A stretch of 64,000 nucleotides of DNA, taken from positions 555,151 through 619,150 of the forward strand of contig NZ_JAJCRR010000002.1 in the NCBI RefSeq assembly GCF_020564355.1, written 5' to 3'. The notes beneath the pieces were generated by a model. That model made no database searches. It was not told where the DNA came from and was given only the letters and a program-made list of their open reading frames with translations. The DNA is from Lachnospira pectinoschiza (GTDB lineage: Bacteria; Bacillota; Clostridia; Lachnospirales; Lachnospiraceae). Positions 1-64,000 of the stretch are shown here, one piece after another. The position numbers and the translations under genes were made by a program. Every line of letters begins with the position of its first letter. Position 1 is the stretch's first letter.

Positions 1-939
1 TCTTACTACCGTTACGATGTCAGTACCGGTGCGTATCATATTATCCATACCACCGTGGCAGACCTGACGAAACTCGGCAATGTGCTTTTATTAAAAGCTT
101 TTGTACTGGATGAAAACTACTGTATTTTTGATGAAATTACATATTCCAGAGAAAATTTAAGCAGTACCGGACTGTTTAGCAACGGCATGGGTACACATAA
201 AATGCTTTTAAAAGAAATACAGGAAAATAAAGAGCGTTTACTAAAAGATTCTGTGATTGCCACATCCGGCATTGAAAAACTGATTCCTCTTTCAGGTAAT
301 TTATGTATTATCAAACTGGGGAGTCCGATGTTAGAAGAACTGGTTTTTTCTGATACTGCCATACAGCCTTTTAAGCAGAAAGAAATCATCGGCATTGTCA
401 ATATCAAGCAGTTTATTTCCGAACTGCTGTTAAATCAGAACAATGCATTTCTGGAAATTTTAGATGAAGGCTCTGAGGAAATTACATTTCCATACATCCG
501 CCAGTATGACAATGATATTGTCTATTCAAAAGTCGATGTTTCAAAAAAAATAGAAGAAGTTATTATATACGATTATGAAACAAAAGTGAAGAAAGTACGC
601 TTAAACAGCAATATTACCAGGATTTCCGATTTGAATCATACGTATATTTTAAATGATACCCCGTATATTATTAAAAATACGGACAAAAATACGCGTTTAA
701 TTAATCTGAATACACAGAAAACCGACATTAAATTAAGCGGTGATGTACGTATTAAATTTATCCGCAGGGATTTAATTGTTACGCAGCACCATGTTAAAAA
801 AATGTTTTTTATGCGTAAGGAAAACTATTACATTGAGGTTTTCCGATACCCGGATATGCACCATTCCATTTTCAAGACGCGTGCAAAATATAAAGACTGT
901 ATCGCATTTTTTGACGATTTACTGATTTTTACCAATTAG
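1..939 (+). CDS. Unknown protein, 5' end beyond window
   Basis: The reading frame is open from the first base (S-Y-Y-R-Y-D...) and stops at 939, so this is the C-terminal part of a longer protein; the GTG at 55 is not needed as a start. I do not recognise the family. No signal peptide or membrane segment is visible in the part seen, and the composition is that of a soluble, beta-strand-rich protein with recurring I/V-K-x-I patterns in the last 100 residues. The gene ends 17 nt before the DUF896 gene, which has its own AGGAGA ribosome site, so the two are probably co-transcribed. Function is unknown. Confidence 0.7.
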   Translation, partial: SYYRYDVSTGAYHIIHTTVADLTKLGNVLLLKAFVLDENYCIFDEITYSRENLSSTGLFSNGMGTHKMLLKEIQENKERLLKDSVIATSGIEKLIPLSGNLCIIKLGSPMLEELVFSDTAIQPFKQKEIIGIVNIKQFISELLLNQNNAFLEILDEGSEEITFPYIRQYDNDIVYSKVDVSKKIEEVIIYDYETKVKKVRLNSNITRISDLNHTYILNDTPYIIKNTDKNTRLINLNTQKTDIKLSGDVRIKFIRRDLIVTQHHVKKMFFMRKENYYIEVFRYPDMHHSIFKTRAKYKDCIAFFDDLLIFTN

Positions 940-956
940 AACAGGAGAACATTTGT

Positions 957-1223
957 ATGGTAACACAGGACACTATTAACCGGATTAACGAATTATACCG
1001 CAAGTCCAAGGCAGAAGGCTTAACAAGCGCCGAAGCCGAGGAACAGAAGCAGCTTCGTGCAGAGTACGTTGCAGCATTCCGCAACAATTTAAGAGGAACG
1101 CTCGATTCCATTAAAATCCAGAACCCGGACGGTTCTATGATTGATGTCAAGAAGCGGCATGAAGAAAAAATGAAGCGGCTGGAACAGGAAGCATTGGAAA
1201 ATGCCAGAAAATACGGCAATTAA
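957..1223 (+). CDS. DUF896 (YnzC/UPF0291) small protein
   Basis: This 88-residue protein matches the DUF896 pattern: an N-terminal helical pair (INRINELYRKSKAEGLTSAE), then R-x-E-Y-x-x-x-F-R-x-N-L-R-G-x-L-D near residues 35-52, and a charged C-terminal helix. Family members such as B. subtilis YnzC are small cytosolic helical-hairpin proteins; their role is poorly defined, and some are linked to the SOS/division locus. The start ATG is preceded by AGGAGA at good spacing. It sits between the unknown upstream gene and the folate cyclo-ligase gene in a tight same-strand run. Confidence 0.85.
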   Translation: MVTQDTINRINELYRKSKAEGLTSAEAEEQKQLRAEYVAAFRNNLRGTLDSIKIQNPDGSMIDVKKRHEEKMKRLEQEALENARKYGN

Positions 1224-1240
1224 GACAAAACGAGGCAGTT

Positions 1241-1783
1241 ATGACTAAAGAACAGGCAAGAGTATTTGTAAAAGCAGAAAAAAATAAAATGACACCGGCA
1301 CAGATTCATGAAAACAGCCGTCAAATCATAGATCGGCTTATTTCACAGGATTTTTTTTACAGCGCAGATACCGTACTTACTTATGTCAGTTACAATCAGG
1401 AAGTGGAAACCCATTCCTTTATTGACAATTGTCTTTCCCTGGGCAAAACCGTGCTTGTGCCAAAGGTCTACGGCAGGGATATGAAGTTCCACCAGATTAC
1501 GGCGCTGTCAGAATTAAAGCCCGGCAAATACGGTATTTTAGAACCCGATAATACTGATATCTGTGAACCGGAGCAGGGGCTGATGATTATGCCCGGACTT
1601 GCTTTTGATAAAGAACACCACCGTGCCGGATATGGCGGCGGATTTTACGACCGCTATTTAGAACAGCACCCGGTGTTTTACAAAGCCGCTGTAGCTTTTT
1701 CTTTTCAGATTGTAGACCATATCGAAACCGAAAGCTACGACTTAAAACCGGATTGTATTATTACTGAACAGGCGGTTCTGTAA
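1241..1783 (+). CDS. 5-formyltetrahydrofolate cyclo-ligase
   Basis: This 180-residue protein is the usual family length. The ATP-dependent enzyme converts 5-formyl-THF to 5,10-methenyl-THF, returning a dead-end folate to one-carbon metabolism in the cytosol. Visible signatures are the N-terminal R/K-rich helix (MTKEQARVFVKAEKNKM), a Y-V-S-Y-N-Q-E-V-x-T segment near 50, and the C-terminal substrate/nucleotide motif P-G-L-A-F-D followed by R-x-G-Y-G-G-G-F-Y-D-R-Y-L near 124-146. It lies 17 nt after the DUF896 gene and 70 nt before proA. Confidence 0.93.
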   Translation: MTKEQARVFVKAEKNKMTPAQIHENSRQIIDRLISQDFFYSADTVLTYVSYNQEVETHSFIDNCLSLGKTVLVPKVYGRDMKFHQITALSELKPGKYGILEPDNTDICEPEQGLMIMPGLAFDKEHHRAGYGGGFYDRYLEQHPVFYKAAVAFSFQIVDHIETESYDLKPDCIITEQAVL

Positions 1784-1853
1784 CAACAGACGAAAATGCC
1801 TGCAAAATAAAGAATCGTAAAAATATAAAAATTTTATGGAGGGCAGAAAAAAT

Positions 1854-3101
1854 ATGGAAACACTTACCGTAATGGGACAGCGTGCAAAAACAGCCGCCGC
1901 CCAGCTTGCAAAAACCGGAATCACCGAACGCAATAATGCTTTAAAAGCAGCTGCAGATGCACTGCTTGCAAAACGTGATACCATTCAGGCTGCCAATGCA
2001 AAAGACATTGAAGCCGCAAAGAAAAATCAGATGAAACCGGCAATGATTGACCGTCTGACACTGACCGATGCCAGAATTGAAGGCATGGCAGAAGGCTTGT
2101 ATCAGATTGTGCAGTTAGACGACCCGATTGGTGAAATCACTTCCATGAAGCAGCGTCCAAACGGTCTGATGATTGGTAAAAAAAAGGTGCCGTTAGGTGT
2201 TATCGCCATTATTTATGAATCCCGTCCAAATGTTACTGCCGATGCTTTCGGACTGACTTTAAAATCCGGCAATGCCGTTATTTTAAGAGGTGGCAGTGAT
2301 GCGATTCACTCCAATACGGCAATTGTTTCCGTAATTACCGAAAGCCTGAAAGAATGTGGTATCAATCCGGATGCCATCCAGCTGGTTACTGATACCGACA
2401 GGGCGCTTGTTACCGAATTAATGCATATGAATAAATATATTGATGTCATTATTCCGAGAGGCGGTGCCGGACTGATTCAGAATGTCGTCCAAAACAGCAC
2501 TGTTCCGGTCATTGAAACAGGAACCGGAAACTGCCATATTTATGTGGATGAATATGCAGACTTTAAGATGGCAGAAGATATTATTTTCAATGCAAAGACA
2601 CAGCGTATCGGTGTCTGCAATGCCTGTGAATCTTTAGTTGTCCACAGTAAGATTGCCGGTGAATTTATCCCGCAGCTGGTTGACCGCTTAAAATTAAAAA
2701 ACGTTGAAATCCGTGGTGATGAACGTGCAATAGCTGCCGACTCACGGATTGTTCCGGCAACGGAAGAAGACTGGGGAACGGAATACTTAGATTACATCAT
2801 TTCATTAAAGGTTGTGGATTCCATTGATGAAGCAATTGCACACATTAACCGCTATAATACCGGTCATTCCGAGGCCATTATCACAAAAGATTATGACCAT
2901 GCACAGCAGTTTTTAAATGAAATTGATGCCGCCGCCGTCTATGTCAATGCTTCGACCCGTTTTACGGATGGATTTGAGTTTGGCTTCGGTGCGGAAATCG
3001 GTATCAGCACACAAAAGATTCACGCACGCGGTCCGATGGGACTGGATGCGCTGACCACTTCCAAATATGTCATTTACGGAAACGGACAAGTCCGGAAGTA
3101 G
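1854..3101 (+). CDS. proA: Glutamate-5-semialdehyde dehydrogenase (gamma-glutamyl phosphate reductase)
   Basis: ProA performs the NADPH-dependent reduction of gamma-glutamyl phosphate to glutamate-5-semialdehyde in proline synthesis. The aldehyde-dehydrogenase-fold protein carries the catalytic cysteine in the G-V-C-N-A-C-E segment, the [11 protein letters not shown] motif, and the G-x-G-x-C-H-x-Y-V-D signature. I place the start at 1854 (METLTVMGQ) because the in-frame ATG at 1836 overlaps the GGAGGG ribosome site; this gives 415 residues, the normal length. No proB lies next to it in this window. Confidence 0.95.
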
Positions 3102-3129
3102 CCTTGAAAAATTTACAGGTAATTTTAAT

Positions 3130-3152
3130 GCCGTCTGACGGCAGAATGGGGA
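3130..3152 (+). promoter_or_regulatory. Start-proximal hairpin plus Shine-Dalgarno of the GGDEF/EAL gene
   Basis: The hairpin GCCGTC-T-GACGGC is followed at once by AGAATGGGGA and the ATG at 3159. The same arrangement, a short GCC...GGC hairpin directly abutting a (G)GAATGGAG-like ribosome site, recurs at several other gene starts in this window. Confidence 0.55.
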
Positions 3153-3158
3153 ATTGTA

Positions 3159-4829
3159 ATGATAAAAAGTGTTAAAGATTTAAAAGCGTATGAAGATGTC
3201 TTTACGCTGATTGATGAATGTACTGATAACTATGTGTTCGTTTATGATTTAGAAAATGATTTGTTTCATATAAGTAAATCTGCACTGGATACTTTTACTT
3301 TGGAAGAGGAACATATCAAATTAGCTTCCAGCGCTTTGAAACCTCTGGTTTATCCAAAAGACTGGGACAGGCTGGCTGCTGATATCCGTGCCGTGCGCAA
3401 TCAGGAAAAAGCACAGCACAATCTGGAGTACCGCCTGATTACCAAAGATGATGAAATTATATGGGTAAGCGGAAAAAGCCGTACCTTTTTTAATGAAAAT
3501 GGTGAGCCTTTCATGCTGATAGGCTGCATTTGCGAAATCGGAAAGCATAACAAATACGACAATGTCACAAGCCTTTACTGTGAAGATGTGTTAAAAGAGC
3601 GTTATGCCCTTGCAAAAATCGCAGAGCCGCAGCCTGTTACCGGCACGATATTGTTAATCGGCATTGACAATTTCCGCGAAATCAATGAAAAATACGGTAC
3701 CAAAATGGGCAACATTCTGCTTGCCGGTGTTGCAGAGGCAATTGCCGTCTGCTGCAAAAACCGTGAAAATGTATTCCGTTTCCACGGGGATGAATTTGCC
3801 GTGATTTTAAAAGAACAGCCGTCATGTACCACCGCCGATGCGAAAAAATTGTATAAAACTATCCGTAGAAAAATTGATTCTTCAATTGAAAAAAACGGGT
3901 ATCATATGTTTTTCACGATTTCCGGTGGTGCGGCTTCCTTTAATACACAGGAGGATTCTTACGAAGATGTTTTAAAAAATGCCAAATTTGCACTGCATGT
4001 TTCAAAATTAAATGGTAAAAACACCTTTACACCATATTCAGAAGATGAATATCTTTCCTATATCCGCAGAATTGATATTCAGGAAGAATTAAGAAAATGT
4101 GTGGAAAATGATTTTAAGGGCTTTGAAGTCTATTACCAGCCCATTATGAAACCGCAGACGAACACCCTCTACGGCTCGGAAGCCTTAATCCGCTGGCACA
4201 GTGAGAAATACGGTTTTATGTCACCGGTTGATTTCGTTCCACTGCTTGAAGAAAGCGCCTTAATCATCCCGCTCGGCAAATGGATTATTGAAAATGCGGT
4301 GCGGCAGTGTAAAGCATGGGTTTCGGTTTATCCGGATTTTATAATGAATATTAACCTGTCCTTTGTACAGATTATTAAAAGTGATATTTTAAAAGACGCG
4401 GTAGAATTACTGGAACAGTATGAACTCTCTGCCGAACATGTTGTTTTTGAGGTCACGGAAAGCGGCGAGCTGGAAAATAATACTGCCGTAAAGCATGTGT
4501 TAAATTCTTTTAATAACAAAAGCTTAAATCTTGCCATTGACGATTTCGGTACGGGCTATTCTAACCTGCGCTATATCCGCGATATGATGTTTGGCATTAT
4601 CAAAATCGACCGTCTGTTTATCAAAGATATTAATGAAAGCAGCCAAAACTACACACTTGTCAAGTATGTAACGGAAATGGCACACAACTTTAACATCAAG
4701 GTCTGCGTGGAAGGTGTCGAAACGCAGGAAGAATACGACAAGGTCATGACATTAAAACCAGACTGTATTCAGGGCTTTTTCTACGGCAAACCGATGAATG
4801 CCGGAAATTTTGCCGCCAGCTATATTTAA
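3159..4829 (+). CDS. PAS-GGDEF-EAL cyclic-di-GMP signalling protein
   Basis: This 556-residue cytosolic protein has no membrane segment. An N-terminal PAS-like domain (about 20-130, with I-x-W-V-S-G-K-S-R and F-x-L-I-G-C) is followed by a GGDEF domain whose signature reads H-G-D-E-F (H209) instead of G-G-D-E-F, so the cyclase may be weak or serve only as a GTP sensor. The EAL domain looks competent: E-A-L-I-R-W at 341, D-D-F-G-T-G at 461, K-x-D-R-x-F-I, and E-G-V-E-T near the end. I therefore infer net c-di-GMP phosphodiesterase activity, which in flagellated bacteria favours motility. A strong terminator follows. Confidence 0.9.
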   Translation: MIKSVKDLKAYEDVFTLIDECTDNYVFVYDLENDLFHISKSALDTFTLEEEHIKLASSALKPLVYPKDWDRLAADIRAVRNQEKAQHNLEYRLITKDDEIIWVSGKSRTFFNENGEPFMLIGCICEIGKHNKYDNVTSLYCEDVLKERYALAKIAEPQPVTGTILLIGIDNFREINEKYGTKMGNILLAGVAEAIAVCCKNRENVFRFHGDEFAVILKEQPSCTTADAKKLYKTIRRKIDSSIEKNGYHMFFTISGGAASFNTQEDSYEDVLKNAKFALHVSKLNGKNTFTPYSEDEYLSYIRRIDIQEELRKCVENDFKGFEVYYQPIMKPQTNTLYGSEALIRWHSEKYGFMSPVDFVPLLEESALIIPLGKWIIENAVRQCKAWVSVYPDFIMNINLSFVQIIKSDILKDAVELLEQYELSAEHVVFEVTESGELENNTAVKHVLNSFNNKSLNLAIDDFGTGYSNLRYIRDMMFGIIKIDRLFIKDINESSQNYTLVKYVTEMAHNFNIKVCVEGVETQEEYDKVMTLKPDCIQGFFYGKPMNAGNFAASYI

Positions 4830-4835
4830 CAGCAG

Positions 4836-4877
4836 AGTCAAATCTACAAAATTTCATTGTAGATTTGACTTTTTTTA
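4836..4877 (+). terminator. Rho-independent terminator after GGDEF/EAL gene
   Basis: A perfect 14-bp stem (AGTCAAATCTACAA / TTGTAGATTTGACT) with a 7-nt loop is followed by a run of T to 4877. It ends the upstream transcription unit. Confidence 0.95.
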
Positions 4878-4953
4878 TGGAATTCAGTAAAATTATGAGT
4901 TGACGGTTTTAAACTGATACAATGACAGATTATAGAAATAAGGAGTATTTTAA

Positions 4954-6387
4954 ATGGGCAATATTGCACTTACCGATGTTATTCCACAGGATTCCCTGGA
5001 ACGACAGTTATATTTTATAGAAAAATGCAAAGCTTATGTAGCAGACTTACAGGAAAAGTTAGGACGTCCCTTAACCTGCTGTACCCAGACGTTTGGGTGT
5101 CAGATGAATGCGAGGGACTCTGAAAAGCTTCTTGGTATTTTAACGGAAATCGGCTATGTTCCGGTTGAAACAGAAGAAGCCGACCTCGTGCTTTACAATA
5201 CCTGTACCGTCCGTGAAAATGCCAACCTGCGTGTATACGGACGTCTTGGCCACTTAAACGGCTTAAAAAAGAAAAATCCGCATATGATTATCGCACTGTG
5301 CGGCTGTATGATGCAGGAAACACAGGTTGTTGAAAAAATCAAGCAGTCTTACCGCTTTGTCGACATTATGTTCGGTACATTCAACATTTTCAAGCTGGCA
5401 GAACTGCTCTACAGCAGATGGACACAGGAAGACCAGATTATCGACATCTGGGACAGCACAAAAGAAGTGGTGGAAGAACTGCCGACTATGCGTAAATATC
5501 CGTTTAAATCCGGTGTTAATATTATGTACGGCTGTAACAACTTCTGCAGTTACTGTATCGTGCCATATGTGCGCGGCCGCGAAAAGAGCCGTGAGCCGAA
5601 AGAAATTATCATGGAAATTGAACGTCTTGTAAAAGACGGTGTCAAGGAAGTCATGCTTTTAGGACAAAATGTTAATTCTTACGGTAAAAATCTTTCTGTT
5701 CCGGTTACATTTGCAGAATTATTACAGGAAGTGGAAAAGATTGACGGCTTAGAGCGTATCCGTTTTATGACACCGCATCCGAAGGATTTATCCGATGACT
5801 TAATTGACGTTATGAGCAAGTCCAAAAAAATCTGCAACCACGTACACCTTCCGGTGCAGTCGGGCAGCAGCCGTTTATTAAAGCTGATGAACCGTAACTA
5901 CACAAAGGAGCATTATCTGGAACTGGTTGACAAAATCCGCAGTAAAATGCCTGACGTATCCCTGACAACCGATATTATTGTCGGCTTTCCGGGTGAAACA
6001 GAAGAAGATTTTGAAGAAACCTTAGATGTTGTAAGAAAAGCAAAATACGACAGTGCGTATACCTTTATCTATTCAAAGCGTACCGGAACACCTGCTGCCG
6101 CAATGGAAAATCAGGTACCGGAAGATGTTGTTAAAAACCGCTTCAACCGGTTATTGGAAACCGTAAATGAAGTATCCCGCTCTATCAGTAACCGCTATGA
6201 AGGCACGGTACAGCAGGTACTTGTTGAAGATGTGGACGACCATGATGCAAGCTATGTCACAGGCCGCATGACCAACAACATTTTAGTTCATTTTCCGGGT
6301 TCAAAGGATTTAATCGGAACACTTGTCAATGTACGGCTGACAGAATGCCGTGGCTTTTACTATATGGGTGAACAGGAGAACGCATAA
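4954..6387 (+). CDS. miaB: tRNA-2-methylthio-N6-dimethylallyladenosine synthase
   Basis: MiaB is a radical-SAM methylthiotransferase that adds the 2-methylthio group to i6A37 of tRNA. The N-terminal auxiliary cluster cysteines are in T-F-G-C-Q-M-N (C49), N-T-C-T-V-R (C84) and C-G-C-M (C118). The radical-SAM cluster is C194-x3-C198-x2-C201 in Y-G-C-N-N-F-C-S-Y-C-I-V-P. A TRAM RNA-binding domain ends the 477-residue protein. AAGGAG precedes the ATG. The stop overlaps the mutS start by one base (TAATG), so the two are translationally coupled. The substrate-making enzyme miaA lies further down the same run. Confidence 0.97.
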   Translation: MGNIALTDVIPQDSLERQLYFIEKCKAYVADLQEKLGRPLTCCTQTFGCQMNARDSEKLLGILTEIGYVPVETEEADLVLYNTCTVRENANLRVYGRLGHLNGLKKKNPHMIIALCGCMMQETQVVEKIKQSYRFVDIMFGTFNIFKLAELLYSRWTQEDQIIDIWDSTKEVVEELPTMRKYPFKSGVNIMYGCNNFCSYCIVPYVRGREKSREPKEIIMEIERLVKDGVKEVMLLGQNVNSYGKNLSVPVTFAELLQEVEKIDGLERIRFMTPHPKDLSDDLIDVMSKSKKICNHVHLPVQSGSSRLLKLMNRNYTKEHYLELVDKIRSKMPDVSLTTDIIVGFPGETEEDFEETLDVVRKAKYDSAYTFIYSKRTGTPAAAMENQVPEDVVKNRFNRLLETVNEVSRSISNRYEGTVQQVLVEDVDDHDASYVTGRMTNNILVHFPGSKDLIGTLVNVRLTECRGFYYMGEQENA

Positions 6388-9041
6388 TGGCTGAATACTC
6401 ACCGATGATGCAGCATTATTTAAAAACAAAGGAAGAATATAAAGACTGTATCTTATTTTACAGACTGGGTGACTTCTATGAAATGTTTTTTGATGATGCA
6501 CTTGTCGTATCAAAAGAACTGGAACTGACACTGACCGGAAAAGACTGCGGACAGGCAGAACGCGCGCCGATGTGCGGAATCCCGTTTCATGCTGCCGAAA
6601 CCTACTTAAACAGACTGGTTGCCAACGGACACAAGGTTGCCATCTGTGAACAGGTCGAAGATCCGAAGCAGGCTAAAGGCATTGTAAAACGGGAAGTCAT
6701 CCGCATCGTTACACCCGGCACGAATTTAAATACACAAGCTTTAGACGAAACCAAAAATAACTATCTGATGAGCATTGTCTATCTCGGTGAGAAAATCGGT
6801 GTATCGATTGCAGATTTTTCAACCGGAGATTACTTTGTAACCGAACTGTCTTCCGGCAGTGAACTGATTGACGAAATCAATAAATTTGTTCCGTCAGAAA
6901 TCATTACCAATGAATACTTTTCAATGAGTGGTATTGATTTAACTGCTGTCAATGACAAATTGGGCATTACCATGTCCACGCTGGATAGCTGGTATTTTGA
7001 TGAAGATACCTGTATTAAAAAGCTGCTGACTCATTTTAAGGTCGGCGTACTGGACGGCCTTGGCTTAAAGGATTATACCGCCGGCACAATTGCTGCAGGC
7101 GCATTGCTGTTGTATCTATATGAAATGCAGAAGGGCAGTGTAGACCACATTACCTCAATAGTGCCGTACACTACCGGAAAATATATGCTGATTGACAGCT
7201 CCTCAAGACGGAATCTGGAACTGGTTGAAACCATGCGCGAAAAACAGAAAAAAGGCTCGCTTTTATGGGTGCTTGACAAAACTAAAACCGCCATGGGTGC
7301 GCGTGCGTTACGCTCCATGATTGAACAGCCGCTGATTAATAAAGAAGACATTTTAAAGCGGCAGGCAGGTATCGAGGAGTGTAACAACCGTGCAATAGAC
7401 CGCGAAGAAATCCGCGAATACTTAAATCCGGTGTACGATTTAGAGCGTATTATGACAAAAATCAGCTGTAAATCCGCAAACCCACGTGATTTGATTGCAT
7501 TCCGTAATTCACTTGAAATGCTTCCGTATATAAAGAAGCTTATCGGCACAATGGAAAGTGATCTTTTCGCCGAATGTTTTGCAAATTTAGACGACCTTGC
7601 AGATATATATTCGCTGATTTCCTCTGCAATCGTAGAAGAACCGCCGATTACCATCCGTGAAGCCGGTATTATCAAAGAAGGCTTTTCCAAAGAAGCCGAT
7701 GAACTGCGCCGCGCCAAAACCGAAGGCAAAGAGTGGCTTGCGCAGCTAGAAGCAAGAGAAAAAGAAGCAACCGGCATTAAAAATTTAAAAGTCAAATACA
7801 ATAAGGTCTTTGGTTATTACTTAGAAGTAACAAATTCCTTTAAGAATTTAGTTCCGGCAGACTGGGTGCGCAAGCAGACTTTAACCAATGCGGAACGGTA
7901 CACCACCGATGAATTAAAGAAGCTTGAAGACGTTATTTTAGGGGCGGAAGATAAGCTTTGCAGTCTGGAATATGACTTATTTAACGAAGTCCGTGACAGC
8001 ATTGCCGCCGAAGTACGCCGTATCAAATCCACTGCCCGCGCGATTGCGGAAATCGATGTCTATACGGCACTTTCCGTTGTCGCACAGCAGTACAACTATG
8101 TAAAACCGGCGATTAACGAAAAAGGCATTATTGACATTAAAAACGGCAGACACCCGGTTGTTGAAAAAATGATCCGCAACGATATGTTTGTCGCCAACAA
8201 TACATACCTTGACAATGCAAAGAACCGCATTTCCATTATTACAGGACCGAACATGGCTGGTAAATCCACTTATATGCGCCAGACGGCTTTAATCGTTCTG
8301 ATGGCACAAATCGGTTCGTTTGTTCCGGCACAGGAAGCCAATATTGGTATTGTAGACCGCATTTTTACGCGTGTCGGAGCTTCCGATGACTTAGCTTCCG
8401 GTCAGTCTACATTTATGGTGGAAATGACGGAGGTTGCCAATATCCTGCGCAACGCTACACCAAAGAGCCTTCTGATTTTGGATGAAATCGGACGCGGAAC
8501 GAGTACATTTGACGGATTAAGCATTGCATGGGCCGTTGTTGAGTATATCGCAAATACTAAGTTGCTTGGCGCCAAGACGCTGTTTGCCACACACTACCAC
8601 GAACTGACCGAACTGGAAGGTACATTAGACGGTGTCAACAACTACTGCATTGCCGTCAAAGAAAACGGCGATGACATCGTTTTCCTGCGTAAAATCATTA
8701 AAGGCGGCGCGGATAAAAGTTACGGTATCCAGGTTGCCAAGCTTGCAGGCGTACCGGATACGGTTATCGAACGTGCAAAGGAACTGGTTGCCGATTTATC
8801 CGATGCGGATATTTCACTGAAAGCCCGTGATATTGCGCAGTATTCCAAGAAACAGGAAAAACTGGTAGATTCATATAAAAAAGTGGATGATTTAGAGGTA
8901 AAGCAGATGTCACTTTTTGATACAGTCAATAATGATGATATTATCGAAGATATTAAGGCACTCGACATCAGTAATATGACACCGATTGATGCCTTAAATA
9001 CGTTATATAAATTACAAGGCAGGGTAAAAAACCGCTGGTAA
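6387..9041 (+). CDS. mutS: DNA mismatch repair protein MutS
   Basis: MutS recognises mismatches and small loops and recruits MutL. The N-terminal mismatch-reading motif G-D-F-Y-E-M-F is near residues 29-35. The C-terminal ABC-type ATPase has Walker A G-P-N-M-A-G-K-S-T near 620 and Walker B L-I-L-D-E-I-G-R-G-T-S-T-F-D-G, then the T-H-Y-H-E-L motif. At 884 residues it is full length for the MutS1 family. It starts inside the miaB stop codon and is followed 53 nt later by mutL. Confidence 0.98.
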   Translation: MAEYSPMMQHYLKTKEEYKDCILFYRLGDFYEMFFDDALVVSKELELTLTGKDCGQAERAPMCGIPFHAAETYLNRLVANGHKVAICEQVEDPKQAKGIVKREVIRIVTPGTNLNTQALDETKNNYLMSIVYLGEKIGVSIADFSTGDYFVTELSSGSELIDEINKFVPSEIITNEYFSMSGIDLTAVNDKLGITMSTLDSWYFDEDTCIKKLLTHFKVGVLDGLGLKDYTAGTIAAGALLLYLYEMQKGSVDHITSIVPYTTGKYMLIDSSSRRNLELVETMREKQKKGSLLWVLDKTKTAMGARALRSMIEQPLINKEDILKRQAGIEECNNRAIDREEIREYLNPVYDLERIMTKISCKSANPRDLIAFRNSLEMLPYIKKLIGTMESDLFAECFANLDDLADIYSLISSAIVEEPPITIREAGIIKEGFSKEADELRRAKTEGKEWLAQLEAREKEATGIKNLKVKYNKVFGYYLEVTNSFKNLVPADWVRKQTLTNAERYTTDELKKLEDVILGAEDKLCSLEYDLFNEVRDSIAAEVRRIKSTARAIAEIDVYTALSVVAQQYNYVKPAINEKGIIDIKNGRHPVVEKMIRNDMFVANNTYLDNAKNRISIITGPNMAGKSTYMRQTALIVLMAQIGSFVPAQEANIGIVDRIFTRVGASDDLASGQSTFMVEMTEVANILRNATPKSLLILDEIGRGTSTFDGLSIAWAVVEYIANTKLLGAKTLFATHYHELTELEGTLDGVNNYCIAVKENGDDIVFLRKIIKGGADKSYGIQVAKLAGVPDTVIERAKELVADLSDADISLKARDIAQYSKKQEKLVDSYKKVDDLEVKQMSLFDTVNNDDIIEDIKALDISNMTPIDALNTLYKLQGRVKNRW

Positions 9042-9094
9042 ACGTTAACTACCGGGAAACAGCTTATAAAGCAGATTAGAAAGAAGGTGTAAAA

Positions 9095-11041
9095 ATGCCG
9101 ATACAGGTACTCGATCAAAGTACAATTAATAAAATTGCCGCCGGAGAAGTGATTGAACGTCCTTCTTCGGTTGTAAAGGAACTTGTAGAAAATGCGATTG
9201 ATGCCGGGGCAACCGCCATTACCATAGAGATTAAAGAGGGCGGTATTTCTTTTATCCGCATTACCGATAACGGAAGCGGTATTGCGCCCGAAGAAATCAA
9301 ACTGGCATTTTTGCGCCATTCCACAAGTAAAATCAAATCCATTGAAGATTTAATGAATGTTTCCTCCTTAGGTTTCCGCGGAGAGGCTCTCTCAAGCATT
9401 GCCGCTGTTTCACAGATTGAACTGGTGACAAAAACGGCGGACAGCTTTACCGGTATCCGATACGTGATTGAAGGCGGAAAGGAAGTCAGCTTTGAAGAAG
9501 TCGGCGCACCGGACGGAACGACATTTATGATCCGTAACCTGTTTTTTAATACCCCCGTGCGCCGTAAATTTTTAAAGACGGCGGCAACCGAAGCCGGATA
9601 TATCAATGCGCTGTTAGAACATCTGTCCCTGTCACACCCTGACATTTCTTTCCGTTTTATCAGCAACAACCAGAACCGTCTGCATACGTCCGGCAACATG
9701 AATTTAAAGGATATTATTTATTCCGTGTACGGACGGGACATTACCAAAAATCTGATTGAACTGGATGTATCCACGCAGGATATGCACATCACGGGATTTA
9801 TCGGAAAGCCCGCAATCTGCCGCGGCAACCGTGGATTTGAAAATTATTACATTAACGGCAGATATATTAAAAGCCACATTATTACAAGGGCTATAGAAGA
9901 AGCGTACCGCGGTTTTATTATGCCGCATAACTATCCGTTTACGGCACTGCATTTTCAGATTAACCCGTCCATTTTAGATGTCAATGTACATCCGACCAAA
10001 ATGGAGCTTCGTTTTTCCAAAAATGAGTTTGTCTATCAGTTTGTGCTGGATGCGATTACCGATGCCTTAAATCGGCGGGAGTTAATCCCGGAGGTTAAGC
10101 CGTCCGATACGGTTACGGAAAGTGCTATGCAGAACACAACCACACAACAGAACGCTTCCGCACAGCCGGAACCGCCTATACCGTCCATGTCTGTGCAAAA
10201 ACCTTCACGTTTGCCTGAACCGTTTGAAGCAGAACGTCTGCCCGATCCGGCAGAAAAATCACTTTCCGACACCGTGTCAGAAAGCGTTACTCCATACGGC
10301 ACACACAACACACAAAGCAGACAAAACATACAAAACATACACAATACACACAATACACACAATACACAAAATGTGCAGGACTCACAAGATACACAACAAA
10401 CAGCAAAACCGGCAGAGCAGATGAATCTGTTTGAAGACAAACTTTTAGATGTGAATCACAAACAGGATTACCGCATTATCGGACAGTTGTTTGACACTTA
10501 CTGGCTCATTGAATTTGAAGATTCATTTTACATGATGGACCAACACGCTGCCCATGAAAAGATTTTATATGAACGGCTGATGAAGCAGTTCCATGAAAAA
10601 ACCTATCACTCGCAGATGATTATGCCGCCGGTCATTTTAACGCTTAGTCTTCGTGAAGAACAGATTTTAAAAGAAAACTGGAAGACTTTTACAGCACTCG
10701 GCTATGAAATCGAGGAGTTTGGCGGAAAAGAATATAAAGTGACCGGACTTCCGGCAGAACTGCCGACCGTGATTGACTGCAAACAGCTTCTGATTGAACT
10801 AATTGACACGATTGCGGACGAATCTGCCACCCACGACCCGGAGCGTATTACGGAAAAGGTGGCATCCATGTCCTGCAAGGCGGCAGTCAAAGGCAATAAC
10901 CGTCTTTCATTTAAAGAAGCCGAGGAACTCATGCGCGAATTAATGGAAGCCGAAAATCCATACAACTGCCCACACGGAAGACCGACACTGATTAAAATGA
11001 CCAAATACGAAATAGAACGGAAATTCAAGCGGATTCTATAA
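9095..11041 (+). CDS. mutL: DNA mismatch repair protein MutL (endonuclease type)
   Basis: This GHKL ATPase couples MutS recognition to strand removal. The N-terminal half has E-L-V-E-N-A-I-D-A-G-A, D-N-G-S-G-I and G-F-R-G-E-A-L-x-S-I. The C-terminal half carries the endonuclease motif D-Q-H-A-x2-E-x4-E near 484-495 and C-P-H-G-R-P near 630, so strand nicking is intrinsic, as expected where MutH is absent. The linker (about 345-460) is P/S/T/Q-rich and contains a short tandem array of N-T-H/N-T-Q units encoded by repeated AATACACAC-like DNA. The protein has 648 residues, and GAAGG precedes the ATG. Confidence 0.97.
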   Translation: MPIQVLDQSTINKIAAGEVIERPSSVVKELVENAIDAGATAITIEIKEGGISFIRITDNGSGIAPEEIKLAFLRHSTSKIKSIEDLMNVSSLGFRGEALSSIAAVSQIELVTKTADSFTGIRYVIEGGKEVSFEEVGAPDGTTFMIRNLFFNTPVRRKFLKTAATEAGYINALLEHLSLSHPDISFRFISNNQNRLHTSGNMNLKDIIYSVYGRDITKNLIELDVSTQDMHITGFIGKPAICRGNRGFENYYINGRYIKSHIITRAIEEAYRGFIMPHNYPFTALHFQINPSILDVNVHPTKMELRFSKNEFVYQFVLDAITDALNRRELIPEVKPSDTVTESAMQNTTTQQNASAQPEPPIPSMSVQKPSRLPEPFEAERLPDPAEKSLSDTVSESVTPYGTHNTQSRQNIQNIHNTHNTHNTQNVQDSQDTQQTAKPAEQMNLFEDKLLDVNHKQDYRIIGQLFDTYWLIEFEDSFYMMDQHAAHEKILYERLMKQFHEKTYHSQMIMPPVILTLSLREEQILKENWKTFTALGYEIEEFGGKEYKVTGLPAELPTVIDCKQLLIELIDTIADESATHDPERITEKVASMSCKAAVKGNNRLSFKEAEELMRELMEAENPYNCPHGRPTLIKMTKYEIERKFKRIL

Positions 11042-11133
11042 AAAATCCTGCGGAATGGAGATAAGGGTAAAAAATCCTTAAATCTAAGATTTTTTACCCA
11101 ACAGTATTGTGCCGCAGGCGTCACAAAACTGCC

Positions 11134-11199
11134 CTTATCGCAGAACTGAATAAATTCAGTTCGCGATTCCTCCGGCATTAAATGCCTGCGGAATGGAGA
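11134..11199 (+). repeat. Dispersed intergenic repeat, copy 1
   Basis: This ~66-nt unit contains two hairpins: GAACTGAAT-AA-ATTCAGTTC, then GGCATT-A-AATGCC, followed by TGCGGAATGGAG, which serves as the ribosome site of miaA. A near-identical unit occurs at 19814-19877, and a partial copy (second hairpin plus GCGGAATGGAG) at 29308-29334. The short string CTGCGGAATGGAGAT also appears at 11048. It is not coding and looks like a REP-type intergenic repeat. Confidence 0.7.
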
Positions 11200-11204
11200 T
11201 TGAT

Positions 11205-12155
11205 ATGAAAAATCCTTTAATAATTCTTACCGGTCCGACCGCTGTTGGTAAAACTGCGCTGTCCATTAACCTTGCAAAGGCTGTGAACGGTGAAATCATC
11301 AGTGCGGACTCTATGCAGATTTATAAAGAAATGAAGATCGGCACGGCAAAGATTCTGCCGGAAGAAATGCAGGGTGTCCCGCATTTTCTTGTAGACGAAT
11401 TAAATCCCGATGAAGAATTTAATGTCACGGTCTTTCAGAAAAAAGCCAAAGAAGCCATGGCAGATATTTACAGCCGCGGGAAAATCCCGATTTTAGTCGG
11501 CGGCACCGGATTTTATATCCAGTCTGTTTTATATGATATTTCATTTACGGAAAGCGGACAGACCGATGCGTACCGTGAAAGCCTGTACCAGCTCGCCGCA
11601 GAAAAGGGTGCAGAATATCTGCACGCACGGCTTATGCAGGTAGATTCTGCCGCCGCGCAGGCAATCCACCCCAATAACGTCAAACGTGTTATAAGGGCAC
11701 TAGAGTATTTTCACCAGACGGGAGAGCGCATTTCCGAACACAATGAAGAAGAAGCCGCAAAAACTTCTCCTTACAACTACATTTATTTTGTGTTAAATAA
11801 TGACCGTGCCGTCTTATATGACCGCATTGACAAGCGGGTTGATGCCATGTTTGATGCGGGGCTGGTAGAAGAAGTGACCGCCCTGCGTGATAAAGGATAC
11901 TCAAGGAATCTTGTATCCATGCAGGGCATCGGTTATAAAGAAATTTATGCCAGCTTAGACGGAGAGTACGATTTAGACCGCGCCCGCTACATTATCAAAC
12001 GGGATACCAGACATTTTGCCAAGCGGCAGATTACATGGTTTAAACGGGAAAAGGATGTTACCTGGATGAATTACCCGGACTATAATAATTCACAGGCAGA
12101 AATGCTTGACGCGATGTTAAAAATGATAAAGGAAAGAGGAATCATAAAGAGATGA
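11205..12155 (+). CDS. miaA: tRNA dimethylallyltransferase
   Basis: MiaA transfers the dimethylallyl group to N6 of A37 in tRNAs reading UNN codons; MiaB, encoded upstream, then thiomethylates the product. The P-loop is G-P-T-A-V-G-K-T near the N terminus, with D-S-M-Q-I-Y as the second conserved motif and G-G-T-G-F-Y-I-Q further on. I choose the ATG at 11205 (MKNPLII) because the in-frame ATG at 11193 is part of the ATGGAG ribosome site. The length is then 316 residues, typical for the family. It overlaps the next gene by 4 nt (ATGA). Confidence 0.96.
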   Translation: MKNPLIILTGPTAVGKTALSINLAKAVNGEIISADSMQIYKEMKIGTAKILPEEMQGVPHFLVDELNPDEEFNVTVFQKKAKEAMADIYSRGKIPILVGGTGFYIQSVLYDISFTESGQTDAYRESLYQLAAEKGAEYLHARLMQVDSAAAQAIHPNNVKRVIRALEYFHQTGERISEHNEEEAAKTSPYNYIYFVLNNDRAVLYDRIDKRVDAMFDAGLVEEVTALRDKGYSRNLVSMQGIGYKEIYASLDGEYDLDRARYIIKRDTRHFAKRQITWFKREKDVTWMNYPDYNNSQAEMLDAMLKMIKERGIIKR

Positions 12156-13438
12156 ATACAACAAAAGAAATGTATATCCGGCAGATGGGAATTGATGAAA
12201 AAGTATATGACTACAGTCAGACACTGCTTGAAAATTTAAAAGAGCGTTTCGCAAAAATTGATGAAACCGCAGAATATAATCAGATGAAAGTCGTTGCCGC
12301 CATGCAGAAAAACCACGTGGCTGAAATGCACTTAAACGGCACCACCGGCTACGGCTACAACGATGACGGCAGAGATACCTTAGAGCAGGTTTATGCTGAT
12401 GTCTTCCACACGGAAGCGGCGCTTGTCCGTCCTCAGATTATGTGCGGTACACACGCATTAAATATTGCACTGTCTGCCAATTTAAGACCGGGAGATGAAC
12501 TGCTTTCACCTGTCGGCAAGCCATATGATACCATGGATGAAATTATCGGTATCCGTCCTTCAAAGGGCAGTCTTGCCGAATATGGGGTTACTTACAGCCA
12601 GGTGGATTTGCTGCCAGACGGTGATTTTGACTATGAGGGTATTAAAAATGCAATTAATGAACGTACAAAGCTTGTCACAATCCAGCGTTCCAAAGGCTAC
12701 GCCAGCCGTCCGACACTTTCCGTTGCAAGAATCGGAGAGCTGATTGCCTTTATTAAAAATATCCGTCCCGACATCATCTGCATGGTCGATAACTGCTACG
12801 GCGAATTCGTAGAGCGCATTGAGCCGTCAGAAGTCGGCGCCGATATGATTGTCGGTTCACTGATTAAAAATCCGGGCGGCGGGCTTGCTCCTTGCGGTGG
12901 CTACATCGCCGGTACAAAAGAATGTGTGGAGCAGGCGGCTTACCGTTTATCCTCACCGGGGCTTGGAAAAGAAGTCGGTGCAACACTCGGTGTCAACCAG
13001 TCCTTCTATCAGGGATTATTCCTTGCGCCGACCGTTGTTGCAGGTGCTTTAAAGGGTGCGATTTTTGCTGCAAATGCTTATGAAAAGTTAGGCTACAAGG
13101 TCATTCCTGACAGTACCGAAAGCCGCCATGACATTATTCAGGCGGTTGAATTAAACACACCGGAAGCACTGATTGCTTTCTGTCAGGGAATTCAGGCAGC
13201 TGCCCCTGTTGACAGTTTTGTATCTCCTGAGCCGTGGGCAATGCCGGGATATGATTCCGATGTCATCATGGCAGCAGGCGCATTTGTGCAGGGTTCTTCC
13301 ATTGAACTAAGTGCTGACGGTCCGCTTCGTCCGCCATATACAGCGTTCTTTCAGGGTGGACTGACATGGTACCATGCAAAATACGGCATTATGATGAGTA
13401 TGCAGAAGTTATACGAAGCCGGAATTTTGTCTTTTTAA
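12152..13438 (+). CDS. YnbB-like PLP-dependent protein (methionine gamma-lyase / 'aluminium resistance' family)
   Basis: This 428-residue fold-type-I PLP enzyme is a homologue of B. subtilis YnbB. The Schiff-base lysine is in the segment V-G-S-L-I-K-N-P-G-G-G, and the cofactor aspartate in C-M-V-D-N-C-Y-G-E-F. Family members are annotated as methionine gamma-lyase family or aluminium resistance protein; the true substrate is not settled. The ATGA overlap with miaA means coupled translation. The same pairing of this gene with hfq/miaA regions is common in Firmicutes, though no hfq is seen here. Confidence 0.85.
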   Translation: MNTTKEMYIRQMGIDEKVYDYSQTLLENLKERFAKIDETAEYNQMKVVAAMQKNHVAEMHLNGTTGYGYNDDGRDTLEQVYADVFHTEAALVRPQIMCGTHALNIALSANLRPGDELLSPVGKPYDTMDEIIGIRPSKGSLAEYGVTYSQVDLLPDGDFDYEGIKNAINERTKLVTIQRSKGYASRPTLSVARIGELIAFIKNIRPDIICMVDNCYGEFVERIEPSEVGADMIVGSLIKNPGGGLAPCGGYIAGTKECVEQAAYRLSSPGLGKEVGATLGVNQSFYQGLFLAPTVVAGALKGAIFAANAYEKLGYKVIPDSTESRHDIIQAVELNTPEALIAFCQGIQAAAPVDSFVSPEPWAMPGYDSDVIMAAGAFVQGSSIELSADGPLRPPYTAFFQGGLTWYHAKYGIMMSMQKLYEAGILSF

Positions 13439-13514
13439 TATCATTGTCGAAAAAAGACGAACTTCTTTGAAAGAAAAATGGCAATTATTTGTATACATTA
13501 AAAATATTCTATGC

Positions 13515-13520
13515 TATAAT
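13515..13520 (+). promoter_or_regulatory. Extended -10 promoter for the DUF4321-radC-mreB run
   Basis: TATAAT is preceded by TGC (TGn extended -10) about 40 nt upstream of the DUF4321 start. The -35 region (TATACA at 13492-13497, 17-nt spacing) is poor. It is likely the start of the shape-gene transcription unit. Confidence 0.5.
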
Positions 13521-13560
13521 TCAAGTTGGTTTAGTCTGATACAGACAGAAATGGAGAAAC

Positions 13561-13824
13561 ATGAGCAATATATCAAAGTATAAGAACGGCTGGTTTTTAC
13601 TGCTGTTTATTATGATTGGCATTGTACTGGGCGGTCTGATTGCAGAGTCCACTGCCGGAATTGAATCTTTAAGCTGGCTGTCATATGGCAATACCTTTGG
13701 GCTGGACAGCCCTTTAGTCATTAATCTGGGGGTGCTTGTCATTACATTTGCATTGCAGATTAAGATTACCATTGCAAGTATTATTGGCGTGATACTCGCA
13801 ATCATTATTTACAAGGTTGTATAG
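13561..13824 (+). CDS. DUF4321 small membrane protein
   Basis: This 87-residue protein has two hydrophobic segments (about 12-30 and 56-85) flanking a polar stretch, matching DUF4321, a clostridial family found next to maf/radC/mreB. Its function is unknown; the location upstream of mreBCD suggests envelope involvement. GGAG lies 6 nt before the ATG. Confidence 0.8.
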   Translation: MSNISKYKNGWFLLLFIMIGIVLGGLIAESTAGIESLSWLSYGNTFGLDSPLVINLGVLVITFALQIKITIASIIGVILAIIIYKVV

Positions 13825-13868
13825 CAGCCTGTACAAGGATTATCCGTTTGTCCGGAAAGGGCAGACCT

Positions 13869-14573
13869 ATGAACACAAAAAACAACTGTATACGCACAGA
13901 AAAAACGGATACCGTTTTACGTCCTTATGAAAAATGCCTTACACTCGGTGCAGAAACGCTTTCCGATGCCGAACTGCTGGCTGTCATTTTAAGGACAGGC
14001 GTATCCGGCATGAATTCCATTGAACTTGCACAGCACATTTTTTCTGTGTGCTGCAGGTCAAAGGGCTTACTGGGGCTTTCATCCATCACGATTCCTGAAC
14101 TGCTAAAAATCAGGGGTGTGGGAAAAGTCAAGGCCGTACAGATTAAATGTATCTGTGAACTGTCACGGCGCACAGCCAAGCAGAGTGCTTCCGCAAAGCT
14201 GAAATTCACCGAACCGGAAGCCATCGCTGCCTATTATATGCAGGATCTGCGGCTTTTAGAAAAAGAACATATGATTCTTGTTCTGCTTGACAGTAAATGC
14301 CGTAAAATTGCAGACACCGTACTTTCCGTCGGTACCGTCAATGCTTCACTTGTAACACCGAGAGAAGTTTTTGCGGAAGCCTTAAAGTACAATGCCGTTT
14401 CTGTTGTGCTGCTTCACAATCATCCAAGCGGTGATGCAGCACCCAGCCACAATGATATTGCGGTAACGGACAGAATCGTGCAGGCAGGAAAAATTTTAGG
14501 AGTTCAGGTCATCGACCACATTATTATCGGTGACAATACGTATACCAGTCTGAAAGAAAAAGAATATATGTAG
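13869..14573 (+). CDS. radC: RadC family (JAB/MPN domain) protein
   Basis: An N-terminal helix-hairpin-helix domain (L-L-K-I-R-G-V-G-K-V-K-A) is followed by a JAB-type metalloprotease-like domain with the metal motif H-N-H-P-S-G-D and downstream D. The family was named for DNA repair, but that role was withdrawn in E. coli; the biochemical function is uncertain. I use the ATG at 13869 preceded by GGAAAGGG rather than an in-frame TTG at 13848, giving 234 residues. The context before mreBCD is the classical Firmicutes arrangement. Confidence 0.93.
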   Translation: MNTKNNCIRTEKTDTVLRPYEKCLTLGAETLSDAELLAVILRTGVSGMNSIELAQHIFSVCCRSKGLLGLSSITIPELLKIRGVGKVKAVQIKCICELSRRTAKQSASAKLKFTEPEAIAAYYMQDLRLLEKEHMILVLLDSKCRKIADTVLSVGTVNASLVTPREVFAEALKYNAVSVVLLHNHPSGDAAPSHNDIAVTDRIVQAGKILGVQVIDHIIIGDNTYTSLKEKEYM

Positions 14574-14590
14574 ACGAAAGGAGTCCAAAA

Positions 14591-15613
14591 ATGGGACAGA
14601 ATATTTATGGTGTAGACATCGGTACCAGCAACTTTAAAATGTGCTGTAAAGATAAGGATAAGATTATCAATGAGAAAAATATCATTGCAATTGCAAATAA
14701 GAAAGATATTTTAGCATTCGGTGACGAAGCATATGAAATGTATGAGAAAGCACCAGAACACATTGAAGTTTCCTTTCCTGTAAAATTTGGTGTTATCGCC
14801 GATATTGAAAATATGCAGACACTGCTTCTTCGTTTCTTCAACAAAATGAATGACGATAAGAAATTTACAGGTAACACAGACTTTTATATTGCCGTTCCAA
14901 CGGATGTAACAGAAGTAGAAAAGAGAGCTTTTTATGAACTGGTTGCTGATTCCAAGGTGAAGGCAAAGAATATCTATATCGTAGATAAGCCCGTTGCCGA
15001 TGCCATCGGTGCCGGATTAGACGTTACCAAATCAAAGGGTATCATGATTGTCAACATCGGTGCTGAAACAACAGAAATTTCCGTTCTTTCATTAGGTGGC
15101 ATTGTTATCAGCAAATCTGTTAAAATCGGCGGTAACAAGTTAGATGACAGTATTATCAGTGCTGTCAGAAAAGTATACAACCTGATTATCGGAAGTAAAA
15201 CCGCAGAAGGCTTAAAAAAAGAACTCGGCAGTGCCGTACAGGCAGAAGAAACTTTTGCGCCAGGCTTTGGACGTAACGTGCTTTCAGGACTGCCTGTCAG
15301 CGTGGATATTTCATCTGATGTAATTTATTCAGCTGTAGTAGACCCGCTGCACTCCATTATGGATTCTATTAAAGTCATCCTGGAGCGCACTCCACCGGAA
15401 CTGGCAGCTGATATTATCAAAAATGGTATTTATGTATCCGGCGGAACATCCAATATCCGGAATCTGGAGAAGTTTATCCATCAGGAAACAAACCTTGCCG
15501 TAAATATTGTAGAAAATCCGGCTGAAAGTGTTGTCAGAGGTCTGATGGGTGTTGTCAGCAATCCGGATTTTGCCGGTGTCGCATACACACCACAGGATAA
15601 AAATTACGACTAA
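14591..15613 (+). CDS. mreB: MreB-like rod-shape actin homologue
   Basis: This actin-fold ATPase polymerises under the membrane and directs elongasome peptidoglycan synthesis. The phosphate-1 loop is V-D-I-G-T-S-N, phosphate-2 is I-V-N-I-G-A-E-T-T-E-I-S near 150-160, and the adenosine motif is Y-V-S-G-G-T-S-N-I near 285. At 340 residues it is normal in length, but the sequence is divergent from canonical MreB (for example D-I-G-T-S-N-F in place of D-L-G-T-A-N-T), as often in Lachnospiraceae. It is followed by mreC, mreD and a class B PBP, so the assignment is secure. Confidence 0.92.
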   Translation: MGQNIYGVDIGTSNFKMCCKDKDKIINEKNIIAIANKKDILAFGDEAYEMYEKAPEHIEVSFPVKFGVIADIENMQTLLLRFFNKMNDDKKFTGNTDFYIAVPTDVTEVEKRAFYELVADSKVKAKNIYIVDKPVADAIGAGLDVTKSKGIMIVNIGAETTEISVLSLGGIVISKSVKIGGNKLDDSIISAVRKVYNLIIGSKTAEGLKKELGSAVQAEETFAPGFGRNVLSGLPVSVDISSDVIYSAVVDPLHSIMDSIKVILERTPPELAADIIKNGIYVSGGTSNIRNLEKFIHQETNLAVNIVENPAESVVRGLMGVVSNPDFAGVAYTPQDKNYD

Positions 15614-15644
15614 GTAAAAATCCATTTCAGAAATGAGGAGAATC

Positions 15645-16487
15645 ATGAGAAAAAAGCTTGCTTCATTCATGAATTCAAAATATATACTGATCGGTTTATC
15701 CGCACTGTGTCTGCTTTTTATCGCAACCAGCTTTTTTACGGATAAACTGACAACCCCGCTTCGGAATGCCATTTCAACAGTGGTAATTCCGGTACAGCGC
15801 GGTATGAACTATATCGGATTATGGATATCCGACAAGTATGATACCTTACAGGAAATCAGCACAGTGCTTGAAGAAAACAAAGACTTACAGGCAAAGGTTG
15901 ACGACCTGACAGAGGAAAACAACCAGCTAAAGCAGGACAGCTATGAATTAGACCGCCTGCGCGATTTATATGAACTGGATGAAAAATATCCTGGATACAA
16001 CAAAGTCGCAGCCCGCGTTGTCGGTACAACTTCCGGCAACTGGTATAGTACTTTTACTATTGATAAAGGCAGCAATGACGGCATTGAAAAAGATATGAAT
16101 GTCATTGCTGGCGGCGGTCTTGTCGGTATTATTACGGAAGTCGGTCCGAATTATGCACAGATTAAAACAGTGATTGAAGATAACAGCTATGTCAGCGGCA
16201 TGTTAATTGACACCGGAGATACCTGTATTGTAAAAGGCGATATTGAATTAATGGATACGGGACTGATTCATCTTTCCGGCTTTGCAAACAGTGTCACTGT
16301 AAGAAACGGCGATAAAATCGTAACCTCCAATATCAGTGATAAATATCTTCCGGGTATTCTCATTGGCTATACAAAGGATGTTACCGCAGATGCCAACAAT
16401 CTGACACAGGCAGGGTACTTAGTTCCTGCTGTAGATTTTGGACATTTGCAGGAGGTTCTGATTATTACACAGAAAAAGAATTCATAA
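15645..16487 (+). CDS. mreC: Rod shape-determining protein MreC
   Basis: MreC is the bitopic elongasome scaffold: a cytoplasmic tail, one membrane helix (about residues 11-32), a coiled coil (about 68-105), then the beta-rich extracellular domain with repeated G-V/I-V-G-I-I and N-V-I-A-G-G-G-L motifs. The in-frame ATG at 15633 is part of the ATGAGGAG ribosome site, so I start at 15645 (MRKKLASF), 280 residues. It acts with MreB, MreD, RodA and the PBP encoded next to it. Confidence 0.95.
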   Translation: MRKKLASFMNSKYILIGLSALCLLFIATSFFTDKLTTPLRNAISTVVIPVQRGMNYIGLWISDKYDTLQEISTVLEENKDLQAKVDDLTEENNQLKQDSYELDRLRDLYELDEKYPGYNKVAARVVGTTSGNWYSTFTIDKGSNDGIEKDMNVIAGGGLVGIITEVGPNYAQIKTVIEDNSYVSGMLIDTGDTCIVKGDIELMDTGLIHLSGFANSVTVRNGDKIVTSNISDKYLPGILIGYTKDVTADANNLTQAGYLVPAVDFGHLQEVLIITQKKNS

Positions 16488-16503
16488 TAAATAGGAGATG
16501 GGT

Positions 16504-17022
16504 ATGAAACGGAAAATCGGAGAATTGATTTTAATCATATTTTTCTACCTTTTGCAGGTCACACTCGGCAGAGTGATTGCAATCGGCGGCATTAAACCGA
16601 ATCTGCTGATTATTCTTCCGGTATTATTCGGTTTCCTTCATGGAAAAAATGAAGGAATGTATGTAGGTTTTTTTGCCGGATTTTTTTATGATTTATTTTT
16701 CTCGGGACTGTTTGGTTTTACTTCCCTTGTATTTGTATACATAGGATACTGCTCCGGCATTTTTTATCAGAAATACGAAGAAACAGAAATGTTGATTCCG
16801 CTTGGCTTATTACTGGCGGGAGATTTCTGTTTCGGTTTCCTGTCCTATGTCGGTAACTTTTTACTGCACAACCGGTTGAATGCAATGTATTACATTTCAC
16901 GCTTTATTCTGCCGGAGGTTGTGTACACACTTTTGATTGCCGTCATTTTATACAAGCCGGTAACCTTTTTAAATAAGCACTTAAATCCTACGGATAAAAG
17001 GAGAATCAGTAAAGTTGATTAA
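16504..17022 (+). CDS. mreD: Rod shape-determining protein MreD
   Basis: This polytopic membrane protein of about 172 residues has five or six hydrophobic helices and the MreD pattern G-x-x-P-N-L-L-I-I-L-P near residue 30 and G-F-F-A-G-F-F-Y-D-L-F-F-S near 58-70. The ATG at 16498 abuts the TAGGAG ribosome site, so 16504 is the better start. It overlaps the start of the PBP gene by 8 nt. Confidence 0.95.
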   Translation: MKRKIGELILIIFFYLLQVTLGRVIAIGGIKPNLLIILPVLFGFLHGKNEGMYVGFFAGFFYDLFFSGLFGFTSLVFVYIGYCSGIFYQKYEETEMLIPLGLLLAGDFCFGFLSYVGNFLLHNRLNAMYYISRFILPEVVYTLLIAVILYKPVTFLNKHLNPTDKRRISKVD

Positions 17023-19801
17023 AGATATTTTTGATTATGTGATTAGTTTATTAAAATCAAGACTGTTTCCATTAATTATGGTATTTGTCCTGATTGTAGT
17101 GGTTTTAATTAACCGTTTATTTTCACTCCAGATAATCAAAGGCGCTTCTTATGTAACAGATTTAACGGACTCCATCCAGAAAAATATGAGCGTTGCTGCT
17201 ACGCGCGGAAGAATTTACGACAGAAACGGTGTTTTACTTGCCTATAATGAACTTGCTTATGCTGTAAAAATCAGTGACAGTGGTACATATTCTGATAAAG
17301 ACGGTATGAAAGCAACCGATATTAAAAATGCAACTGTCAATAATGCCATCAACCGTACTCTTGAAATTATCGAAGAAAAGGGCGACCAGTATTCAACAGA
17401 TTTTAAAATCAGCTATGCCGGTGACGGAATGTACGAATTTAATGTATCCAATTCTGCCGTGCTGCGTTTTAAAAGAGATGTTTACGGCGTTACTTCCGTA
17501 GATAAATTATCCGATGAGCAAAAGGCGGCAACTGCCAATGAAATGATGGACTACCTGTTTGACCGGTATGGTGTGGATACCGCAGCGTTTACCCCGGAAC
17601 ATATTCTGGAGATTTTAAGCCTGCGCCTTTCCATGTCGGCAAACTCTTACAACCGTTATATGTCCTTTACAATTGCCAACGAAGTTTCTAATGAAACGGT
17701 TGCAGCGATTCTTGAAAATTCCGATGAACTGGTAGGCGTTACCGTTGAAGAACAGTATGTGCGGCATTATGTTGACAGTACATACTGCTCCCAGATTATC
17801 GGCTATACCGGTACGGTATCAGAAACTGAACTTGCCACATTAAAGGCAGAAGATGATTCTTACGAAGCCAATGACATTGTTGGTAAGACCGGCATTGAAC
17901 AGACCCTCGAATCCGAACTTGCGGGAGAGAAGGGTTCTAAAGAAGTCTATGTTGATACCGTCGGACGTATTACAGAAGTCATTGACGAAACCGATGCAGC
18001 TGCGGGACATGATGTTTACCTGACCATTGATGTAAATCTGCAAAAGCAGATTTATACGGCAATTGAAGATAAGCTGGTAGAAATTCTGCTTTCCAACATT
18101 GTCAGTAACGATACGAAATACGCCTATAGTTCTACAACCGGAAATGTATCCCACGTATACATTCCGATTAAGGAAGTTTATTTTGCGCTGATTGACAATA
18201 ATTTAGTATCAATGTCTAAAATTGCAGAAGGTGACACGGAGAATGAACGCAGTGTATACAGTTCATTTTTATCAAAACAGGATTCTGTCATGAGCTGGCT
18301 GTCTTCCGAACTCTTAGACGGCAATACACCGTATGGAAGCCTTTCAGAGGAAAATCAGGTTTATGTATGGTATGTCTATGAAATGCTGATGAACGAAGGT
18401 GTTTTAAATAAAGACTCCATTGATACATCCAATGATGTATACACAGCATGGACAGACAGCAATTCTGTCAGCATCCGACAGCTATTGACGGAGAGTATTT
18501 CAAACGGCTGGATTGATATGTCTGCACTGACTTCACAGTCTTATACCAGTCTGGAAGAATCCTACGAACTTCTGACAGACTATATTGTGTCCAATTTGCA
18601 GACAGACACGGCATTCTTTAAGAAACTGTACAAATACATGATTCAGAATGAACAGCTTTCCGGCAGACAGGTCTGTATGCTGTTATATGAGCAGGGCTAT
18701 TTAACCGATGACGGCTCTTATGCCTCCCTTTCATCCGGTGCTGTATCCGCTTATGATTTTATGTACAATGCCATTCAGACCAAGAAAATTACACCGGGTG
18801 AGCTTGCCCTGCAGCCTTGCTCCGGCTCCTGTGTCATCACAGACCCGGACAACGGCGATATTTTAGCGCTGGTTTCTTACCCAAGCTACGACAATAACAA
18901 ATTATCCGGTACGATTGATACAGAATATTACAACAAGCTGTCTAACGACAATGCCAAACCGCTTTTCAACTGGGCAACCCAGTCCCAGTCCGCACCGGGT
19001 TCTACGTTTAAACCGTGTTCCTCTATTGCTGGACTGGATACCGGTATTATTTCAACCGGCACAGTATTTAACTGTTCCGGTGCATTTACAGAAGTAACAC
19101 CTTCTCCAAAGTGCTGGAGATTATCCGGTCACGGTGGTGAAACCGTTACAACCGCAATCAGGGATTCATGTAACGTATACTTTTATAATGTAGGCTACAA
19201 GCTTGCATGCAGTAAAACAGGTTCTTATAACAGTACAACCGGAACGAATATCTTAAAGCGCTATGCAGAAGATTTAGGTCTTGCAACGAAAGCCGGTATT
19301 GAAATTTACGAAGAAACACCACATGCTTCTTCCGTAAACTCTATTGCATCAGCAATCGGACAGGGTAACCACCAGTTCAGCTGTCTGAATCTGGCACGCT
19401 ATGTTACAACGATTGCAACCTCGGGTACGTGTTATAATCTGACACTTGTTGATAAGATTACTGACCACGACGGAGAGCTGATCCGTGACAATTCCGCAGA
19501 AGTAGATCATGTAATGAACATCAGTTCATCTACATGGGATGCCGTTCACACCGGCATGAAAATGGCCGGTGACAGTTATTCATCCTTAAAAGTATCCGGA
19601 CTTTCTATCGCAGCAAAGACCGGTACAGCACAGGAACGTCTGACAGAACCTGACCATGCAACACTGATTACGTATGCACCTTACGAAAATCCGGAAATTG
19701 CCATGGCAATCGTTCTGCCGCATGGATACGATTCTGCAAGAAATACGGAACTTGGAAAAGCCGTTTATAATATTTATTACAGTCTGTATCCAAGAAACTA
19801 G
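17015..19801 (+). CDS. mrdA: Class B penicillin-binding protein 2 (elongasome transpeptidase)
   Basis: This is a peptidoglycan D,D-transpeptidase for lateral wall growth, anchored by one N-terminal membrane helix (about 17-37). The active-site motifs are S-T-F-K (S663), S-C-N (S718) and K-T-G-T (K868). The N-terminal PBP dimerisation domain shows R-G-R-I-Y-D-R-N-G near 66. At 928 residues it is far longer than common PBP2 proteins (about 600-720); the extra material is a helical stretch of roughly 200 residues between the pedestal and the catalytic domain (about 360-590). The start is a TTG at 17015 with AAAGGAG upstream, overlapping mreD. Confidence 0.93.
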   Translation: MIKDIFDYVISLLKSRLFPLIMVFVLIVVVLINRLFSLQIIKGASYVTDLTDSIQKNMSVAATRGRIYDRNGVLLAYNELAYAVKISDSGTYSDKDGMKATDIKNATVNNAINRTLEIIEEKGDQYSTDFKISYAGDGMYEFNVSNSAVLRFKRDVYGVTSVDKLSDEQKAATANEMMDYLFDRYGVDTAAFTPEHILEILSLRLSMSANSYNRYMSFTIANEVSNETVAAILENSDELVGVTVEEQYVRHYVDSTYCSQIIGYTGTVSETELATLKAEDDSYEANDIVGKTGIEQTLESELAGEKGSKEVYVDTVGRITEVIDETDAAAGHDVYLTIDVNLQKQIYTAIEDKLVEILLSNIVSNDTKYAYSSTTGNVSHVYIPIKEVYFALIDNNLVSMSKIAEGDTENERSVYSSFLSKQDSVMSWLSSELLDGNTPYGSLSEENQVYVWYVYEMLMNEGVLNKDSIDTSNDVYTAWTDSNSVSIRQLLTESISNGWIDMSALTSQSYTSLEESYELLTDYIVSNLQTDTAFFKKLYKYMIQNEQLSGRQVCMLLYEQGYLTDDGSYASLSSGAVSAYDFMYNAIQTKKITPGELALQPCSGSCVITDPDNGDILALVSYPSYDNNKLSGTIDTEYYNKLSNDNAKPLFNWATQSQSAPGSTFKPCSSIAGLDTGIISTGTVFNCSGAFTEVTPSPKCWRLSGHGGETVTTAIRDSCNVYFYNVGYKLACSKTGSYNSTTGTNILKRYAEDLGLATKAGIEIYEETPHASSVNSIASAIGQGNHQFSCLNLARYVTTIATSGTCYNLTLVDKITDHDGELIRDNSAEVDHVMNISSSTWDAVHTGMKMAGDSYSSLKVSGLSIAAKTGTAQERLTEPDHATLITYAPYENPEIAMAIVLPHGYDSARNTELGKAVYNIYYSLYPRN

Positions 19802-19813
19802 TGTCTAGTGGCT

Positions 19814-19877
19814 CTTATCGCAGAACTGAATAAATTCAGTCCGCGATTCCGCAGGCATTAAAATGCCTGTGGAATGA
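19814..19877 (+). repeat. Dispersed intergenic repeat, copy 2
   Basis: It matches the unit at 11134-11199 with few substitutions: the CAGAACTGAATAAATTCAG hairpin, then GCAGGCATT...AATGCCTGTGG and GGAATGAG. It fills most of the gap between the PBP gene and minC. Here the terminal GGAATGAG is about 45 nt from the minC start and is not its ribosome site. Confidence 0.7.
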
Positions 19878-19918
19878 GTTTAGTGTGAATAAAAAATATG
19901 AAAAAGGAGATTAGTATA

Positions 19919-20620
19919 GTGAGTCAACCGGTTGTTATTAAGGGCAACAAACATGGAATTATTGTTGTACTCGACGCAGAAGCTGAATTTAAAGATTTAA
20001 AAGTTCAGATAGAGGAAAAATTTAAAGCATCCGCAAAGTTTTTTGGCAGTGCAGATATGGCACTTGGTTTTGAAGGCCGGGTGTTATCCGATGAACAGCA
20101 GCGGGAAGTTTTAGACATTATTGCCAACGTATCACAGTTAAATATTATCTGTATTATCGACCATGATGAAGCACAGGATGCTGTTTTTAAGGCCGCCATT
20201 GATCAGACGGTTTCTGCCGGTGCTGTGGCAGCTCCGGCGCAGACCGGTACAAATGACGGTCAGTTCTACAAAGGCTGTCTGCGTTCCGGTCAGGTACTTG
20301 AAACGGAAGGCAGTATTATCGTACTCGGTGATGTGAATCCTGGCGGCAGAATTATTGCAGGCGGCAGTGTCATTATCCTTGGCAGTCTGCGTGGCAACGT
20401 ATTTGCCGGAGCCGGCGGCAATGAAGACTGTTTTGTCGTTGCACTGGAAATGAATCCGATGCAGATTAAGATCGGTGAAGTCATTGCCAGAAGTTCAGAT
20501 TCTGCACCACGCAAAAAAAGCAAGGGCATTGCGCCTAAGATTGCTTATGTCGATGACAGTAACATTTACATAGAAGATTTAGGTCCGGAAGTTTTTGAGG
20601 ATATTCGGATAAATTGCTAA
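19919..20620 (+). CDS. minC: Septum site-determining protein MinC
   Basis: MinC inhibits FtsZ assembly away from midcell. An N-terminal domain (about 1-100) and a C-terminal beta-solenoid domain (about 115-210: S-I-I-V-L-G-D-V-N-P-G-G-R-I-I-A-G-G-S-V-I-I-L-G) are separated by an A/G/T-rich linker. I choose GTG 19919 because AAAAGGAG lies 9 nt before it, while the ATG at 19898 precedes the ribosome site. It is followed directly by minD and minE. Confidence 0.93.
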   Translation: MSQPVVIKGNKHGIIVVLDAEAEFKDLKVQIEEKFKASAKFFGSADMALGFEGRVLSDEQQREVLDIIANVSQLNIICIIDHDEAQDAVFKAAIDQTVSAGAVAAPAQTGTNDGQFYKGCLRSGQVLETEGSIIVLGDVNPGGRIIAGGSVIILGSLRGNVFAGAGGNEDCFVVALEMNPMQIKIGEVIARSSDSAPRKKSKGIAPKIAYVDDSNIYIEDLGPEVFEDIRINC

Positions 20621-20627
20621 AATACTA

Positions 20628-20656
20628 TTGATTTCATCGCAAAAAATCTGCATAAT
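20628..20656 (+). promoter_or_regulatory. Probable sigma-A promoter before minD
   Basis: TTGATT (20628-20633) and CATAAT (20651-20656) with a 17-nt spacer lie between minC and minD, suggesting minDE can be expressed separately from minC. Confidence 0.5.
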
Positions 20657-20690
20657 AATAGAATATTGATAAAGTTTTGGAGGAAAGAAA

Positions 20691-21500
20691 ATGAGTGAAG
20701 TAATCGTTGTCACATCCGGTAAAGGCGGTGTCGGCAAAACAACAACAACAGCGAACATCGGTACCGGACTTGCCAAACTTGGAAAAAAAGTTGTCATGAT
20801 TGATACCGATACCGGATTAAGAAATCTGGATGTCGTATTAGGACTTGAAAACCGTATTGTATACAATCTGGTTGATGTTGTAGAAGGCAACTGCCGGATC
20901 AAGCAGGCATTAATTACAGATAAAAGATGTCCGAAGCTGTACTTATTACCAACTGCACAGACCCGTGATAAGTCTGCTGTTACACCGGAACAGATGATTA
21001 AGCTTTTAGATGAATTAAAAAATGATCCTGAAGAATTTGACTATATCATTTTAGACTGTCCTGCCGGAATTGAACAGGGCTTCCAGAATGCTATTGCAGG
21101 TGCTGACAGGGCATTAGTCATTACAACACCGGAGGTATCGGCTATCCGCGATGCCGACAGAATTGTTGGCTTACTCGATGCACATGGTTTAAAAGACCAT
21201 GAAGACTTAATTGTCAACAGAATCCGCATGGATATGGTAAACCGCGGTGAAATGATGTCTATCAACGATGTCAACGACATTTTACAGTTAAATGTTATCG
21301 GTGCCGTTCCGGACGATGAAAATATCGTTGTAGCTACCAATAAAGGACAGCCTTTAGTTGGTGACGATACCATGGCAGGACAGGCTTACATGAATATCTG
21401 CCACAGAATTATTGGGGAAGAAGTTCCATTTCTTGACTTAAACGGCAAGGGCGGCTTCTTTAAAAAACTTTCTGCTTTATTCAAAGGCGAAAAAAAGTAG
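20691..21500 (+). CDS. minD: Septum site-determining ATPase MinD
   Basis: MinD is a deviant-Walker ATPase that recruits MinC to the membrane and is released by MinE. The N terminus has the deviant Walker A S-G-K-G-G-V-G-K-T-T-T, switch I D-T-D-T-G-L-R-N-L-D, and Walker B Y-I-I-L-D-C-P-A-G. The C-terminal helix (G-F-F-K-K-L-S-A-L-F-K-G) is an amphipathic membrane-targeting sequence. The length is 269 residues, with GGAGGA upstream. Confidence 0.98.
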   Translation: MSEVIVVTSGKGGVGKTTTTANIGTGLAKLGKKVVMIDTDTGLRNLDVVLGLENRIVYNLVDVVEGNCRIKQALITDKRCPKLYLLPTAQTRDKSAVTPEQMIKLLDELKNDPEEFDYIILDCPAGIEQGFQNAIAGADRALVITTPEVSAIRDADRIVGLLDAHGLKDHEDLIVNRIRMDMVNRGEMMSINDVNDILQLNVIGAVPDDENIVVATNKGQPLVGDDTMAGQAYMNICHRIIGEEVPFLDLNGKGGFFKKLSALFKGEKK

Positions 21501-21530
21501 GAAAATGACGCAGTCATATGGAGGAAATAA

Positions 21531-21806
21531 ATGAGCTTATTAGATTTATTCAAGAAAAAAGGCTCTGGTGATGTTGCAAAAGACAGACTTAAGCTTTTAT
21601 TAGTATCCGACCGGGCAAACTGTTCGCCTGAGGTTATGGAGATGATTAAAAACGATATTATTAAAGTAATATCAAAATATATGGTGATTGATGCGGAGGG
21701 ACTGGATATCCAGATTACATCAACAGAATCCGATTCCAACAACGGTTCTGTTCCTGCACTTTTTGCAAATATTCCAATCAAGGACATCCGTAACAGTGAC
21801 AAATAA
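21531..21806 (+). CDS. minE: Cell division topological specificity factor MinE
   Basis: This 91-residue MinE has an N-terminal membrane/MinD-contact helix (L-L-D-L-F-K-K-K), then A-K-D-R-L-K-L-L-L-V-S-D-R as anti-MinCD segment, and a C-terminal dimerisation domain ending D-I-Q-I-T-S-T-E-S-D. It triggers MinD ATP hydrolysis, producing pole-to-pole oscillation. A MinCDE set (instead of DivIVA/MinJ control) is typical for these clostridia. Confidence 0.95.
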   Translation: MSLLDLFKKKGSGDVAKDRLKLLLVSDRANCSPEVMEMIKNDIIKVISKYMVIDAEGLDIQITSTESDSNNGSVPALFANIPIKDIRNSDK

Positions 21807-21820
21807 CAAAGAGGAGTATT

Positions 21821-22960
21821 ATGTTTAAAAAATACCAGCTGCGTTCTTATAATTTCAGACTTGTAATCCTGTTAATCGTGACATCCGTTTACGGTATTGC
21901 CGTCATTAACAGTGCCGATTCATCCTATACCATCAAACAGTGTGCGGGACTTCTCCTCTCACTTTTTGTCATGATAGTTGTATCGCTGATTGATTATAAC
22001 TGGTTATTGCGTTTTTACTGGATTATGTATGCCCTGAATTTTGTCCTGTTGGTGCTTGTACTGGCTCTTGGCTCTGAAAGCAAGGGAGCCCAGCGATGGA
22101 TTAATATTGGCGGTTTTCGTTTTCAGCCTTCAGAACTGACAAAAATACTTTTGATTATGTTTACGGCAAAACTGATTTCGCTGTATAAAGACCGGCTCAA
22201 TACCGCACGTTTTCTAATTGTACTGGCAGTTTTACTGCTGGTTCCCATTGCACTGATTTTAATGCAGCCAAATCTTTCAACAACCATTTTGCTGGCATTA
22301 ATTTTGTTTACTATTATATTCTGTGCAGGCTTAAGTTACCGGATTATGGGCATTGCTTTATTGTGTATAGTGCCTGTCACCATTATTCTGGGTATCTATA
22401 TCAGTAATCCAAATCAGAAGCTGCTTAAAGATTATCAGAGAAACCGTATTATGACTTTCTTTGAACCTGAAAATAATGAAGATGGTGCTTACCAGCAGAA
22501 ATATTCTGTACAGGCAATCGGTTCGGGTCAGCTTTCCGGTAAAGGACTTAACAATGATGATCCTTCTTCCTTAAATAATGCCCACTATATTGCAGAAGGC
22601 CACACTGATTTTATTTTTGCGGTCATGGGAGAGGAGCTGGGTTTTATCGGCTGCTGTATGGCAATTCTTTTGTTGTCATGGATTGTAATTGAGTGTATAA
22701 TTGCAGCTGTAAGGGCGAAGGATTTTGCCGGACGCCTAATCTGCTGCGGTGTTGCCGCACAGATTGGTTTTCAAAGTGCATTAAATATTGCAGTTGCAAC
22801 ACAATTACTGCCAAACACAGGACAGCCGTTACCTTTTTTTAGTTACGGTCTTACATCTTTGGTTTCTGCATACATTTCAATGGGCGTTGTATTAAATGTT
22901 TCCCTGCAGCGCAATGTGGAACGGGATGATGAAATATTTGCCGATGATTTCAGAGGTTAA
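21821..22960 (+). CDS. rodA: SEDS glycosyltransferase RodA
   Basis: This polytopic SEDS-family lipid II polymerase has about 10 hydrophobic helices and 379 residues. The signatures are G-A-Q-R-W-I-N-I-G-G-F-R-F-Q-P-S-E-L-T-K near 90-110, and the C-terminal L-P-N-T-G-Q-P-L-P-F-F-S-Y-G motif. Placement after mreBCD-PBP2-minCDE favours RodA over FtsW; RodA pairs with the class B PBP encoded upstream. Confidence 0.93.
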   Translation: MFKKYQLRSYNFRLVILLIVTSVYGIAVINSADSSYTIKQCAGLLLSLFVMIVVSLIDYNWLLRFYWIMYALNFVLLVLVLALGSESKGAQRWINIGGFRFQPSELTKILLIMFTAKLISLYKDRLNTARFLIVLAVLLLVPIALILMQPNLSTTILLALILFTIIFCAGLSYRIMGIALLCIVPVTIILGIYISNPNQKLLKDYQRNRIMTFFEPENNEDGAYQQKYSVQAIGSGQLSGKGLNNDDPSSLNNAHYIAEGHTDFIFAVMGEELGFIGCCMAILLLSWIVIECIIAAVRAKDFAGRLICCGVAAQIGFQSALNIAVATQLLPNTGQPLPFFSYGLTSLVSAYISMGVVLNVSLQRNVERDDEIFADDFRG

Positions 22961-22992
22961 AATTTAATCAAATACAAATATGGAGGGTACTT

Positions 22993-23388
22993 ATGAATAT
23001 TGGGTTAATTGCGCATGATTCAAAAAAGAGGCTGATGCAGAATTTCTGTATCGCATATAGAGGGATTTTAAATAAAAATCAGCTGTTTGCAACCGGTACA
23101 ACCGGCAGATTAATAGAAGAAGTCACGAATCTGTCTATTCACAAATTTTTAACCGGACATTTAGGCGGTGACCAGCAGTTGTGTGCACAGATTGAACATA
23201 ACCAGATTGACCTTGTCATTTTCCTGCGCGAAGCTGTTAATCCGCTTGCACATGAACCGGATTCTGATAATATTTGTAAACTGTGTGATATGTATAATAT
23301 TCCGCTTGCAACCAATCTTGCAACTGCGGAATTGCTGATTAAATCGCTGGAACGTGGTGATATGGAATGGCGTGAAATATATCAATAA
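22993..23388 (+). CDS. mgsA: Methylglyoxal synthase
   Basis: MgsA converts dihydroxyacetone phosphate to methylglyoxal, relieving phosphate limitation in glycolysis. The 131-residue MGS-fold protein begins I-A-H-D-S-K-K, has the phosphate-binding A-T-G-T-T-G near 35-41, and the catalytic G-G-D-Q-Q near 56-60; H-E-P-D follows. The segment before H-E-P-D reads F-L-R-E-A-V-N-P-L, slightly different from the usual F-x-D-P-L. A terminator follows. Confidence 0.93.
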   Translation: MNIGLIAHDSKKRLMQNFCIAYRGILNKNQLFATGTTGRLIEEVTNLSIHKFLTGHLGGDQQLCAQIEHNQIDLVIFLREAVNPLAHEPDSDNICKLCDMYNIPLATNLATAELLIKSLERGDMEWREIYQ

Positions 23389-23402
23389 TACTTTCAGCAG
23401 AT

Positions 23403-23449
23403 AAGACCAGACCGTAAACAACTTCCGGTTGTCTGCGGCTGGTCTTTTT
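23403..23449 (+). terminator. Terminator after mgsA
   Basis: The AAGACCAG...CTGGTCTT stem contains an inner AACAACTTCCGGTTGT hairpin and is followed by TTTTT. It ends the minE-rodA-mgsA transcript in front of the convergent DUF378 gene. Confidence 0.9.
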
Positions 23450-23458
23450 ACAATACTG

Positions 23459-23677
23459 TTAAACGGACTGATGCCCCATATCTGTAATACGTCCGTAGGC
23501 ACTTACAAGGTAAATGCCGCAAAGTCCTACTATCGCGTAAATGATACGGCTGATCCAGCCCGTCTGTCCAAAAAGGAATGATACAAGATTAAAATTGAAA
23601 AATCCAATCAGTCCCCAATTAATTGCACCAATAATAACAATCGTCAAAGCTGTATAATCAAAGCCTTTTGAATTCAT
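23459..23677 (-). CDS. DUF378 small membrane protein
   Basis: This 72-residue protein has two membrane helices and the DUF378 (YuzA-like) pattern D-Y-x-A-L-x-I-V-I-I-G-A-I-N-W-G-L-I-G-F-F-N-F-N-L-V. Its function is unknown. An AAGGAGG-like site precedes the ATG. It is divergent from the HlyD-like gene and convergent with mgsA. Confidence 0.85.
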   Translation of the reverse strand: MNSKGFDYTALTIVIIGAINWGLIGFFNFNLVSFLFGQTGWISRIIYAIVGLCGIYLVSAYGRITDMGHQSV

Positions 23678-23772
23678 TATCTGACCTCCTTATATTTAGT
23701 GCTGATATTAGTGTGGCTGAAAAAGTAAAAATTATATTGGTAATTATTAGAATGATGAAAGTGAGGAATCCC

Positions 23773-25170
23773 ATGGCAGGACAATCCAACCGCAAAGTTG
23801 TAAAATATCGCAGAAAACCAAAAGCAGCGGGGCTTATTTTTGCAATTGTTATTATATATATCGTATGTTTTATCGTGATGTATCTTTCCAAATCCAAAGT
23901 ACAGACATACGAAGTTGAAGCCGGTTCACTGACTACCAATTCTTCCTATACGGGAATTGCCGTGCGCAGCGAAGCTGTATACCGTTCTGAATACTCCGGC
24001 AATATTAACTATTATCAGCGTGAAAACACCCGTATTAAAGGAAATGACACAGTCTATACCGTCGATGAAACCGGGCGCGTATCAGATATCCTTGCACAGT
24101 ATACGAATGCCGAAGAAAATTCTCTTTCAAAGGAAAGCCTTGCCAATATTAAATCGACTTTAAACTCTTTTAAAACCGGTTATGACGGCAGTAACTTTTC
24201 AGATTTGTACGATTTAAAAACAGATATTAATTATATGGTACTTGAATCCATGAACCAGAGCATTATGGCGAATTTAGAGTCCATTATTGAAAATACGGGA
24301 AGCCGGAACTTATTCCGTACCGTGTCTGCGGAATCGGGAGGTGTCGTTGTCTATTCTATCGACGGTTATGAAGACCTGACTGCTGATACTGTTACACCTT
24401 CAGACTTTGATAAAAATAAATATACCAAGACCAATTTAAAAGCACAGGAACTTGTTGTTGCCGGAAATCCTGCCTATAAACTGATTAACAACGAATCCTG
24501 GTACATTTTAATTCCACTGACACAAAGTGATATTGATAAAATGGATTTAACTTCCAAATCAACAATAAATATTAAATTTAAAAAAGATAACGTCACAACC
24601 ACCGCAGATTTTTCACTTGTCAACCACGACGGTAATTATTATGGCAGATTAAGCCTGGATAAATACATGATACGATATGCCTCAGAACGTTTTCTGGATA
24701 TCGAATTAGTCACAGCTTCCAAATCCGGGTTGAAAATTCCGGTTTCCGCCGTGACAGAAAGCGAATTTTATACCATTCCAAAAGAGTATCTGACAACCGG
24801 CGGCAACAGCAACAATTCCGGATTTATCTGCGAATCGTACGATTCAGCCGGACAACTGACCACATCCTTTGTCGATGCTGATATTTACCGTAATACCGAT
24901 ACCGTTTATTACGTAAGCTGCGATGACTTTGAGAAAGGTACAATTATTGTAAAACCGGATTCTTCGGAACGCTATGTTATCGGCGCCATCGAAAAATTAA
25001 AAGGTGTATACTGCGTCAATACAGGATATACCATTTTTGAACAGGTTGAGATTTTGGATGCCAACAATGAATATTACATTGTGAAAAAAGGGCTTTCCCA
25101 TGGTATCGCCGCATATGACCACATTTTACTGGATGCCGGTAAATACACGGCAAATCAGATGATTTACTAA
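23773..25170 (+). CDS. HlyD-like membrane-anchored protein
   Basis: After a short basic N terminus (RKVVKYRRKPKA) one membrane helix (about 18-40) anchors a large extracellular domain. The pattern Y-T-G-I-A-V-R-S-E followed by lipoyl/barrel-sandwich-like strands resembles the HlyD-type adaptor proteins that clostridia encode upstream of yggS and sepF. No transporter gene lies beside it, so an efflux role is doubtful and a division/envelope role is plausible from context. I start at 23773 (MAGQSNRK, GAGGA upstream), 465 residues. Confidence 0.7.
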   Translation: MAGQSNRKVVKYRRKPKAAGLIFAIVIIYIVCFIVMYLSKSKVQTYEVEAGSLTTNSSYTGIAVRSEAVYRSEYSGNINYYQRENTRIKGNDTVYTVDETGRVSDILAQYTNAEENSLSKESLANIKSTLNSFKTGYDGSNFSDLYDLKTDINYMVLESMNQSIMANLESIIENTGSRNLFRTVSAESGGVVVYSIDGYEDLTADTVTPSDFDKNKYTKTNLKAQELVVAGNPAYKLINNESWYILIPLTQSDIDKMDLTSKSTINIKFKKDNVTTTADFSLVNHDGNYYGRLSLDKYMIRYASERFLDIELVTASKSGLKIPVSAVTESEFYTIPKEYLTTGGNSNNSGFICESYDSAGQLTTSFVDADIYRNTDTVYYVSCDDFEKGTIIVKPDSSERYVIGAIEKLKGVYCVNTGYTIFEQVEILDANNEYYIVKKGLSHGIAAYDHILLDAGKYTANQMIY

Positions 25171-25197
25171 AACAACAATTACAAGGAGGGCATTTTC

Positions 25198-25890
25198 ATG
25201 CTTGCAGAAAATATTAAAACCGTTGAAAAAAATATTAAAGAAGCCTGCGCGCGTGCAAACCGCAGTGCATCCGATGTGACATTAATTGCCGTCAGCAAAA
25301 CCAAACCGGTTGACATGCTTTGCGAAGTCTATGATACCGGTATGCGTGAATTCGGTGAAAATTACGTTCAGGAACTTGTTGAAAAAATTGACCGGCTTCC
25401 AAAGGACATTCACTGGCATATGATTGGACATTTACAGCGCAATAAAGTCAAATACATCGTAGGTAATGTTACAATGATTCACTCTGTAGATTCGCTGCGC
25501 CTTGCTGAAGAAATCAGCAAAGAATCCGTTAAAAAGGATGTCTGCACAGAGATTCTGATTGAAGTCAACGTTGCCGGAGAAGAGAACAAATTCGGTTTTA
25601 CACCCGAAAATGTTTTTCCTGAACTGGAAAAAATGGCAGCACTTCCGAACATTAAAATACGGGGTCTGATGACAAGTGCGCCATTTGTCGAAAATCCTGA
25701 AGAAAATCGTAAATATTTTAGACAATTAAAGCAATTATCTGTTGACATCAACGCGAAAAACATTGATAATATCTATATGGACACTTTATCCATGGGTATG
25801 ACAAATGATTATGTTGTTGCAGTAGAAGAGGGTGCAACAATGGTGCGTGTAGGTACGGCTATATTTGGAGCACGTAACTATAATAAGTAG
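25198..25890 (+). CDS. YggS/PLPBP family pyridoxal phosphate homeostasis protein
   Basis: This 230-residue alanine-racemase-barrel protein binds PLP through the lysine in A-V-S-K-T-K-P near 34-38. Other signatures are F-G-E-N-Y-V-Q-E-L, W-H-M-I-G-H-L-Q-R-N-K, and S-M-G-M-T-N-D-Y near the C terminus. It controls PLP and amino acid pools rather than catalysing turnover. The location just before sepF is the usual ylmE-sepF arrangement. GGAGGG precedes the ATG. Confidence 0.95.
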   Translation: MLAENIKTVEKNIKEACARANRSASDVTLIAVSKTKPVDMLCEVYDTGMREFGENYVQELVEKIDRLPKDIHWHMIGHLQRNKVKYIVGNVTMIHSVDSLRLAEEISKESVKKDVCTEILIEVNVAGEENKFGFTPENVFPELEKMAALPNIKIRGLMTSAPFVENPEENRKYFRQLKQLSVDINAKNIDNIYMDTLSMGMTNDYVVAVEEGATMVRVGTAIFGARNYNK

Positions 25891-25906
25891 ATTGGAGATA
25901 GGCACA

Positions 25907-26449
25907 ATGAGTATTTTAAACAGTGTAATGAACGTATTTAAACTTACCGGGGAAGACGATTATGATGAATACGACGATTACGATGAAGAATTCGAAGATG
26001 ACGAAGATGACAAAGGGTCTGCCCGGAAGAAATTATTTTCAGGCAGCCATAAAAATAAAGACGATGAAGATTATGATTCAGACAGCCGGACAAACGATAA
26101 AAAGCCTTTAGGCAGAAAAGTTGTTCCGCTAAAAACCGGTGGCTCAAGAGGTCTTGAGGTGGTTGTTATCCGTCCTGAATCCATGGAAGATTCCAGTGAG
26201 ATTACAGACACACTTTTAAGCGGAAAGGCCGTTGTTTTAAATCTGGAAGGAATCCACGTTGAAATCGCACAGCGTATTATCGATTATTCAGCCGGTTCAT
26301 GCTATGCAATGCGTGGCAATCTGCAAAAGATTACCAACTACATATTCCTTGTAACACCGCCGAATGTTGATATTTCCGGTGATATTCCGGAACTGGTGGC
26401 AGGTGGTATTGACCTTTCAACATTTAACAGTTCAGACAACAAATTTTAA
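25907..26449 (+). CDS. sepF: Cell division protein SepF
   Basis: SepF anchors FtsZ to the membrane and shapes the septum. An N-terminal amphipathic helix (MSILNSVMNVFKL) is followed by a very acidic D/E/Y linker (about 15-60), then the DUF552/SepF core (V-V-I-R-P-E-S-M-E-D...V-V-L-N-L-E-G). I start at 25907, 180 residues, with TTGGAG upstream; the longer frame would overlap yggS. Confidence 0.95.
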   Translation: MSILNSVMNVFKLTGEDDYDEYDDYDEEFEDDEDDKGSARKKLFSGSHKNKDDEDYDSDSRTNDKKPLGRKVVPLKTGGSRGLEVVVIRPESMEDSSEITDTLLSGKAVVLNLEGIHVEIAQRIIDYSAGSCYAMRGNLQKITNYIFLVTPPNVDISGDIPELVAGGIDLSTFNSSDNKF

Positions 26450-26462
26450 TGTGAATATTAAA

Positions 26463-26505
26463 AGTGCCGCCCATAGTCTTTGATTATCGGCGGTATTCTT
26501 TTGTA
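26463..26505 (+). terminator. Possible terminator after sepF
   Basis: TGCCGCC and GGCGGTA can pair across a long loop, followed by TTCTTTTGTAT. The stem is short, so this is tentative. Confidence 0.4.
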
Positions 26506-26540
26506 TCTCATCAATAAACACAGACACATCAGGAGGAGTT

Positions 26541-27629
26541 ATGTCAGAGATTATTACTGTTCATTTAGATCAAAAACCGATTTATGATATTGTCATTGAA
26601 AAAGATTTTTCACAGCTTGGTACTGCATTTTCCAGGTTAAATGTAACCGGCCGTAAAATCTGTATTGTAACAGACAGCAATGTCGGACCTTTATATGCCA
26701 AAGCCGTTCAGGAAGTTTTAGAAACAACCGGCAATCAGATTTTTGTCTATACATTTGCTGCCGGAGAAGAAAGTAAAAACTTAAATACCGTTCAGGATCT
26801 CTATGAATTTTTAATTGAAAATCATTTTGACCGTAAAGATATGCTTGCAGCGCTTGGCGGCGGTGTTGTCGGTGACCTTACCGGTTTTACAGCGGCAACC
26901 TATTTACGCGGCATTTCATTTATCCAGATTCCGACTTCCCTTCTGGCTCAGGTTGACTCCAGCATCGGCGGCAAGACCGGTGTGGATTTCCGTGCTTATA
27001 AAAATATGGTCGGCGCATTCCATCAGCCAAAGCTTGTATACATGAATATGTCTACACTGCTTTCCTTAGATACCCGTCTGTTTAATTCCGGTTTCGGTGA
27101 AATCATCAAACACGGGCTGATTAAAGACGCGGCTTATTACCGCTGGCTGCAGAATAATGCTGCAAAGATTCAGTCAAAAGATTATGATGCCTTGGAACAG
27201 ATGATTGCAGGAAGCTGTAATATCAAGCGTGAAGTGGTTGAATTAGACCCGACAGAGCAGGGCGACCGCGCACTTTTAAATTTCGGACATACACTGGGAC
27301 ATGCTATCGAAAAACTGATGAATTTCCAGCTGTATCACGGCGAATGTGTTGTCCTTGGCATGATTGCCGCATTAAACATTTCCGTTACCCGCGGTCATAT
27401 TACACAGGCTGAATATGATGATGCTATACAGATGTTTAAAGACTACGCATTTCCAACAAACGTTACCGGCATTTCCATTGATGATGTCATCCGCGTTTCG
27501 AAGAGCGATAAAAAAATGGAAGCCAATCAGATTAAATTCATTCTGTTAAAACAAATTGGAAATGCTTACATTGACAGAACTGTAACAGACGACGAGATGA
27601 AACGTTCTCTGACAGATATTATCCGATAA
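26541..27629 (+). CDS. aroB: 3-dehydroquinate synthase
   Basis: AroB forms 3-dehydroquinate from DAHP, step 2 of the shikimate pathway, with NAD+ and a divalent metal. The NAD site is G-G-G-V-V-G-D-L-T-G-F-x-A-A-T-Y-x-R-G; P-T-S-L-L-A-Q-V-D-S-S-I-G-G-K-T-G follows, and metal ligands lie in the E-I-I-K-H-G, G-H-T-L-G-H and H-G-E segments. The length is 362 residues, as in the family. No other aro gene is adjacent. Confidence 0.97.
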   Translation: MSEIITVHLDQKPIYDIVIEKDFSQLGTAFSRLNVTGRKICIVTDSNVGPLYAKAVQEVLETTGNQIFVYTFAAGEESKNLNTVQDLYEFLIENHFDRKDMLAALGGGVVGDLTGFTAATYLRGISFIQIPTSLLAQVDSSIGGKTGVDFRAYKNMVGAFHQPKLVYMNMSTLLSLDTRLFNSGFGEIIKHGLIKDAAYYRWLQNNAAKIQSKDYDALEQMIAGSCNIKREVVELDPTEQGDRALLNFGHTLGHAIEKLMNFQLYHGECVVLGMIAALNISVTRGHITQAEYDDAIQMFKDYAFPTNVTGISIDDVIRVSKSDKKMEANQIKFILLKQIGNAYIDRTVTDDEMKRSLTDIIR

Positions 27630-27660
27630 CAAAACATCCCGTTTAGAAATGAGGCATTAC

Positions 27661-28179
27661 ATGAAAAATCTGAATAAAAAAGGACTTTTGGGATATATTT
27701 TAGGTATTGTACTTTTATGCCTTATAGACCAGCTTACTAAAATTGCTGCCGTTTCGGCATTAAAAGGCAATTTCCCTTTCGTCCTGATAAAAAATGTACT
27801 GGAATTTTATTATCTGGAAAACGCCGGTATGGCATGGGGCATGATGAGCGGTGCAAGAATCTATTTTCTGGTTCTGACGGTTCTGATTGTCGGCGTTATT
27901 ACCTATGTCATTATAAAAATGCCGCATACACGCCATATGCTTCCGTTTTTTGCCGTACTGACCGTACTGGCATCGGGCGCTTTAGGTAATTTTATCGACA
28001 GACTGACACTCGGCTATGTCCGTGATTTTATTTATTTTAAACTGATTAATTTTCCTGTTTTTAATGTTGCAGATATCTATGTAACGGTATCTGTCGTCTG
28101 TTTTGCCGTTTTAATTCTTTTTTATTATAAAGAAGATGATTTTAGCTTTTTAAAGAAAACCGGTACAAATAAACATTAA
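27661..28179 (+). CDS. lspA: Lipoprotein signal peptidase (signal peptidase II)
   Basis: LspA is an aspartyl membrane protease that cleaves prolipoprotein signal peptides after lipidation. It has four membrane helices with conserved D-Q-L-T-K near the N terminus, N-A-G-M-A-W-G, G-A-L-G-N-F-I-D-R (catalytic Asp) and V-F-N-V-A-D-I-Y (catalytic Asp). The ATG at 27649 is in the ATGAGGC ribosome site, so I start at 27661 (MKNLNKKG), 172 residues. It is followed by an RluD-like gene, as in many Firmicutes. Confidence 0.97.
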   Translation: MKNLNKKGLLGYILGIVLLCLIDQLTKIAAVSALKGNFPFVLIKNVLEFYYLENAGMAWGMMSGARIYFLVLTVLIVGVITYVIIKMPHTRHMLPFFAVLTVLASGALGNFIDRLTLGYVRDFIYFKLINFPVFNVADIYVTVSVVCFAVLILFYYKEDDFSFLKKTGTNKH

Positions 28180-28253
28180 AATCAGGAATCCGGTAACTAA
28201 ACTATAAAAATCCGGCTATGCAGAATTTTAATAACTGGAGGCACTTAAACTGT

Positions 28254-29315
28254 ATGGAAAACACAAAACTTCCTGTAGATAACGCAGCTTTGGATGCTGC
28301 ATATATTGAAAATGAACCGGACGAATTCATTACGGATATGACAGACTCTCATAACGGTATTGATACCGCAGACAGCTGTATGAAAATCACATTGTCTGTA
28401 TCTGCGGACAGCGATACTTCCGATGCCGTTGGAACACGTATTGACAAATTTTTATCAGAGAATTTACGGGATTTTTCACGATCTTATCTGCAGACATTGA
28501 TTCAGGACGGCAGTGTTACCGTAAACGGCAAAAATGTAAAATCCAATTATAAATTAAATGCCGGGGATATCATCGCAATTCATGTTCCCGAAGTGAAAGA
28601 GCAGGAGATTGCCGCTGAGGATATTCCACTGGACATTTTATATGAAGACGAAGATATTATTGTTATAAACAAGCCAAAGGGAATGGTTGTACATCCTGCG
28701 GCAGGACATACCAGCGGTACACTTGTCAACGCCTTAATGTATCACTGTAAAGACCATTTATCCGGTATTAATGGGGAACTGCGCCCCGGCATCGTCCACC
28801 GTATTGACATGAATACAACCGGTGTCTTAGTTGCCTGCAAAAATGACTATGCCCACCGTAAAATTGCCGAACAGCTGAGCGTTCATTCCATTACCCGTAA
28901 ATACGAAGCAATCTGCTACAACGCTTTCCGGGAAGAAACCGGAACTGTTGATGCGCCGATTGGCAGAAATCCGGTTGACCGTAAAAAAATGGCAATTGAC
29001 AAAAAGAATGGCAGACGCGCAGTGACACATTACCGCGTTCTCGAAAATTTCAAGCATTTTGCCCATATTGAATGTCAGCTTGAAACCGGAAGAACACATC
29101 AGATCCGCGTACATATGGCAAGTATCGGTCATCCGCTCCTTGGCGATGATACCTACACTGCGGCAAAACCGCCGTACCGGCTCACCGGTCAGACACTGCA
29201 TGCACGCGTACTTGGGTTTATTCACCCCAGAACAGGGCAGTACGTAGAGTTTGAAGCACCACTGCCGGATTACTTTACCAAAATCCTTGTCGATTTACAA
29301 AAAAAGCGGCATTAA
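28254..29315 (+). CDS. RluA/RluD family 23S rRNA pseudouridine synthase
   Basis: An acidic N-terminal extension of about 55 residues precedes an S4 RNA-binding domain (R-I-D-K-F-L-S-E...V-T-V-N-G-K) and the pseudouridine synthase domain with catalytic aspartate in H-R-I-D-M-N-T-T-G near 195-200 and R-T-H-Q-I-R-V-H. It is most like RluD. I use ATG 28254; the GGAGG lies 12 nt upstream, somewhat long, but no closer start exists. It probably shares a transcript with lspA. Confidence 0.9.
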   Translation: MENTKLPVDNAALDAAYIENEPDEFITDMTDSHNGIDTADSCMKITLSVSADSDTSDAVGTRIDKFLSENLRDFSRSYLQTLIQDGSVTVNGKNVKSNYKLNAGDIIAIHVPEVKEQEIAAEDIPLDILYEDEDIIVINKPKGMVVHPAAGHTSGTLVNALMYHCKDHLSGINGELRPGIVHRIDMNTTGVLVACKNDYAHRKIAEQLSVHSITRKYEAICYNAFREETGTVDAPIGRNPVDRKKMAIDKKNGRRAVTHYRVLENFKHFAHIECQLETGRTHQIRVHMASIGHPLLGDDTYTAAKPPYRLTGQTLHARVLGFIHPRTGQYVEFEAPLPDYFTKILVDLQKKRH

Positions 29316-29334
29316 AAATGCCTGCGGAATGGAG
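29308..29334 (+). repeat. Partial copy of the dispersed hairpin/ribosome-site repeat
   Basis: The GGCATTAAAAATGCC hairpin overlaps the rluD-like stop and is followed by TGCGGAATGGAG. It is the second half of the unit at 11134 and 19814, again immediately upstream of a gene start. Confidence 0.6.
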
Positions 29335-29347
29335 AATGAAGAGTAGT

Positions 29348-29893
29348 ATGCGTAGGAAAGAATTTATTGATTTGATTCTGGACAGCATTTCAGATTATTT
29401 TGATATTTACCACAATTACTGGTTTGAGAATCATAAATTTGTCATTTATGCGTATTGTTATAACAGACACAATAAATATGAGAGTGCAACACAGGAATCC
29501 CGGTTATGGGAGATGAATTCCTTTGAGCATTTATTTTTTATCAATTCTGATAATCTGGATATGGAACAGTTAAATGCTTTAAAACAATTTGCGATAGAAC
29601 GCATTGAACCGCATTTTGTCCGCGGTGACGGCAAATTTCCTGTAAAGCACCACCTATACACATATATTTCTTTTATTATCATAACCAGAAATAAACCCTC
29701 ACCGGAAGTTGCAAAAGCTATTGAAAACACTTCATGGAATAAAAATTATATGCTTTCTGCCAAAGGCTCTGCCAGCCTGCGGCTTGCCTGTGTAACCCCG
29801 CGTGAATACAGTGTTATCACCAGCAAAAACGCACAGGACATACATGATTTTCTCTCGGATATCATGTTTCATATCGAACATTATGAAGAATAA
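29348..29893 (+). CDS. Unknown protein, about 181 residues
   Basis: This soluble mixed alpha/beta protein opens R-R-K-E-F-I-D-L-I-L-D-S-I-S-D-Y-F-D-I and has an aromatic-rich strand near F-V-I-Y-A-Y-C-Y-N-R-H. I do not recognise a family and see no membrane segment or metal motif. The start is uncertain: ATG 29336 is one base from the GGAG site, so 29348 is preferred although its spacing (13 nt) is long. The ribosome site is supplied by the dispersed repeat. Confidence 0.6.
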   Translation: MRRKEFIDLILDSISDYFDIYHNYWFENHKFVIYAYCYNRHNKYESATQESRLWEMNSFEHLFFINSDNLDMEQLNALKQFAIERIEPHFVRGDGKFPVKHHLYTYISFIIITRNKPSPEVAKAIENTSWNKNYMLSAKGSASLRLACVTPREYSVITSKNAQDIHDFLSDIMFHIEHYEE

Positions 29894-29941
29894 ATTTCAT
29901 AAAAATTATGTAAAAATATAGATTTTTCTGACAATTTATTG

Positions 29942-29947
29942 TATAAT
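29942..29947 (+). promoter_or_regulatory. -10 element before the cytidylate-kinase-like gene
   Basis: A perfect TATAAT lies 35 nt upstream of the ATG at 29982. The -35 region is not convincing. Confidence 0.45.
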
Positions 29948-29981
29948 ATAGCCATGAAATAACTTGAAGGAGGCGGGAAAT

Positions 29982-30614
29982 ATGGATGAAAGAACCGTAA
30001 TTACAATAGGCAGAGAATTTGGCAGTGGCGGACATGAAATTGGCATGAAGCTTGCAGAAAGACTCGGAATTAAATGCTATGATAAGGAATTATTAGAACT
30101 TGCAGCAAAAGAAAGCGGTCTCTGCGAAGATTTATTCGCTTCCCAGGATGAAAAGCCAACCAACAGCTTTTTATATTCTCTTGTAATGGACACATATTCT
30201 CTGGGATATACAAGTTCATACATGGATATGCCAATTAATCACAAAGTTTTTTTGGCACAGTTTGATACCATTAAGAAACTGGCTGAAAGAGAATCCTGTG
30301 TTATTGTCGGACGCTGCGCCGACTATGCTTTGGAAGATAACCCATTTGCAGTCAGCGTATGGATTAAGGCCGATTTGGATGTCCGTATCCAGCGTATTAA
30401 AAAGCTCTATGATTTAAGCGATAACAAAGCTGCCGACATGATCCAGAAAACAGATAAGCGCAGAGCCAGCTATTACAATTACTATTCAAGTAAAAAGTGG
30501 GGCGAAGCAAAGAGCTATGATTTATGTCTTGACAGCGGTCAGCTCGGTATCGATGGTTCAATTGATTTAATATTAAAATACATTGAATTAAAAGAAAAAA
30601 ATAATAAACAGTAA
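29982..30614 (+). CDS. Cytidylate kinase-like family protein
   Basis: This 210-residue P-loop protein has I-T-I-G-R-E-F-G-S-G-G-H-E-I-G near the N terminus, then C-V-I-V-G-R-C-A-D-Y and a C-terminal L-D-S-G-Q-L-G-I-D segment. This is the pattern of the cytidylate kinase-like family (AAA_26), which is common in Firmicutes and separate from true Cmk. The phosphate acceptor is unknown. AAGGAGGCG precedes the ATG; the in-frame TTG at 29964 overlaps that site and is rejected. Confidence 0.88.
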   Translation: MDERTVITIGREFGSGGHEIGMKLAERLGIKCYDKELLELAAKESGLCEDLFASQDEKPTNSFLYSLVMDTYSLGYTSSYMDMPINHKVFLAQFDTIKKLAERESCVIVGRCADYALEDNPFAVSVWIKADLDVRIQRIKKLYDLSDNKAADMIQKTDKRRASYYNYYSSKKWGEAKSYDLCLDSGQLGIDGSIDLILKYIELKEKNNKQ

Positions 30615-30629
30615 CTAATGCATAACCGG

Positions 30630-30676
30630 ATTCAGCCATATATATCTATTATATATGGCTGAATTGCAGTTTTATC
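30630..30676 (+). terminator. Hairpin terminator after cytidylate-kinase-like gene
   Basis: A 15-bp near-perfect stem (ATTCAGCCATATATA / TATATATGGCTGAAT) is followed by a weak T tract (TTGCAGTTTTAT). Confidence 0.6.
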
Positions 30677-30713
30677 AAACATCTGTCATTCATCAGAATT
30701 TAGGGAATAGTAA

Positions 30714-31895
30714 ATGGATTTAAAAAATTTAAAAGAATTTAAAGAATATACACGAATTAAAAAAATTGATGTCAGAAAATGGCTGCTCCGCGGGCATGCG
30801 CCCCTGTATACATTTATATTAATTGTATTCGCTGCAGCTGTTGTTTTTATGTTCAGTACCATACATTCTATGTTTAATAATGAAAATACATCGGACAATC
30901 CATCGGATGAAGTTTCCGTTTCTACAGAAACAACCGGTTATATTGCCGATAACCAGTCCTATATGCTTGCGATTAATAAATCAAAGAATTATCTGATTGT
31001 TTATAAAATGGATGCCACCGGGGAATTTACAAATATATTCCAGATATTCCGTTGTTCCGTGCCGCAATCCCTTGCCACCGGTGAAACTTCCATCACTGAC
31101 AAATTTATCTGGAAAATGTTTGATCCAAATGTCTATGGACACTATACGGTACAATTTGGCAACAATGCCTATTTACATTCTGTACCGTATACCAAGCAGG
31201 ATACAATGACACTAATTGTCAGTGCCTATAATAATCTGGGTAAATCGTCATCGGTCGGTTCTGTTGCATTAACCGCAGCCGATGCTAAATGGATTTATGA
31301 AAACTGTGGTTTAAATACCAAAGTAAAAGTATATGAAGATTCAACCGAAAACTTCGATAACCGGTTATCTGAACTGACAACACTTGCTGCAGATGCCAAA
31401 TATGACCCTACAGATCAGGGTGCTGTAAATAATGCAGAAAACAACATCGTCAATACTAAAATTGCATATATGACAGGAACCCGTGACTGTACCGTTGCTT
31501 TAAATTCAAACTTTGACATCTGGACCGGTGTTTACGCAAAAGATGTAAATAACAATGATATCACTTCATATATCACAGCTACAGGAAGCGTTGATACATC
31601 AACGCCCGGTGTATATAAAGTCATTTACTTTTTAAATGACAGCTTTGGTACAAATTTAAAATACTACCGTTATGTAACGGTAACAGATGAAGCGGAGAGT
31701 ACTGTGCCTGCCGAAACTACAGCTCCGGCAACAGCCGCTGCGACACAGCCGGCACAAACCGATACAACGACACCAGCTCCAACCAATTCACAGCCTGTAA
31801 CAGCTGTCACAGAAGCTTCAACTTCATCAAACAGCACAAATAACGGTTCTGATAACAAAAGTCAGATTAAGCCGACCAACAACACCGGTCAATAA
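30714..31895 (+). CDS. Membrane-anchored YkuD-fold protein with replaced catalytic residues
   Basis: The short cytoplasmic N terminus is followed by one membrane helix (about 38-55), an extracellular L,D-transpeptidase (YkuD-like) domain (about 80-205), an Ig-like domain (about 250-325) and a T/P/S/N-rich tail. The YkuD fold is recognisable from H155 in Y-L-H-S-V-P-Y and from A-D-A-K-W-I-Y-E-N after the active site. The usual S-H-G-C-x-R-L motif reads S-V-G-S-V-A-L (180-186): the catalytic Cys is Ser and the His and Arg are lost. It may bind peptidoglycan rather than cross-link it. The same-length gene with a strong terminator shows no sign of decay. Confidence 0.7.
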   Translation: MDLKNLKEFKEYTRIKKIDVRKWLLRGHAPLYTFILIVFAAAVVFMFSTIHSMFNNENTSDNPSDEVSVSTETTGYIADNQSYMLAINKSKNYLIVYKMDATGEFTNIFQIFRCSVPQSLATGETSITDKFIWKMFDPNVYGHYTVQFGNNAYLHSVPYTKQDTMTLIVSAYNNLGKSSSVGSVALTAADAKWIYENCGLNTKVKVYEDSTENFDNRLSELTTLAADAKYDPTDQGAVNNAENNIVNTKIAYMTGTRDCTVALNSNFDIWTGVYAKDVNNNDITSYITATGSVDTSTPGVYKVIYFLNDSFGTNLKYYRYVTVTDEAESTVPAETTAPATAAATQPAQTDTTTPAPTNSQPVTAVTEASTSSNSTNNGSDNKSQIKPTNNTGQ

Positions 31896-31972
31896 TAATT
31901 TAAAATAGTCAAAATTTTCAAAAGGAAAAACCGGACAAAAACAAAAGATAAATAAAAAATGCATAAAAGAAA

Positions 31973-32020
31973 ATGCGAAAAACTGTATATTGACAGATTA
32001 CAGTTTTTCGCATTTTTTAT
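31973..32020 (+). terminator. Terminator between YkuD-like gene and xer gene
   Basis: A perfect 15-bp stem (ATGCGAAAAACTGTA / TACAGTTTTTCGCAT) is followed by TTTTTT. It may also help end the convergent recombinase gene. Confidence 0.95.
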
Positions 32021-32039
32021 TTTACAGCTGCTCGTAGTT

Positions 32040-33092
32040 TTAATCTCTGCGTAAATGAACGATATTTCTTGCATTTCTCTTATTTTCATCTACGATTTCT
32101 GCATAATGGCGGCGGGTTGTATTGACGTCTTTATGTCCTAAAACATCGGCAACTAAATAAATATCCTTGCTTTCCTGATACAGATTCGTACCATATGTAC
32201 TGCGCAGCTTGTGCGGCGTAATGTGCTTTACGGTTGTAACAGTAGAAGCATACTTTTTCACCAAAAGTTCTACTGACCGCACGCACAGCCTTTTTCCGAC
32301 AGAAGATAAGAACAGGGCGTTTTCATGCCCCTCTTTTGGATTTAGTTCTTTCCGTTCCTCCATATACGCAGATAACGCTTCTTCAACTTCATCGCCAAAA
32401 TATACAAAACTTTCAGCACCGCCTTTACGGACGACTTTGATTCGGTCATTGTCAAAATCAACATCCTTCATATCCAGCCCGACACATTCCGATACACGGA
32501 TTCCCGTCCCCAGCATCAGTGTAAGCAGCGCTAAATCCCTTGTCTTTAACTTTTCATGGCGCTTTAGCTGTGCCTTTGACAGTTTATTGCCAGATTCCAC
32601 ATTGTCTAAAAATTCTGCCACTTCATTAACATCTAAACGCGTAATAGCCTTGTCATGAATCTTTGGCATATCCACTTTAAGCGTTGGATTCTCCCCAATC
32701 ATTTCATAACGGTAGTAGTAGGCATAAAAACGGCGCAATGCACACAGCTTCCTTTTTGCTGCGCGTTCTGAATTGCTAACTTCTTTACCTTCTTTATCAT
32801 ATAATTTTACATACCGCAGATAATCTGAAATATCCTGACCTTTAAGTTTTTCAAGGTCTGCCAGTGTAAAATCCTTTACTGCATAATTGGCATACTGCGG
32901 ATATTCACATATCAGAAATTCAAAAAAACCCTTGATATCCATTGCGTAAGCAACCCTTGTCCTGGGCTGCTTGGAATATTCAAGACTGTTAAAATACTCT
33001 GTACAAAACGACGGAAGAATTTTCAGTAATTCGTTGAGTTTTTTTGTATACTTTATCGTTTGCTGCTGGGCATATGTTTTTGTTTCGGCCAT
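32040..33092 (-). CDS. XerC/XerD-type tyrosine recombinase
   Basis: This 350-residue integrase has an N-terminal SAM-like core-binding domain (about 20-140) and a C-terminal catalytic domain with T-G-I-R-V-S-E (Arg), V-R-K-G-G (Lys), H-K-L-R (His-x-x-Arg), G-H-K-D-V-N (His) and R-R-H-Y-A-E (nucleophile Tyr). All catalytic positions are present. It could be the chromosome dimer-resolution enzyme or a related Lachnospiraceae Xer; no phage or element genes flank it. GGAGG precedes the ATG. It is unrelated in length and architecture to the small recombinase at 44894. Confidence 0.9.
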   Translation of the reverse strand: MAETKTYAQQQTIKYTKKLNELLKILPSFCTEYFNSLEYSKQPRTRVAYAMDIKGFFEFLICEYPQYANYAVKDFTLADLEKLKGQDISDYLRYVKLYDKEGKEVSNSERAAKRKLCALRRFYAYYYRYEMIGENPTLKVDMPKIHDKAITRLDVNEVAEFLDNVESGNKLSKAQLKRHEKLKTRDLALLTLMLGTGIRVSECVGLDMKDVDFDNDRIKVVRKGGAESFVYFGDEVEEALSAYMEERKELNPKEGHENALFLSSVGKRLCVRSVELLVKKYASTVTTVKHITPHKLRSTYGTNLYQESKDIYLVADVLGHKDVNTTRRHYAEIVDENKRNARNIVHLRRD

Positions 33093-33173
33093 ATTTCCTC
33101 CATAATCAAAAAAGCAGAGGAGCGTTCATATAACATAATTTATAATTGCAGACAGTATCTTTGTAATATATAG

Positions 33174-33214
33174 CTTCGCTAAACCCAAGTTTAACGAAGT
33201 TTTGTATTTCTTTT
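33174..33214. terminator. Hairpin downstream of DEAD helicase gene
   Basis: CTTCGCTAAAC-CCAA-GTTTAACGAAG is followed on the + strand by a T-rich run; on the minus strand, where the helicase gene ends, the tail is not T-rich. The role is unclear. Confidence 0.35.
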
Positions 33215-33244
33215 TACATAAATCACCGTCTATCGTTTATTTTC

Positions 33245-34387
33245 TTACTTAGCAACCAGTTTTCCGTTATATAAACGTTTCTGTACTACATTGATTTTAA
33301 ATTCTTTTTGATACTTTTTAATCTTATTCAATTCATTTTCTGTAATAATGGATACACATAATCCTTCCTGACCGTTTCTTCCGCAACGACCGGCTCTGTG
33401 CAGATATTCCTTGGATTCTTCAGGAAGATTCACATTAATCACGGTTTCAACATTATCAATCTGTAAGCCTCTGGCTGCAACATCCGTTGCCAAAAGATAC
33501 TGAACCTTTCCGGATTTAAAATGTTCAATTGCCGTTTTCTTTTCCTGCTTATCCTGATTCCCGGATAACGCAGCTACATTATAATGATGATATTGAAGCT
33601 TCTGATAAGATTCTTCAAGGTCATATCTGGTATTAATAAAAACCATGACCTTATCTGAATTTAACGCCTTAGCGATTTTTCTTAAAGTTTCAATCCGTTC
33701 CCGTCTGTCTGTCACAATAAAAATATGCTTAATCGTTTTTGGAATCAGACTTTCATTCTTTTGCTTTGTATCTAAAACAACCGCATGATATGTAATCTGA
33801 TTAGCAATCTGCCGTGTCTTTTTATCAATACTTGCCGAAAACATCAGCACCTGCGTATACTTCATCAGTGATTTACGGATTGCAAATATCTGTTCGCAAT
33901 ATGTCTTGTCCATCAGCTTATCCGCTTCATCAATCACAAGTGTCTTGACATCATGTACCCGCAGCTTTTTCTGACGGATTAACTGCAAAATACGCGCCGG
34001 TGTACCTACAACCAGTGAAGGCTTTGTTTTAAGCGATTCAATCTGGCGGTTAATATTTCCCTCGCCAATCAGAAATAATGCCTTATATGGCAGCTGTGCG
34101 CCTTTAAAGAGCAATTCTGCTTCATTACACACCTGAACTGCAAGTTCCTGGGTCGGAACAAGTATCAACGTCTGTATATATTTGCTGTCCGGCTGCATCG
34201 TTGCAATCACAGGCAGTAAATAAGCCAGTGTCTTTCCCGAACCTGTGCTGGAACAGCCGATAACATCCGTTCCTTTTGTTACCGGCTGATAAGCACGCTG
34301 CTGTATCGGGGTCGGTGCTGTAATATTCCGTTTATTTAAAACAGCGGTCAGTGCCTTTGACACCCCTAATTCTTCAAATGTCATCAT
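33245..34387 (-). CDS. DEAD-box RNA helicase
   Basis: This 380-residue helicase core lacks the long C-terminal RNA-binding tail. It has a Q-motif (P-T-P-I-Q-Q-R-A), Walker A S-S-T-G-S-G-K-T, P-T-Q-E-L-A-V-Q, D-E-A-D motif II, S-A-S (motif III), and the motif VI H-R-A-G-R-C-G-R. It likely acts in ribosome assembly or RNA unwinding. I start at 34387 because the upstream in-frame ATG (34405) is separated from this one by the TGGAGA ribosome site. Confidence 0.93.
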   Translation of the reverse strand: MMTFEELGVSKALTAVLNKRNITAPTPIQQRAYQPVTKGTDVIGCSSTGSGKTLAYLLPVIATMQPDSKYIQTLILVPTQELAVQVCNEAELLFKGAQLPYKALFLIGEGNINRQIESLKTKPSLVVGTPARILQLIRQKKLRVHDVKTLVIDEADKLMDKTYCEQIFAIRKSLMKYTQVLMFSASIDKKTRQIANQITYHAVVLDTKQKNESLIPKTIKHIFIVTDRRERIETLRKIAKALNSDKVMVFINTRYDLEESYQKLQYHHYNVAALSGNQDKQEKKTAIEHFKSGKVQYLLATDVAARGLQIDNVETVINVNLPEESKEYLHRAGRCGRNGQEGLCVSIITENELNKIKKYQKEFKINVVQKRLYNGKLVAK

Positions 34388-34567
34388 ACAAATTCTCCAT
34401 TTCACTCTATCTGACTTTATCGTTATACTTCTATATTATACACGATTCTTACGGAAAATCCAATGACTTGATTTGTTTTCCAATTGATTACAGCTGCTGC
34501 AATTCCATTACACAAAACACAGCTTCTTCGCAGCGGCGCCTCTGTGCAGATATTCTTTTCAGTGCTT

Positions 34568-34972
34568 TTAATTCGTCTGTGGCTGACCGTAATAATAAAT
34601 GATCAGATTCTGTCCGCTGTATAAAATATCAGAACTCATATGATTCATCTGCATGATGGAGCGGATATACTGTTCTTTGTTCTCTGCGCCTGTATTGTAA
34701 CGTGCCTCGATATCCCATAACGTATCACAATCTTCAATAGTAATGCTTGTATAATACCGTTCCAATGCATTCTGTCCTTCTTTAACAGAAGCATTTGCAA
34801 TTATCATTCTTCCCCCAATACCGGTTACTGCAATTAAAAGGACCGCTGCTAAAATTGCGTGAATGATGCGTATATCCAGCCTTCTGACTGCCGCAATAAC
34901 TCCTGCCGGTGAAAAAAGTCCTGCTATAATTCTTACCTGCTCTTTTTTTGTAACTGCCATCATACCATTCAT
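34568..34972 (-). CDS. yneA: LysM-domain protein, YneA-like SOS division inhibitor
   Basis: This 134-residue bitopic protein has a basic cytoplasmic N terminus, one membrane helix (about 38-56), and an extracellular LysM-like domain (C-D-T-L-W-D-I-E-A-R-Y-N...Y-S-G-Q-N-L-I-I-Y-Y). Divergent pairing with lexA and LexA boxes in its promoter match B. subtilis YneA, which delays septation during DNA damage. The start at 34972 follows GCGAGGA; the TTG at 34993 is less likely. The assignment rests mainly on architecture and context. Confidence 0.75.
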   Translation of the reverse strand: MNGMMAVTKKEQVRIIAGLFSPAGVIAAVRRLDIRIIHAILAAVLLIAVTGIGGRMIIANASVKEGQNALERYYTSITIEDCDTLWDIEARYNTGAENKEQYIRSIMQMNHMSSDILYSGQNLIIYYYGQPQTN

Positions 34973-35001
34973 AATCGTATCCTCGCTTTCCAATGAAACT
35001 C

Positions 35002-35091
35002 AAACATTTGTTCTTTTGAATTGATTGTATTATATCTCTTGAACATATGTTTGTCAATACATAATCGAACATATATTCCGAAAAATTGTTC
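35002..35091. promoter_or_regulatory. LexA (SOS) operator cluster between yneA and lexA
   Basis: Four Firmicutes-type LexA box candidates (CGAAC-N4-GTTC) lie here: AAACATTTGTTC at 35002-35013, GAACATATGTTT at 35041-35052, CGAACATATATTC at 35066-35078, and CGAAAAATTGTTC at 35079-35091. The second sits within the yneA promoter spacer (TTGACA 35057-35052, TATAAT 35034-35029 on the minus strand, 17-nt spacing). It would give joint SOS control and lexA autoregulation. Confidence 0.85.
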
Positions 35092-35161
35092 TGAAAATTT
35101 GTTTGCATTTTTGCGCATGATATGTTACGATAGTTCTATAAATTTATGGAGGTTATGGTCT

Positions 35162-35782
35162 ATGGCATATGGCAGAATTACAAAAAAGCAGACTGAAATA
35201 TTAGAATATATTAAGTCCCAGATTTTAAATAAGGGCTATCCGCCATCAGTACGTGATATCTGTACGGCAGTCAATTTAAAGTCGACTTCTTCTGTACATG
35301 CACATCTGGAAACCCTGGAAAAGAATGGATATATCCGCAGAGACCCTACAAAGCCGCGTGCGATTGAGATTATAGATGATAATTTTAACCTGACAAGACG
35401 TGAAGTTGTCAATGTTCCTTTAATAGGACAGGTTGCTGCCGGACAGCCGCTCTTAGCTGTTGAAAATATTACAGGTTATTTTCCGATTCCGGCGGAATTT
35501 ATTCCGAAAGAAGAAGTCTTTATGTTAAATGTCAAGGGGGAAAGTATGGTAAATGCCGGTATTTATGACGGCGACCAGATTATTGTTAAGCAGCAGTCTA
35601 CCGCATCTAATGGAGAAATTGTTGTTGCGCTTGTAGATGACTCTGCTACTGTAAAGCGTTTCTACAAGGAAAACGGACATATCCGCTTACAGCCGGAGAA
35701 TGATTTTATGGAACCTATTATTGTAGATTCCTGCGAAATTATCGGAAAAGTCATCGGATTAATCCGTATCAATATTGATTAA
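35162..35782 (+). CDS. lexA: SOS repressor LexA
   Basis: LexA represses SOS genes until RecA* stimulates self-cleavage. An N-terminal winged helix (K-K-Q-T-E-I-L-E-Y-I...S-V-R-D-I-C) is followed by the cleavage site A-G in Q-V-A-A-G-Q, the catalytic Ser in K-G-E-S-M, and the Lys in A-T-V-K-R-F. I start at 35162 (MAYGRITKKQ), with TGGAGG upstream and 206 residues; the 253-residue frame would run through the operators. Confidence 0.97.
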   Translation: MAYGRITKKQTEILEYIKSQILNKGYPPSVRDICTAVNLKSTSSVHAHLETLEKNGYIRRDPTKPRAIEIIDDNFNLTRREVVNVPLIGQVAAGQPLLAVENITGYFPIPAEFIPKEEVFMLNVKGESMVNAGIYDGDQIIVKQQSTASNGEIVVALVDDSATVKRFYKENGHIRLQPENDFMEPIIVDSCEIIGKVIGLIRINID

Positions 35783-35826
35783 AAAACAGACACCCATCTA
35801 CAATAAAGTGGATAGGTGTCTGTTTT
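35781..35826. terminator. Bidirectional terminator between lexA and asparaginase gene
   Basis: The ACAGACACC-CATCTAC / GTGGATAGGTGTCTGT stem is flanked by AAAAAA on the left and TTTT on the right, so it can stop the two convergent transcripts. Confidence 0.92.
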
Positions 35827-35846
35827 GCGTTAACCTGTCTTCATGT

Positions 35847-36863
35847 TTAATAACTTCTATCTGCAAAATATGGTGTTTCCATGTATCTTTTAATATCGTC
35901 AATCTGCTCATAATGTGCAAGCGCCCACATCAGCTTCATCACAACCGCTTCTGTCGTCATATCTGCAGCAACAATAACCTTCTGCCGTCCAAGAGTCTGC
36001 CCAACCTCATAGATACTCAGGTCAATTCCCTCGTAAATGCATTGCGTTGTAATGACAACTGCGACTCCGGCCTCAATCAGTTCATGTATCTTTGACACGA
36101 TATCCTCATCAACATTCGGAATTCCGCCGATACCAAAGCTTTCAATAATAACACCCTTATACTGTGTGCGGATAAAATCAAATAGCTCTGTTCCGATTCC
36201 CGGAAAGATTTTCAATACAAAAATATCCCGGCAGACCTTTGTATCTATTGCAAAATCACCGGTTATTTCCTCACTTAATTTATCCAGATGCCCGGAATAA
36301 GTAAGCAGCTGATTATACGTAATTTTGCCCAGTTTAATCTCAGCAATCACCGGAAAATTAATACTTTTAAACGCATCGGAGCTTCTTGTTTTAATCTTCA
36401 TGGCATGTGTACCGTTGATTACAATTCCGTCAAATGCAACATACACACCGCGGATACCCTCACACGCAAAACGAATCGCATCGGAGAGATTCTTTTTGGC
36501 ATCGGTATACAATGCCTCTATCGGAATCTGTGAACCGGTAAACACCACCGGCTTTGCAAGATTTTTTAACATATACGTAATGCCTGCCGCACTGTATGCC
36601 ATGGTATCCGTACCGTGTGCAATAACAAAACCGTCATATGCATCATAATTCTGTGCTATCGTTTCCGCAATCCGCGCCATCAGCTTCGGATTCATATTGG
36701 TACTGTCCACCCTCATCACGGAAATGCCCTCCAGATGACAGATAGACTCAATTTCCGGAATATAAGTAAGCAGTGTTTTTACATCAATCGACGGTGTCAG
36801 CCCCTCTGATGATTCAGAAGACGCGATTGTTCCGCCTGTCGCAATTAATAATATTTTCTTCAT
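35847..36863 (-). CDS. ansA: Type I L-asparaginase
   Basis: This 338-residue asparaginase hydrolyses asparagine to aspartate and ammonia, probably in the cytosol as no signal peptide is seen. The N-terminal nucleophile motif is A-T-G-G-T-I-A-S and the second threonine motif is H-G-T-D-T-M-A-Y-S-A near 90. The N terminus differs from periplasmic type II enzymes. The start is preceded by a GCCGTTTAACGGC hairpin and GGATTGGGGAC. It probably shares a transcript with the upstream NhaC-type gene. Confidence 0.93.
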   Translation of the reverse strand: MKKILLIATGGTIASSESSEGLTPSIDVKTLLTYIPEIESICHLEGISVMRVDSTNMNPKLMARIAETIAQNYDAYDGFVIAHGTDTMAYSAAGITYMLKNLAKPVVFTGSQIPIEALYTDAKKNLSDAIRFACEGIRGVYVAFDGIVINGTHAMKIKTRSSDAFKSINFPVIAEIKLGKITYNQLLTYSGHLDKLSEEITGDFAIDTKVCRDIFVLKIFPGIGTELFDFIRTQYKGVIIESFGIGGIPNVDEDIVSKIHELIEAGVAVVITTQCIYEGIDLSIYEVGQTLGRQKVIVAADMTTEAVVMKLMWALAHYEQIDDIKRYMETPYFADRSY

Positions 36864-36867
36864 ATAG

Positions 36868-36890
36868 TCCCCAATCCGCCGTTAAACGGC
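36868..36890 (-). promoter_or_regulatory. Start-proximal hairpin plus ribosome site of ansA
   Basis: The hairpin GCCGTT-T-AACGGC is directly followed by GGATTGGGGAC and the ATG, the same layout as at 3130, 11174, 45485 and 48971. Confidence 0.5.
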
Positions 36891-38258
36891 ATTTTTATTT
36901 TTCCACATAAACAGACCTGTAAAACCGAAAATTATCGCCAATGCAATGCATGAAAATGAAAGCCACATATACGGTAAATACTCAAATGTCGCAACACCAA
37001 GAATTGTTGCCATATAAATACCGTTGTCACTCCACGGAATCATTCCGGCTGTCAGCGTACCGCCAATTTCAGCATTTCTTGAAAGAACCCGTCGGCTGTA
37101 ACCCATTTCGTCATACTTTTCCGCCATGATTTTCGGTGTAAGGACCAGTGAAACATACATTGCACTGCCAAGCAGACAACCTAAAAATCCAACAATAATC
37201 GTAAATACGGTCAGCGTTCCACCATTGTTGATATGTTGATAAACCTTTCCGGCGATTGCCTTAATAATACCAATCCGGTCAAGTAATCCGCCAAATCCAA
37301 GCCCCAGAATAATAATTGCCACCGACCACAGCATACTGTTCATGCCGCCACGTGAAAGCAGTGAATCAATAAATTCGATTCCCGTATTCATTTCAAGCTG
37401 TACCCATGCTGTAGAAATGGCCTTTACCGGAGTCAATCCCTGAAATATAATGCCCCATACAATTCCAAGTCCCGCACCAAATGAAATAACCGGCAGGGAC
37501 GGCATTTTGAGTATCAGTAAAATAATAACAACCAGCATTGGCACAAATGCGAATAAACTGATATGAAAATTTTCCTGAAGTGCTGCCATAACGCTATTGA
37601 CCTGTGTCATATCCGCACTGCCGCCGCCCAGGCGGAAACCAAGAACCGTAAATGCAATGCCTGTAATACCAAATGCACTTAATGATACCGGCAAAATACC
37701 GCGTACATGGTCAATAACATCAATATCCGCCATTGCCGCAGACAATACGCAGCTGTCTGAAAGCGGTGAAAGCTTGTCACCGAAATAAGCACCGGACAAT
37801 ACGGCTCCGGCTGTTATTGGTGCCGGAATTCCAAGCGCTGAACCGATACCCATCATGGCAATACCGGATGTTCCGACTGTTCCCCATGAAGTACCGGTTG
37901 CAATCGATGTAATACTGCAAAGAATCAATGTTGCCAGTAAAAAGATAGACGGATGTATTACTTTTAGACCGTAATAAATCAGACTGGGTACAATTCCGCC
38001 GGAAATCCACGTTCCGACCAGCGCGCCGACCGCCAGCAGGATTAAAATAGCGCTCATGCCGTCATAAATGCCTTTCGTGACCGCATGTTCCATTTCCTGA
38101 TAGGAAAATCCATTTCTTTTGCCAACAGCCATTGCAAGAAACCAGGCTGCAAAAAGTGCAAGATGTATCTCGATGCCAGACTGATTGCATAAAAATGCCA
38201 AGGCAAGAAAGCCGCCTAATACAATAACTGCCTGTAATAAAGTGGTTTGTCTTTTCAT
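36882..38258 (-). CDS. nhaC: NhaC-family Na+/H+ antiporter
   Basis: This polytopic membrane protein of 458 residues has about 11-12 helices. The NhaC signatures are T-G-T-S-W-G-T-V-G-T, G-A-V-L-S-G-A-Y-F-G-D-K-L-S-P-L-S-D-S and the C-terminal W-S-D-N-G-I-Y. It exchanges sodium (or coupled solutes, as some paralogues swap malate/lactate) for protons. Next to asparaginase it might serve amino acid/ion homeostasis, which is inference from position. Confidence 0.9.
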   Translation of the reverse strand: MKRQTTLLQAVIVLGGFLALAFLCNQSGIEIHLALFAAWFLAMAVGKRNGFSYQEMEHAVTKGIYDGMSAILILLAVGALVGTWISGGIVPSLIYYGLKVIHPSIFLLATLILCSITSIATGTSWGTVGTSGIAMMGIGSALGIPAPITAGAVLSGAYFGDKLSPLSDSCVLSAAMADIDVIDHVRGILPVSLSAFGITGIAFTVLGFRLGGGSADMTQVNSVMAALQENFHISLFAFVPMLVVIILLILKMPSLPVISFGAGLGIVWGIIFQGLTPVKAISTAWVQLEMNTGIEFIDSLLSRGGMNSMLWSVAIIILGLGFGGLLDRIGIIKAIAGKVYQHINNGGTLTVFTIIVGFLGCLLGSAMYVSLVLTPKIMAEKYDEMGYSRRVLSRNAEIGGTLTAGMIPWSDNGIYMATILGVATFEYLPYMWLSFSCIALAIIFGFTGLFMWKNKNAV

Positions 38259-38324
38259 GATTATGATTCTCCATTCTCCTACGGGTAATATATCTTACAC
38301 GTATGCTTTTACTTGAGTAGATGT

Positions 38325-38353
38325 ATCATATCATTGAATTCCGTCAAAATCAA
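38325..38353 (-). promoter_or_regulatory. Sigma-A promoter of nhaC
   Basis: On the minus strand, TTGATT (38353-38348) and TATGAT (38330-38325) are separated by 17 nt, about 65 nt before the ATG. Confidence 0.6.
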
Positions 38354-38417
38354 TCAAAATACTTTATTTTTATTTTCCAATTTTTGCTTAATATATTATC
38401 AATATTCGACCGTAATT

Positions 38418-38523
38418 GTGAACTACCCATTGTCTTAAGCCAATGGGCTTCCTGCTTCATCGACCTCGTAACCTACTATCTCCACAGGCGTTAATTTGGG
38501 CAGTCCCTGCCCTATATATTTCT
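38418..38523 (-). ncRNA. Probable omega-RNA (TnpB guide RNA) scaffold at the right end
   Basis: Downstream of tnpB the minus strand has a perfect GGGCAG-GGA-CTGCCC hairpin (38512-38498), then GAAGCAGGAAGCCC and a CCCATTG/CAATGGG stem, ending GGGTAGTTCAC. In IS200/IS605 elements the right end is transcribed as the scaffold, and the guide is read from flanking DNA, here starting AATTACGGTCGAATAT. Boundaries and activity are inferred. Confidence 0.65.
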
Positions 38524-39627
38524 TTATGCTATTTGTCTTAATCCTTCTGTCAGTATATTTTTCGCGGCATTGATATCCCTGTCATGTTCTGCTCCGCATT
38601 TCGGACATATCCATGTCCTCACTGACAAATTTTTTGTATCTGGATTCTGATACCCGCAAACAGAACATAATTGACTACTAGCATAAAATGTATCTATTTT
38701 GATGTATTTCCTGCCATTCCATTTTGCCTTATACTCTAACTGTCTTGTCAGCTCATACCATGATACATCACTTATGACTTTTGCCAGATGATGATTTTTT
38801 ACCATGTTTTTTATCTGTAAATTTTCTGAAACTATCACTTGGTTTTCGCTGATAATCTCATGTGAAACTTTATGTAGATAATCTTTTCTTATATTCCTTA
38901 TTTTCTCATGGCATAATGCTATCTTTTTCTTTGTTTTATAATAGTTCTTACTTCTCTTTCCTTTATGTGACAGTTGCCTTTGCAGCTTTACAAGCTGTTT
39001 CTCGTATTTTTTTATAATTTTTAGATTCTCATATACTTTCCCATCGGAAGTAATACATAAATCTTTAATTCCTAAATCGATTCCTATGTTATGATTTGTA
39101 TGTGCCAGTTCCTTATGCTCCGTTTCTACAAGTATGGACACATAGTATTTTCCACTGGAAACCTGCGAAACAGTCACTGACTTAATCTGCCCACTATATT
39201 CCCTGTGTAACCTTGCTTTTACCGCTTTTAATTTTGGCAATTTTATCTTCCCTGTCTCAAAATCTACCGCAATATTTCCATTTGTGAAGTTTGTTGTGTA
39301 TGATTTATGGCTATCGTGTTTGCTCTTGAATTTCGGATATCCTGCATGCTCCTTAAAGAATTTTTGATATGCAGCGTCCATGTTATAGATTGCGTTGGTC
39401 AGAGCAAATTTATCTATTTCTTTTAACCATTCATAGTCTTTCTTTAATTCTCTGTTACAGTAATTATTACAATCCGTTTTACTAACTGACTTTTTCTCTT
39501 TCTCGTATATTTCTTTCCGATATGCCAATGTCTGATTGTAAACAAAACGGCAACAGCCAAATGTTTTTGCAATCTGAATTCTTTGTTCACTATTAGGATA
39601 TATCCTGTATTTATATGCTTTTAACAC
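38524..39627 (-). CDS. tnpB: TnpB RNA-guided nuclease (IS605 OrfB)
   Basis: This is a 367-residue TnpB. The N-terminal helix-turn-helix segment K-A-Y-K-Y-R-I-Y-P-N is present. The RuvC nuclease residues are in G-I-D-L-G (Asp), V-S-E-N-L (Glu) and D-R-D-I-N-A-A-K-N (Asp), with a C-x2-C...C-x2-C zinc finger in between. I start at GTG 39627 (VLKAYKYR, GGAAGG upstream), 17 nt after the tnpA stop; a longer frame to 39780 would run into tnpA. The enzyme should cut the empty donor site under omega-RNA guidance and so retain the element. Confidence 0.93.
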   Translation of the reverse strand: MLKAYKYRIYPNSEQRIQIAKTFGCCRFVYNQTLAYRKEIYEKEKKSVSKTDCNNYCNRELKKDYEWLKEIDKFALTNAIYNMDAAYQKFFKEHAGYPKFKSKHDSHKSYTTNFTNGNIAVDFETGKIKLPKLKAVKARLHREYSGQIKSVTVSQVSSGKYYVSILVETEHKELAHTNHNIGIDLGIKDLCITSDGKVYENLKIIKKYEKQLVKLQRQLSHKGKRSKNYYKTKKKIALCHEKIRNIRKDYLHKVSHEIISENQVIVSENLQIKNMVKNHHLAKVISDVSWYELTRQLEYKAKWNGRKYIKIDTFYASSQLCSVCGYQNPDTKNLSVRTWICPKCGAEHDRDINAAKNILTEGLRQIA

Positions 39628-39644
39628 CCACTGTCGCCACCTTC

Positions 39645-40043
39645 CTACCCTTGATTTTCTATATATTTTCTCAACATCTCTTCTGAAACATTTCCTACAC
39701 TGCAGACAAAATATCCGTCCGTCCAAAAAGTATGTTCTTTCCAGAAATGTTTTCGTAGATAATCCGGATATCTTTTCCAAATATGATATGTTGTATAACT
39801 CTTCATCAGATTTACTATTTTACTAATAGACATTGTTGGTTCTGTTTCTATCATGTAATGAATATGATCTTTATCTGTCTCTATATATCTGATAATGACT
39901 TTATGCTTTTGACATATCTCATAAGAAAACTGCTTTATATCATCTGATATTTGTTTTGACATCAGCAATTTCTTTCTATACTTGCATACGAAAATAATAT
40001 GATACTGTAACAAATATTTGTGTCTGTTTTTTGATTTCCACAT
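39645..40043 (-). CDS. tnpA: IS200/IS605 Y1 transposase TnpA
   Basis: This HUH single-strand transposase has the metal-binding H-I-H in K-D-H-I-H-Y-M, the G-Y-F-V-C-S-V-G segment, and the C-terminal helix S-E-E-M-L-R-K-Y-I-E-N-Q with the nucleophile Tyr. I start at M-W-K-S-K-N-R (40043), about 132 residues, the family length; the upstream 30 codons of the open frame are the left-end hairpin region and not protein. Confidence 0.92.
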   Translation of the reverse strand: MWKSKNRHKYLLQYHIIFVCKYRKKLLMSKQISDDIKQFSYEICQKHKVIIRYIETDKDHIHYMIETEPTMSISKIVNLMKSYTTYHIWKRYPDYLRKHFWKEHTFWTDGYFVCSVGNVSEEMLRKYIENQG

Positions 40044-40203
40044 TCCCATAACGCAAGCATAGCACAAACCTCCGCTTCCGGCTAGCTTAACCCACCGTCT
40101 AAAGCTAGTGGGATTGCGGTAGCCCTCTTTCAATATTATTAAGTAAATTTATAAATCAGTTTATTTTTTAATCAATCTCATTTACTTTTTTCCAACACTG
40201 CCG

Positions 40204-40636
40204 CTACTTCTCTTTGCTCTTTTCCGTGACATCGGCTATCTGCTCTATTGTGTAGCCTTTTTCGTTCATACTGATGATAAACTTAATCTCACGCTGTTCC
40301 CATGCTTCTTCTGCCGCACTTTCTACAAGGCTTTCTCCTAATCCGCTCACTTTCCTCACATCCTTTCTCAATTCATTTTTCGCTTCAATGTTATATTCTG
40401 ATTCTATGATACTGATTTTCTCATCTGCCGTCAACTCATTTGTAAATAATGCCCCCAACAGCCTGTGCAGTTTATTTTTCTCTGTATAGGGTGGTAAGTT
40501 TTTTGCAAGTCCCAGTAAAATAATGTACAAGAATACTTGCCAGTATGATTTTGTGTGCCAATACCTGTTTTACACTTTCATCGTACTGTTCCATTCCCTG
40601 CACTGCACGCACAGTTTTTTTCAATTCTTCGTTCAA
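40204..40636 (-). pseudogene. Decayed Rpn-family nuclease (PD-(D/E)XK) gene
   Basis: A TTG start at 40636 after GGGGGAG opens N-E-E-L-K-K-T-V-R-A-V-Q-G-M, the usual beginning of a C-terminal Rpn/transposase-like segment. After I-L-V-H the frame shifts, and the remaining codons (40530-40204) encode the late part ending M-N-E-K-G-Y-T-I-E-Q-I-A-D-V. The central portion is absent, so an internal deletion with frame loss is inferred. It lies beside the IS element and the intact Rpn gene at 41442. Confidence 0.65.
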
Positions 40637-40743
40637 TCTTTCTCCCCCTTTATTCGATTTTCGATTTCATACTGGAAAATTGGAATTGAGTTATTCCTAA
40701 GATACAAATGTAAACACATATTAAATATATATGATATAGATAT

Positions 40744-40797
40744 GCATTTGCATTTGCATTTGCATTTGCATTTGCATTTGCATTTGCATTTGCATTT
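40744..40797. repeat. Hexanucleotide tandem repeat (GCATTT)9
   Basis: Nine perfect copies of GCATTT (AAATGC on the minus strand) lie just upstream of the decayed Rpn gene. Period six keeps every reading frame open, which creates false open frames of alternating two-residue units. Copy number is likely to vary by slippage. The surrounding gap 40637-40929 shows no gene. Confidence 0.95.
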
Positions 40798-40929
40798 GCC
40801 AAGCCCTGAGCCTAATATCAGCAAAGGCTTCATAGATGTATGTTTTTTGTAGTTGTTTTTGCCTTACGGTATATGTATCATAACATATCCGTCTATATTT
40901 TGCAAGTGTTTCTTTATTTTTTATTATAT

Positions 40930-40976
40930 ACAAAAAGTCCCTCAGGCGGACTCTGAACGTCTGCCCAAGGGAACTA
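40930..40976 (-). terminator. Terminator of the flagellin fragment
   Basis: On the minus strand AGTTCCCTTGGGCAGAC pairs with GTCCGCCTGAGGGACT, followed by TTTTTG. It resembles the terminator of the complete flagellin gene, so it was duplicated with the coding end. Confidence 0.85.
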
Positions 40977-40997
40977 AGATTATTACGATAATCCAAA

Positions 40998-41441
40998 TTA
41001 CTGAAGAAGTGAAAGAACACCCTGATTCTGCTGATTAGCCTGTGCAAGCATAGACTGACCTGCCTGCATAAGAATGTTGTTCTTTGAGTAACTAACCATT
41101 TCTTCAGTCATATCTGTATCACGGATACGTGATTCAGCGGATGTTGTATTTTCAACAACGTTGTCAAGGTTAGAAATTGTATGCTCCAGACGGTTCTGGA
41201 CAGCACCTAATGCGGAACGCTGCTTAGAAACCTGCTTGATTGCATCGCTGATTGTATCAACTGCCTTATCAGCATTTGTTGAATCTGAACCGGTTACCTT
41301 AATTCCATCTACACCAATAGACTTTGCACTCATAGAATCCATTGTTACAGAAATCTTATTTTCACTCGTCGTATCTGCCCCTATCTGGAAGCTTAACAGT
41401 AATGCTTTAGAGCCGTTACTTAATGCTGTTTCACCTGATGC
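40998..41441 (-). pseudogene. Flagellin gene fragment (3' end only)
   Basis: The frame encodes the flagellin C-terminal D1/D0 region: L-L-L-S-F-Q-I-G-A-D-T-T-S-E-N-K followed by about 114 residues nearly identical to the complete flagellin at 42941, ending N-Q-Q-N-Q-G-V-L-S-L-L-Q. There is no N-terminal half, start site or promoter. The homology begins directly after the stop codon of the Rpn gene at 41442 and lies in the same frame as it. It could be a deletion relic or a silent donor for gene conversion with the intact gene. Confidence 0.9.
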
Positions 41442-42482
41442 TTATTTTTCTTCTTTTGATATACTTTGCGCCAGTTTTTCTACGGTTTCCTGTGGCAATT
41501 CAGCTAATTCTGCGACAGATTTTATGTCATTCCCCATATTAAGAAGTTTTGTGGCAATCTGAATTTTGGTTCGTTCTTCACCGATTCGAATTCCACTGGC
41601 TTCACCTTCGCGGCGCCCCTCCGCACGTCCGCGGTTTAAGATATCTTTTGCTTCATAGTTTAATACTTTTCCACCCATTGTCCGGCTCACCCCTTTCGCA
41701 ACATTTTTATATTTAACAGCAAGATGTTCTATGACTTTACGTGACATATCAAGAATAGCAGCTTTGGCATATCTGTTCAAGTCACCCATCTGGCAGGCGA
41801 TTTCAAGCCGTTCCCTAATTGAAGCATATTCTGCTTCCAGCTGCTTTAACTTTTTCTTGTTTTCTTCCAGTTCTTTAAAATCCTTCTCATATGCAAAAAT
41901 ATGAAACGGTATCAGAAAAAACAGTTTCCTTTCAAACAATTCATGAATCGTATAACGTTTTACCTTTAATACCGGCACGGTATAGGATACCCTTCCGCCC
42001 GGAGTTAAGACTTTAACCGTCATTTCTTCCGGCGTATTTTTAGTATGTCTAAGCGACACAATTGCTGAATCTGGGAATTGTACTGTCAAAATATTTGATG
42101 TAAACTCTCTGTTTTCTAATGCAAGCTGTGTATCATACTCAAACATTCGTACAATCATACTGCCGTCCTCGGTACTCTGACATTCAATGTGATATCGTTT
42201 GCGCTGTGCTGTATTACAGCCGACAGAGCCGCCGTAAAGCTGATTTTTTAGTACCTGTGGCATCGATGTTTCTTCACTACTGATAATTTCAAAGCTGGAA
42301 TCCGTAATCCGTTCCTGCTCACTACCGTCCGGCATTTTAATAAAATGCTCATTTTGCAGCAGGCAGATGGTTTCTTTTCCGGTGTAGTGCGTATGAAAAA
42401 TTTCATTGACAACCGGAATCATTAACTCCGTACAGTCGGTTAAAAGTGTACGGAATACATCATCGTAAGGTGTATTATCCAT
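41442..42482 (-). CDS. Rpn-like PD-(D/E)XK nuclease family protein
   Basis: This 346-residue protein belongs to the transposase-like nuclease family often annotated as Rpn or 'PD-(D/E)XK nuclease family transposase' in Lachnospiraceae. It opens D-D-V-F-R-T-L-L-T-D, and the nuclease core is R-Y-H-I-E-C-Q-S (E-x-Q). A coiled coil (about 205-235) and R-x-E-G-R-R-E-G-E segment follow, with a C-terminal helix pair L-N-M-G-x-D-I-K-S-V-A-E-L. Related Rpn proteins of E. coli promote recA-independent recombination. The ribosome site is GAAAGGAA, and a TATAAT lies upstream. Its 3' end abuts a flagellin fragment. Confidence 0.75.
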   Translation of the reverse strand: MDNTPYDDVFRTLLTDCTELMIPVVNEIFHTHYTGKETICLLQNEHFIKMPDGSEQERITDSSFEIISSEETSMPQVLKNQLYGGSVGCNTAQRKRYHIECQSTEDGSMIVRMFEYDTQLALENREFTSNILTVQFPDSAIVSLRHTKNTPEEMTVKVLTPGGRVSYTVPVLKVKRYTIHELFERKLFFLIPFHIFAYEKDFKELEENKKKLKQLEAEYASIRERLEIACQMGDLNRYAKAAILDMSRKVIEHLAVKYKNVAKGVSRTMGGKVLNYEAKDILNRGRAEGRREGEASGIRIGEERTKIQIATKLLNMGNDIKSVAELAELPQETVEKLAQSISKEEK

Positions 42483-42855
42483 GCATTGGTTCCTTTCTTT
42501 TATTATACTGGACTTGTGGGATTGTCGACAAGCATTTTGACAAATTTTCTAAAATTTTCAAATCTTTTGGAATGAAAACGGATTATAATAGGGTCTAAAT
42601 AAATCCATAAGGACATTTCAGAATCCGCAGTAAATTCCAAAAAACGTGATAGAAAATACAGACGAAATCTAAATATTTAGATTTCAAATATAAATCAGAC
42701 TTTAAACACATAATCTTTATAAAAAGCCGTGCTTAAATTCGTTCTTAGAATATATTCTATTGAAATAATAACATAATATCATTTATATTGCAATAGTAAA
42801 TTGCATCAATAATATACTTTTTATTATATATTTTTATAATTACTGTTCATAATAG
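42483..42855. other. AT-rich gap without a gene
   Basis: I see no coding region. Near 42505 on the minus strand there is a TATAAT with TTGTCG 18 nt upstream, a plausible promoter for the Rpn gene. The rest is AT-rich sequence with no similarity that I can see to the missing 5' part of the truncated flagellin. Confidence 0.5.
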
Positions 42856-42902
42856 CAAAAAAGACCCTTTGGCAGGCTTGAACCGTCTGCCAAAAGGTCT
42901 AA
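42856..42902 (-). terminator. Terminator of flagellin
   Basis: A strong stem AGACCTTTTGGCAG / CTGCCAAAGGGTCT with an 11-nt loop is followed by TTTTTTG. Confidence 0.95.
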
Positions 42903-42940
42903 AATCTCTAAAATAATTTAAATCATTAAGATAACTTAAA

Positions 42941-44242
42941 TTACTGAAGAAGTGAAAGAACACCCTGATTCTGCTGATTAGCCTGTGCAAGCATAGACTG
43001 ACCTGCCTGCATAAGAATGTTGTTCTTTGAGTAGCTAACCATTTCTTCAGCCATATCTGTATCACGGATACGTGATTCAGCAGATGTTGTATTTTCAACA
43101 ACGTTGTCAAGGTTAGAAATTGTATGCTCCAGACGGTTCTGAACAGCACCTAAAGCTGAACGCTGCTTAGAAACCTTCTTAATTGCATCACTGATTGTAT
43201 CAACTGCCTTATCAGCATTTGTTGAATCTGAACCGGTTACTTTCAGTTGATCTACACCAATAGACTTTGCACTCATTGACTGCATTGCAACAGTAATCTT
43301 ATTTTCAGAAGTTGTATCAGCTCCAACCTGAAAACTGAGCAATAAATCACTTGCATTAGAAGCTGTTACTTTTACATAATTTGCAATCTGTTCTGCACCA
43401 ACTTCTGTTGCTGTACCATCAGTTGCAGCTTTATAAAGTCCACCTTTATATGTACCGTCTGCATCAAAGTAATTCGCTAAATCAGCTTCTTTGACAGCAG
43501 TTCCATCCTGCAGTGTTAATGCCGTACTCTTAGCAGTTAACACAGCCTGTATATCTGCTACAGCTGCTATTTTGTCTTTCTTCTGAGCACCATATTGACC
43601 AGTAGTATCAGCTGCTTCCGTATACAATTTCTTGCCTTCCTTTAATGCAACTTTACCATCTGTTCCTACTTCAAGATAATCCGATTTTAATTCATCAAGT
43701 GTTAACTTCGTAGTCCCACCTTCTGCATACCATGCTAAATCAGCAGCTGTTTTGTTAGCCGCATAACCAATGTCATTTGTAACAGGTGTCTTATAAGAAG
43801 CTGAATATGTCTTAGCACCAGTATCATCACCCTTTAACAGATAAGTTTCATTAAACTTTGTTGTTTCTGAAACTCTGTCAATTTCATCAACTAACTGGTC
43901 AATTTCATCCTGAACGTTCTGTCTGTCATCTTCTGACATTGTTCCGTTGCCAGCCTTTACTGCCAGTTCATTCATACGCTGTAACATAGAATGTACTTCT
44001 GTTAAAGCACCTTCTGCTGTCTGTACGCAGGAAATACCGTCTTCTGCATTATCAGAAGCCTGTGAAAGACCACGGATCTGCTTTCTCATCTTTTCAGAAA
44101 TTGAAAGTCCGGCTGCATCATCTGCAGCACGATTAATCTTATAACCGCTTGATAACTTCTCTGTTGACTTTGCCTGACCTGTTGTTGTAACGCCTAACAT
44201 TCTGTTTGCGTTCATCGCTGTAATATTGTGCTGTACTACCAT
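42941..44242 (-). CDS. fliC: Flagellin
   Basis: This 433-residue flagellin has conserved N-terminal D0/D1 (about 1-140: V-Q-H-N-I-T-A-M-N-A-N-R-M-L, S-S-G-Y-K-I-N-R-A-A-D-D-A-A-G-L) and C-terminal D1/D0 (about 325-433), with a variable surface domain of about 185 residues between. The TLR5-contact helix reads Q-R-M-N-E-L-A-V. The sequence type is that of Lachnospiraceae flagellins. The leader carries GGAGGT 8 nt before the ATG. No promoter of its own is evident between it and csrA, so it probably depends on the sigma-28 promoter at 44802-44828. Confidence 0.97.
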   Translation of the reverse strand: MVVQHNITAMNANRMLGVTTTGQAKSTEKLSSGYKINRAADDAAGLSISEKMRKQIRGLSQASDNAEDGISCVQTAEGALTEVHSMLQRMNELAVKAGNGTMSEDDRQNVQDEIDQLVDEIDRVSETTKFNETYLLKGDDTGAKTYSASYKTPVTNDIGYAANKTAADLAWYAEGGTTKLTLDELKSDYLEVGTDGKVALKEGKKLYTEAADTTGQYGAQKKDKIAAVADIQAVLTAKSTALTLQDGTAVKEADLANYFDADGTYKGGLYKAATDGTATEVGAEQIANYVKVTASNASDLLLSFQVGADTTSENKITVAMQSMSAKSIGVDQLKVTGSDSTNADKAVDTISDAIKKVSKQRSALGAVQNRLEHTISNLDNVVENTTSAESRIRDTDMAEEMVSYSKNNILMQAGQSMLAQANQQNQGVLSLLQ

Positions 44243-44250
44243 ATTTGTTT

Positions 44251-44302
44251 ACCTCCATGTGTGTAAAAATGTTTTTTCCGGGAAATCCGTTCCCTTGGAT
44301 TT
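44251..44302 (-). promoter_or_regulatory. Possible CsrA-binding leader of flagellin
   Basis: On the minus strand a hairpin AAATCC-AAGGGAAC-GGATTT exposes GGGA in its loop (44302-44283), and ACATGGAGGT (44260-44251) has GGA within the ribosome site, close to the CsrA consensus. In B. subtilis, CsrA represses hag through two such sites. Inference from pattern only. Confidence 0.45.
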
Positions 44303-44342
44303 ATATAATAAGCAGGCGCCTAGGTTCACCCGCATATTACCG

Positions 44343-44612
44343 TTAGTGTTCTGTATTGCGTTTTTTTTCGCGCATTAAAATACTGACAATCTCACGCTGT
44401 GCTTCTTCGGATATACCTTTTTCCCTGTAATATGTCCGCGCACTCTGTTCCGGCTGTTCCTTTTTCTTTCCGGCTGAGCTTCTTGCTATATTGACTTCTT
44501 TGGGTGCATCAACCAGCAAATGAATATTATTTGCCGAACCGCCTGAAAAAATCACACGGACATTCTCACCGATATCAATAAACTCACCCGGTCTTAACGA
44601 AAGCTTTAACAT
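44343..44612 (-). CDS. csrA: CsrA-like carbon storage / flagellin translation regulator
   Basis: This 89-residue RNA-binding protein is recognisable as CsrA by M-L-K-L-S-L-R-P-G-E-F-I-D-I-G and D-A-P-K-E-V-N-I-A-R. It is divergent: position 6 of the family (Arg in E. coli) is Leu, the usual V-x-R-E-E-I region is R-S-S-A-G-K-K-K, and a charged 35-residue tail (to E-K-K-R-N-T-E-H) follows. AAGGAGG precedes the ATG. It sits 100 nt upstream of flagellin on the same strand, as in Bacillus, but no fliW is present in the window. Confidence 0.8.
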   Translation of the reverse strand: MLKLSLRPGEFIDIGENVRVIFSGGSANNIHLLVDAPKEVNIARSSAGKKKEQPEQSARTYYREKGISEEAQREIVSILMREKKRNTEH

Positions 44613-44640
44613 ACAAACCTCCTTGTTTTTATCATTATGT

Positions 44641-44667
44641 CAATTTGTTTCGTTCAGAAACAAATTG
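44641..44667 (-). repeat. Perfect inverted repeat in the csrA leader
   Basis: Eleven-bp arms CAATTTGTTTC and GAAACAAATTG flank GTTCA. The arm contains CAATTTGTT, also found within the inversion sites at 44753 and 45515, so it may be a hairpin in the RNA or an extra recombinase-binding element. Confidence 0.8.
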
Positions 44668-44669
44668 CT

Positions 44670-44704
44670 GTGTGAATAATCTTCAATTTAAGGATTATTC
44701 ACAC
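44670..44704 (-). repeat. Perfect inverted repeat overlapping a mini-ORF in the csrA leader
   Basis: Twelve-bp arms GTGTGAATAATC / GATTATTCACAC are separated by 11 nt. On the minus strand an AAGGAGGT site (44714-44707) precedes a four-codon frame GTG-AAT-AAT-CCT-TAA (44702-44688) lying inside the hairpin. Possible leader-peptide control or RNA structure; unproven. Confidence 0.7.
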
Positions 44705-44752
44705 TTACCTCCTTGTTTTTCCGAAGGGATTTTTTTCCTCCATTTGCGCCAT

Positions 44753-44783
44753 AATGCAACAATTTGTTATAAACTGTTGCATT
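44753..44783 (+). repeat. Left inversion site (IR-L)
   Basis: Arm AATGCAACAATT (44753-44764), centre TGTTATA (44765-44771), arm AACTGTTGCATT (44772-44783). The arms are inverted copies matching at 11 of 12 positions, the classic 12-7-12 layout of a tyrosine recombinase core site. The first 21 bases are perfectly repeated in inverted orientation at 45525-45545. Confidence 0.85.
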
Positions 44784-44801
44784 CTCATCGCTACATAATA
44801 T

Positions 44802-44828
44802 AAATCGGTCTTTAATAAAAATACTTTA
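44802..44828 (-). promoter_or_regulatory. Sigma-28/sigma-D flagellar promoter inside the invertible segment
   Basis: On the minus strand TAAAGTAT starts at 44828, and ACCGATTT occupies 44809-44802, separated by 11 nt. This is very close to the flagellar consensus TAAAGTTT-N11-GCCGATAA. Transcription should begin near 44795, run through IR-L and into csrA and flagellin. Confidence 0.8.
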
Positions 44829-44893
44829 GCCTTTTTTGAAAAAAATTTAAAAAATTTTTTAAGTGCGTTTATCAGCCGGTTTCCTCGCGTTTT

Positions 44894-45472
44894 TTATAGA
44901 TTTAAATGCAGAAAAACGTCATCTTTATCATCTTGTTCAATTCCCAGATACCGTTTTGTAATGGCATAGGACGAATGGTTGTAAATATCCATCAGAACCG
45001 CAGGCGGCGTGCCGCATTTCCATGCGTGATAACCGAAGGTTTTACGCATAGAATGGCAGGACAGCTTATTTTCAAAATGAAGCTGTTCACTGGCGTGCCG
45101 TATAATGCGGAAAGCCTGTGTGCGGCTTAGATGTTGGTCACTGTTTCTTCCGGGGAAAATGTAGCTGTTTGCAGTAACCTGTCCAAGACTGTTCATATAA
45201 CAGCAAAGTCCCTGTGTAGCATTTTGGTTTAAGGCAATGCGTGTTTCCTTTCCTGTTTTTTGTTCCTGAATGGAAATGTGTGTCAGAAAGCAGTTTCGTT
45301 CAAAGGAATAAACGTCGCTCCAGCGTAATTTCAATAAATCACTGATTCTTAATGCCGAATTAATGCCAAGACAGATTAATGCATAGTTGCGCAGATTCTG
45401 CTCTGTTTTATAGTAGTATTCCTTTAGTTTCTGTAAATCTTTCCGATTTCTGATTGGTTGTGATGTACTCAT
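44894..45472 (-). CDS. Small (FimB/FimE-size) tyrosine recombinase, candidate flagellar invertase
   Basis: This 192-residue protein consists of the catalytic domain only, as in FimB/FimE-type DNA invertases and B. subtilis YoeC. The residues are all present: Arg in A-L-R-I-S-D-L, Lys in Q-K-T-G-K-E-T-R, H-x-x-R in C-H-S-M-R-K, His in Y-N-H-S-S, and nucleophile Tyr in T-K-R-Y-L-G. The start ATG follows a GCCGT-TCAC-ACGGC hairpin and AGGAAGGGG. The gene lies entirely between two inverted 31-bp sites with no phage genes nearby, so self-contained inversion is the likely job. Confidence 0.88.
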   Translation of the reverse strand: MSTSQPIRNRKDLQKLKEYYYKTEQNLRNYALICLGINSALRISDLLKLRWSDVYSFERNCFLTHISIQEQKTGKETRIALNQNATQGLCCYMNSLGQVTANSYIFPGRNSDQHLSRTQAFRIIRHASEQLHFENKLSCHSMRKTFGYHAWKCGTPPAVLMDIYNHSSYAITKRYLGIEQDDKDDVFLHLNL

Positions 45473-45484
45473 AGAACCCCTTCC

Positions 45485-45500
45485 TGCCGTGTGAACGGCA
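45485..45500 (-). promoter_or_regulatory. Start-proximal hairpin before the recombinase gene
   Basis: TGCCGT-TCAC-ACGGCA on the minus strand is followed by GGAAGGGG and the start codon, the recurring hairpin/ribosome-site layout of this genome. Confidence 0.5.
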
Positions 45501-45514
45501 ATTCTTTATTTATA

Positions 45515-45545
45515 CATGTAACATTTTATAACAAATTGTTGCATT
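45515..45545 (-). repeat. Right inversion site (IR-R)
   Basis: Read on the minus strand: arm AATGCAACAATT (45545-45534), centre TGTTATA (45533-45527), arm AAATGTTACATG (45526-45515). The left arm and the 7-bp centre are identical to IR-L; the inner arm is weaker (9 of 12 to the inverted outer arm). The identical asymmetric centre in opposite orientation predicts inversion and not deletion. Confidence 0.85.
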
Positions 45546-45642
45546 CTTTTTTATTTTATCTGTTACATTTTCAGCTTTGCGTCCATGCTCTGCCCGATTG
45601 TAACCAGACTTTTAAAATATCTTTTACTGCATTTAAAGCATA

Positions 45643-45684
45643 AATAAAAAACGTAGAAGCTCATTAACCGATGAACTTCCACGC
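45643..45684 (-). terminator. Terminator after rsfS
   Basis: The CGTGGAAGTTCAT / ATGAGCTTCTACG stem is followed by TTTTTTATTT on the minus strand. In the opposite direction the hairpin would stand in the path of the sigma-28 promoter if the switch were inverted. Confidence 0.88.
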
Positions 45685-45715
45685 TTCTTTTGTATTTTAT
45701 ACTGTCTAAAACATT

Positions 45716-46072
45716 TTATAATGAATCCACATCAATTTCTTTTCCGTCACGCCAGATACGCTCCAAATCATAAAACAGACGGTCGTCCTGTGAAAATACA
45801 TGCACAATGACATCATTGTAATCTAAAAGCACCCATGACGCGGTATTATAGCCTTCTACACGCGGGTCGTCATAGCCTGCCTTGTACATCTGTTCTTCTA
45901 CGTTATCTACAAGTGCCTGCACCTGATTCGGATTAGAACCGCTTGCAATAATAAAATAATCTGCAATGACGGTTACGCCGCTGATATCAATCACACGGAT
46001 ATCTTCGCCCTTCTTATCCTGTAATGCAGCGACTGCTGTTTTCACCATTTCTTTTGCATTCTTCTCTGCCAT
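45716..46072 (-). CDS. rsfS: Ribosome silencing factor RsfS
   Basis: This 118-residue RsfS (Iojap family) binds ribosomal protein L14 and blocks subunit joining during starvation. The conserved pattern is I-A-D-Y-F-I-I-A-S-G-S-N-x-x-Q-V-Q-A-L, E-G-Y-N-T-A-S-W-V-L-L-D-Y and V-I-V-H-V-F. It directly follows yqeK with its stop/start abutting. Confidence 0.96.
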   Translation of the reverse strand: MAEKNAKEMVKTAVAALQDKKGEDIRVIDISGVTVIADYFIIASGSNPNQVQALVDNVEEQMYKAGYDDPRVEGYNTASWVLLDYNDVIVHVFSQDDRLFYDLERIWRDGKEIDVDSL

Positions 46073-46669
46073 TTATTTGTCTCCTTTTTTAGCTAAATTT
46101 TGATAATACTCATACGTCTGAACCGTTGCCGGGTCGATACTACCGCCTTTTTTCTCTAAATAAGCAAGCGTATCCTTCGTCACCTGATAAATTGCTCTTT
46201 CCAAATCCATAAATGCAAGCTGACGGATTGTATCCAGATTTTGTGCATGGTTGCGGTACGGCTCAATATAATCCGCGATATAGACGATTTCTTCCAGCTT
46301 TGTCATGCCCGCATGTCCCGTTGTGTGCCAGTAAATTGCACTGCAAATGGACGGATCTTCGATATGGTACAATTCCTTTGCATAATATGCACCGAGCTTT
46401 GCATGGAGCAGATACAGACTATTCTTTTCAAATTCAGTCACTTCTATACCATAGCGGTTACATTCCTCTAACTTGACCGTATCCGGGACACATTTTGCAC
46501 AGTCGTGCAGAAGCCCTGCAATATAAGCTTTCTGCATATCCACGCCATATCGCATGGCAAGGCACGCACTGGTATCCGCAACGCCTAATGTATGACGGTA
46601 GCGCATTTTATCTTCTTTTAAAGCTTTTTTAACCTGTTTGCGTAAATCTTCAATATATCCGTTATTCAT
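46073..46669 (-). CDS. yqeK: YqeK-type HD phosphohydrolase
   Basis: This 198-residue HD-domain enzyme has metal ligands in R-H-T-L-G-V-A, L-L-H-D-C-A-K and W-H-T-T-G, and I-V-Y-I-A-D-Y-I-E. Family members hydrolyse diadenosine tetraphosphate symmetrically to ADP. It lies in the standard nadD-yqeK-rsfS order. Confidence 0.93.
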   Translation of the reverse strand: MNNGYIEDLRKQVKKALKEDKMRYRHTLGVADTSACLAMRYGVDMQKAYIAGLLHDCAKCVPDTVKLEECNRYGIEVTEFEKNSLYLLHAKLGAYYAKELYHIEDPSICSAIYWHTTGHAGMTKLEEIVYIADYIEPYRNHAQNLDTIRQLAFMDLERAIYQVTKDTLAYLEKKGGSIDPATVQTYEYYQNLAKKGDK

Positions 46670-46710
46670 ACTACTCCGTTTCTGATTAATCCGTAGGCAT
46701 TTTCATGCCA

Positions 46711-47316
46711 TTACTGATACAAATGATGTTCTCTGATATACCTTTCAACCGTTTTAGGAAGCATTCCGTCAACGGATTCTCCTGCCTGGAGCTTCTTTCG
46801 GATATCGGTTGAACTATACGGCATATCCGGTGTCTTTAAAAATGCAATTTCCGCCCCATAATTTTTCTCCAGCATCCGCTTTTGTTCTGCCAGTTCCGCC
46901 TTTGCGTGTACATCACGGTTCGCCGCCAGTAAAATACAATGCTGCATCACATATTCCGGTTCATGCCATTTCGGCAGATCAAACAGGGAATCCGCACCGA
47001 TAATAAAATAAATTTTCAGGTCCGGATTTTGTCTGTGCAGAGCCTTTAACGTATCTGATGTATACGTATTTCCTTTCCGCTCAACTTCTAAAAGCGACAG
47101 CTCCAGATAGGGATAATCTGCAATGGCTCCGGATACCATTTGACAGCGGTGTGATGCTGCAATCAGTTCCTTTGTACTTTTATGTGCCGGTGTTCCCGAC
47201 GGCATGACCAGCACCTTTGAAAGTTCAAACTGCCGGTATGCCTGTAGTGCAAGCTGTAAATGTCCGTTATGAAACGGATTAAACGTCCCACCCATAATAC
47301 CGATTGCGGATTTCAT
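46711..47316 (-). CDS. nadD: Nicotinate-nucleotide adenylyltransferase
   Basis: NadD makes deamido-NAD from nicotinate mononucleotide and ATP. The nucleotidyltransferase motif is G-G-T-F-N-P-F-H-N-G-H near the N terminus and the C-terminal motif is S-S-T-D-I-R-K near 172. The length is 201 residues. Its ATG overlaps the yhbY stop (TAATG). Confidence 0.96.
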   Translation of the reverse strand: MKSAIGIMGGTFNPFHNGHLQLALQAYRQFELSKVLVMPSGTPAHKSTKELIAASHRCQMVSGAIADYPYLELSLLEVERKGNTYTSDTLKALHRQNPDLKIYFIIGADSLFDLPKWHEPEYVMQHCILLAANRDVHAKAELAEQKRMLEKNYGAEIAFLKTPDMPYSSTDIRKKLQAGESVDGMLPKTVERYIREHHLYQ

Positions 47317-47624
47317 TATTTTCCTGCCTTTTTCGCCGGTGGAAGTTCGATTCTTTTGTTATCCTTTGATTCCTTATATAATACAATCTTTTTTCCAATA
47401 ACCTGAACGACCTGTGAACGGGTACGCTCTGCTAAAATCTGTGCCATTTCATTCGGATCGTCCGCACAGTTTTGTAATACATTGATTTTAATCAGTTCCC
47501 TTGCATTCAAAGCTTCCTCGATTGCCTTTGTATTTTCCGGTGTCAGGCTGGATTTGCCTAACTGAAAAATCGGATCAATGGTCATTGCTAGTCCCTTTAA
47601 ATAAGAACGCTGTTTACTTGTCAT
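47316..47624 (-). CDS. yhbY: YhbY/CRM-domain RNA-binding protein
   Basis: This 102-residue CRM-domain protein has the pattern L-K-G-L-A-x-x-I-D-P-I-F-Q-L-G-K-S and G-K-K-I-V-L-Y near the end. It is thought to act in ribosome assembly on 50S precursors. It follows obg and precedes nadD in one tight run. Confidence 0.93.
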   Translation of the reverse strand: MTSKQRSYLKGLAMTIDPIFQLGKSSLTPENTKAIEEALNARELIKINVLQNCADDPNEMAQILAERTRSQVVQVIGKKIVLYKESKDNKRIELPPAKKAGK

Positions 47625-47660
47625 AATTACTGCCTTTCTGCCACATTTTATGGCGCTGTT

Positions 47661-48956
47661 TTAATCATAATAGTCAAATTCAAGATATTCGCCGACTCTT
47701 ACTGTGTCGCCTTCTTCAATTCCCAGTGCTTTTAATTCGTCCAAAATACCGGTCTGGCGAAGGAAACGCTGGAAGAAGCTGAATCCCTTTTCAGATTCCA
47801 GATTCGTATAACCTAACATTCTGTCAACACGCGGACCGTATACCAGATACGTACCTGTTTCGTCTTTTTCAACAGAAAATGCCTCATTCGGATTATCCAA
47901 AAGCGCTTCCATATCAAATTCACGCTCAAATACAACCGGCTCATCGTCCATTGTATCCAGCAGTCCGCGGACTGCGTAGAGCAGTTCTTTGACACCGCTT
48001 CCCGTTACCGCAGAAATCGGATAAACCTTGATTCCTTCCGGTTCAAATGCCGCCTTAATTTCCTCTACCGGATTTTTACCGGTGCCATCATCATAGATAA
48101 CGTCAATCTTATTTGCCGCAATGACCTGAGGACGTTTTAATAAATCCGGGTTATATGCCTCTAATTCGGCATTAATCGCCTTAATATCCGCAATCGGGTC
48201 ACGTCCTTCTGTCGATGCCGCATCCACAATGTGAATAATAACCTTGGTACGCTCAATGTGACGTAAAAATTCATGTCCCAGTCCGATACCGTCTGATGCA
48301 CCTTCAATCAGTCCGGGAATATCGGCAATAACGAATCCCTTGCCGCCGTCTAAATCCACAACACCAAGATTTGGATTTAACGTTGTGAAATGATAATTGG
48401 CAATCTTTGGTCGGGCATTGGTTACACGCGAAAGCAGTGTGGATTTACCGACATTCGGGAAACCAACCAGACCTACATCGGCAATTACCTTTAATTCCAG
48501 ACGCACCCACAACTCCTGTGCATCCTGTCCCGGCTGTGCATATTGCGGAGCCTGCATCGTAGCGGTTGCATAATTCATGTTGCCCTTGCCGCCTCTGCCG
48601 CCTTTTAATATTGTTTCACGCATATTTTCACCAGACATATCCGCGATAACCTTGCCGGATTCATCATCGTAAATCACCGTACCTTCCGGCACTTTGATAA
48701 TAAGATTTTCGCCATCTTTCCCCGTACATCTGCGTTTGCCGCCTTCTTCGCCGCTTCGTGCGATATACTTGCTGTTATGTCTGAAATCGCCAAGTGTATT
48801 TAGCCCCTTGTCCACTTCAAAAATAATATCGCCGCCTCTGCCGCCGTTACCACCGTCCGGACCGCCGTCAGGAACGTAGAGTTCCCTTCTGAAACTTACA
48901 TGACCGTCGCCGCCTTTACCGGATTTTATAAATATTCGCGCTCTGTCTGAAAACAT
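47661..48956 (-). CDS. obg: GTPase Obg/CgtA
   Basis: Obg is an essential GTPase in late 50S assembly and stress control. It has an N-terminal glycine-rich Obg domain (D-G-G-P-D-G-G-N-G-G-R-G-G-D-I), a G domain with G-F-P-N-V-G-K-S-T (about 163-171) and D-I-P-G-L-I-E-G, and a C-terminal OCT domain (about 350-431). I start at 48956 (MFSDRARIF) because GGAATGGAG lies just before it; the in-frame ATG at 49004 is upstream of that site. Confidence 0.96.
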   Translation of the reverse strand: MFSDRARIFIKSGKGGDGHVSFRRELYVPDGGPDGGNGGRGGDIIFEVDKGLNTLGDFRHNSKYIARSGEEGGKRRCTGKDGENLIIKVPEGTVIYDDESGKVIADMSGENMRETILKGGRGGKGNMNYATATMQAPQYAQPGQDAQELWVRLELKVIADVGLVGFPNVGKSTLLSRVTNARPKIANYHFTTLNPNLGVVDLDGGKGFVIADIPGLIEGASDGIGLGHEFLRHIERTKVIIHIVDAASTEGRDPIADIKAINAELEAYNPDLLKRPQVIAANKIDVIYDDGTGKNPVEEIKAAFEPEGIKVYPISAVTGSGVKELLYAVRGLLDTMDDEPVVFEREFDMEALLDNPNEAFSVEKDETGTYLVYGPRVDRMLGYTNLESEKGFSFFQRFLRQTGILDELKALGIEEGDTVRVGEYLEFDYYD

Positions 48957-48963
48957 ATTCACT

Positions 48964-48984
48964 CCATTCCGCCGCCAGCGCGGC
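48964..48984 (-). promoter_or_regulatory. Start-proximal hairpin plus ribosome site of obg
   Basis: GCCGCGCTGGCGGC on the minus strand is directly followed by GGAATGGAGT and the ATG. It is the same layout as at miaA and the GGDEF/EAL gene. Confidence 0.55.
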
Positions 48985-49032
48985 TTGTCTAATCCAAAAT
49001 ACAAATGAAACAGTACTAAAAGTACACAAATG

Positions 49033-49065
49033 AAACAAAAGCTCCAAATCCGAAGACTTGGAGCT
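49033..49065 (-). terminator. Terminator of the L21-Prp-L27 operon
   Basis: AGCTCCAA...TTGGAGCT with an inner CTTCGG loop is followed by TTTTGTTT on the minus strand. Confidence 0.88.
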
Positions 49066-49079
49066 AATAGAACTAAAAA

Positions 49080-49370
49080 TTATTCGTTAGAAGCGACCGG
49101 ATAAACAGAAACCTGTTTCTTATCTCTGCCCTTTCTTTCAAACTTAACAACGCCGTCAACCAGTGCGAATAATGTATCGTCACCGCCACGTCCTACGTTT
49201 ACACCCGGAAGAATCTTTGTTCCACGCTGTCTGTAAAGAATATTACCGGCTAAAACAAACTGTCCGTCAGCTCTCTTTGCACCTAATCTCTTAGATTCAG
49301 AATCTCTACCGTTCTTTGTAGAACCAACACCCTTTTTATGAGCGAAAAACTGAAGGTTCATATTTAACAT
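49080..49370 (-). CDS. rpmA: Ribosomal protein bL27
   Basis: This 96-residue L27 reaches the peptidyl transferase centre with its N terminus. It carries the Firmicutes-type N-terminal extension L-N-M-N-L-Q-F-F before A-H-K-K-G-V-G-S-T; the extension is cut after F-F by Prp, whose gene lies directly upstream. The L27 body has [17 protein letters not shown]. Confidence 0.98.
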
Positions 49371-49375
49371 ATTAG

Positions 49376-49708
49376 TTACACCTCCTTAAATGTAATCGAT
49401 AAATAATCGGCATTACCCTCTGCCACACCGCTTAAGCCAAGCACCAGTGACTGTAATAACACCTGTAATTCTTTTGGATTCTTTGAAGAATTCACACGGA
49501 AATAAATTCCGGCTTTCTCCTCGTCCTGCGTAACCGTACAATCGCTGTCCGTAAACTGTTCTACAGAATTAATTGTATTGATTACTAAAACAGAAATCGC
49601 TGCACACACGATGTCAGAACCGGCATCCGCGTAGCCTGCATGTCCTTCTGTCTGAAATCCCACAATCTCATGACTGCCGGATTTTTCAAAGATGACTGCA
49701 TGTGTCAT
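49376..49708 (-). CDS. prp: Ribosomal-processing cysteine protease Prp
   Basis: Prp removes the N-terminal extension of L27 (and similar phage proteins). The dyad is H in G-H-A-G-Y-A and C in S-D-I-V-C-A-A-I-S. It is about 110 residues. I favour ATG 49708 (MTHAVIF) with CAGGGTG upstream over the in-frame GTG 49717. Its gene is between rplU and rpmA, the invariant arrangement in species with extended L27. Confidence 0.95.
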
Positions 49709-49723
49709 GTCAATCACCCTGCA

Positions 49724-50032
49724 TTAAGCATTGATCTTGTCAATCTTAACTTTAGTGAAAGCCTGTCTGTGACCGTTCTTCTTGTGATAGCCAGTCTTTC
49801 TCTTATATTTGTAAACGATAACCTTCTTATCTTTTCCTTCTTCAACAACGCTTGCTGTAACTGAAGCTCCTGCTACTGTAGGCTCTCCAACCTTAGCTTC
49901 TCCGTTATTAACGAAAAGAACCTGGTCAAATGTAACAGTGTCACCAGCGTTCAGACCAAGCTTTTCAACCTTGATTACATCGCCTTCAGAAACTGTGTAC
50001 TGTTTACCACCTGTTGCTATAATTGCGTACAT
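49724..50032 (-). CDS. rplU: Ribosomal protein bL21
   Basis: This 102-residue L21 has [12 protein letters not shown] near the start and [14 protein letters not shown] near the end. It is the first gene of the L21-Prp-L27 operon and is preceded by an RNA leader and a consensus promoter. Confidence 0.98.
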
Positions 50033-50035
50033 ATG

Positions 50036-50115
50036 GCACCTCCTAAATTAAATACTCGCCAGTTTTGGAGAGGTAAAACACCTGCTTATGTCCTAACTGA
50101 GCGGCACACTAGAAC
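50036..50115 (-). promoter_or_regulatory. L21 leader RNA
   Basis: The untranslated leader reads, on the minus strand, GTGCCGCTCAGTTAGGAC, ATAAGCAGGTGTTTTACCT, CTCCAAAACTGGCGAGT, then the AGGAGGTGC ribosome site. The AGGTG...TACCT hairpin and flanking conserved blocks match the L21 leader class known upstream of rplU in Firmicutes, which is thought to mediate feedback by the ribosomal protein. Confidence 0.8.
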
Positions 50116-50144
50116 ATCATATATCCTATATTGACATTTGTCAA
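50116..50144 (-). promoter_or_regulatory. Sigma-A promoter of rplU
   Basis: TTGACA (50144-50139) and TATGAT (50121-50116) are separated by 17 nt. Confidence 0.85.
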
Positions 50145-50195
50145 GATTTTTTATGATTTTTTTACAAATTTATTTTCAATTCTTTTGATACCGTA

Positions 50196-50717
50196 TTAAG
50201 GCACTAATCCATTTTGTCTTTTTGTCCGGATTCTGTTCCGGACCGTGCCTGCTGCCCATATCACCAACAGCGCCGCCACTGCGCCTACCGTATCAATACA
50301 GACATCTTTGACACAACCGCTCCTGCCCGGCACAAACCACTGATGCAGTTCATCCGACGAGGCTAACAGCACCGCTGTCAGCAGGGCAGAATACCTGCGT
50401 TTCGGAAGCCGTACACCGTCCGTCAAAAGCGCAATATATGTAAATACCGTAAATATGGCATACTCCGTCATATGCGCGCCCTTGCGGATAGGATACTGCA
50501 TTTTTTCAATCAGCACCTCTCTTTGGTCATTGCTCTCAACGGATAGTACATGCACATTTTCCAGTCCCTGTATAAACGTCTGCGCCACTTTCCGGCTCAG
50601 TCCCGAAGACTGTGTGCCGTTCTGTGCCGAAAAACTAGTAATAAGGATTCCGGTTACAAGAACCGGAATCCAGATCAAAAGCTTTATGCAATTATGAATC
50701 ATATTACGCATTGTCAT
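50196..50717 (-). CDS. VanZ-family membrane protein
   Basis: This 173-residue protein has four hydrophobic segments. It shows the VanZ pattern F-S-A-Q-N-G-x-x-S near 30, R-K-G-A-H-M-T-E-Y-A-I-F and S-S-D-E-L-H-Q-W-F-V-P-G-R. VanZ relatives influence teicoplanin or lipopeptide tolerance in some hosts, but most are of unknown role. It starts 6 nt after pyruvate kinase, likely one transcript. Confidence 0.88.
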   Translation of the reverse strand: MTMRNMIHNCIKLLIWIPVLVTGILITSFSAQNGTQSSGLSRKVAQTFIQGLENVHVLSVESNDQREVLIEKMQYPIRKGAHMTEYAIFTVFTYIALLTDGVRLPKRRYSALLTAVLLASSDELHQWFVPGRSGCVKDVCIDTVGAVAALLVIWAAGTVRNRIRTKRQNGLVP

Positions 50718-50723
50718 CTGAAA

Positions 50724-52151
50724 TTAGAGTGTTACAACACGCATTGTATTTGTTAAACCTCTCTTCGCTGTCGGTGCAGATGTTGTTGCGATACCTGCTG
50801 AAATAATAACTGTATCACCTTCTGTAATATAACCTGCATTTTCAGTTACTTCAAGAGCATGTTCAATAATCTTGTCTGTAGATGTTTCCGGAGCCGTCTT
50901 TAACGGTCTTACGCCCCAGTAAATCTGCATCTTTCTAAGAACATTTGGATAAGGTGAACAGCCGATTACTTCTGCGTTTGGCTTTAACTTGGAAGTCAGT
51001 CTTGCTGTGAAACCTGAAATTGTCGGGCAAACTATTGCCTTTGCACCGAGGTTTTCTGCTGTCTGAACTGTTGCGTTGCATACAGCGCTTGAAATGCTTC
51101 TCTTGCTGTGAAGCTTAGAAGCCACGGCAGAACCCAGTAAATCCTTTTCTGTTGTTTCAGCAATCTTAGCCATCATCTTTAATGCTTCTAACGGATACTT
51201 ACCGTTTGCTGTTTCACCTGAAAGCATAACAACGTCTGTTCCGTCATAAATCGCATTGGCAACATCTGTTACTTCAGCTCTTGTAGGACGCGGGTTGCGG
51301 ATCATGGAATCTAACATCTGTGTTGCTGTAATAACCGGCTTATAAGCTGCATTACACTTTCTGATGATTTCCTTCTGAATGTGTGGAACCTGTTCAGCCG
51401 GAATTTCAACACCCATATCACCACGTGCAACCATAATACCGTCAGCTACGCGGATGATTTCATCGATGTTTGCAATACCTTCTGCATTTTCAATCTTGGC
51501 AATAACCGGAATATCTGCATCGTGAGCCCATAAGATTTCCTTGATTTCCTGAATACATGCTGCATTTCTTACAAAAGAAGCTGCGATAAAATCAAAGCCC
51601 TTTTCAATACCGAAAATGATATCGTCCTTATCTTTTTCTGTGATACCCGGAAGCTTAATGCTTACATTCGGTACGTTGACCCCCTTCTTAGAACCTAATT
51701 CACCGCCGTTTACAACGCTGCATTCGATATCTGTTCCATCAACAACCTTTGTAACCTTTAATTCAATCAGACCATCATCAACAAGAATCGTGTTGCCTGC
51801 TTCAATATCCTGTGGCAGACCTGCATATGTGATGTGTCCGATTGTTTCATCACCTATTACTTCTCTTGTTGTCAGTGTGAACTTCTGACCTTCCTTTAAT
51901 GTAACCTTTTTATCATCCTTTAAAGCACCTGTTCTGATTTCAGGTCCCTTTGTATCAAGTAAAGTCGCAATCGGGATATTAAGTTCCTGACGAACACTTT
52001 CTACTAATGCAAAACGTCCGGACTGTTCATCATGATCACCATGAGAAAAGTTGAATCTTGCAATATCCATACCATTGAGTGCTAACTGCTTAATCAGTTC
52101 TCTGTCATTGGTATTCGGTCCCATTGTACAAATAATTTTTGTCTTTTTCAT
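50724..52151 (-). CDS. pyk: Pyruvate kinase
   Basis: This 475-residue enzyme transfers phosphate from PEP to ADP. The N-terminal T-K-I-I-C-T-M-G-P-N-T-N, the barrel motif I-A-K-I-E-N-A-E-G, M-V-A-R-G-D-M-G-V-E and M-L-S-G-E-T-A-N-G-K-Y-P are all present. It lacks the extra C-terminal PEP-utiliser domain of Bacillus Pyk. I use ATG 52151 (MKKTKIIC), with TTGGAGG upstream. Confidence 0.97.
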   Translation of the reverse strand: MKKTKIICTMGPNTNDRELIKQLALNGMDIARFNFSHGDHDEQSGRFALVESVRQELNIPIATLLDTKGPEIRTGALKDDKKVTLKEGQKFTLTTREVIGDETIGHITYAGLPQDIEAGNTILVDDGLIELKVTKVVDGTDIECSVVNGGELGSKKGVNVPNVSIKLPGITEKDKDDIIFGIEKGFDFIAASFVRNAACIQEIKEILWAHDADIPVIAKIENAEGIANIDEIIRVADGIMVARGDMGVEIPAEQVPHIQKEIIRKCNAAYKPVITATQMLDSMIRNPRPTRAEVTDVANAIYDGTDVVMLSGETANGKYPLEALKMMAKIAETTEKDLLGSAVASKLHSKRSISSAVCNATVQTAENLGAKAIVCPTISGFTARLTSKLKPNAEVIGCSPYPNVLRKMQIYWGVRPLKTAPETSTDKIIEHALEVTENAGYITEGDTVIISAGIATTSAPTAKRGLTNTMRVVTL

Positions 52152-52219
52152 TATAATAACCTCCAAATATGCTTTCTCATATTTTCTATCTTCATTAATA
52201 CTTCAACGCACAATTACGA

Positions 52220-52248
52220 ATTATGCCATAAAGTGTCAATAATATCAA
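52220..52248 (-). promoter_or_regulatory. Sigma-A promoter of pyk
   Basis: TTGATA (52248-52243) and CATAAT (52225-52220) have 17-nt spacing, about 70 nt before the start. Confidence 0.6.
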
Positions 52249-52370
52249 TACTGGAATATTGTAACATAAAACAATCCGAAAAACAAAATGTATTTTTTGT
52301 TTTATCTTAATTATTTTATGCATTTTTCATATTGAGCTTTAAATTCTTAATCATTTTCAAAGCTTTTGAT

Positions 52371-53390
52371 TTACTTATTTATGTTTATCACATTATCCGG
52401 CTTCGGTTTTGACACATGGATATGCGTGTATAAATGCTCCTGACAGTATTCAAGGCTTGGCTGACACTTTGAACAGTAACGGAAAATCAGATTCTCATCG
52501 TCTTTTTCAGTTCTGCCACATACCGCACATTTATGCTTTGTCGCGCCCATAGGTTTTGGCTGATACGGTCTGTTTGCATTCTCCCATGTTGTCTTTTCAC
52601 TGTTGGCATTATAAAAACGCTCGTTAAAATTGCGGTTTGGATTCTGCTGTGCCTTTTTTGCCGTCTTCATTGCCTTATTAAAATTACGCTGTGTCTGGTT
52701 CTTCGTCTTTGACTTTCTGGTAATCAGCATAAACACAATGAAGTTTAACGTTGAAACCAGTGCAGCGGTTGCCAGTACATAACACGCATATACACTCGTT
52801 GCCAGCAGTCCGACGGATGCAAGTCCGTACCAAATATTATATGGAAGAAACGTTACCGCATATCCGCCGATAATTGTAATGGCAAAAAGCGCACCGTCAA
52901 ACCATGCGAGCCATTTAATCTTAATCGGCAATACGAAAAACAACAGCACTTCCATGTCGGGCTGTTCATAGGCAAATGCCATAAACAGGGCAAGATTGAT
53001 GTAATACGTATTCATATGGTAATTGTAGCCAAAAATCAGATAAATCAAAATAGCTGCAATGACGTGAAGAATTACCCCTGAAAAGAAATACACATTGAAC
53101 TTAAATGCACCCCAGCTTCGTTCCAGCACTGTGCCAATCATGTAATAGAAATACAGTACAAACACAATGAACAGAATGCTTGTAGACGGTGGCTGTAAAA
53201 TAAAGGTGAAAATTCTCCAGATCTGTCCATGGAGAATTGCCTGTGCATCCAATGCAAAGTACACTTCATAGACTGCCGGATAAAAAATCTGAATTACGAA
53301 TCCCACGGCATAGACGATAATGATGTACTTCATCAGATTCTGAATGGCATATCTGCCATATTTGCGTTCTAACTTATCGAACCATTTCAT
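52371..53390 (-). CDS. Rhomboid-like membrane protein with Cys-rich tail
   Basis: This 339-residue protein has six or so hydrophobic helices (about 22-215) and a rhomboid-like layout: G-Q-I-W-R-I-F-T-F near 55, then E-R-S-W-G-A-F-K-F-N-x-Y-F near 90. The catalytic G-x-S-G of rhomboid proteases is missing (the region reads Y-Y-I-N-L-A-L-F-M-A-F-A), so it is probably a pseudoprotease. The cytoplasmic tail is N/Q/K-rich and ends in a putative zinc site C-x2-C...C-x2-C. Confidence 0.7.
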   Translation of the reverse strand: MKWFDKLERKYGRYAIQNLMKYIIIVYAVGFVIQIFYPAVYEVYFALDAQAILHGQIWRIFTFILQPPSTSILFIVFVLYFYYMIGTVLERSWGAFKFNVYFFSGVILHVIAAILIYLIFGYNYHMNTYYINLALFMAFAYEQPDMEVLLFFVLPIKIKWLAWFDGALFAITIIGGYAVTFLPYNIWYGLASVGLLATSVYACYVLATAALVSTLNFIVFMLITRKSKTKNQTQRNFNKAMKTAKKAQQNPNRNFNERFYNANSEKTTWENANRPYQPKPMGATKHKCAVCGRTEKDDENLIFRYCSKCQPSLEYCQEHLYTHIHVSKPKPDNVININK

Positions 53391-53436
53391 AACGTTAAAC
53401 TAGTCCTTTCCTTTTTGCTTTCGGCTTATATTTTAA

Positions 53437-53465
53437 AGTATAAGTAATACCCCTTTATTTGTCAA
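53437..53465 (-). promoter_or_regulatory. Sigma-A promoter of the rhomboid-like gene
   Basis: TTGACA (53465-53460) and TATACT (53442-53437) are spaced by 17 nt. Confidence 0.8.
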
Positions 53466-53515
53466 TGAATCCGGGACAAATCATCATTAAATTTATATTA
53501 AAAAATCACGATTTG

Positions 53516-53544
53516 TTGAAATTTGCTTTCATTCATATTATAAT
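53516..53544 (+). promoter_or_regulatory. Sigma-A promoter of the activase gene
   Basis: TTGAAA (53516-53521) and TATAAT (53539-53544) are spaced by 17 nt, about 90 nt before the start. Confidence 0.8.
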
Positions 53545-53635
53545 AGGTAAGATTGCATATTTTTCGACATTTTTTTACAGAAATATGGATTATGCGTTAA
53601 ATTTATAAAGGAGGAAGGCTTTTGCCTTAGTTTTT

Positions 53636-56600
53636 ATGAATACATATAAATTAGGTATTGATATCGGTTCTACAACCGTAAAAATTGCAATTCTCGATGA
53701 GAATAACCAGATTCTGTTTTCTGATTATGAACGTCATTTTGCTAATATTCAGGAAACATTACAGCAGCTTCTGGAAAAGGCCGTAGACAAACTGGGAACA
53801 TTTCATGTTCACCCTGTCATTACGGGTTCCGGCGGTCTGACACTTGCTACCCATTTGAATGTGCCGTTTACACAGGAGGTTGTTGCGGTATCGACAGCCT
53901 TACAGGACTATGCGCCACAGTGTGATGTTGCAATCGAACTGGGCGGTGAGGATGCCAAAATCATTTACTTTACCAACGGTGTTGACCAGCGGATGAACGG
54001 TATCTGTGCCGGCGGTACCGGTTCTTTTATTGACCAGATGGCAACACTTTTACAGACAGACGCTTCCGGTTTAAATGAATATGCCAAGAATTATAAGTCC
54101 ATTTATCCGATTGCCGCCCGCTGCGGTGTATTTGCAAAGTCGGATATCCAGCCACTTATCAATGAAGGGGCAACAAAGGAAGACTTATCTGCTTCTATTT
54201 TTCAGGCGGTTGTCAACCAGACAATCAGTGGTCTTGCCTGCGGTAAACCGATTCGCGGAAACGTTGCTTTCTTAGGCGGTCCGCTGCATTTCCTGTCTGA
54301 ATTAAAGGCTGCATTTATCAGAACATTAAGCCTTGCACCGGATGAAATTATCGCACCGGAACATTCACACCTTTTTGCAGCAGTCGGTTCTGCCATGAAT
54401 TATAAGGAAGAGGTCTGCGTTCCCGTTGAAGATATTATCAAACGGTTACAGGGAAAGATTAAGCTTGAATTTGAAGTAGAACGTATGGAACCGCTTTTTA
54501 AGAATCAGGAAGAATATGACACGTTCCAGAATCGTCATGCCGCTCACAAGGTTGAAACACGCTCTTTAGCCGAATACCGCGGAAACTGTTATCTGGGTAT
54601 AGATGCCGGTTCAACAACGACAAAGGTTGCCCTTGTCGGCGAAGACGGAAAGCTTCTTTACTCTTTCTATAGCAGTAACAACGGCTCTCCGCTTGCAACA
54701 ACAATCCGTGCCATCCGTGAAATTTATGACCGGCTTCCACAGGGCGCAAAGATTGTCCACTCCTGCTCAACAGGATACGGCGAAGCATTAATTAAATCTG
54801 CATTGATGCTCGATGAAGGCGAAGTAGAAACAGTTTCCCACTTCTATGCCGCCGCATTTTTTGACCCGGAGGTTGACTGTATTATTGATATCGGCGGTCA
54901 GGATATGAAATGTATCAAGATTAAGAATCAGACCGTTGATTCCGTACAGTTAAATGAAGCATGTTCTTCCGGCTGTGGTTCATTTATTGAAACCTTTGCA
55001 AAGTCCCTGAATTTCAGTGTACAGGATTTCGCAAAGGAAGCTCTGTTTGCAAAGCACCCGATTGATTTGGGAACACGCTGTACCGTATTTATGAATTCCA
55101 AGGTTAAGCAGGCACAAAAGGAAGGTGCTGAAGTTGCCGATATTTCTGCCGGTCTTGCCTACTCTGTTATTAAAAATGCACTTTACAAGGTTATTAAGAT
55201 TTCAGACCCTGGCGATTTAGGAAAGCACATCGTTGTACAGGGCGGTACATTTTATAATGACGCTGTTCTGCGCAGCTTTGAAAAGATTACCGGTGTCGAT
55301 GCCGTCCGTCCGGATATTGCCGGTATTATGGGTGCTTTCGGTGCCGCTTTAATTGCAAGGGAACGTTATGACGGCATTTCGGATTCTTCTATGCTGTCTA
55401 TTGATAAAATTAACAGCTTAACCTACGAAACAAAACTGACCCACTGTCAGGGCTGTACCAACCACTGCTATCTGACCATTAACAAATTCTCCGGCAACCG
55501 CCAGTTTATTACCGGTAACCGCTGTGAGCGTGGTCTTGGCAAGGAAAAGAGTACCGAAAAACTGCCAAACCTGTTTGACTATAAGTTAAAACGTTTATTT
55601 GGTTATGAACCACTTTCCGAAAGTGAAGCTGTCCGCGGTGTTGTCGGTATTCCGCGTGTACTGAATATGTATGAAAATTATCCGTTCTGGTTTACATTTT
55701 TTACAAAGCTCGGTTACCGCGTTGTCCTTTCACCGCAGTCCAGCCGTAAAATTTACGAACTCGGTATCGAATCCATCCCCTCCGAGTCCGAATGTTACCC
55801 GGCAAAGCTCGCACACGGCCACGTTTCATGGCTGATTAAGCAGGGTGTAAAGTTCATCTTCTACCCTTGTATTCCGTATGAGCATAAGGAAATTGATAAG
55901 ACCAACAATCACTATAATTGTCCGATTGTAACGTCTTATGCCGAAAATATTAAAAATAATGTAGAAGAATTGATAACGGAACACATTGATTTCCGCAATC
56001 CTTTCCTTTCTTTTGAAAATGAGGAAATTCTCGCAAAACGTCTGCGCGAGGAATTCCCGGATATTCCGAAAGCCGAAGTCACTGCCGCCGTTTCTGCCGC
56101 ATGGAAGGAAATGATGCAGTCCAAGGAAGATGTCCGCAAAAAGGGTGAAGAAGTTATCAAGTTCCTTGATGAAACCGGAAAACGCGGTATTGTCCTTGCC
56201 GGACGTCCGTACCATGTGGACCCTGAAATCAATCACGGTATCCCGGAACTGATTAATTCCTACGGGATTGCCGTGCTGACAGAAGATTCTATCTCCCATT
56301 TAGGCAAGGTAGACCGTCCTTTGATTGTTATGGACCAGTGGATGTATCATTCAAGACTGTATGCCGCCGCAAGCTATGTAAAAACAAAGGACAATCTGGA
56401 CTTAATCCAGTTAAATTCTTTTGGCTGTGGTCTGGATGCCGTTACAACCGATGCTGTCAATGATATTTTAACAAAGGCAGGAAAGATTTATACTGTATTA
56501 AAGATTGATGAGGTCAACAACCTCGGTGCTGCAAGAATCCGTGTCCGTTCACTGCTTGCCGCACTGCGTGTACGCGAAAAGAAACACTATCACAGAAAGA

Positions 56601-57865
56601 TTGAATCTGCCGCATTTGAACGTGTGGAATTTACGCCTGAAATGCGTGAAAATTACACCATTCTGTGTCCGCAGATGTCACCGATTCACTTTGAACTGTT
56701 AGCACCGGCATTAAATTCATGCGGCTACAATTTTGAAGTATTGGACAACGATAACAAATCTTCTGTTGATATCGGACTGAAATATGTAAATAACGATGCC
56801 TGCTATCCGTCCCTGATGGTTGTCGGACAGATTATGAGTGCCGTACTTTCCGGCAAATACGATTTACACAAAACCGCGATTGTTATTACACAGACCGGCG
56901 GTGGCTGCCGTGCTTCCAACTACATCGGATTTATCCGCCGTGCGCTGACAAAGGCAGGACTGGAATATATTCCTGTTATTTCTATCAGTGCGCAGGGTCT
57001 GGAGTCCAACTCCGGCTTTAAATATTCACTGCCGATGTTAAAGAAAGCCATGCAGGCTGTTGTATACGGCGATGTATTCATGAACGTCGTATACCGTACC
57101 CGTCCTTATGAAAAAGTACCGGGTTCTGTGAATGCCCTGCATGAAAAATGGAAGAATATCTGTATCCGGCAGTTGACAAAGGATAAGGTTACCATGCGTG
57201 AATTTAATAAAAATATCCGCAGTATTGTCAAAGAATTTGATGAGATTGAATTACTGAATATTAAAAAGCCAAGAGTCGGTATTGTCGGAGAAATTCTTGT
57301 AAAATTCATGCCTGCCGCCAACAACTATCTTGTTGACTTATTGGAAGCAGAAGGCGCGGAAGCGGTTATGCCGGATTTAATGGGCTTCTTGCTGTACTGC
57401 GCAGAAAATGCAAACTTCAAAAAAGACTACCTCGGTGCTTCAAAGAAGTCTGCATTTATCAATAATTCTGTAATTAAACTGCTTGAGTGGTTCAGAAAGG
57501 GTGCAAAACAGGCATTAAAAGAAAGCAAGCGTTTTACACCGCCTGCTACGATTCAGGAAACTGCAAACCTTGCCAAAGATTTAGTTTCTTTAGGTAACCA
57601 GACGGGTGAAGGCTGGCTCTTAACCGGTGAAATGATTGAGCTGATTCACAACGGTGCCGGTAATATTGTCTGCTGTCAGCCGTTTGCATGCCTGCCAAAC
57701 CACATTGTCGGTAAAGGTGTTATTAAAGAGCTGCGTGCGGCATTCCCGGAAGCTAATATCATTGCTGTTGATTACGACCCGGGGGCTTCCGAAGTCAATC
57801 AGCTGAACCGAATCAAGCTGATGCTTGCAACTGCAAATAAAAACCTTGAAAAATCTGAAAATTAA
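53636..57865 (+). CDS. Fused 2-hydroxyacyl-CoA dehydratase activase / dehydratase-like protein
   Basis: This 1409-residue protein has two BadF/BcrA-type ATPase domains (about 4-260 and 320-590), each with an actin-like G-I-D-I/A-G-S-T-T and G-G-E/Q-D motif. The [4Fe-4S]-ligand regions are G-I-C-A-G-G-T-G (C124) and E-A-C-S-S-G-C-G (C443, C447). A DUF2229 segment (about 670-890) and an HgdB-like dehydratase domain (about 1000-1400) follow. Separate activases use ATP to inject a high-energy electron into 2-hydroxyacyl-CoA dehydratases; the fused form's substrate is unknown. The ribosome site GGAGGAAGG is 20 nt from ATG, with an AAGGC-TTTT-GCCTT hairpin in between. Confidence 0.88.
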
Positions 57866-57922
57866 GGGTATACTATATCTATAAGTGGTTTGATAATTTT
57901 ATAACGAAAGCTGGTGTAACAC

Positions 57923-58042
57923 ATGAACTTTTTATTATTTTTAGGACCAATCATCGGCGTAGCGGTTTCTATCTTCGCAGTGGTTGTTCTGATTTCCGTT
58001 ATCGGTGCTGTCGCCGGTACAGAAGAAGATTTTGACGATTAA
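57923..58042 (+). CDS. Small membrane protein, 39 residues
   Basis: A short frame starts MNFLLFLGPIIGVAVSIF, continues as one hydrophobic helix with small residues, and ends in the acidic tail T-E-E-D-F-D-D. The ribosome site (AAAGCTGGTG) is weak. The frame sits between the activase gene and a strong terminator, with no other explanation for this stretch, and the one-helix-plus-charged-tail design is typical of real membrane micropeptides. Function unknown. Confidence 0.6.
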   Translation: MNFLLFLGPIIGVAVSIFAVVVLISVIGAVAGTEEDFDD

Positions 58043-58101
58043 ATCTAACAAAAATCAAAAGAAGCGGCTGTTTTTACTGCGCCGCTTCTGTAACATCAAA
58101 G

Positions 58102-58137
58102 AAAGATGCACTTGTTATGGTGCATCTTTCTTTTTTA
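58102..58137 (+). terminator. Terminator after the small membrane protein
   Basis: The AAAGATGCAC / GTGCATCTTT stem is followed by CTTTTTT. A second GC-rich hairpin (AGAAGCGGC...GCCGCTTCT) lies just upstream at about 58060-58089. Confidence 0.9.
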
Positions 58138-58155
58138 TGTGATGTACGTTAATGC

Positions 58156-58220
58156 TAAAACTCCCGGAACACATGGCAATACGATAACATATCTGCCCTA
58201 TGCTCCGGGAGTTTTATTTT
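58156..58220. terminator. Bidirectional terminator, used by ung
   Basis: TAAAACTCCCGGA pairs with TCCGGGAGTTTTA across a long loop; T tracts are available on both sides. Confidence 0.75.
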
Positions 58221-58239
58221 AAGATTTTAACTATTTATT

Positions 58240-58917
58240 TTATATATTTTCAATCTGCCAGTCTATCGGCTCGATACCGTGTTCTTCCAAAAACGCATTT
58301 GCCTGACTAAAATGCTTACAGCCGAAGAATCCTCTGTATGCCGACAACGGACTTGGATGCGGCGCTTTTAATATCAGATGTTTCGGATTCGTCAGCATCG
58401 GAATTTTGCTCTGTGCCGGTCTGCCCCAGAGCATGTATACAACCGGTCTGTCCTGCGCATTGACTGCATGAATTACCGCGTCCGTAAACTGTTCCCAGCC
58501 GTGTCCCTGATGTGAATTTGCCTGATGCGCACGCACGGTAAGCACGGTATTTAACAGTAATACACCCTGGTCTGCCCATTTTTTTAAATAACCGTTATTC
58601 GGGATATAGCAGCCGCAGTCATCATGCAGTTCCTTATAAATGTTCTGCAATGACGGCGGAATATCCTTCTGCTCCGGCAGAACCGAAAAGGACAATCCAT
58701 GTGCCTGATGTTCATTATGATACGGGTCCTGTCCCAGCAATAATACCTTGACCTTGCTAAGCGGTGTAAAATGAAATGCGTTAAAAATATCCTCTGCCGG
58801 TGGGTAAATCACTGTGTTTGAATATTCCTCTTTTACAAACCGGTATAAATCCCGGTAATAGTCTTTTTTAAATTCATCCTGAATTGCCGGAAGCCAGTCA
58901 TTATCTATCATACTCAT
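58240..58917 (-). CDS. ung: Uracil-DNA glycosylase
   Basis: Family 1 UDG removes uracil from DNA. The catalytic water-activating motif is G-Q-D-P-Y-H and the leucine-loop motif H-P-S-P-L-S-A-Y-R-G-F-F-G. Family length is about 225, which fits the start I choose at 58917 (MSMIDNDW); ATG 58947 remains possible, as the ribosome sites are weak. Confidence 0.96.
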   Translation of the reverse strand: MSMIDNDWLPAIQDEFKKDYYRDLYRFVKEEYSNTVIYPPAEDIFNAFHFTPLSKVKVLLLGQDPYHNEHQAHGLSFSVLPEQKDIPPSLQNIYKELHDDCGCYIPNNGYLKKWADQGVLLLNTVLTVRAHQANSHQGHGWEQFTDAVIHAVNAQDRPVVYMLWGRPAQSKIPMLTNPKHLILKAPHPSPLSAYRGFFGCKHFSQANAFLEEHGIEPIDWQIENI

Positions 58918-58973
58918 CGTTTCCACTGCCTCTTTTCCTGCTTTCATGTTTATTCGTATAATGTATTATCTGC

Positions 58974-59732
58974 CTATAACCTGACGGAAATGCCTTTTCC
59001 GGCAAGATATTTCTTCAAATCACGGATTTCCATTTCTTTATAATGGAATAATGACGCCGCCAGTGCCGCATCTGCCTTGCCTTCTGTAAATGCATCATAG
59101 AAATGTTCCATATTACCGGCACCGCCTGATGCAATCACCGGAATGGAAACATTTTCCGCTATGGTACGGGTCAGCTCAATGTCGTATCCTGCTTTTGTAC
59201 CATCACAGTCCATACTCGTTAAAAGAATCTCTCCGGCACCCAGCTTTTCAGCCTTCATTGCCCATTCTACAGCATCCATCTGCATATCAACCCGTCCGCC
59301 GTTTTTATAAATACTCCAGTGTCCGTCTTCCTGACGCTTTGCGTCAATCGCAACCACCACACACTGACTGCCGAACTTATCTGCCGCATCACTGATTAAC
59401 TGTGGATTCATAATGGCAGCAGAATTAACAGAAATCTTATCTGCACCCTCTCTTAACAATACTTTAAAATCATCGATACTGCGGATTCCACCGCCAACCG
59501 TAAACGGGATAAATACACGTTCTGCCACTTTCCTTACCAAATCAACCGTTGTATTTCTTCCGTCACTCGATGCCGTAATATCCAGAAACACCAGCTCATC
59601 TGCGCCGGATTTATCATACATGGATGCGACCTCTACCGGATCACCGGCATCTCTTAAATCCACAAAGTTCGTTCCTTTTACCACTCTGCCATTCTTACAG
59701 TCAAGACATGGAATAATTCTTTTTGTAAACAT
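58974..59732 (-). CDS. hisF: Imidazole glycerol phosphate synthase subunit HisF
   Basis: HisF is the cyclase half of the histidine-pathway synthase, a TIM barrel with catalytic aspartates in I-P-C-L-D and V-V-A-I-D-A-K, and [10 protein letters not shown] use ATG 59732, with GGATGGAG upstream, 252 residues. Paired with hisH, separated by about 24 nt; no other his gene is nearby, so the rest of the pathway is elsewhere. Confidence 0.97.
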
Positions 59733-59756
59733 CGCCAATCTCCATCCTTTTTATTT

Positions 59757-60362
59757 TTACAGTTCTGAAAAGTTCTTTAAAATCTGAAGTCCGATATCAC
59801 TGCTCTTTTCCGGATGGAACTGGCATGCAAATACATTCCCGCTCTCAACGGAAGCATGAATATGCGTTGAATATTCTGTACTGGCGGCAACAATCTGTTC
59901 GTCCTGCGCCTTTAAATAGTAAGAATGTACAAAATATACATATGACTGATTCGGAATATCTTTAAAAAGCTTTGCCTGCGGTTTGATTTCAATGGAATTC
60001 CAGCCCATATGTGGAATCTTTAAACCTTCCTTTGGCGGTATTCTTAAAATTTCACCTTTCAAAATACCAAGTCCCTCTGCCCCCGGTGTTTCATCACTTT
60101 TATCAAACAGCAGCTGCAATCCCAGACAAATTCCAAGAAATGGTGTATTCTTGCGTGTAACCTCTTTAATCGTGTCTACCAGTCCGAACTTGTCCAAATT
60201 GTTCATGGCATCCCCAAATGCACCGACACCCGGCAGAATAACCTTATCTGCCTGCAAAATTTCAGATGAATCTCTTGAAACAATCACTTCCTGATTCAGT
60301 GATTTCAATGCCTTTTCAACGCTTTTTAAATTTCCTGCATCATAATCGATAATTGCTATCAT
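59757..60362 (-). CDS. hisH: Imidazole glycerol phosphate synthase subunit HisH
   Basis: HisH is a glutamine amidotransferase that feeds ammonia to HisF. The nucleophile is in G-I-C-L-G-L-Q, and the His-x-Glu of the triad is in F-H-P-E-K-S. It has 201 residues. It is immediately downstream of the K/E-rich membrane protein gene. Confidence 0.97.
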   Translation of the reverse strand: MIAIIDYDAGNLKSVEKALKSLNQEVIVSRDSSEILQADKVILPGVGAFGDAMNNLDKFGLVDTIKEVTRKNTPFLGICLGLQLLFDKSDETPGAEGLGILKGEILRIPPKEGLKIPHMGWNSIEIKPQAKLFKDIPNQSYVYFVHSYYLKAQDEQIVAASTEYSTHIHASVESGNVFACQFHPEKSSDIGLQILKNFSEL

Positions 60363-60364
60363 TC

Positions 60365-61849
60365 TTATGCCTCTCCATATGCTTCGATTTTTAAGTAGTA
60401 TTGTGTAAAATCTTTCTTAGATAAATCTACAAGTGTTTCTGCTTCACTTTCTGAAATGCTGAAACTCTTCTGCAATGCGGTAACAATCTGCTTTTTAATG
60501 GCTTCTACATCATCACCCACACCTAAGAATTTTGCTTCGTCAATATATGTATCATAACGTTCCATGCCTTTAATTAAAGCGTTTAACGCTTCTGTCTTGC
60601 GGTTCATTTCCATATACGTATTGTATGAGTCATACTGACGCTGTACATACATAATGACACCGACCTGTCTGTAAATATCCTCATCTGCATCCCGCAATTT
60701 CATTCCTGCAAGCTGGTCATATGCTTTTTCATACTTATCATTTTCAAGATACTTATTGGCTCTTGTCAGTGAAAAGCTGTAATGGAAGCTTGTAATCAAA
60801 ATATTAATCAATACAACAATACCGGCAATTAATAATACGAATAAAATAATAGACTTTGTCTTAATCCGTAAAATGTCACCCGGCTTTGACGGTTCTTTCG
60901 GTTTCTTTTCTTTTTTCGGCTTTTCCTTCTTTGGTTTCTTTTCTTTCTTCGGCTTTGCAGCTTTTTCCTGCTTCTTCTGCTCTTTCTTTTCCTGGGCGGC
61001 CTGCTTTTTTTCCTGCTTCTTCTGCTGTTTTTCTTCGTACTCAGCAGCTTCTGCTTCCTGCTCTGCCTTATCTTCCTCTGCCGCTTTTTTCTTATATTCC
61101 TGGAAACGGTACTTAAACTTTGCAAAAAAGCCCTTCTTCGGTGCAGCTTCTTTTTGTTTTAATTCTTTTGCCTCACCGTCCGCACCGTACATTTCTTTTA
61201 AAACGCGCTCATTCTCATCTTTTGGATTTTCCGGCACTTCCTCTCCTGAAAGAAGCTCATCGCCTGCCGCTTCTTCCGGCTCTTCCTCAACACTTTCAAA
61301 GAAAATATCCCTGACTGCGCTAAAGAATCCCTTTTTATCCTTTTTGGCTTTCTTTGCCTTCTTTTCTTTTTTCTTTTTATCAGATTGATTCTCTGATCCG
61401 GCAGCTTCCTGTTCTTTTCCCGGTTCAGCCTGTGTCTGTGTTTCCGCTTGTCCCGCCGGTTCTGATTTTTCGGTCTGTGTCCCGGCTGTTTCAGTCTGTT
61501 CTGCTTCAGCAGTTGTTGTGTCCGGTTGTTTCTGCACCGCTTCTGCCTGCTCTGCTGATGCCTTGTCAGACTTCTCTTCCGGCTGTGATGCAGCCTGTAC
61601 CGGTTCATCTGCATTTTCCTGTGATGCCTCTGCGGCACTGTCACCATTACCGAATAAATCCTCTACGGAAACACTGTCTGACGTTGCATCTTCGATAATA
61701 TCATCTAAATTCATATCTGCTATTCTTTTAATTTCCGCGTCTGAGAGCAACTCGTCCTCTTTGCCTGCTTCCCCTGCATTGTCTATGTCCTGTAAATTTT
61801 CTGTTTCTTTGTCTTTTAATTCTTCATCTAATTCAGGCACTTTTTTCAC
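60365..61849 (-). CDS. Unknown K/E-rich single-pass membrane protein
   Basis: A 494-residue protein. The first 330 residues are low-complexity: acidic and A/E/Q/T-rich at first, then K/E-rich coiled-coil-like blocks (K-K-x-K-K-x repeats, several K-K-G-F-F motifs). One membrane helix (about 338-358) follows, then a helical domain of about 130 residues with a TPR-like look (Y-L-E-N-D-K-Y-E-K-A-Y-D-Q-L). No family recognised. It lies upstream of hisH with a 2-nt gap, but no functional link is apparent. Confidence 0.7.
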   Translation of the reverse strand: MKKVPELDEELKDKETENLQDIDNAGEAGKEDELLSDAEIKRIADMNLDDIIEDATSDSVSVEDLFGNGDSAAEASQENADEPVQAASQPEEKSDKASAEQAEAVQKQPDTTTAEAEQTETAGTQTEKSEPAGQAETQTQAEPGKEQEAAGSENQSDKKKKEKKAKKAKKDKKGFFSAVRDIFFESVEEEPEEAAGDELLSGEEVPENPKDENERVLKEMYGADGEAKELKQKEAAPKKGFFAKFKYRFQEYKKKAAEEDKAEQEAEAAEYEEKQQKKQEKKQAAQEKKEQKKQEKAAKPKKEKKPKKEKPKKEKKPKEPSKPGDILRIKTKSIILFVLLIAGIVVLINILITSFHYSFSLTRANKYLENDKYEKAYDQLAGMKLRDADEDIYRQVGVIMYVQRQYDSYNTYMEMNRKTEALNALIKGMERYDTYIDEAKFLGVGDDVEAIKKQIVTALQKSFSISESEAETLVDLSKKDFTQYYLKIEAYGEA

Positions 61850-61960
61850 CCCATATCTTCATAATAATGTACAATTTGTATCTTTCCGATAAATAAACCC
61901 GTACTATAAAATAGTACCATACTTACGCAAATTTAACAATATCTGTTAATTTACTTTTGC

Positions 61961-62503
61961 TTATTGTGCTAAAAAATTTTTTAATTCCTGCAAAAAATCA
62001 TAAGAAGATTCCGAAACTGCAGCTGCACGCTCCGAAATATTCTCAGGAAGCTGCGGCAGTTGTCCGTTAATGCGATATAACACAGATTTCTGATTGATAA
62101 ATGTGACCTTTTCAAACGGCCAGCGAATCAGGTTCGGAATTAAAAATCCTTCTCCTAATTCAATCAGCATCAGCTTCTTATTGAGAGTTGCAGACAGCCA
62201 CTTATTATATAAATCCCACTGCTTCTCAACTTCCTCTTTTTTCTCCGATGTGATCTGTTCTGCTTCAAGGAGCAGCGGCTGAACTACTCTTTTCGGATTC
62301 AGACTTCCCCATGAAAAATCATTTTTTTTACTGGAAGTAATACAAAAATAATTCTTTTTTTCAAGATATGGTGCATAAAATGCCAGTAAATCCTGATATT
62401 CCTGCTTTTCTAAATATGCATTCCATTCTTCACCAATCCCGATTACAACCATCTCGGCATCCCGATATTTATCTATAAAATCAGAAAAAATCTGCTTTTC
62501 CAT
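61961..62503 (-). CDS. Sir2-like Rossmann protein, small
   Basis: This 180-residue protein begins with a V-V-I-G-I-G-E-E-W-N nucleotide-binding-like turn. The C-terminal half, L-I-E-L-G-E-G-F...I-R-W-P-F-E-K, then F-I-N-Q-K-S-V-L-Y-R-I, resembles Firmicutes SIR2-family proteins. The sirtuin catalytic His and the Cys4 zinc site are not evident, so deacetylase activity is doubtful. Assignment is tentative. Confidence 0.5.
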   Translation of the reverse strand: MEKQIFSDFIDKYRDAEMVVIGIGEEWNAYLEKQEYQDLLAFYAPYLEKKNYFCITSSKKNDFSWGSLNPKRVVQPLLLEAEQITSEKKEEVEKQWDLYNKWLSATLNKKLMLIELGEGFLIPNLIRWPFEKVTFINQKSVLYRINGQLPQLPENISERAAAVSESSYDFLQELKNFLAQ

Positions 62504-62617
62504 GTTTGTTTTACTCTCCGTTTCATACTAATATGTCTGTGCCAGTCTAAATATGGCCATACACATTTTTACTATTTTCCTATAAGTTCCGCTATAACAT
62601 GATTACAGCTCCTATAA

Positions 62618-62651
62618 AGTAAAAGACTGCCGCATAAATTCTATACGGCAG
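62618..62651 (-). terminator. Terminator after cheV
   Basis: The ACTGCCG / CGGCAGT stem is followed by CTTTTAC on the minus strand. Confidence 0.75.
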
Positions 62652-62667
62652 TTTCTATCGTCCATCA

Positions 62668-63567
62668 TTACTTTAACAATAATTTATCGATTTCCTGTAC
62701 CAATAAACCAATCTCCGGCTTCGACAACTGAACATCTGCTCCTAAAGATTCTCCTTTTAAACGCATCTGCTCATTAATCAAAGATGAGAAAATCACAACC
62801 GGTATGGACTTTAAATCATTATCCGTCTTTACCAGCTTTGTCAGTCTGTGTCCATCCATCAACGGCATTTCAATATCAGTTATGATACACTTAACGTCCT
62901 TTGGCTCTTCCCCTGATTTAACCTTCATGAGATAATTCCATGCTTCCTGTCCGTTATTGCATAACGTCAGGTTGTTATATCCTGACTTGGTTAATGAATC
63001 AGAAATCAGCTTAATCAGCAATGCTGAATCCTCTACAATCATAATATGGGAATCGTTCCGCTGTCTTCCTTCCAGACCGGAAATTTCTGATACCTTTAAA
63101 CCGGTTTCCGGGCTGATGTCCGAAACAATACGTTCAAAATCCAAAATTACAATGAGCTGATTATCAATCTTGACAATACCTGTTGCAATACCACTGTCTG
63201 CCGTACTGATTGTAGAATCCGGCTTAATAATATCTGCCCATGACACTCTGTGAATACCTACAACGCTATGTACATGAAATGCCACATTTAATTGATTGAA
63301 ATTTGTTATAATAAACATATCTTTTGTGATATCCGGTGAAGGCTGTGCCTTAATAACCTTTGCCAAATCCACGACCGTAATCATTAAATCTCTTGGCATG
63401 AAAATACCTTCTACACATGGATGTGAATTCGGTACCGGTGTTACCGGGCTATACTGAACAATCTCTTTAATCTTTGCAACATTAATTCCATAGTGATTAT
63501 TTCCAACTGTAAACTCTAAAACTTCAAGTTCATTCGTACCGCTTTCCATAAGTATATTCGTTTCCAT
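62668..63567 (-). CDS. cheV: Chemotaxis coupling protein CheV (CheW-REC)
   Basis: A 299-residue protein. An N-terminal CheW-like domain (about 12-155: V-L-E-F-T-V-G-N-x-x-Y-G-I-N-V-A-K-I-K-E-I) is fused to a receiver domain (about 172-299) with acidic pair V-E-D-S, phospho-acceptor Asp in I-T-D-I-E-M-P, and Lys in L-S-K-P-E. It couples chemoreceptors to CheA and adapts through receiver phosphorylation. It stands alone, with its own promoter, away from other che genes. Confidence 0.95.
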   Translation of the reverse strand: METNILMESGTNELEVLEFTVGNNHYGINVAKIKEIVQYSPVTPVPNSHPCVEGIFMPRDLMITVVDLAKVIKAQPSPDITKDMFIITNFNQLNVAFHVHSVVGIHRVSWADIIKPDSTISTADSGIATGIVKIDNQLIVILDFERIVSDISPETGLKVSEISGLEGRQRNDSHIMIVEDSALLIKLISDSLTKSGYNNLTLCNNGQEAWNYLMKVKSGEEPKDVKCIITDIEMPLMDGHRLTKLVKTDNDLKSIPVVIFSSLINEQMRLKGESLGADVQLSKPEIGLLVQEIDKLLLK

Positions 63568-63602
63568 GATTTATCCTCCAATTCACGTTCAATGTTAGAA
63601 AT

Positions 63603-63631
63603 ATTATACCAAATAAAGGGGTGAATTTCAA
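63603..63631 (-). promoter_or_regulatory. Sigma-A promoter of cheV
   Basis: TTGAAA (63631-63626) and TATAAT (63608-63603) are spaced by 17 nt; the TTGGAGG ribosome site follows. Confidence 0.85.
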
Positions 63632-63741
63632 TGCTTATAGAAGACAAAATAAAAAACTGTTTTCTGTGCCACTTTCGACAACAAGACGACAAAATACAGA
63701 ATAACAATACAGGATAATATTATACAGCAGCCTTATATAAC

Positions 63742-63773
63742 AAAAAAGCTGTTATGTATCGAAACACAACAGC
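63742..63773 (-). terminator. Probable rrn operon terminator
   Basis: On the minus strand GGCTGTTGTG and CATAACAGC form a stem followed by TTTTTTG, about 120 nt beyond the 23S 3' end. The gap 63568-63741 holds only the cheV promoter, and 63774-63890 no 5S rRNA or tRNA that I can recognise. Confidence 0.7.
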
Positions 63774-63891
63774 CTGTATATTTTAAATATTTATATTCCT
63801 GTTCCTTCAAAACTGCACATTAAAATTCTTTTTCATCCGATTATCCTCTGGATAACTCTCGTTCTATCCGTTTCTTTTTGCAAACCTAACC

Positions 63892-64000
63892 TTCTTCGGT
63901 TAAGCCCTCGACCTATTAGTATGAATCAGCTCCACATGTCACCACGCTTCCACCTTTCACCTATCTACCTCGTCGTCTTCAAGGGGTCTTACTAGATTAC
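63892..64000 (-). rRNA. 23S rRNA, 3' end (partial)
   Basis: The plus strand shows GGTTAAGCCCTCGACC TATTAGTA and then CACCACGCTTCCACC, which is the reverse complement of the conserved 23S 3'-terminal region. The mature 3' end is near 63892-63898 and the gene continues past the window. The following transcript has no 5S gene before the terminator. Confidence 0.95.

What the first reader, a model, noticed from the sequence alone, without database searches (positions are those of the whole stretch)
44753..45545. Hin-like flagellar phase switch built on a tyrosine recombinase
Two inverted 31-bp sites flank a catalytic-domain-only tyrosine recombinase gene and a sigma-28 promoter. Each site has the 12-7-12 form expected for this enzyme class: arm AATGCAACAATT, identical asymmetric centre TGTTATA, inverted inner arm. 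Over 30 aligned positions the two sites match at 28, with 21 consecutive identical. The promoter lies just inside the left site and points out through it into csrA and flagellin. Inversion would turn both genes off and aim the promoter at the terminator after rsfS. Known switches are the serine-recombinase Hin segment of Salmonella and the recombinase-unlinked flg switch of C. difficile; a self-contained segment with its own tyrosine recombinase, controlling a CsrA plus flagellin pair, is to my knowledge not standard.
Basis: partly seen in the sequence, partly recalled or inferred. Interest (0 to 1): 0.93.

Follow-up and report, generated by a model that had tools for sequence, protein, structure and literature searches.

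The report
Self-flipping flagellin switch with built-in terminator
A 0.76-kb DNA segment in a gut-type Lachnospiraceae bacterium, bounded by two inverted sites and holding its own recombinase gene and a predicted flagellar promoter, likely flips to switch a CsrA-like regulator and a flagellin on or off; the same segment lies in opposite orientations in different relatives, and in the off position the recombination site is predicted to complete a transcription terminator.

Summary
The two 31-nt sites, the 192-aa tyrosine recombinase and an outward sigma-28-type promoter are there; the best inverted pair is 28/30, against at most 23 in 60 shuffles. The same module (sites, recombinase, promoter, csrA, flagellin) stands in 45 of 76 distinct recombinase loci examined, the window included. 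The window is assembled ON; of 38 loci of its type 36 are OFF and 2 ON. In the comparisons made the break of synteny lies at the sites. The central 7 nt are identical within every pair (30 of 30 with a defined centre) yet form 23 different 7-mers, the mark of strand exchange. Three additions: (1) the OFF outlet completes a longer hairpin plus T-tract that the ON outlet mostly lacks; (2) the csrA is not the house CsrA but a separate group tied to the switch, and its flagellin leader carries a CsrA-type GGA hairpin; (3) another recombinase clade has other sites and reversed polarity. Inversion within one population was not observed; no reads or own genome were available. Judged a new variant of a known kind. 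The boldest open reading is a Hin-fljBA analogue in which the second CsrA silences the main flagellin.

The parts
44753..44783 (.). left recombination site (centre 44768, core TGTTATA); csrA side in the assembled ON orientation
   Evidence: core identical within pair in 30 of 30 type-I loci with a defined centre
45515..45545 (.). right recombination site (centre 45530); its outer arm is followed by a T-rich tract (CTTTTTTATTTTA) that would complete the OFF-state terminator
44784..45514 (.). invertible segment between the sites (731 nt)
44894..45472 (-). tyrosine recombinase, catalytic domain only, 192 aa; R42, K72, H140, R143, H166, Y175 invariant in 24 aligned sequences, window included
   Evidence: naming of these columns as catalytic is recalled from Cre/Xer
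44802..44828 (-). sigma-28-type promoter, pointing out through the left site to csrA and flagellin
   Evidence: a match of 19-24 of 25 lies inside the segment in all 45 loci that have csrA and a site pair
44343..44612 (-). divergent CsrA paralogue (CsrA2), 89 aa with a C-terminal extension
44243..44342 (-). flagellin leader with hairpin AGGGAACGGATTTCCCG (GGA in the loop) and ATGGAGG Shine-Dalgarno: CsrA-type sites; no sigma-28 match
42941..44242 (-). flagellin, 433 aa
45646..45689 (-). terminator-like hairpin after rsfS, beyond the right site

Best explanation
This is a self-contained invertible promoter module: a catalytic-domain-only tyrosine recombinase gene and a predicted sigma-28 promoter lie between two inverted 31-nt sites, and the recombinase likely recombines the sites to flip the segment. 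Shown: the window holds the promoter aimed at csrA2-flagellin (ON), most related loci hold the same segment the other way round (OFF), the change of synteny falls at the sites in the comparisons made, and the crossover core is identical within each pair but differs between loci. Inferred: in ON, sigma-28 RNA polymerase transcribes csrA2 and a flagellin that has no recognisable sigma-28 promoter of its own. In OFF the promoter would run outward into the distal site, where the inner arm carried by the promoter end and the outer arm plus T-tract of the flank together form an intrinsic terminator. CsrA2 likely binds the GGA hairpin in the flagellin leader and so tunes flagellin translation. The assemblies suggest OFF is the common state.
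For: Module in 45 of 76 distinct recombinase loci at 45% identity or more, window included: 38 type I and 7 type II. Orientation of type I: 36 OFF, 2 ON (window, L047). In the window, 44753-45059 matches OFF locus L059 collinearly with the recombinase while the csrA-flagellin flank 43816-44629 matches it inverted; L047 against L045, L051 and L058 shows the same. Core 7 nt identical in 30 of 30 pairs, 23 different cores, 7/7 between loci in 3.0%; 127 mismatches in the 31 nt of these pairs, none in the core, P = 7.7e-15 if spread evenly. Terminator, 38 type-I loci: T in the 12 nt after the arm 7.5 (OFF outlet) against 2.6 (ON outlet), greater in 36 with 2 ties; fold energy -20.0 against -10.5, stronger in 37. 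Pairing of 8 flank positions in 30 loci: OFF outlet 6.27, the three other combinations 2.57-3.07; swapping distal flanks among loci gave 5.73 at most in 2000 tries. In the 7 type II loci the OFF outlet folds more strongly in 7 of 7 and has more T after the arm in 7 of 7. csrA2 and recombinase: both 25, recombinase only 1, csrA2 only 2, neither 34 of 62 genomes. GGA in a hairpin loop in 36 of 40 flagellin leaders against 10.6 from shuffles. No sigma-28 match of 19 or more within 220 nt of the flagellin in 40 of 40 switch loci scanned.
Against: No read-level or same-strain evidence of both orientations: the collections hold one genome per species and none for the window. Close pairs with near-identical recombinases (L048/L052, L057/L061, L065/L071, L007/L012, L006/L038) are all in the same, OFF, orientation. 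The ON state rests on 2 of 45 loci. For the window itself the fold energies of the OFF and ON outlets hardly differ (-19.0 and -18.4); only the T-tract does (10 against 3 of 12). 8 of the 38 type-I loci have an ill-defined site centre, so their T counts are rough. In L057, L061 and L091 the T difference is small (1-2 of 12). Loci share ancestry, so test p-values are too small. No promoter for the recombinase itself was identified; in nine loci only 20-30 nt separate site and start codon. L054 and L082 have csrA beside the recombinase but no site pair was found. The OFF-outlet hairpin also lies behind the recombinase gene, so it may serve to end that transcript too.
Confidence: 0.84

Rival explanations
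1. The segment is an ordinary fim-like invertible promoter: it flips, but the hairpin at the sites is only a recombinase binding palindrome, and the T-tract is chance or serves another transcript such as that of the recombinase.
For: Sites are near-palindromic in both outlets; fim-type switches by tyrosine recombinases are well known (passages); in OFF the hairpin also lies behind the recombinase gene.
Against: Flank pairing and T-tract are a property of the OFF outlet, own distal flanks beat swapped ones in all 2000 shuffles, and a second site family with reversed polarity shows the same trend. In L001 and L002 the distal gene runs away from the site, so the hairpin is not the terminator of that gene.
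Confidence: 0.13
2. The switch of the window is a locked relic: the architecture is inherited but the recombinase no longer acts here, so flagellin is constitutively ON.
For: No inverted reads available; the two sites of the window differ at 3 of 31 positions; close relatives of other loci keep one orientation.
Against: The core is identical in both sites, the recombinase ORF is intact with all candidate catalytic residues, and a cluster of 386 sequences 93% identical to it is on record.
Confidence: 0.1
3. The recombinase is the integrase of a small mobile element and the inverted repeats are its ends or attachment sites rather than inversion sites.
For: Beyond the distal site lie seven different genes in eight relatives, and phage or viral contigs carry recombinases up to 55% identical.
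Against: The segment changes orientation relative to csrA and flagellin; sites are inverted, not direct; csrA2 and flagellin travel with it outside the sites. Target duplications were not looked for.
Confidence: 0.03

Closest known systems
Hin switch of Salmonella (hin, hixL/hixR, fljBA)
   Same: Recombinase gene and outward promoter inside an inverted-site segment (966 bp there, PMC5903667 passage); controls an alternative flagellin together with a regulator gene (PMC9368917 passages; hin inside the segment, PMC2784873 passage).
   Different: Tyrosine, not serine, recombinase; 7-nt core with flanking arms; regulator is a CsrA paralogue placed before the flagellin, not FljA after it; predicted OFF terminator built from the site.
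flg switch of Clostridioides difficile (RecV)
   Same: Tyrosine recombinase, inverted repeats, motility genes (PMC5386303 passages).
   Different: There the 154-bp element lies in the 5' UTR without a functional promoter and acts through Rho (PMC7446863 passages), and RecV is unlinked (recalled); here promoter and recombinase are inside and csrA2-flagellin is the target.
cwpV switch of C. difficile
   Same: Intrinsic terminator proposed to form in the OFF transcript by inversion (PMC2784873 abstract and passages).
   Different: There the promoter is outside the element; here the promoter moves with the element, and its OFF outlet is predicted to be terminated.
fim switch of Escherichia coli (fimS, FimB/FimE)
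   Same: Small tyrosine recombinases, invertible promoter; our protein matches two NCBIfam 'tyrosine-type DNA invertase' models at E 3.9e-11 and 9.7e-7, below their cut-offs.
   Different: The fim recombinases lie beside the switch, not in it (PMC2784873 passage); different target and sigma factor. L017, L036 and L053 do have a fim-like layout with the recombinase outside.
hCom2 inverton group 139 (Clostridia, tyrosine recombinase nearby)
   Same: Clostridial invertons with a neighbouring tyrosine-type recombinase; two of them change orientation in culture (PMC11892184 passages).
   Different: The main text does not contain 'flagel'; whether any of those elements is this module could not be checked.

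Membership tests
Invertible-promoter phase switch (site-specific inversion) | inverted sites flank a promoter | tested here: met
   the promoter is a sequence match, not a mapped start
Invertible-promoter phase switch (site-specific inversion) | segment found in both orientations | tested here: met
   across species only: 2 ON and 36 OFF of 38 type-I loci, break at the sites in the comparisons made
Invertible-promoter phase switch (site-specific inversion) | reversible inversion within one population | not testable with these tools
   no reads, no own genome, one genome per species
Invertible-promoter phase switch (site-specific inversion) | expression of the target depends on orientation | not testable with these tools
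   no expression data
Tyrosine recombinase | Pfam Phage_integrase domain and conserved R, K, HxxR, H, Y residues | tested here: met
   structure search finds XerA, Xer and Cre, 52 hits at E 0.001 or less; model pLDDT 76 with a weak C-terminal part
Hin family (serine invertase switch) | serine recombinase | tested here: not met
   protein is PF00589; it works like Hin but is not a member
CsrA family | Pfam CsrA domain over its cut-off | tested here: met
   56 bits, cut-off 27
CsrA family | NCBIfam csrA equivalog | tested here: not met
   26.5 and 25.8 bits against cut-offs 73 and 70.1; 44 switch CsrAs form one side of a branch against 12 house CsrAs, support 100/99, 29% identity between groups
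cwpV-type terminator switch | terminator present in only one orientation | tested here: met
   in silico only, as a trend over 38 and 7 loci
cwpV-type terminator switch | promoter outside the invertible element | tested here: not met
   promoter match lies inside

The most novel reading that the evidence does not exclude
Gut Lachnospiraceae evolved, with a tyrosine recombinase, their own counterpart of the Salmonella Hin-fljBA system: flipping ON makes an alternative flagellin together with a dedicated CsrA paralogue, with no FliW beside it, that silences the main flagellin mRNA, so the filament is swapped rather than added, while each recombination site doubles as half of a terminator that is put together only in the OFF state and keeps the spare flagellin tightly silent.
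Probability: 0.32. Interest if true: 0.93.

Novelty: new variant of a known kind. Interest (0 to 1): 0.83.

Why it matters
Flagellins of gut commensals, Lachnospiraceae among them, draw strong antibody responses (search listings with abstract starts). A heritable flip that decides which flagellin a cell makes could explain mixed motility and antigen make-up in isolates and metagenomes, and would mean that flagellin gene counts do not tell expression. Mechanistically it joins three things seen apart before: recombinase inside the segment (Hin), tyrosine chemistry (fim, flg) and terminator by inversion (cwpV), and it shows the terminator pattern in two site families with opposite polarity. It supplies dozens of test loci, at least one in a named strain (L007, Petralouisia muris NM01_1-7b, by its record title).

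Tried and rejected
Own-genome search for further sites: no genome is held for the window. Viral origin: 76 recombinase relatives in viral contigs, none with a csrA hit and one (L159) with a flagellin hit nearby; 171 phage records match, the best at 55%, but their surroundings were not read; so no phage copy of the module was found in what I looked at. Taxonomic reach: 6 of 391 class genomes hit at E 1e-45; of the 7 new loci from that search (L221-L227, read) only L225 has csrA, from a genome already in the family set, so I met the module in this family's searches only. Recombinase promoter: nothing consistent by eye; left open. Type II was first labelled ON by my script because recombinase and csrA are codirectional; the promoter there lies on the other side and points away, so all 7 are OFF. 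TldR reading of the nearby TnpB: rejected by eye, since its D/E/D motifs look intact and a TnpA is beside it.

Rows not examined or dropped: seven matches listed without a fetched locus (in G006 three, one of them a fragment; G018, G045, G333 and G379 one each); partial or distant matches (under 150 residues or under 45% identity, such as L013 and L067) by the script's filter; 8 of 38 type-I loci from all counts that need a defined site centre; 5 of 45 loci without a flagellin in reach from the leader counts.

Literature: nine searches listed no paper that I recognised as describing this module; only listings were seen, except for the passages cited. The library lacks most subscription papers, and the main inverton survey (Jiang 2019, PMC6543533) is not held, so a mention there or in supplements cannot be excluded.

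Full report
WHAT IS THERE. The window holds, on the minus strand, rsfS (45716-46072), a recombinase gene (44894-45472), csrA (44343-44612) and flagellin (42941-44242). Two near-palindromic 31-nt sites in inverse orientation, 44753-44783 and 45515-45545, bound a 731-nt segment with the recombinase and a sigma-28-type promoter. Over 30 positions 28 match, 21 in a row. In 60 dinucleotide-preserving shuffles of 43500-47500 the best 30-nt inverted pair over 200 nt apart was 23. Pfam: Phage_integrase, CsrA, Flagellin_N and Flagellin_C. The promoter TAAAGTATTTTTATTAAAGACCGATTT (44802-44828) resembles the consensus TAAA-N15-CCGATAT and its Butyrivibrio form TAAA-N16-17-MCGATAa, both printed in PMC3720852 (passages), and points out through the left site toward csrA. 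The window is thus assembled in the ON orientation.

ORGANISM. No genome is held for the window. Its Obg protein is identical to proteins on unnamed contigs; among the 120 hits listed the organism names seen are Lachnospira, at 87%. The recombinase has clusters at 86-93%, then hits at 72% and below; among the 120 listed of 5023, the organism names seen are Eubacterium sp. CAG:76 and Lachnospiraceae bacterium.

RELATIVES. One scan of named genomes gave 13 loci; in 9 of the 13 a csrA stands beside the recombinase, divergent from it, the opposite of the window, and all 9 have flanking inverted repeats. The loci and the window give 76 distinct recombinase genes with 45% identity or more; seven listed matches without a fetched locus were not read. 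Of the 76, 45 have an inverted pair of at least 21 of 26 and csrA adjacent, and all 45 have a sigma-28-like match of 19-24 of 25 inside the segment; 22 have no csrA in reach; 9 have csrA but no pair in my search range. Of those 9, 8 were looked at more widely: six have good pairs, namely short elements with the recombinase outside (L017, L036, L053) and longer segments (L062, L068, L076); L054 and L082 have none. The ninth, L090, has a weak pair of 19 of 26.

TWO POLARITIES. In 38 loci (type I, the window's kind) the promoter lies at the 3' end of the recombinase gene; 36 are assembled OFF and 2 ON (window, L047). In 7 loci (type II: L057, L061, L064, L070, L089, L091, L093) the site is of the GTAACACAAT type, the promoter lies at the 5' end and points the other way, and all are OFF. 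Their recombinases fall in one supported set of eight with L062 (98/97). One more type-I locus met later, L225, is OFF. So 43 of 45 assemblies are OFF.

INVERSION. Against the OFF locus L059 the window matches collinearly over 44753-45059 (recombinase end, promoter, site) and inverted over 43816-44629 (csrA and flagellin start); L047 against L045, L051 and L058 gives the same picture with the break at the sites. Among the 30 of 38 type-I loci whose centre is well defined, the central 7 nt are identical in both sites in all 30, there are 23 different 7-mers, and two different loci agree at 7/7 in only 3.0% of comparisons. None of 127 mismatches falls in the core (P 7.7e-15 for an even spread; 3.1e-9 if only the 23-nt middle is counted). 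This is what strand exchange demands of a tyrosine recombinase (recalled principle) and is hard to get otherwise. Against it: five close pairs of loci are all OFF, and no single species was seen both ways.

SITE AS TERMINATOR. I computed both outlets of the promoter for the 38 type-I loci. OFF outlet: 7.5 T in the 12 nt behind the arm and -20.0 kcal/mol; ON outlet: 2.6 and -10.5; OFF has more T in 36 of 38 (2 ties) and the stronger fold in 37 of 38. Pairing of eight flank positions beyond the arm, in the 30 loci with a defined centre, is 6.27 for the OFF outlet and 2.57, 3.07 and 3.03 for the other three combinations of ends; exchanging distal flanks among these loci never reached the observed value in 2000 tries. 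In the window the OFF junction would read GAATGCAACAGTTTATAACAAATTGTTGCATTC followed by TTTTTTATTTTA, although its two halves lie 0.76 kb apart in the assembly; its fold is hardly stronger than in ON (-19.0 and -18.4), the difference is the T-tract (10 against 3). In the 7 type II loci the OFF outlet folds more strongly in 7 of 7 and has more T in 7 of 7, though by only 1-2 of 12 in L057, L061 and L091. The hairpin also lies behind the recombinase gene and may end that transcript as well. Termination itself is untested. An OFF-transcript terminator was proposed for cwpV (PMC2784873, abstract and passages), there with the promoter outside.

CSRA2 AND FLAGELLIN. In 62 genomes of the genus two CsrA classes appear: a house CsrA (E 1e-23 or better) and a divergent class (E 1e-17 to 1e-6). 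The second occurs in 27 genomes, 25 of them among the 26 with the recombinase (Fisher p 5.9e-14, ancestry not corrected). On a tree 44 switch CsrAs stand apart from 12 house CsrAs with 100/99 support, 29% identity between groups. FliW is single copy in 11 of 11 genomes searched; in the 9 of these whose house csrA was placed, fliW lies directly beside it. The switch flagellin leaders carry a hairpin with GGA in the loop in 36 of 40 against 10.6 in approximate shuffles; 5 of the 45 loci had no flagellin in reach. No sigma-28 match of 19 or more lies within 220 nt before the flagellin in any of these 40, window included. In a separate set of 30 flagellin loci from 11 genomes, none of 12 csrA2-linked flagellins had such a match, while 8 of 17 unlinked loci did, and 6 of these 8 carry a GCATGGA-type hairpin about 40 nt before the start. 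All 11 genomes have two or more Flagellin_N matches. Hence the switched flagellin is likely a spare one in those genomes; for the window's own organism this is unknown. CsrA2 may act on it, on the main flagellin, or on both. CsrA inhibits flagellin expression in B. subtilis (PMC3720852 passage). In Salmonella, FljA, made with FljB, represses fliC; the passage in PMC9368917 calls this transcriptional, its cited source has 'posttranscriptional control mechanism' in the title.

CONTEXT. The gene beyond the distal site differs: rsfS in the window, and by Pfam leuA-type, yebC, heavy-metal ATPase, ftsH-type, clpP-type and UDP-GlcNAc epimerase in L001, L002, L005, L006, L009 and L011; L007 and L012 share one gene without a Pfam hit; for L003 no ORF was listed. 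The recombinase-csrA2-flagellin module therefore appears to move as a block. The mechanism of movement is unknown.

OPEN. What transcribes the recombinase is unclear: in nine type-I loci only 20-30 nt separate the site from its start codon, so its promoter may lie in the site or outside, and its expression may depend on orientation. This is a guess that could explain the OFF bias.

VERDICT. The module is a new variant of a known kind, found here many times in Lachnospiraceae and, in the nine searches listed, not met in print.

Noticed in passing
window 40998-41342(-): An ORF with only the C-terminal flagellin domain (114 aa, PF00700), a near copy by eye of the end of the switched flagellin: a silent fragment that might serve as a gene-conversion donor.
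   Followed up: partly
window 38524-40133(-): IS200/IS605-type element (TnpB-like plus Y1 transposase) close to the flagellin fragment; TnpB motifs look intact by eye, so not a nuclease-dead TldR.
   Followed up: partly
window 41442-42482(-): 346-aa ORF without a Pfam match, resembling Rpn-type nuclease/transposase proteins by eye, between the two flagellin pieces.
   Followed up: no
window 40721-40852: Short tandem repeat of TGCATT-like units read as KCKCKC or QMQMQM in two frames.
   Followed up: no
L017, L036, L053: csrA2-linked loci with a short inverted-site element (about 120-390 nt between arms) and the recombinase outside it: a fim-like layout of the same system; a sigma-28 match inside the element was listed for L036 and L053, not for L017.
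   Followed up: partly
L007 (Petralouisia muris NM01_1-7b): A named strain carries the switch with perfect 30-nt arms: a convenient test organism.
   Followed up: partly
G006 and G009 (genomes of L007 and L012): Many recombinase matches (11 and 7, distant ones included) and 7 and 11 Flagellin_N matches: several independent switches may run in one genome.
   Followed up: no
L008 / L219, L084, L087: Related recombinases flanked by inverted repeats but without csrA or flagellin hits nearby: other targets of the same invertase family.
   Followed up: no
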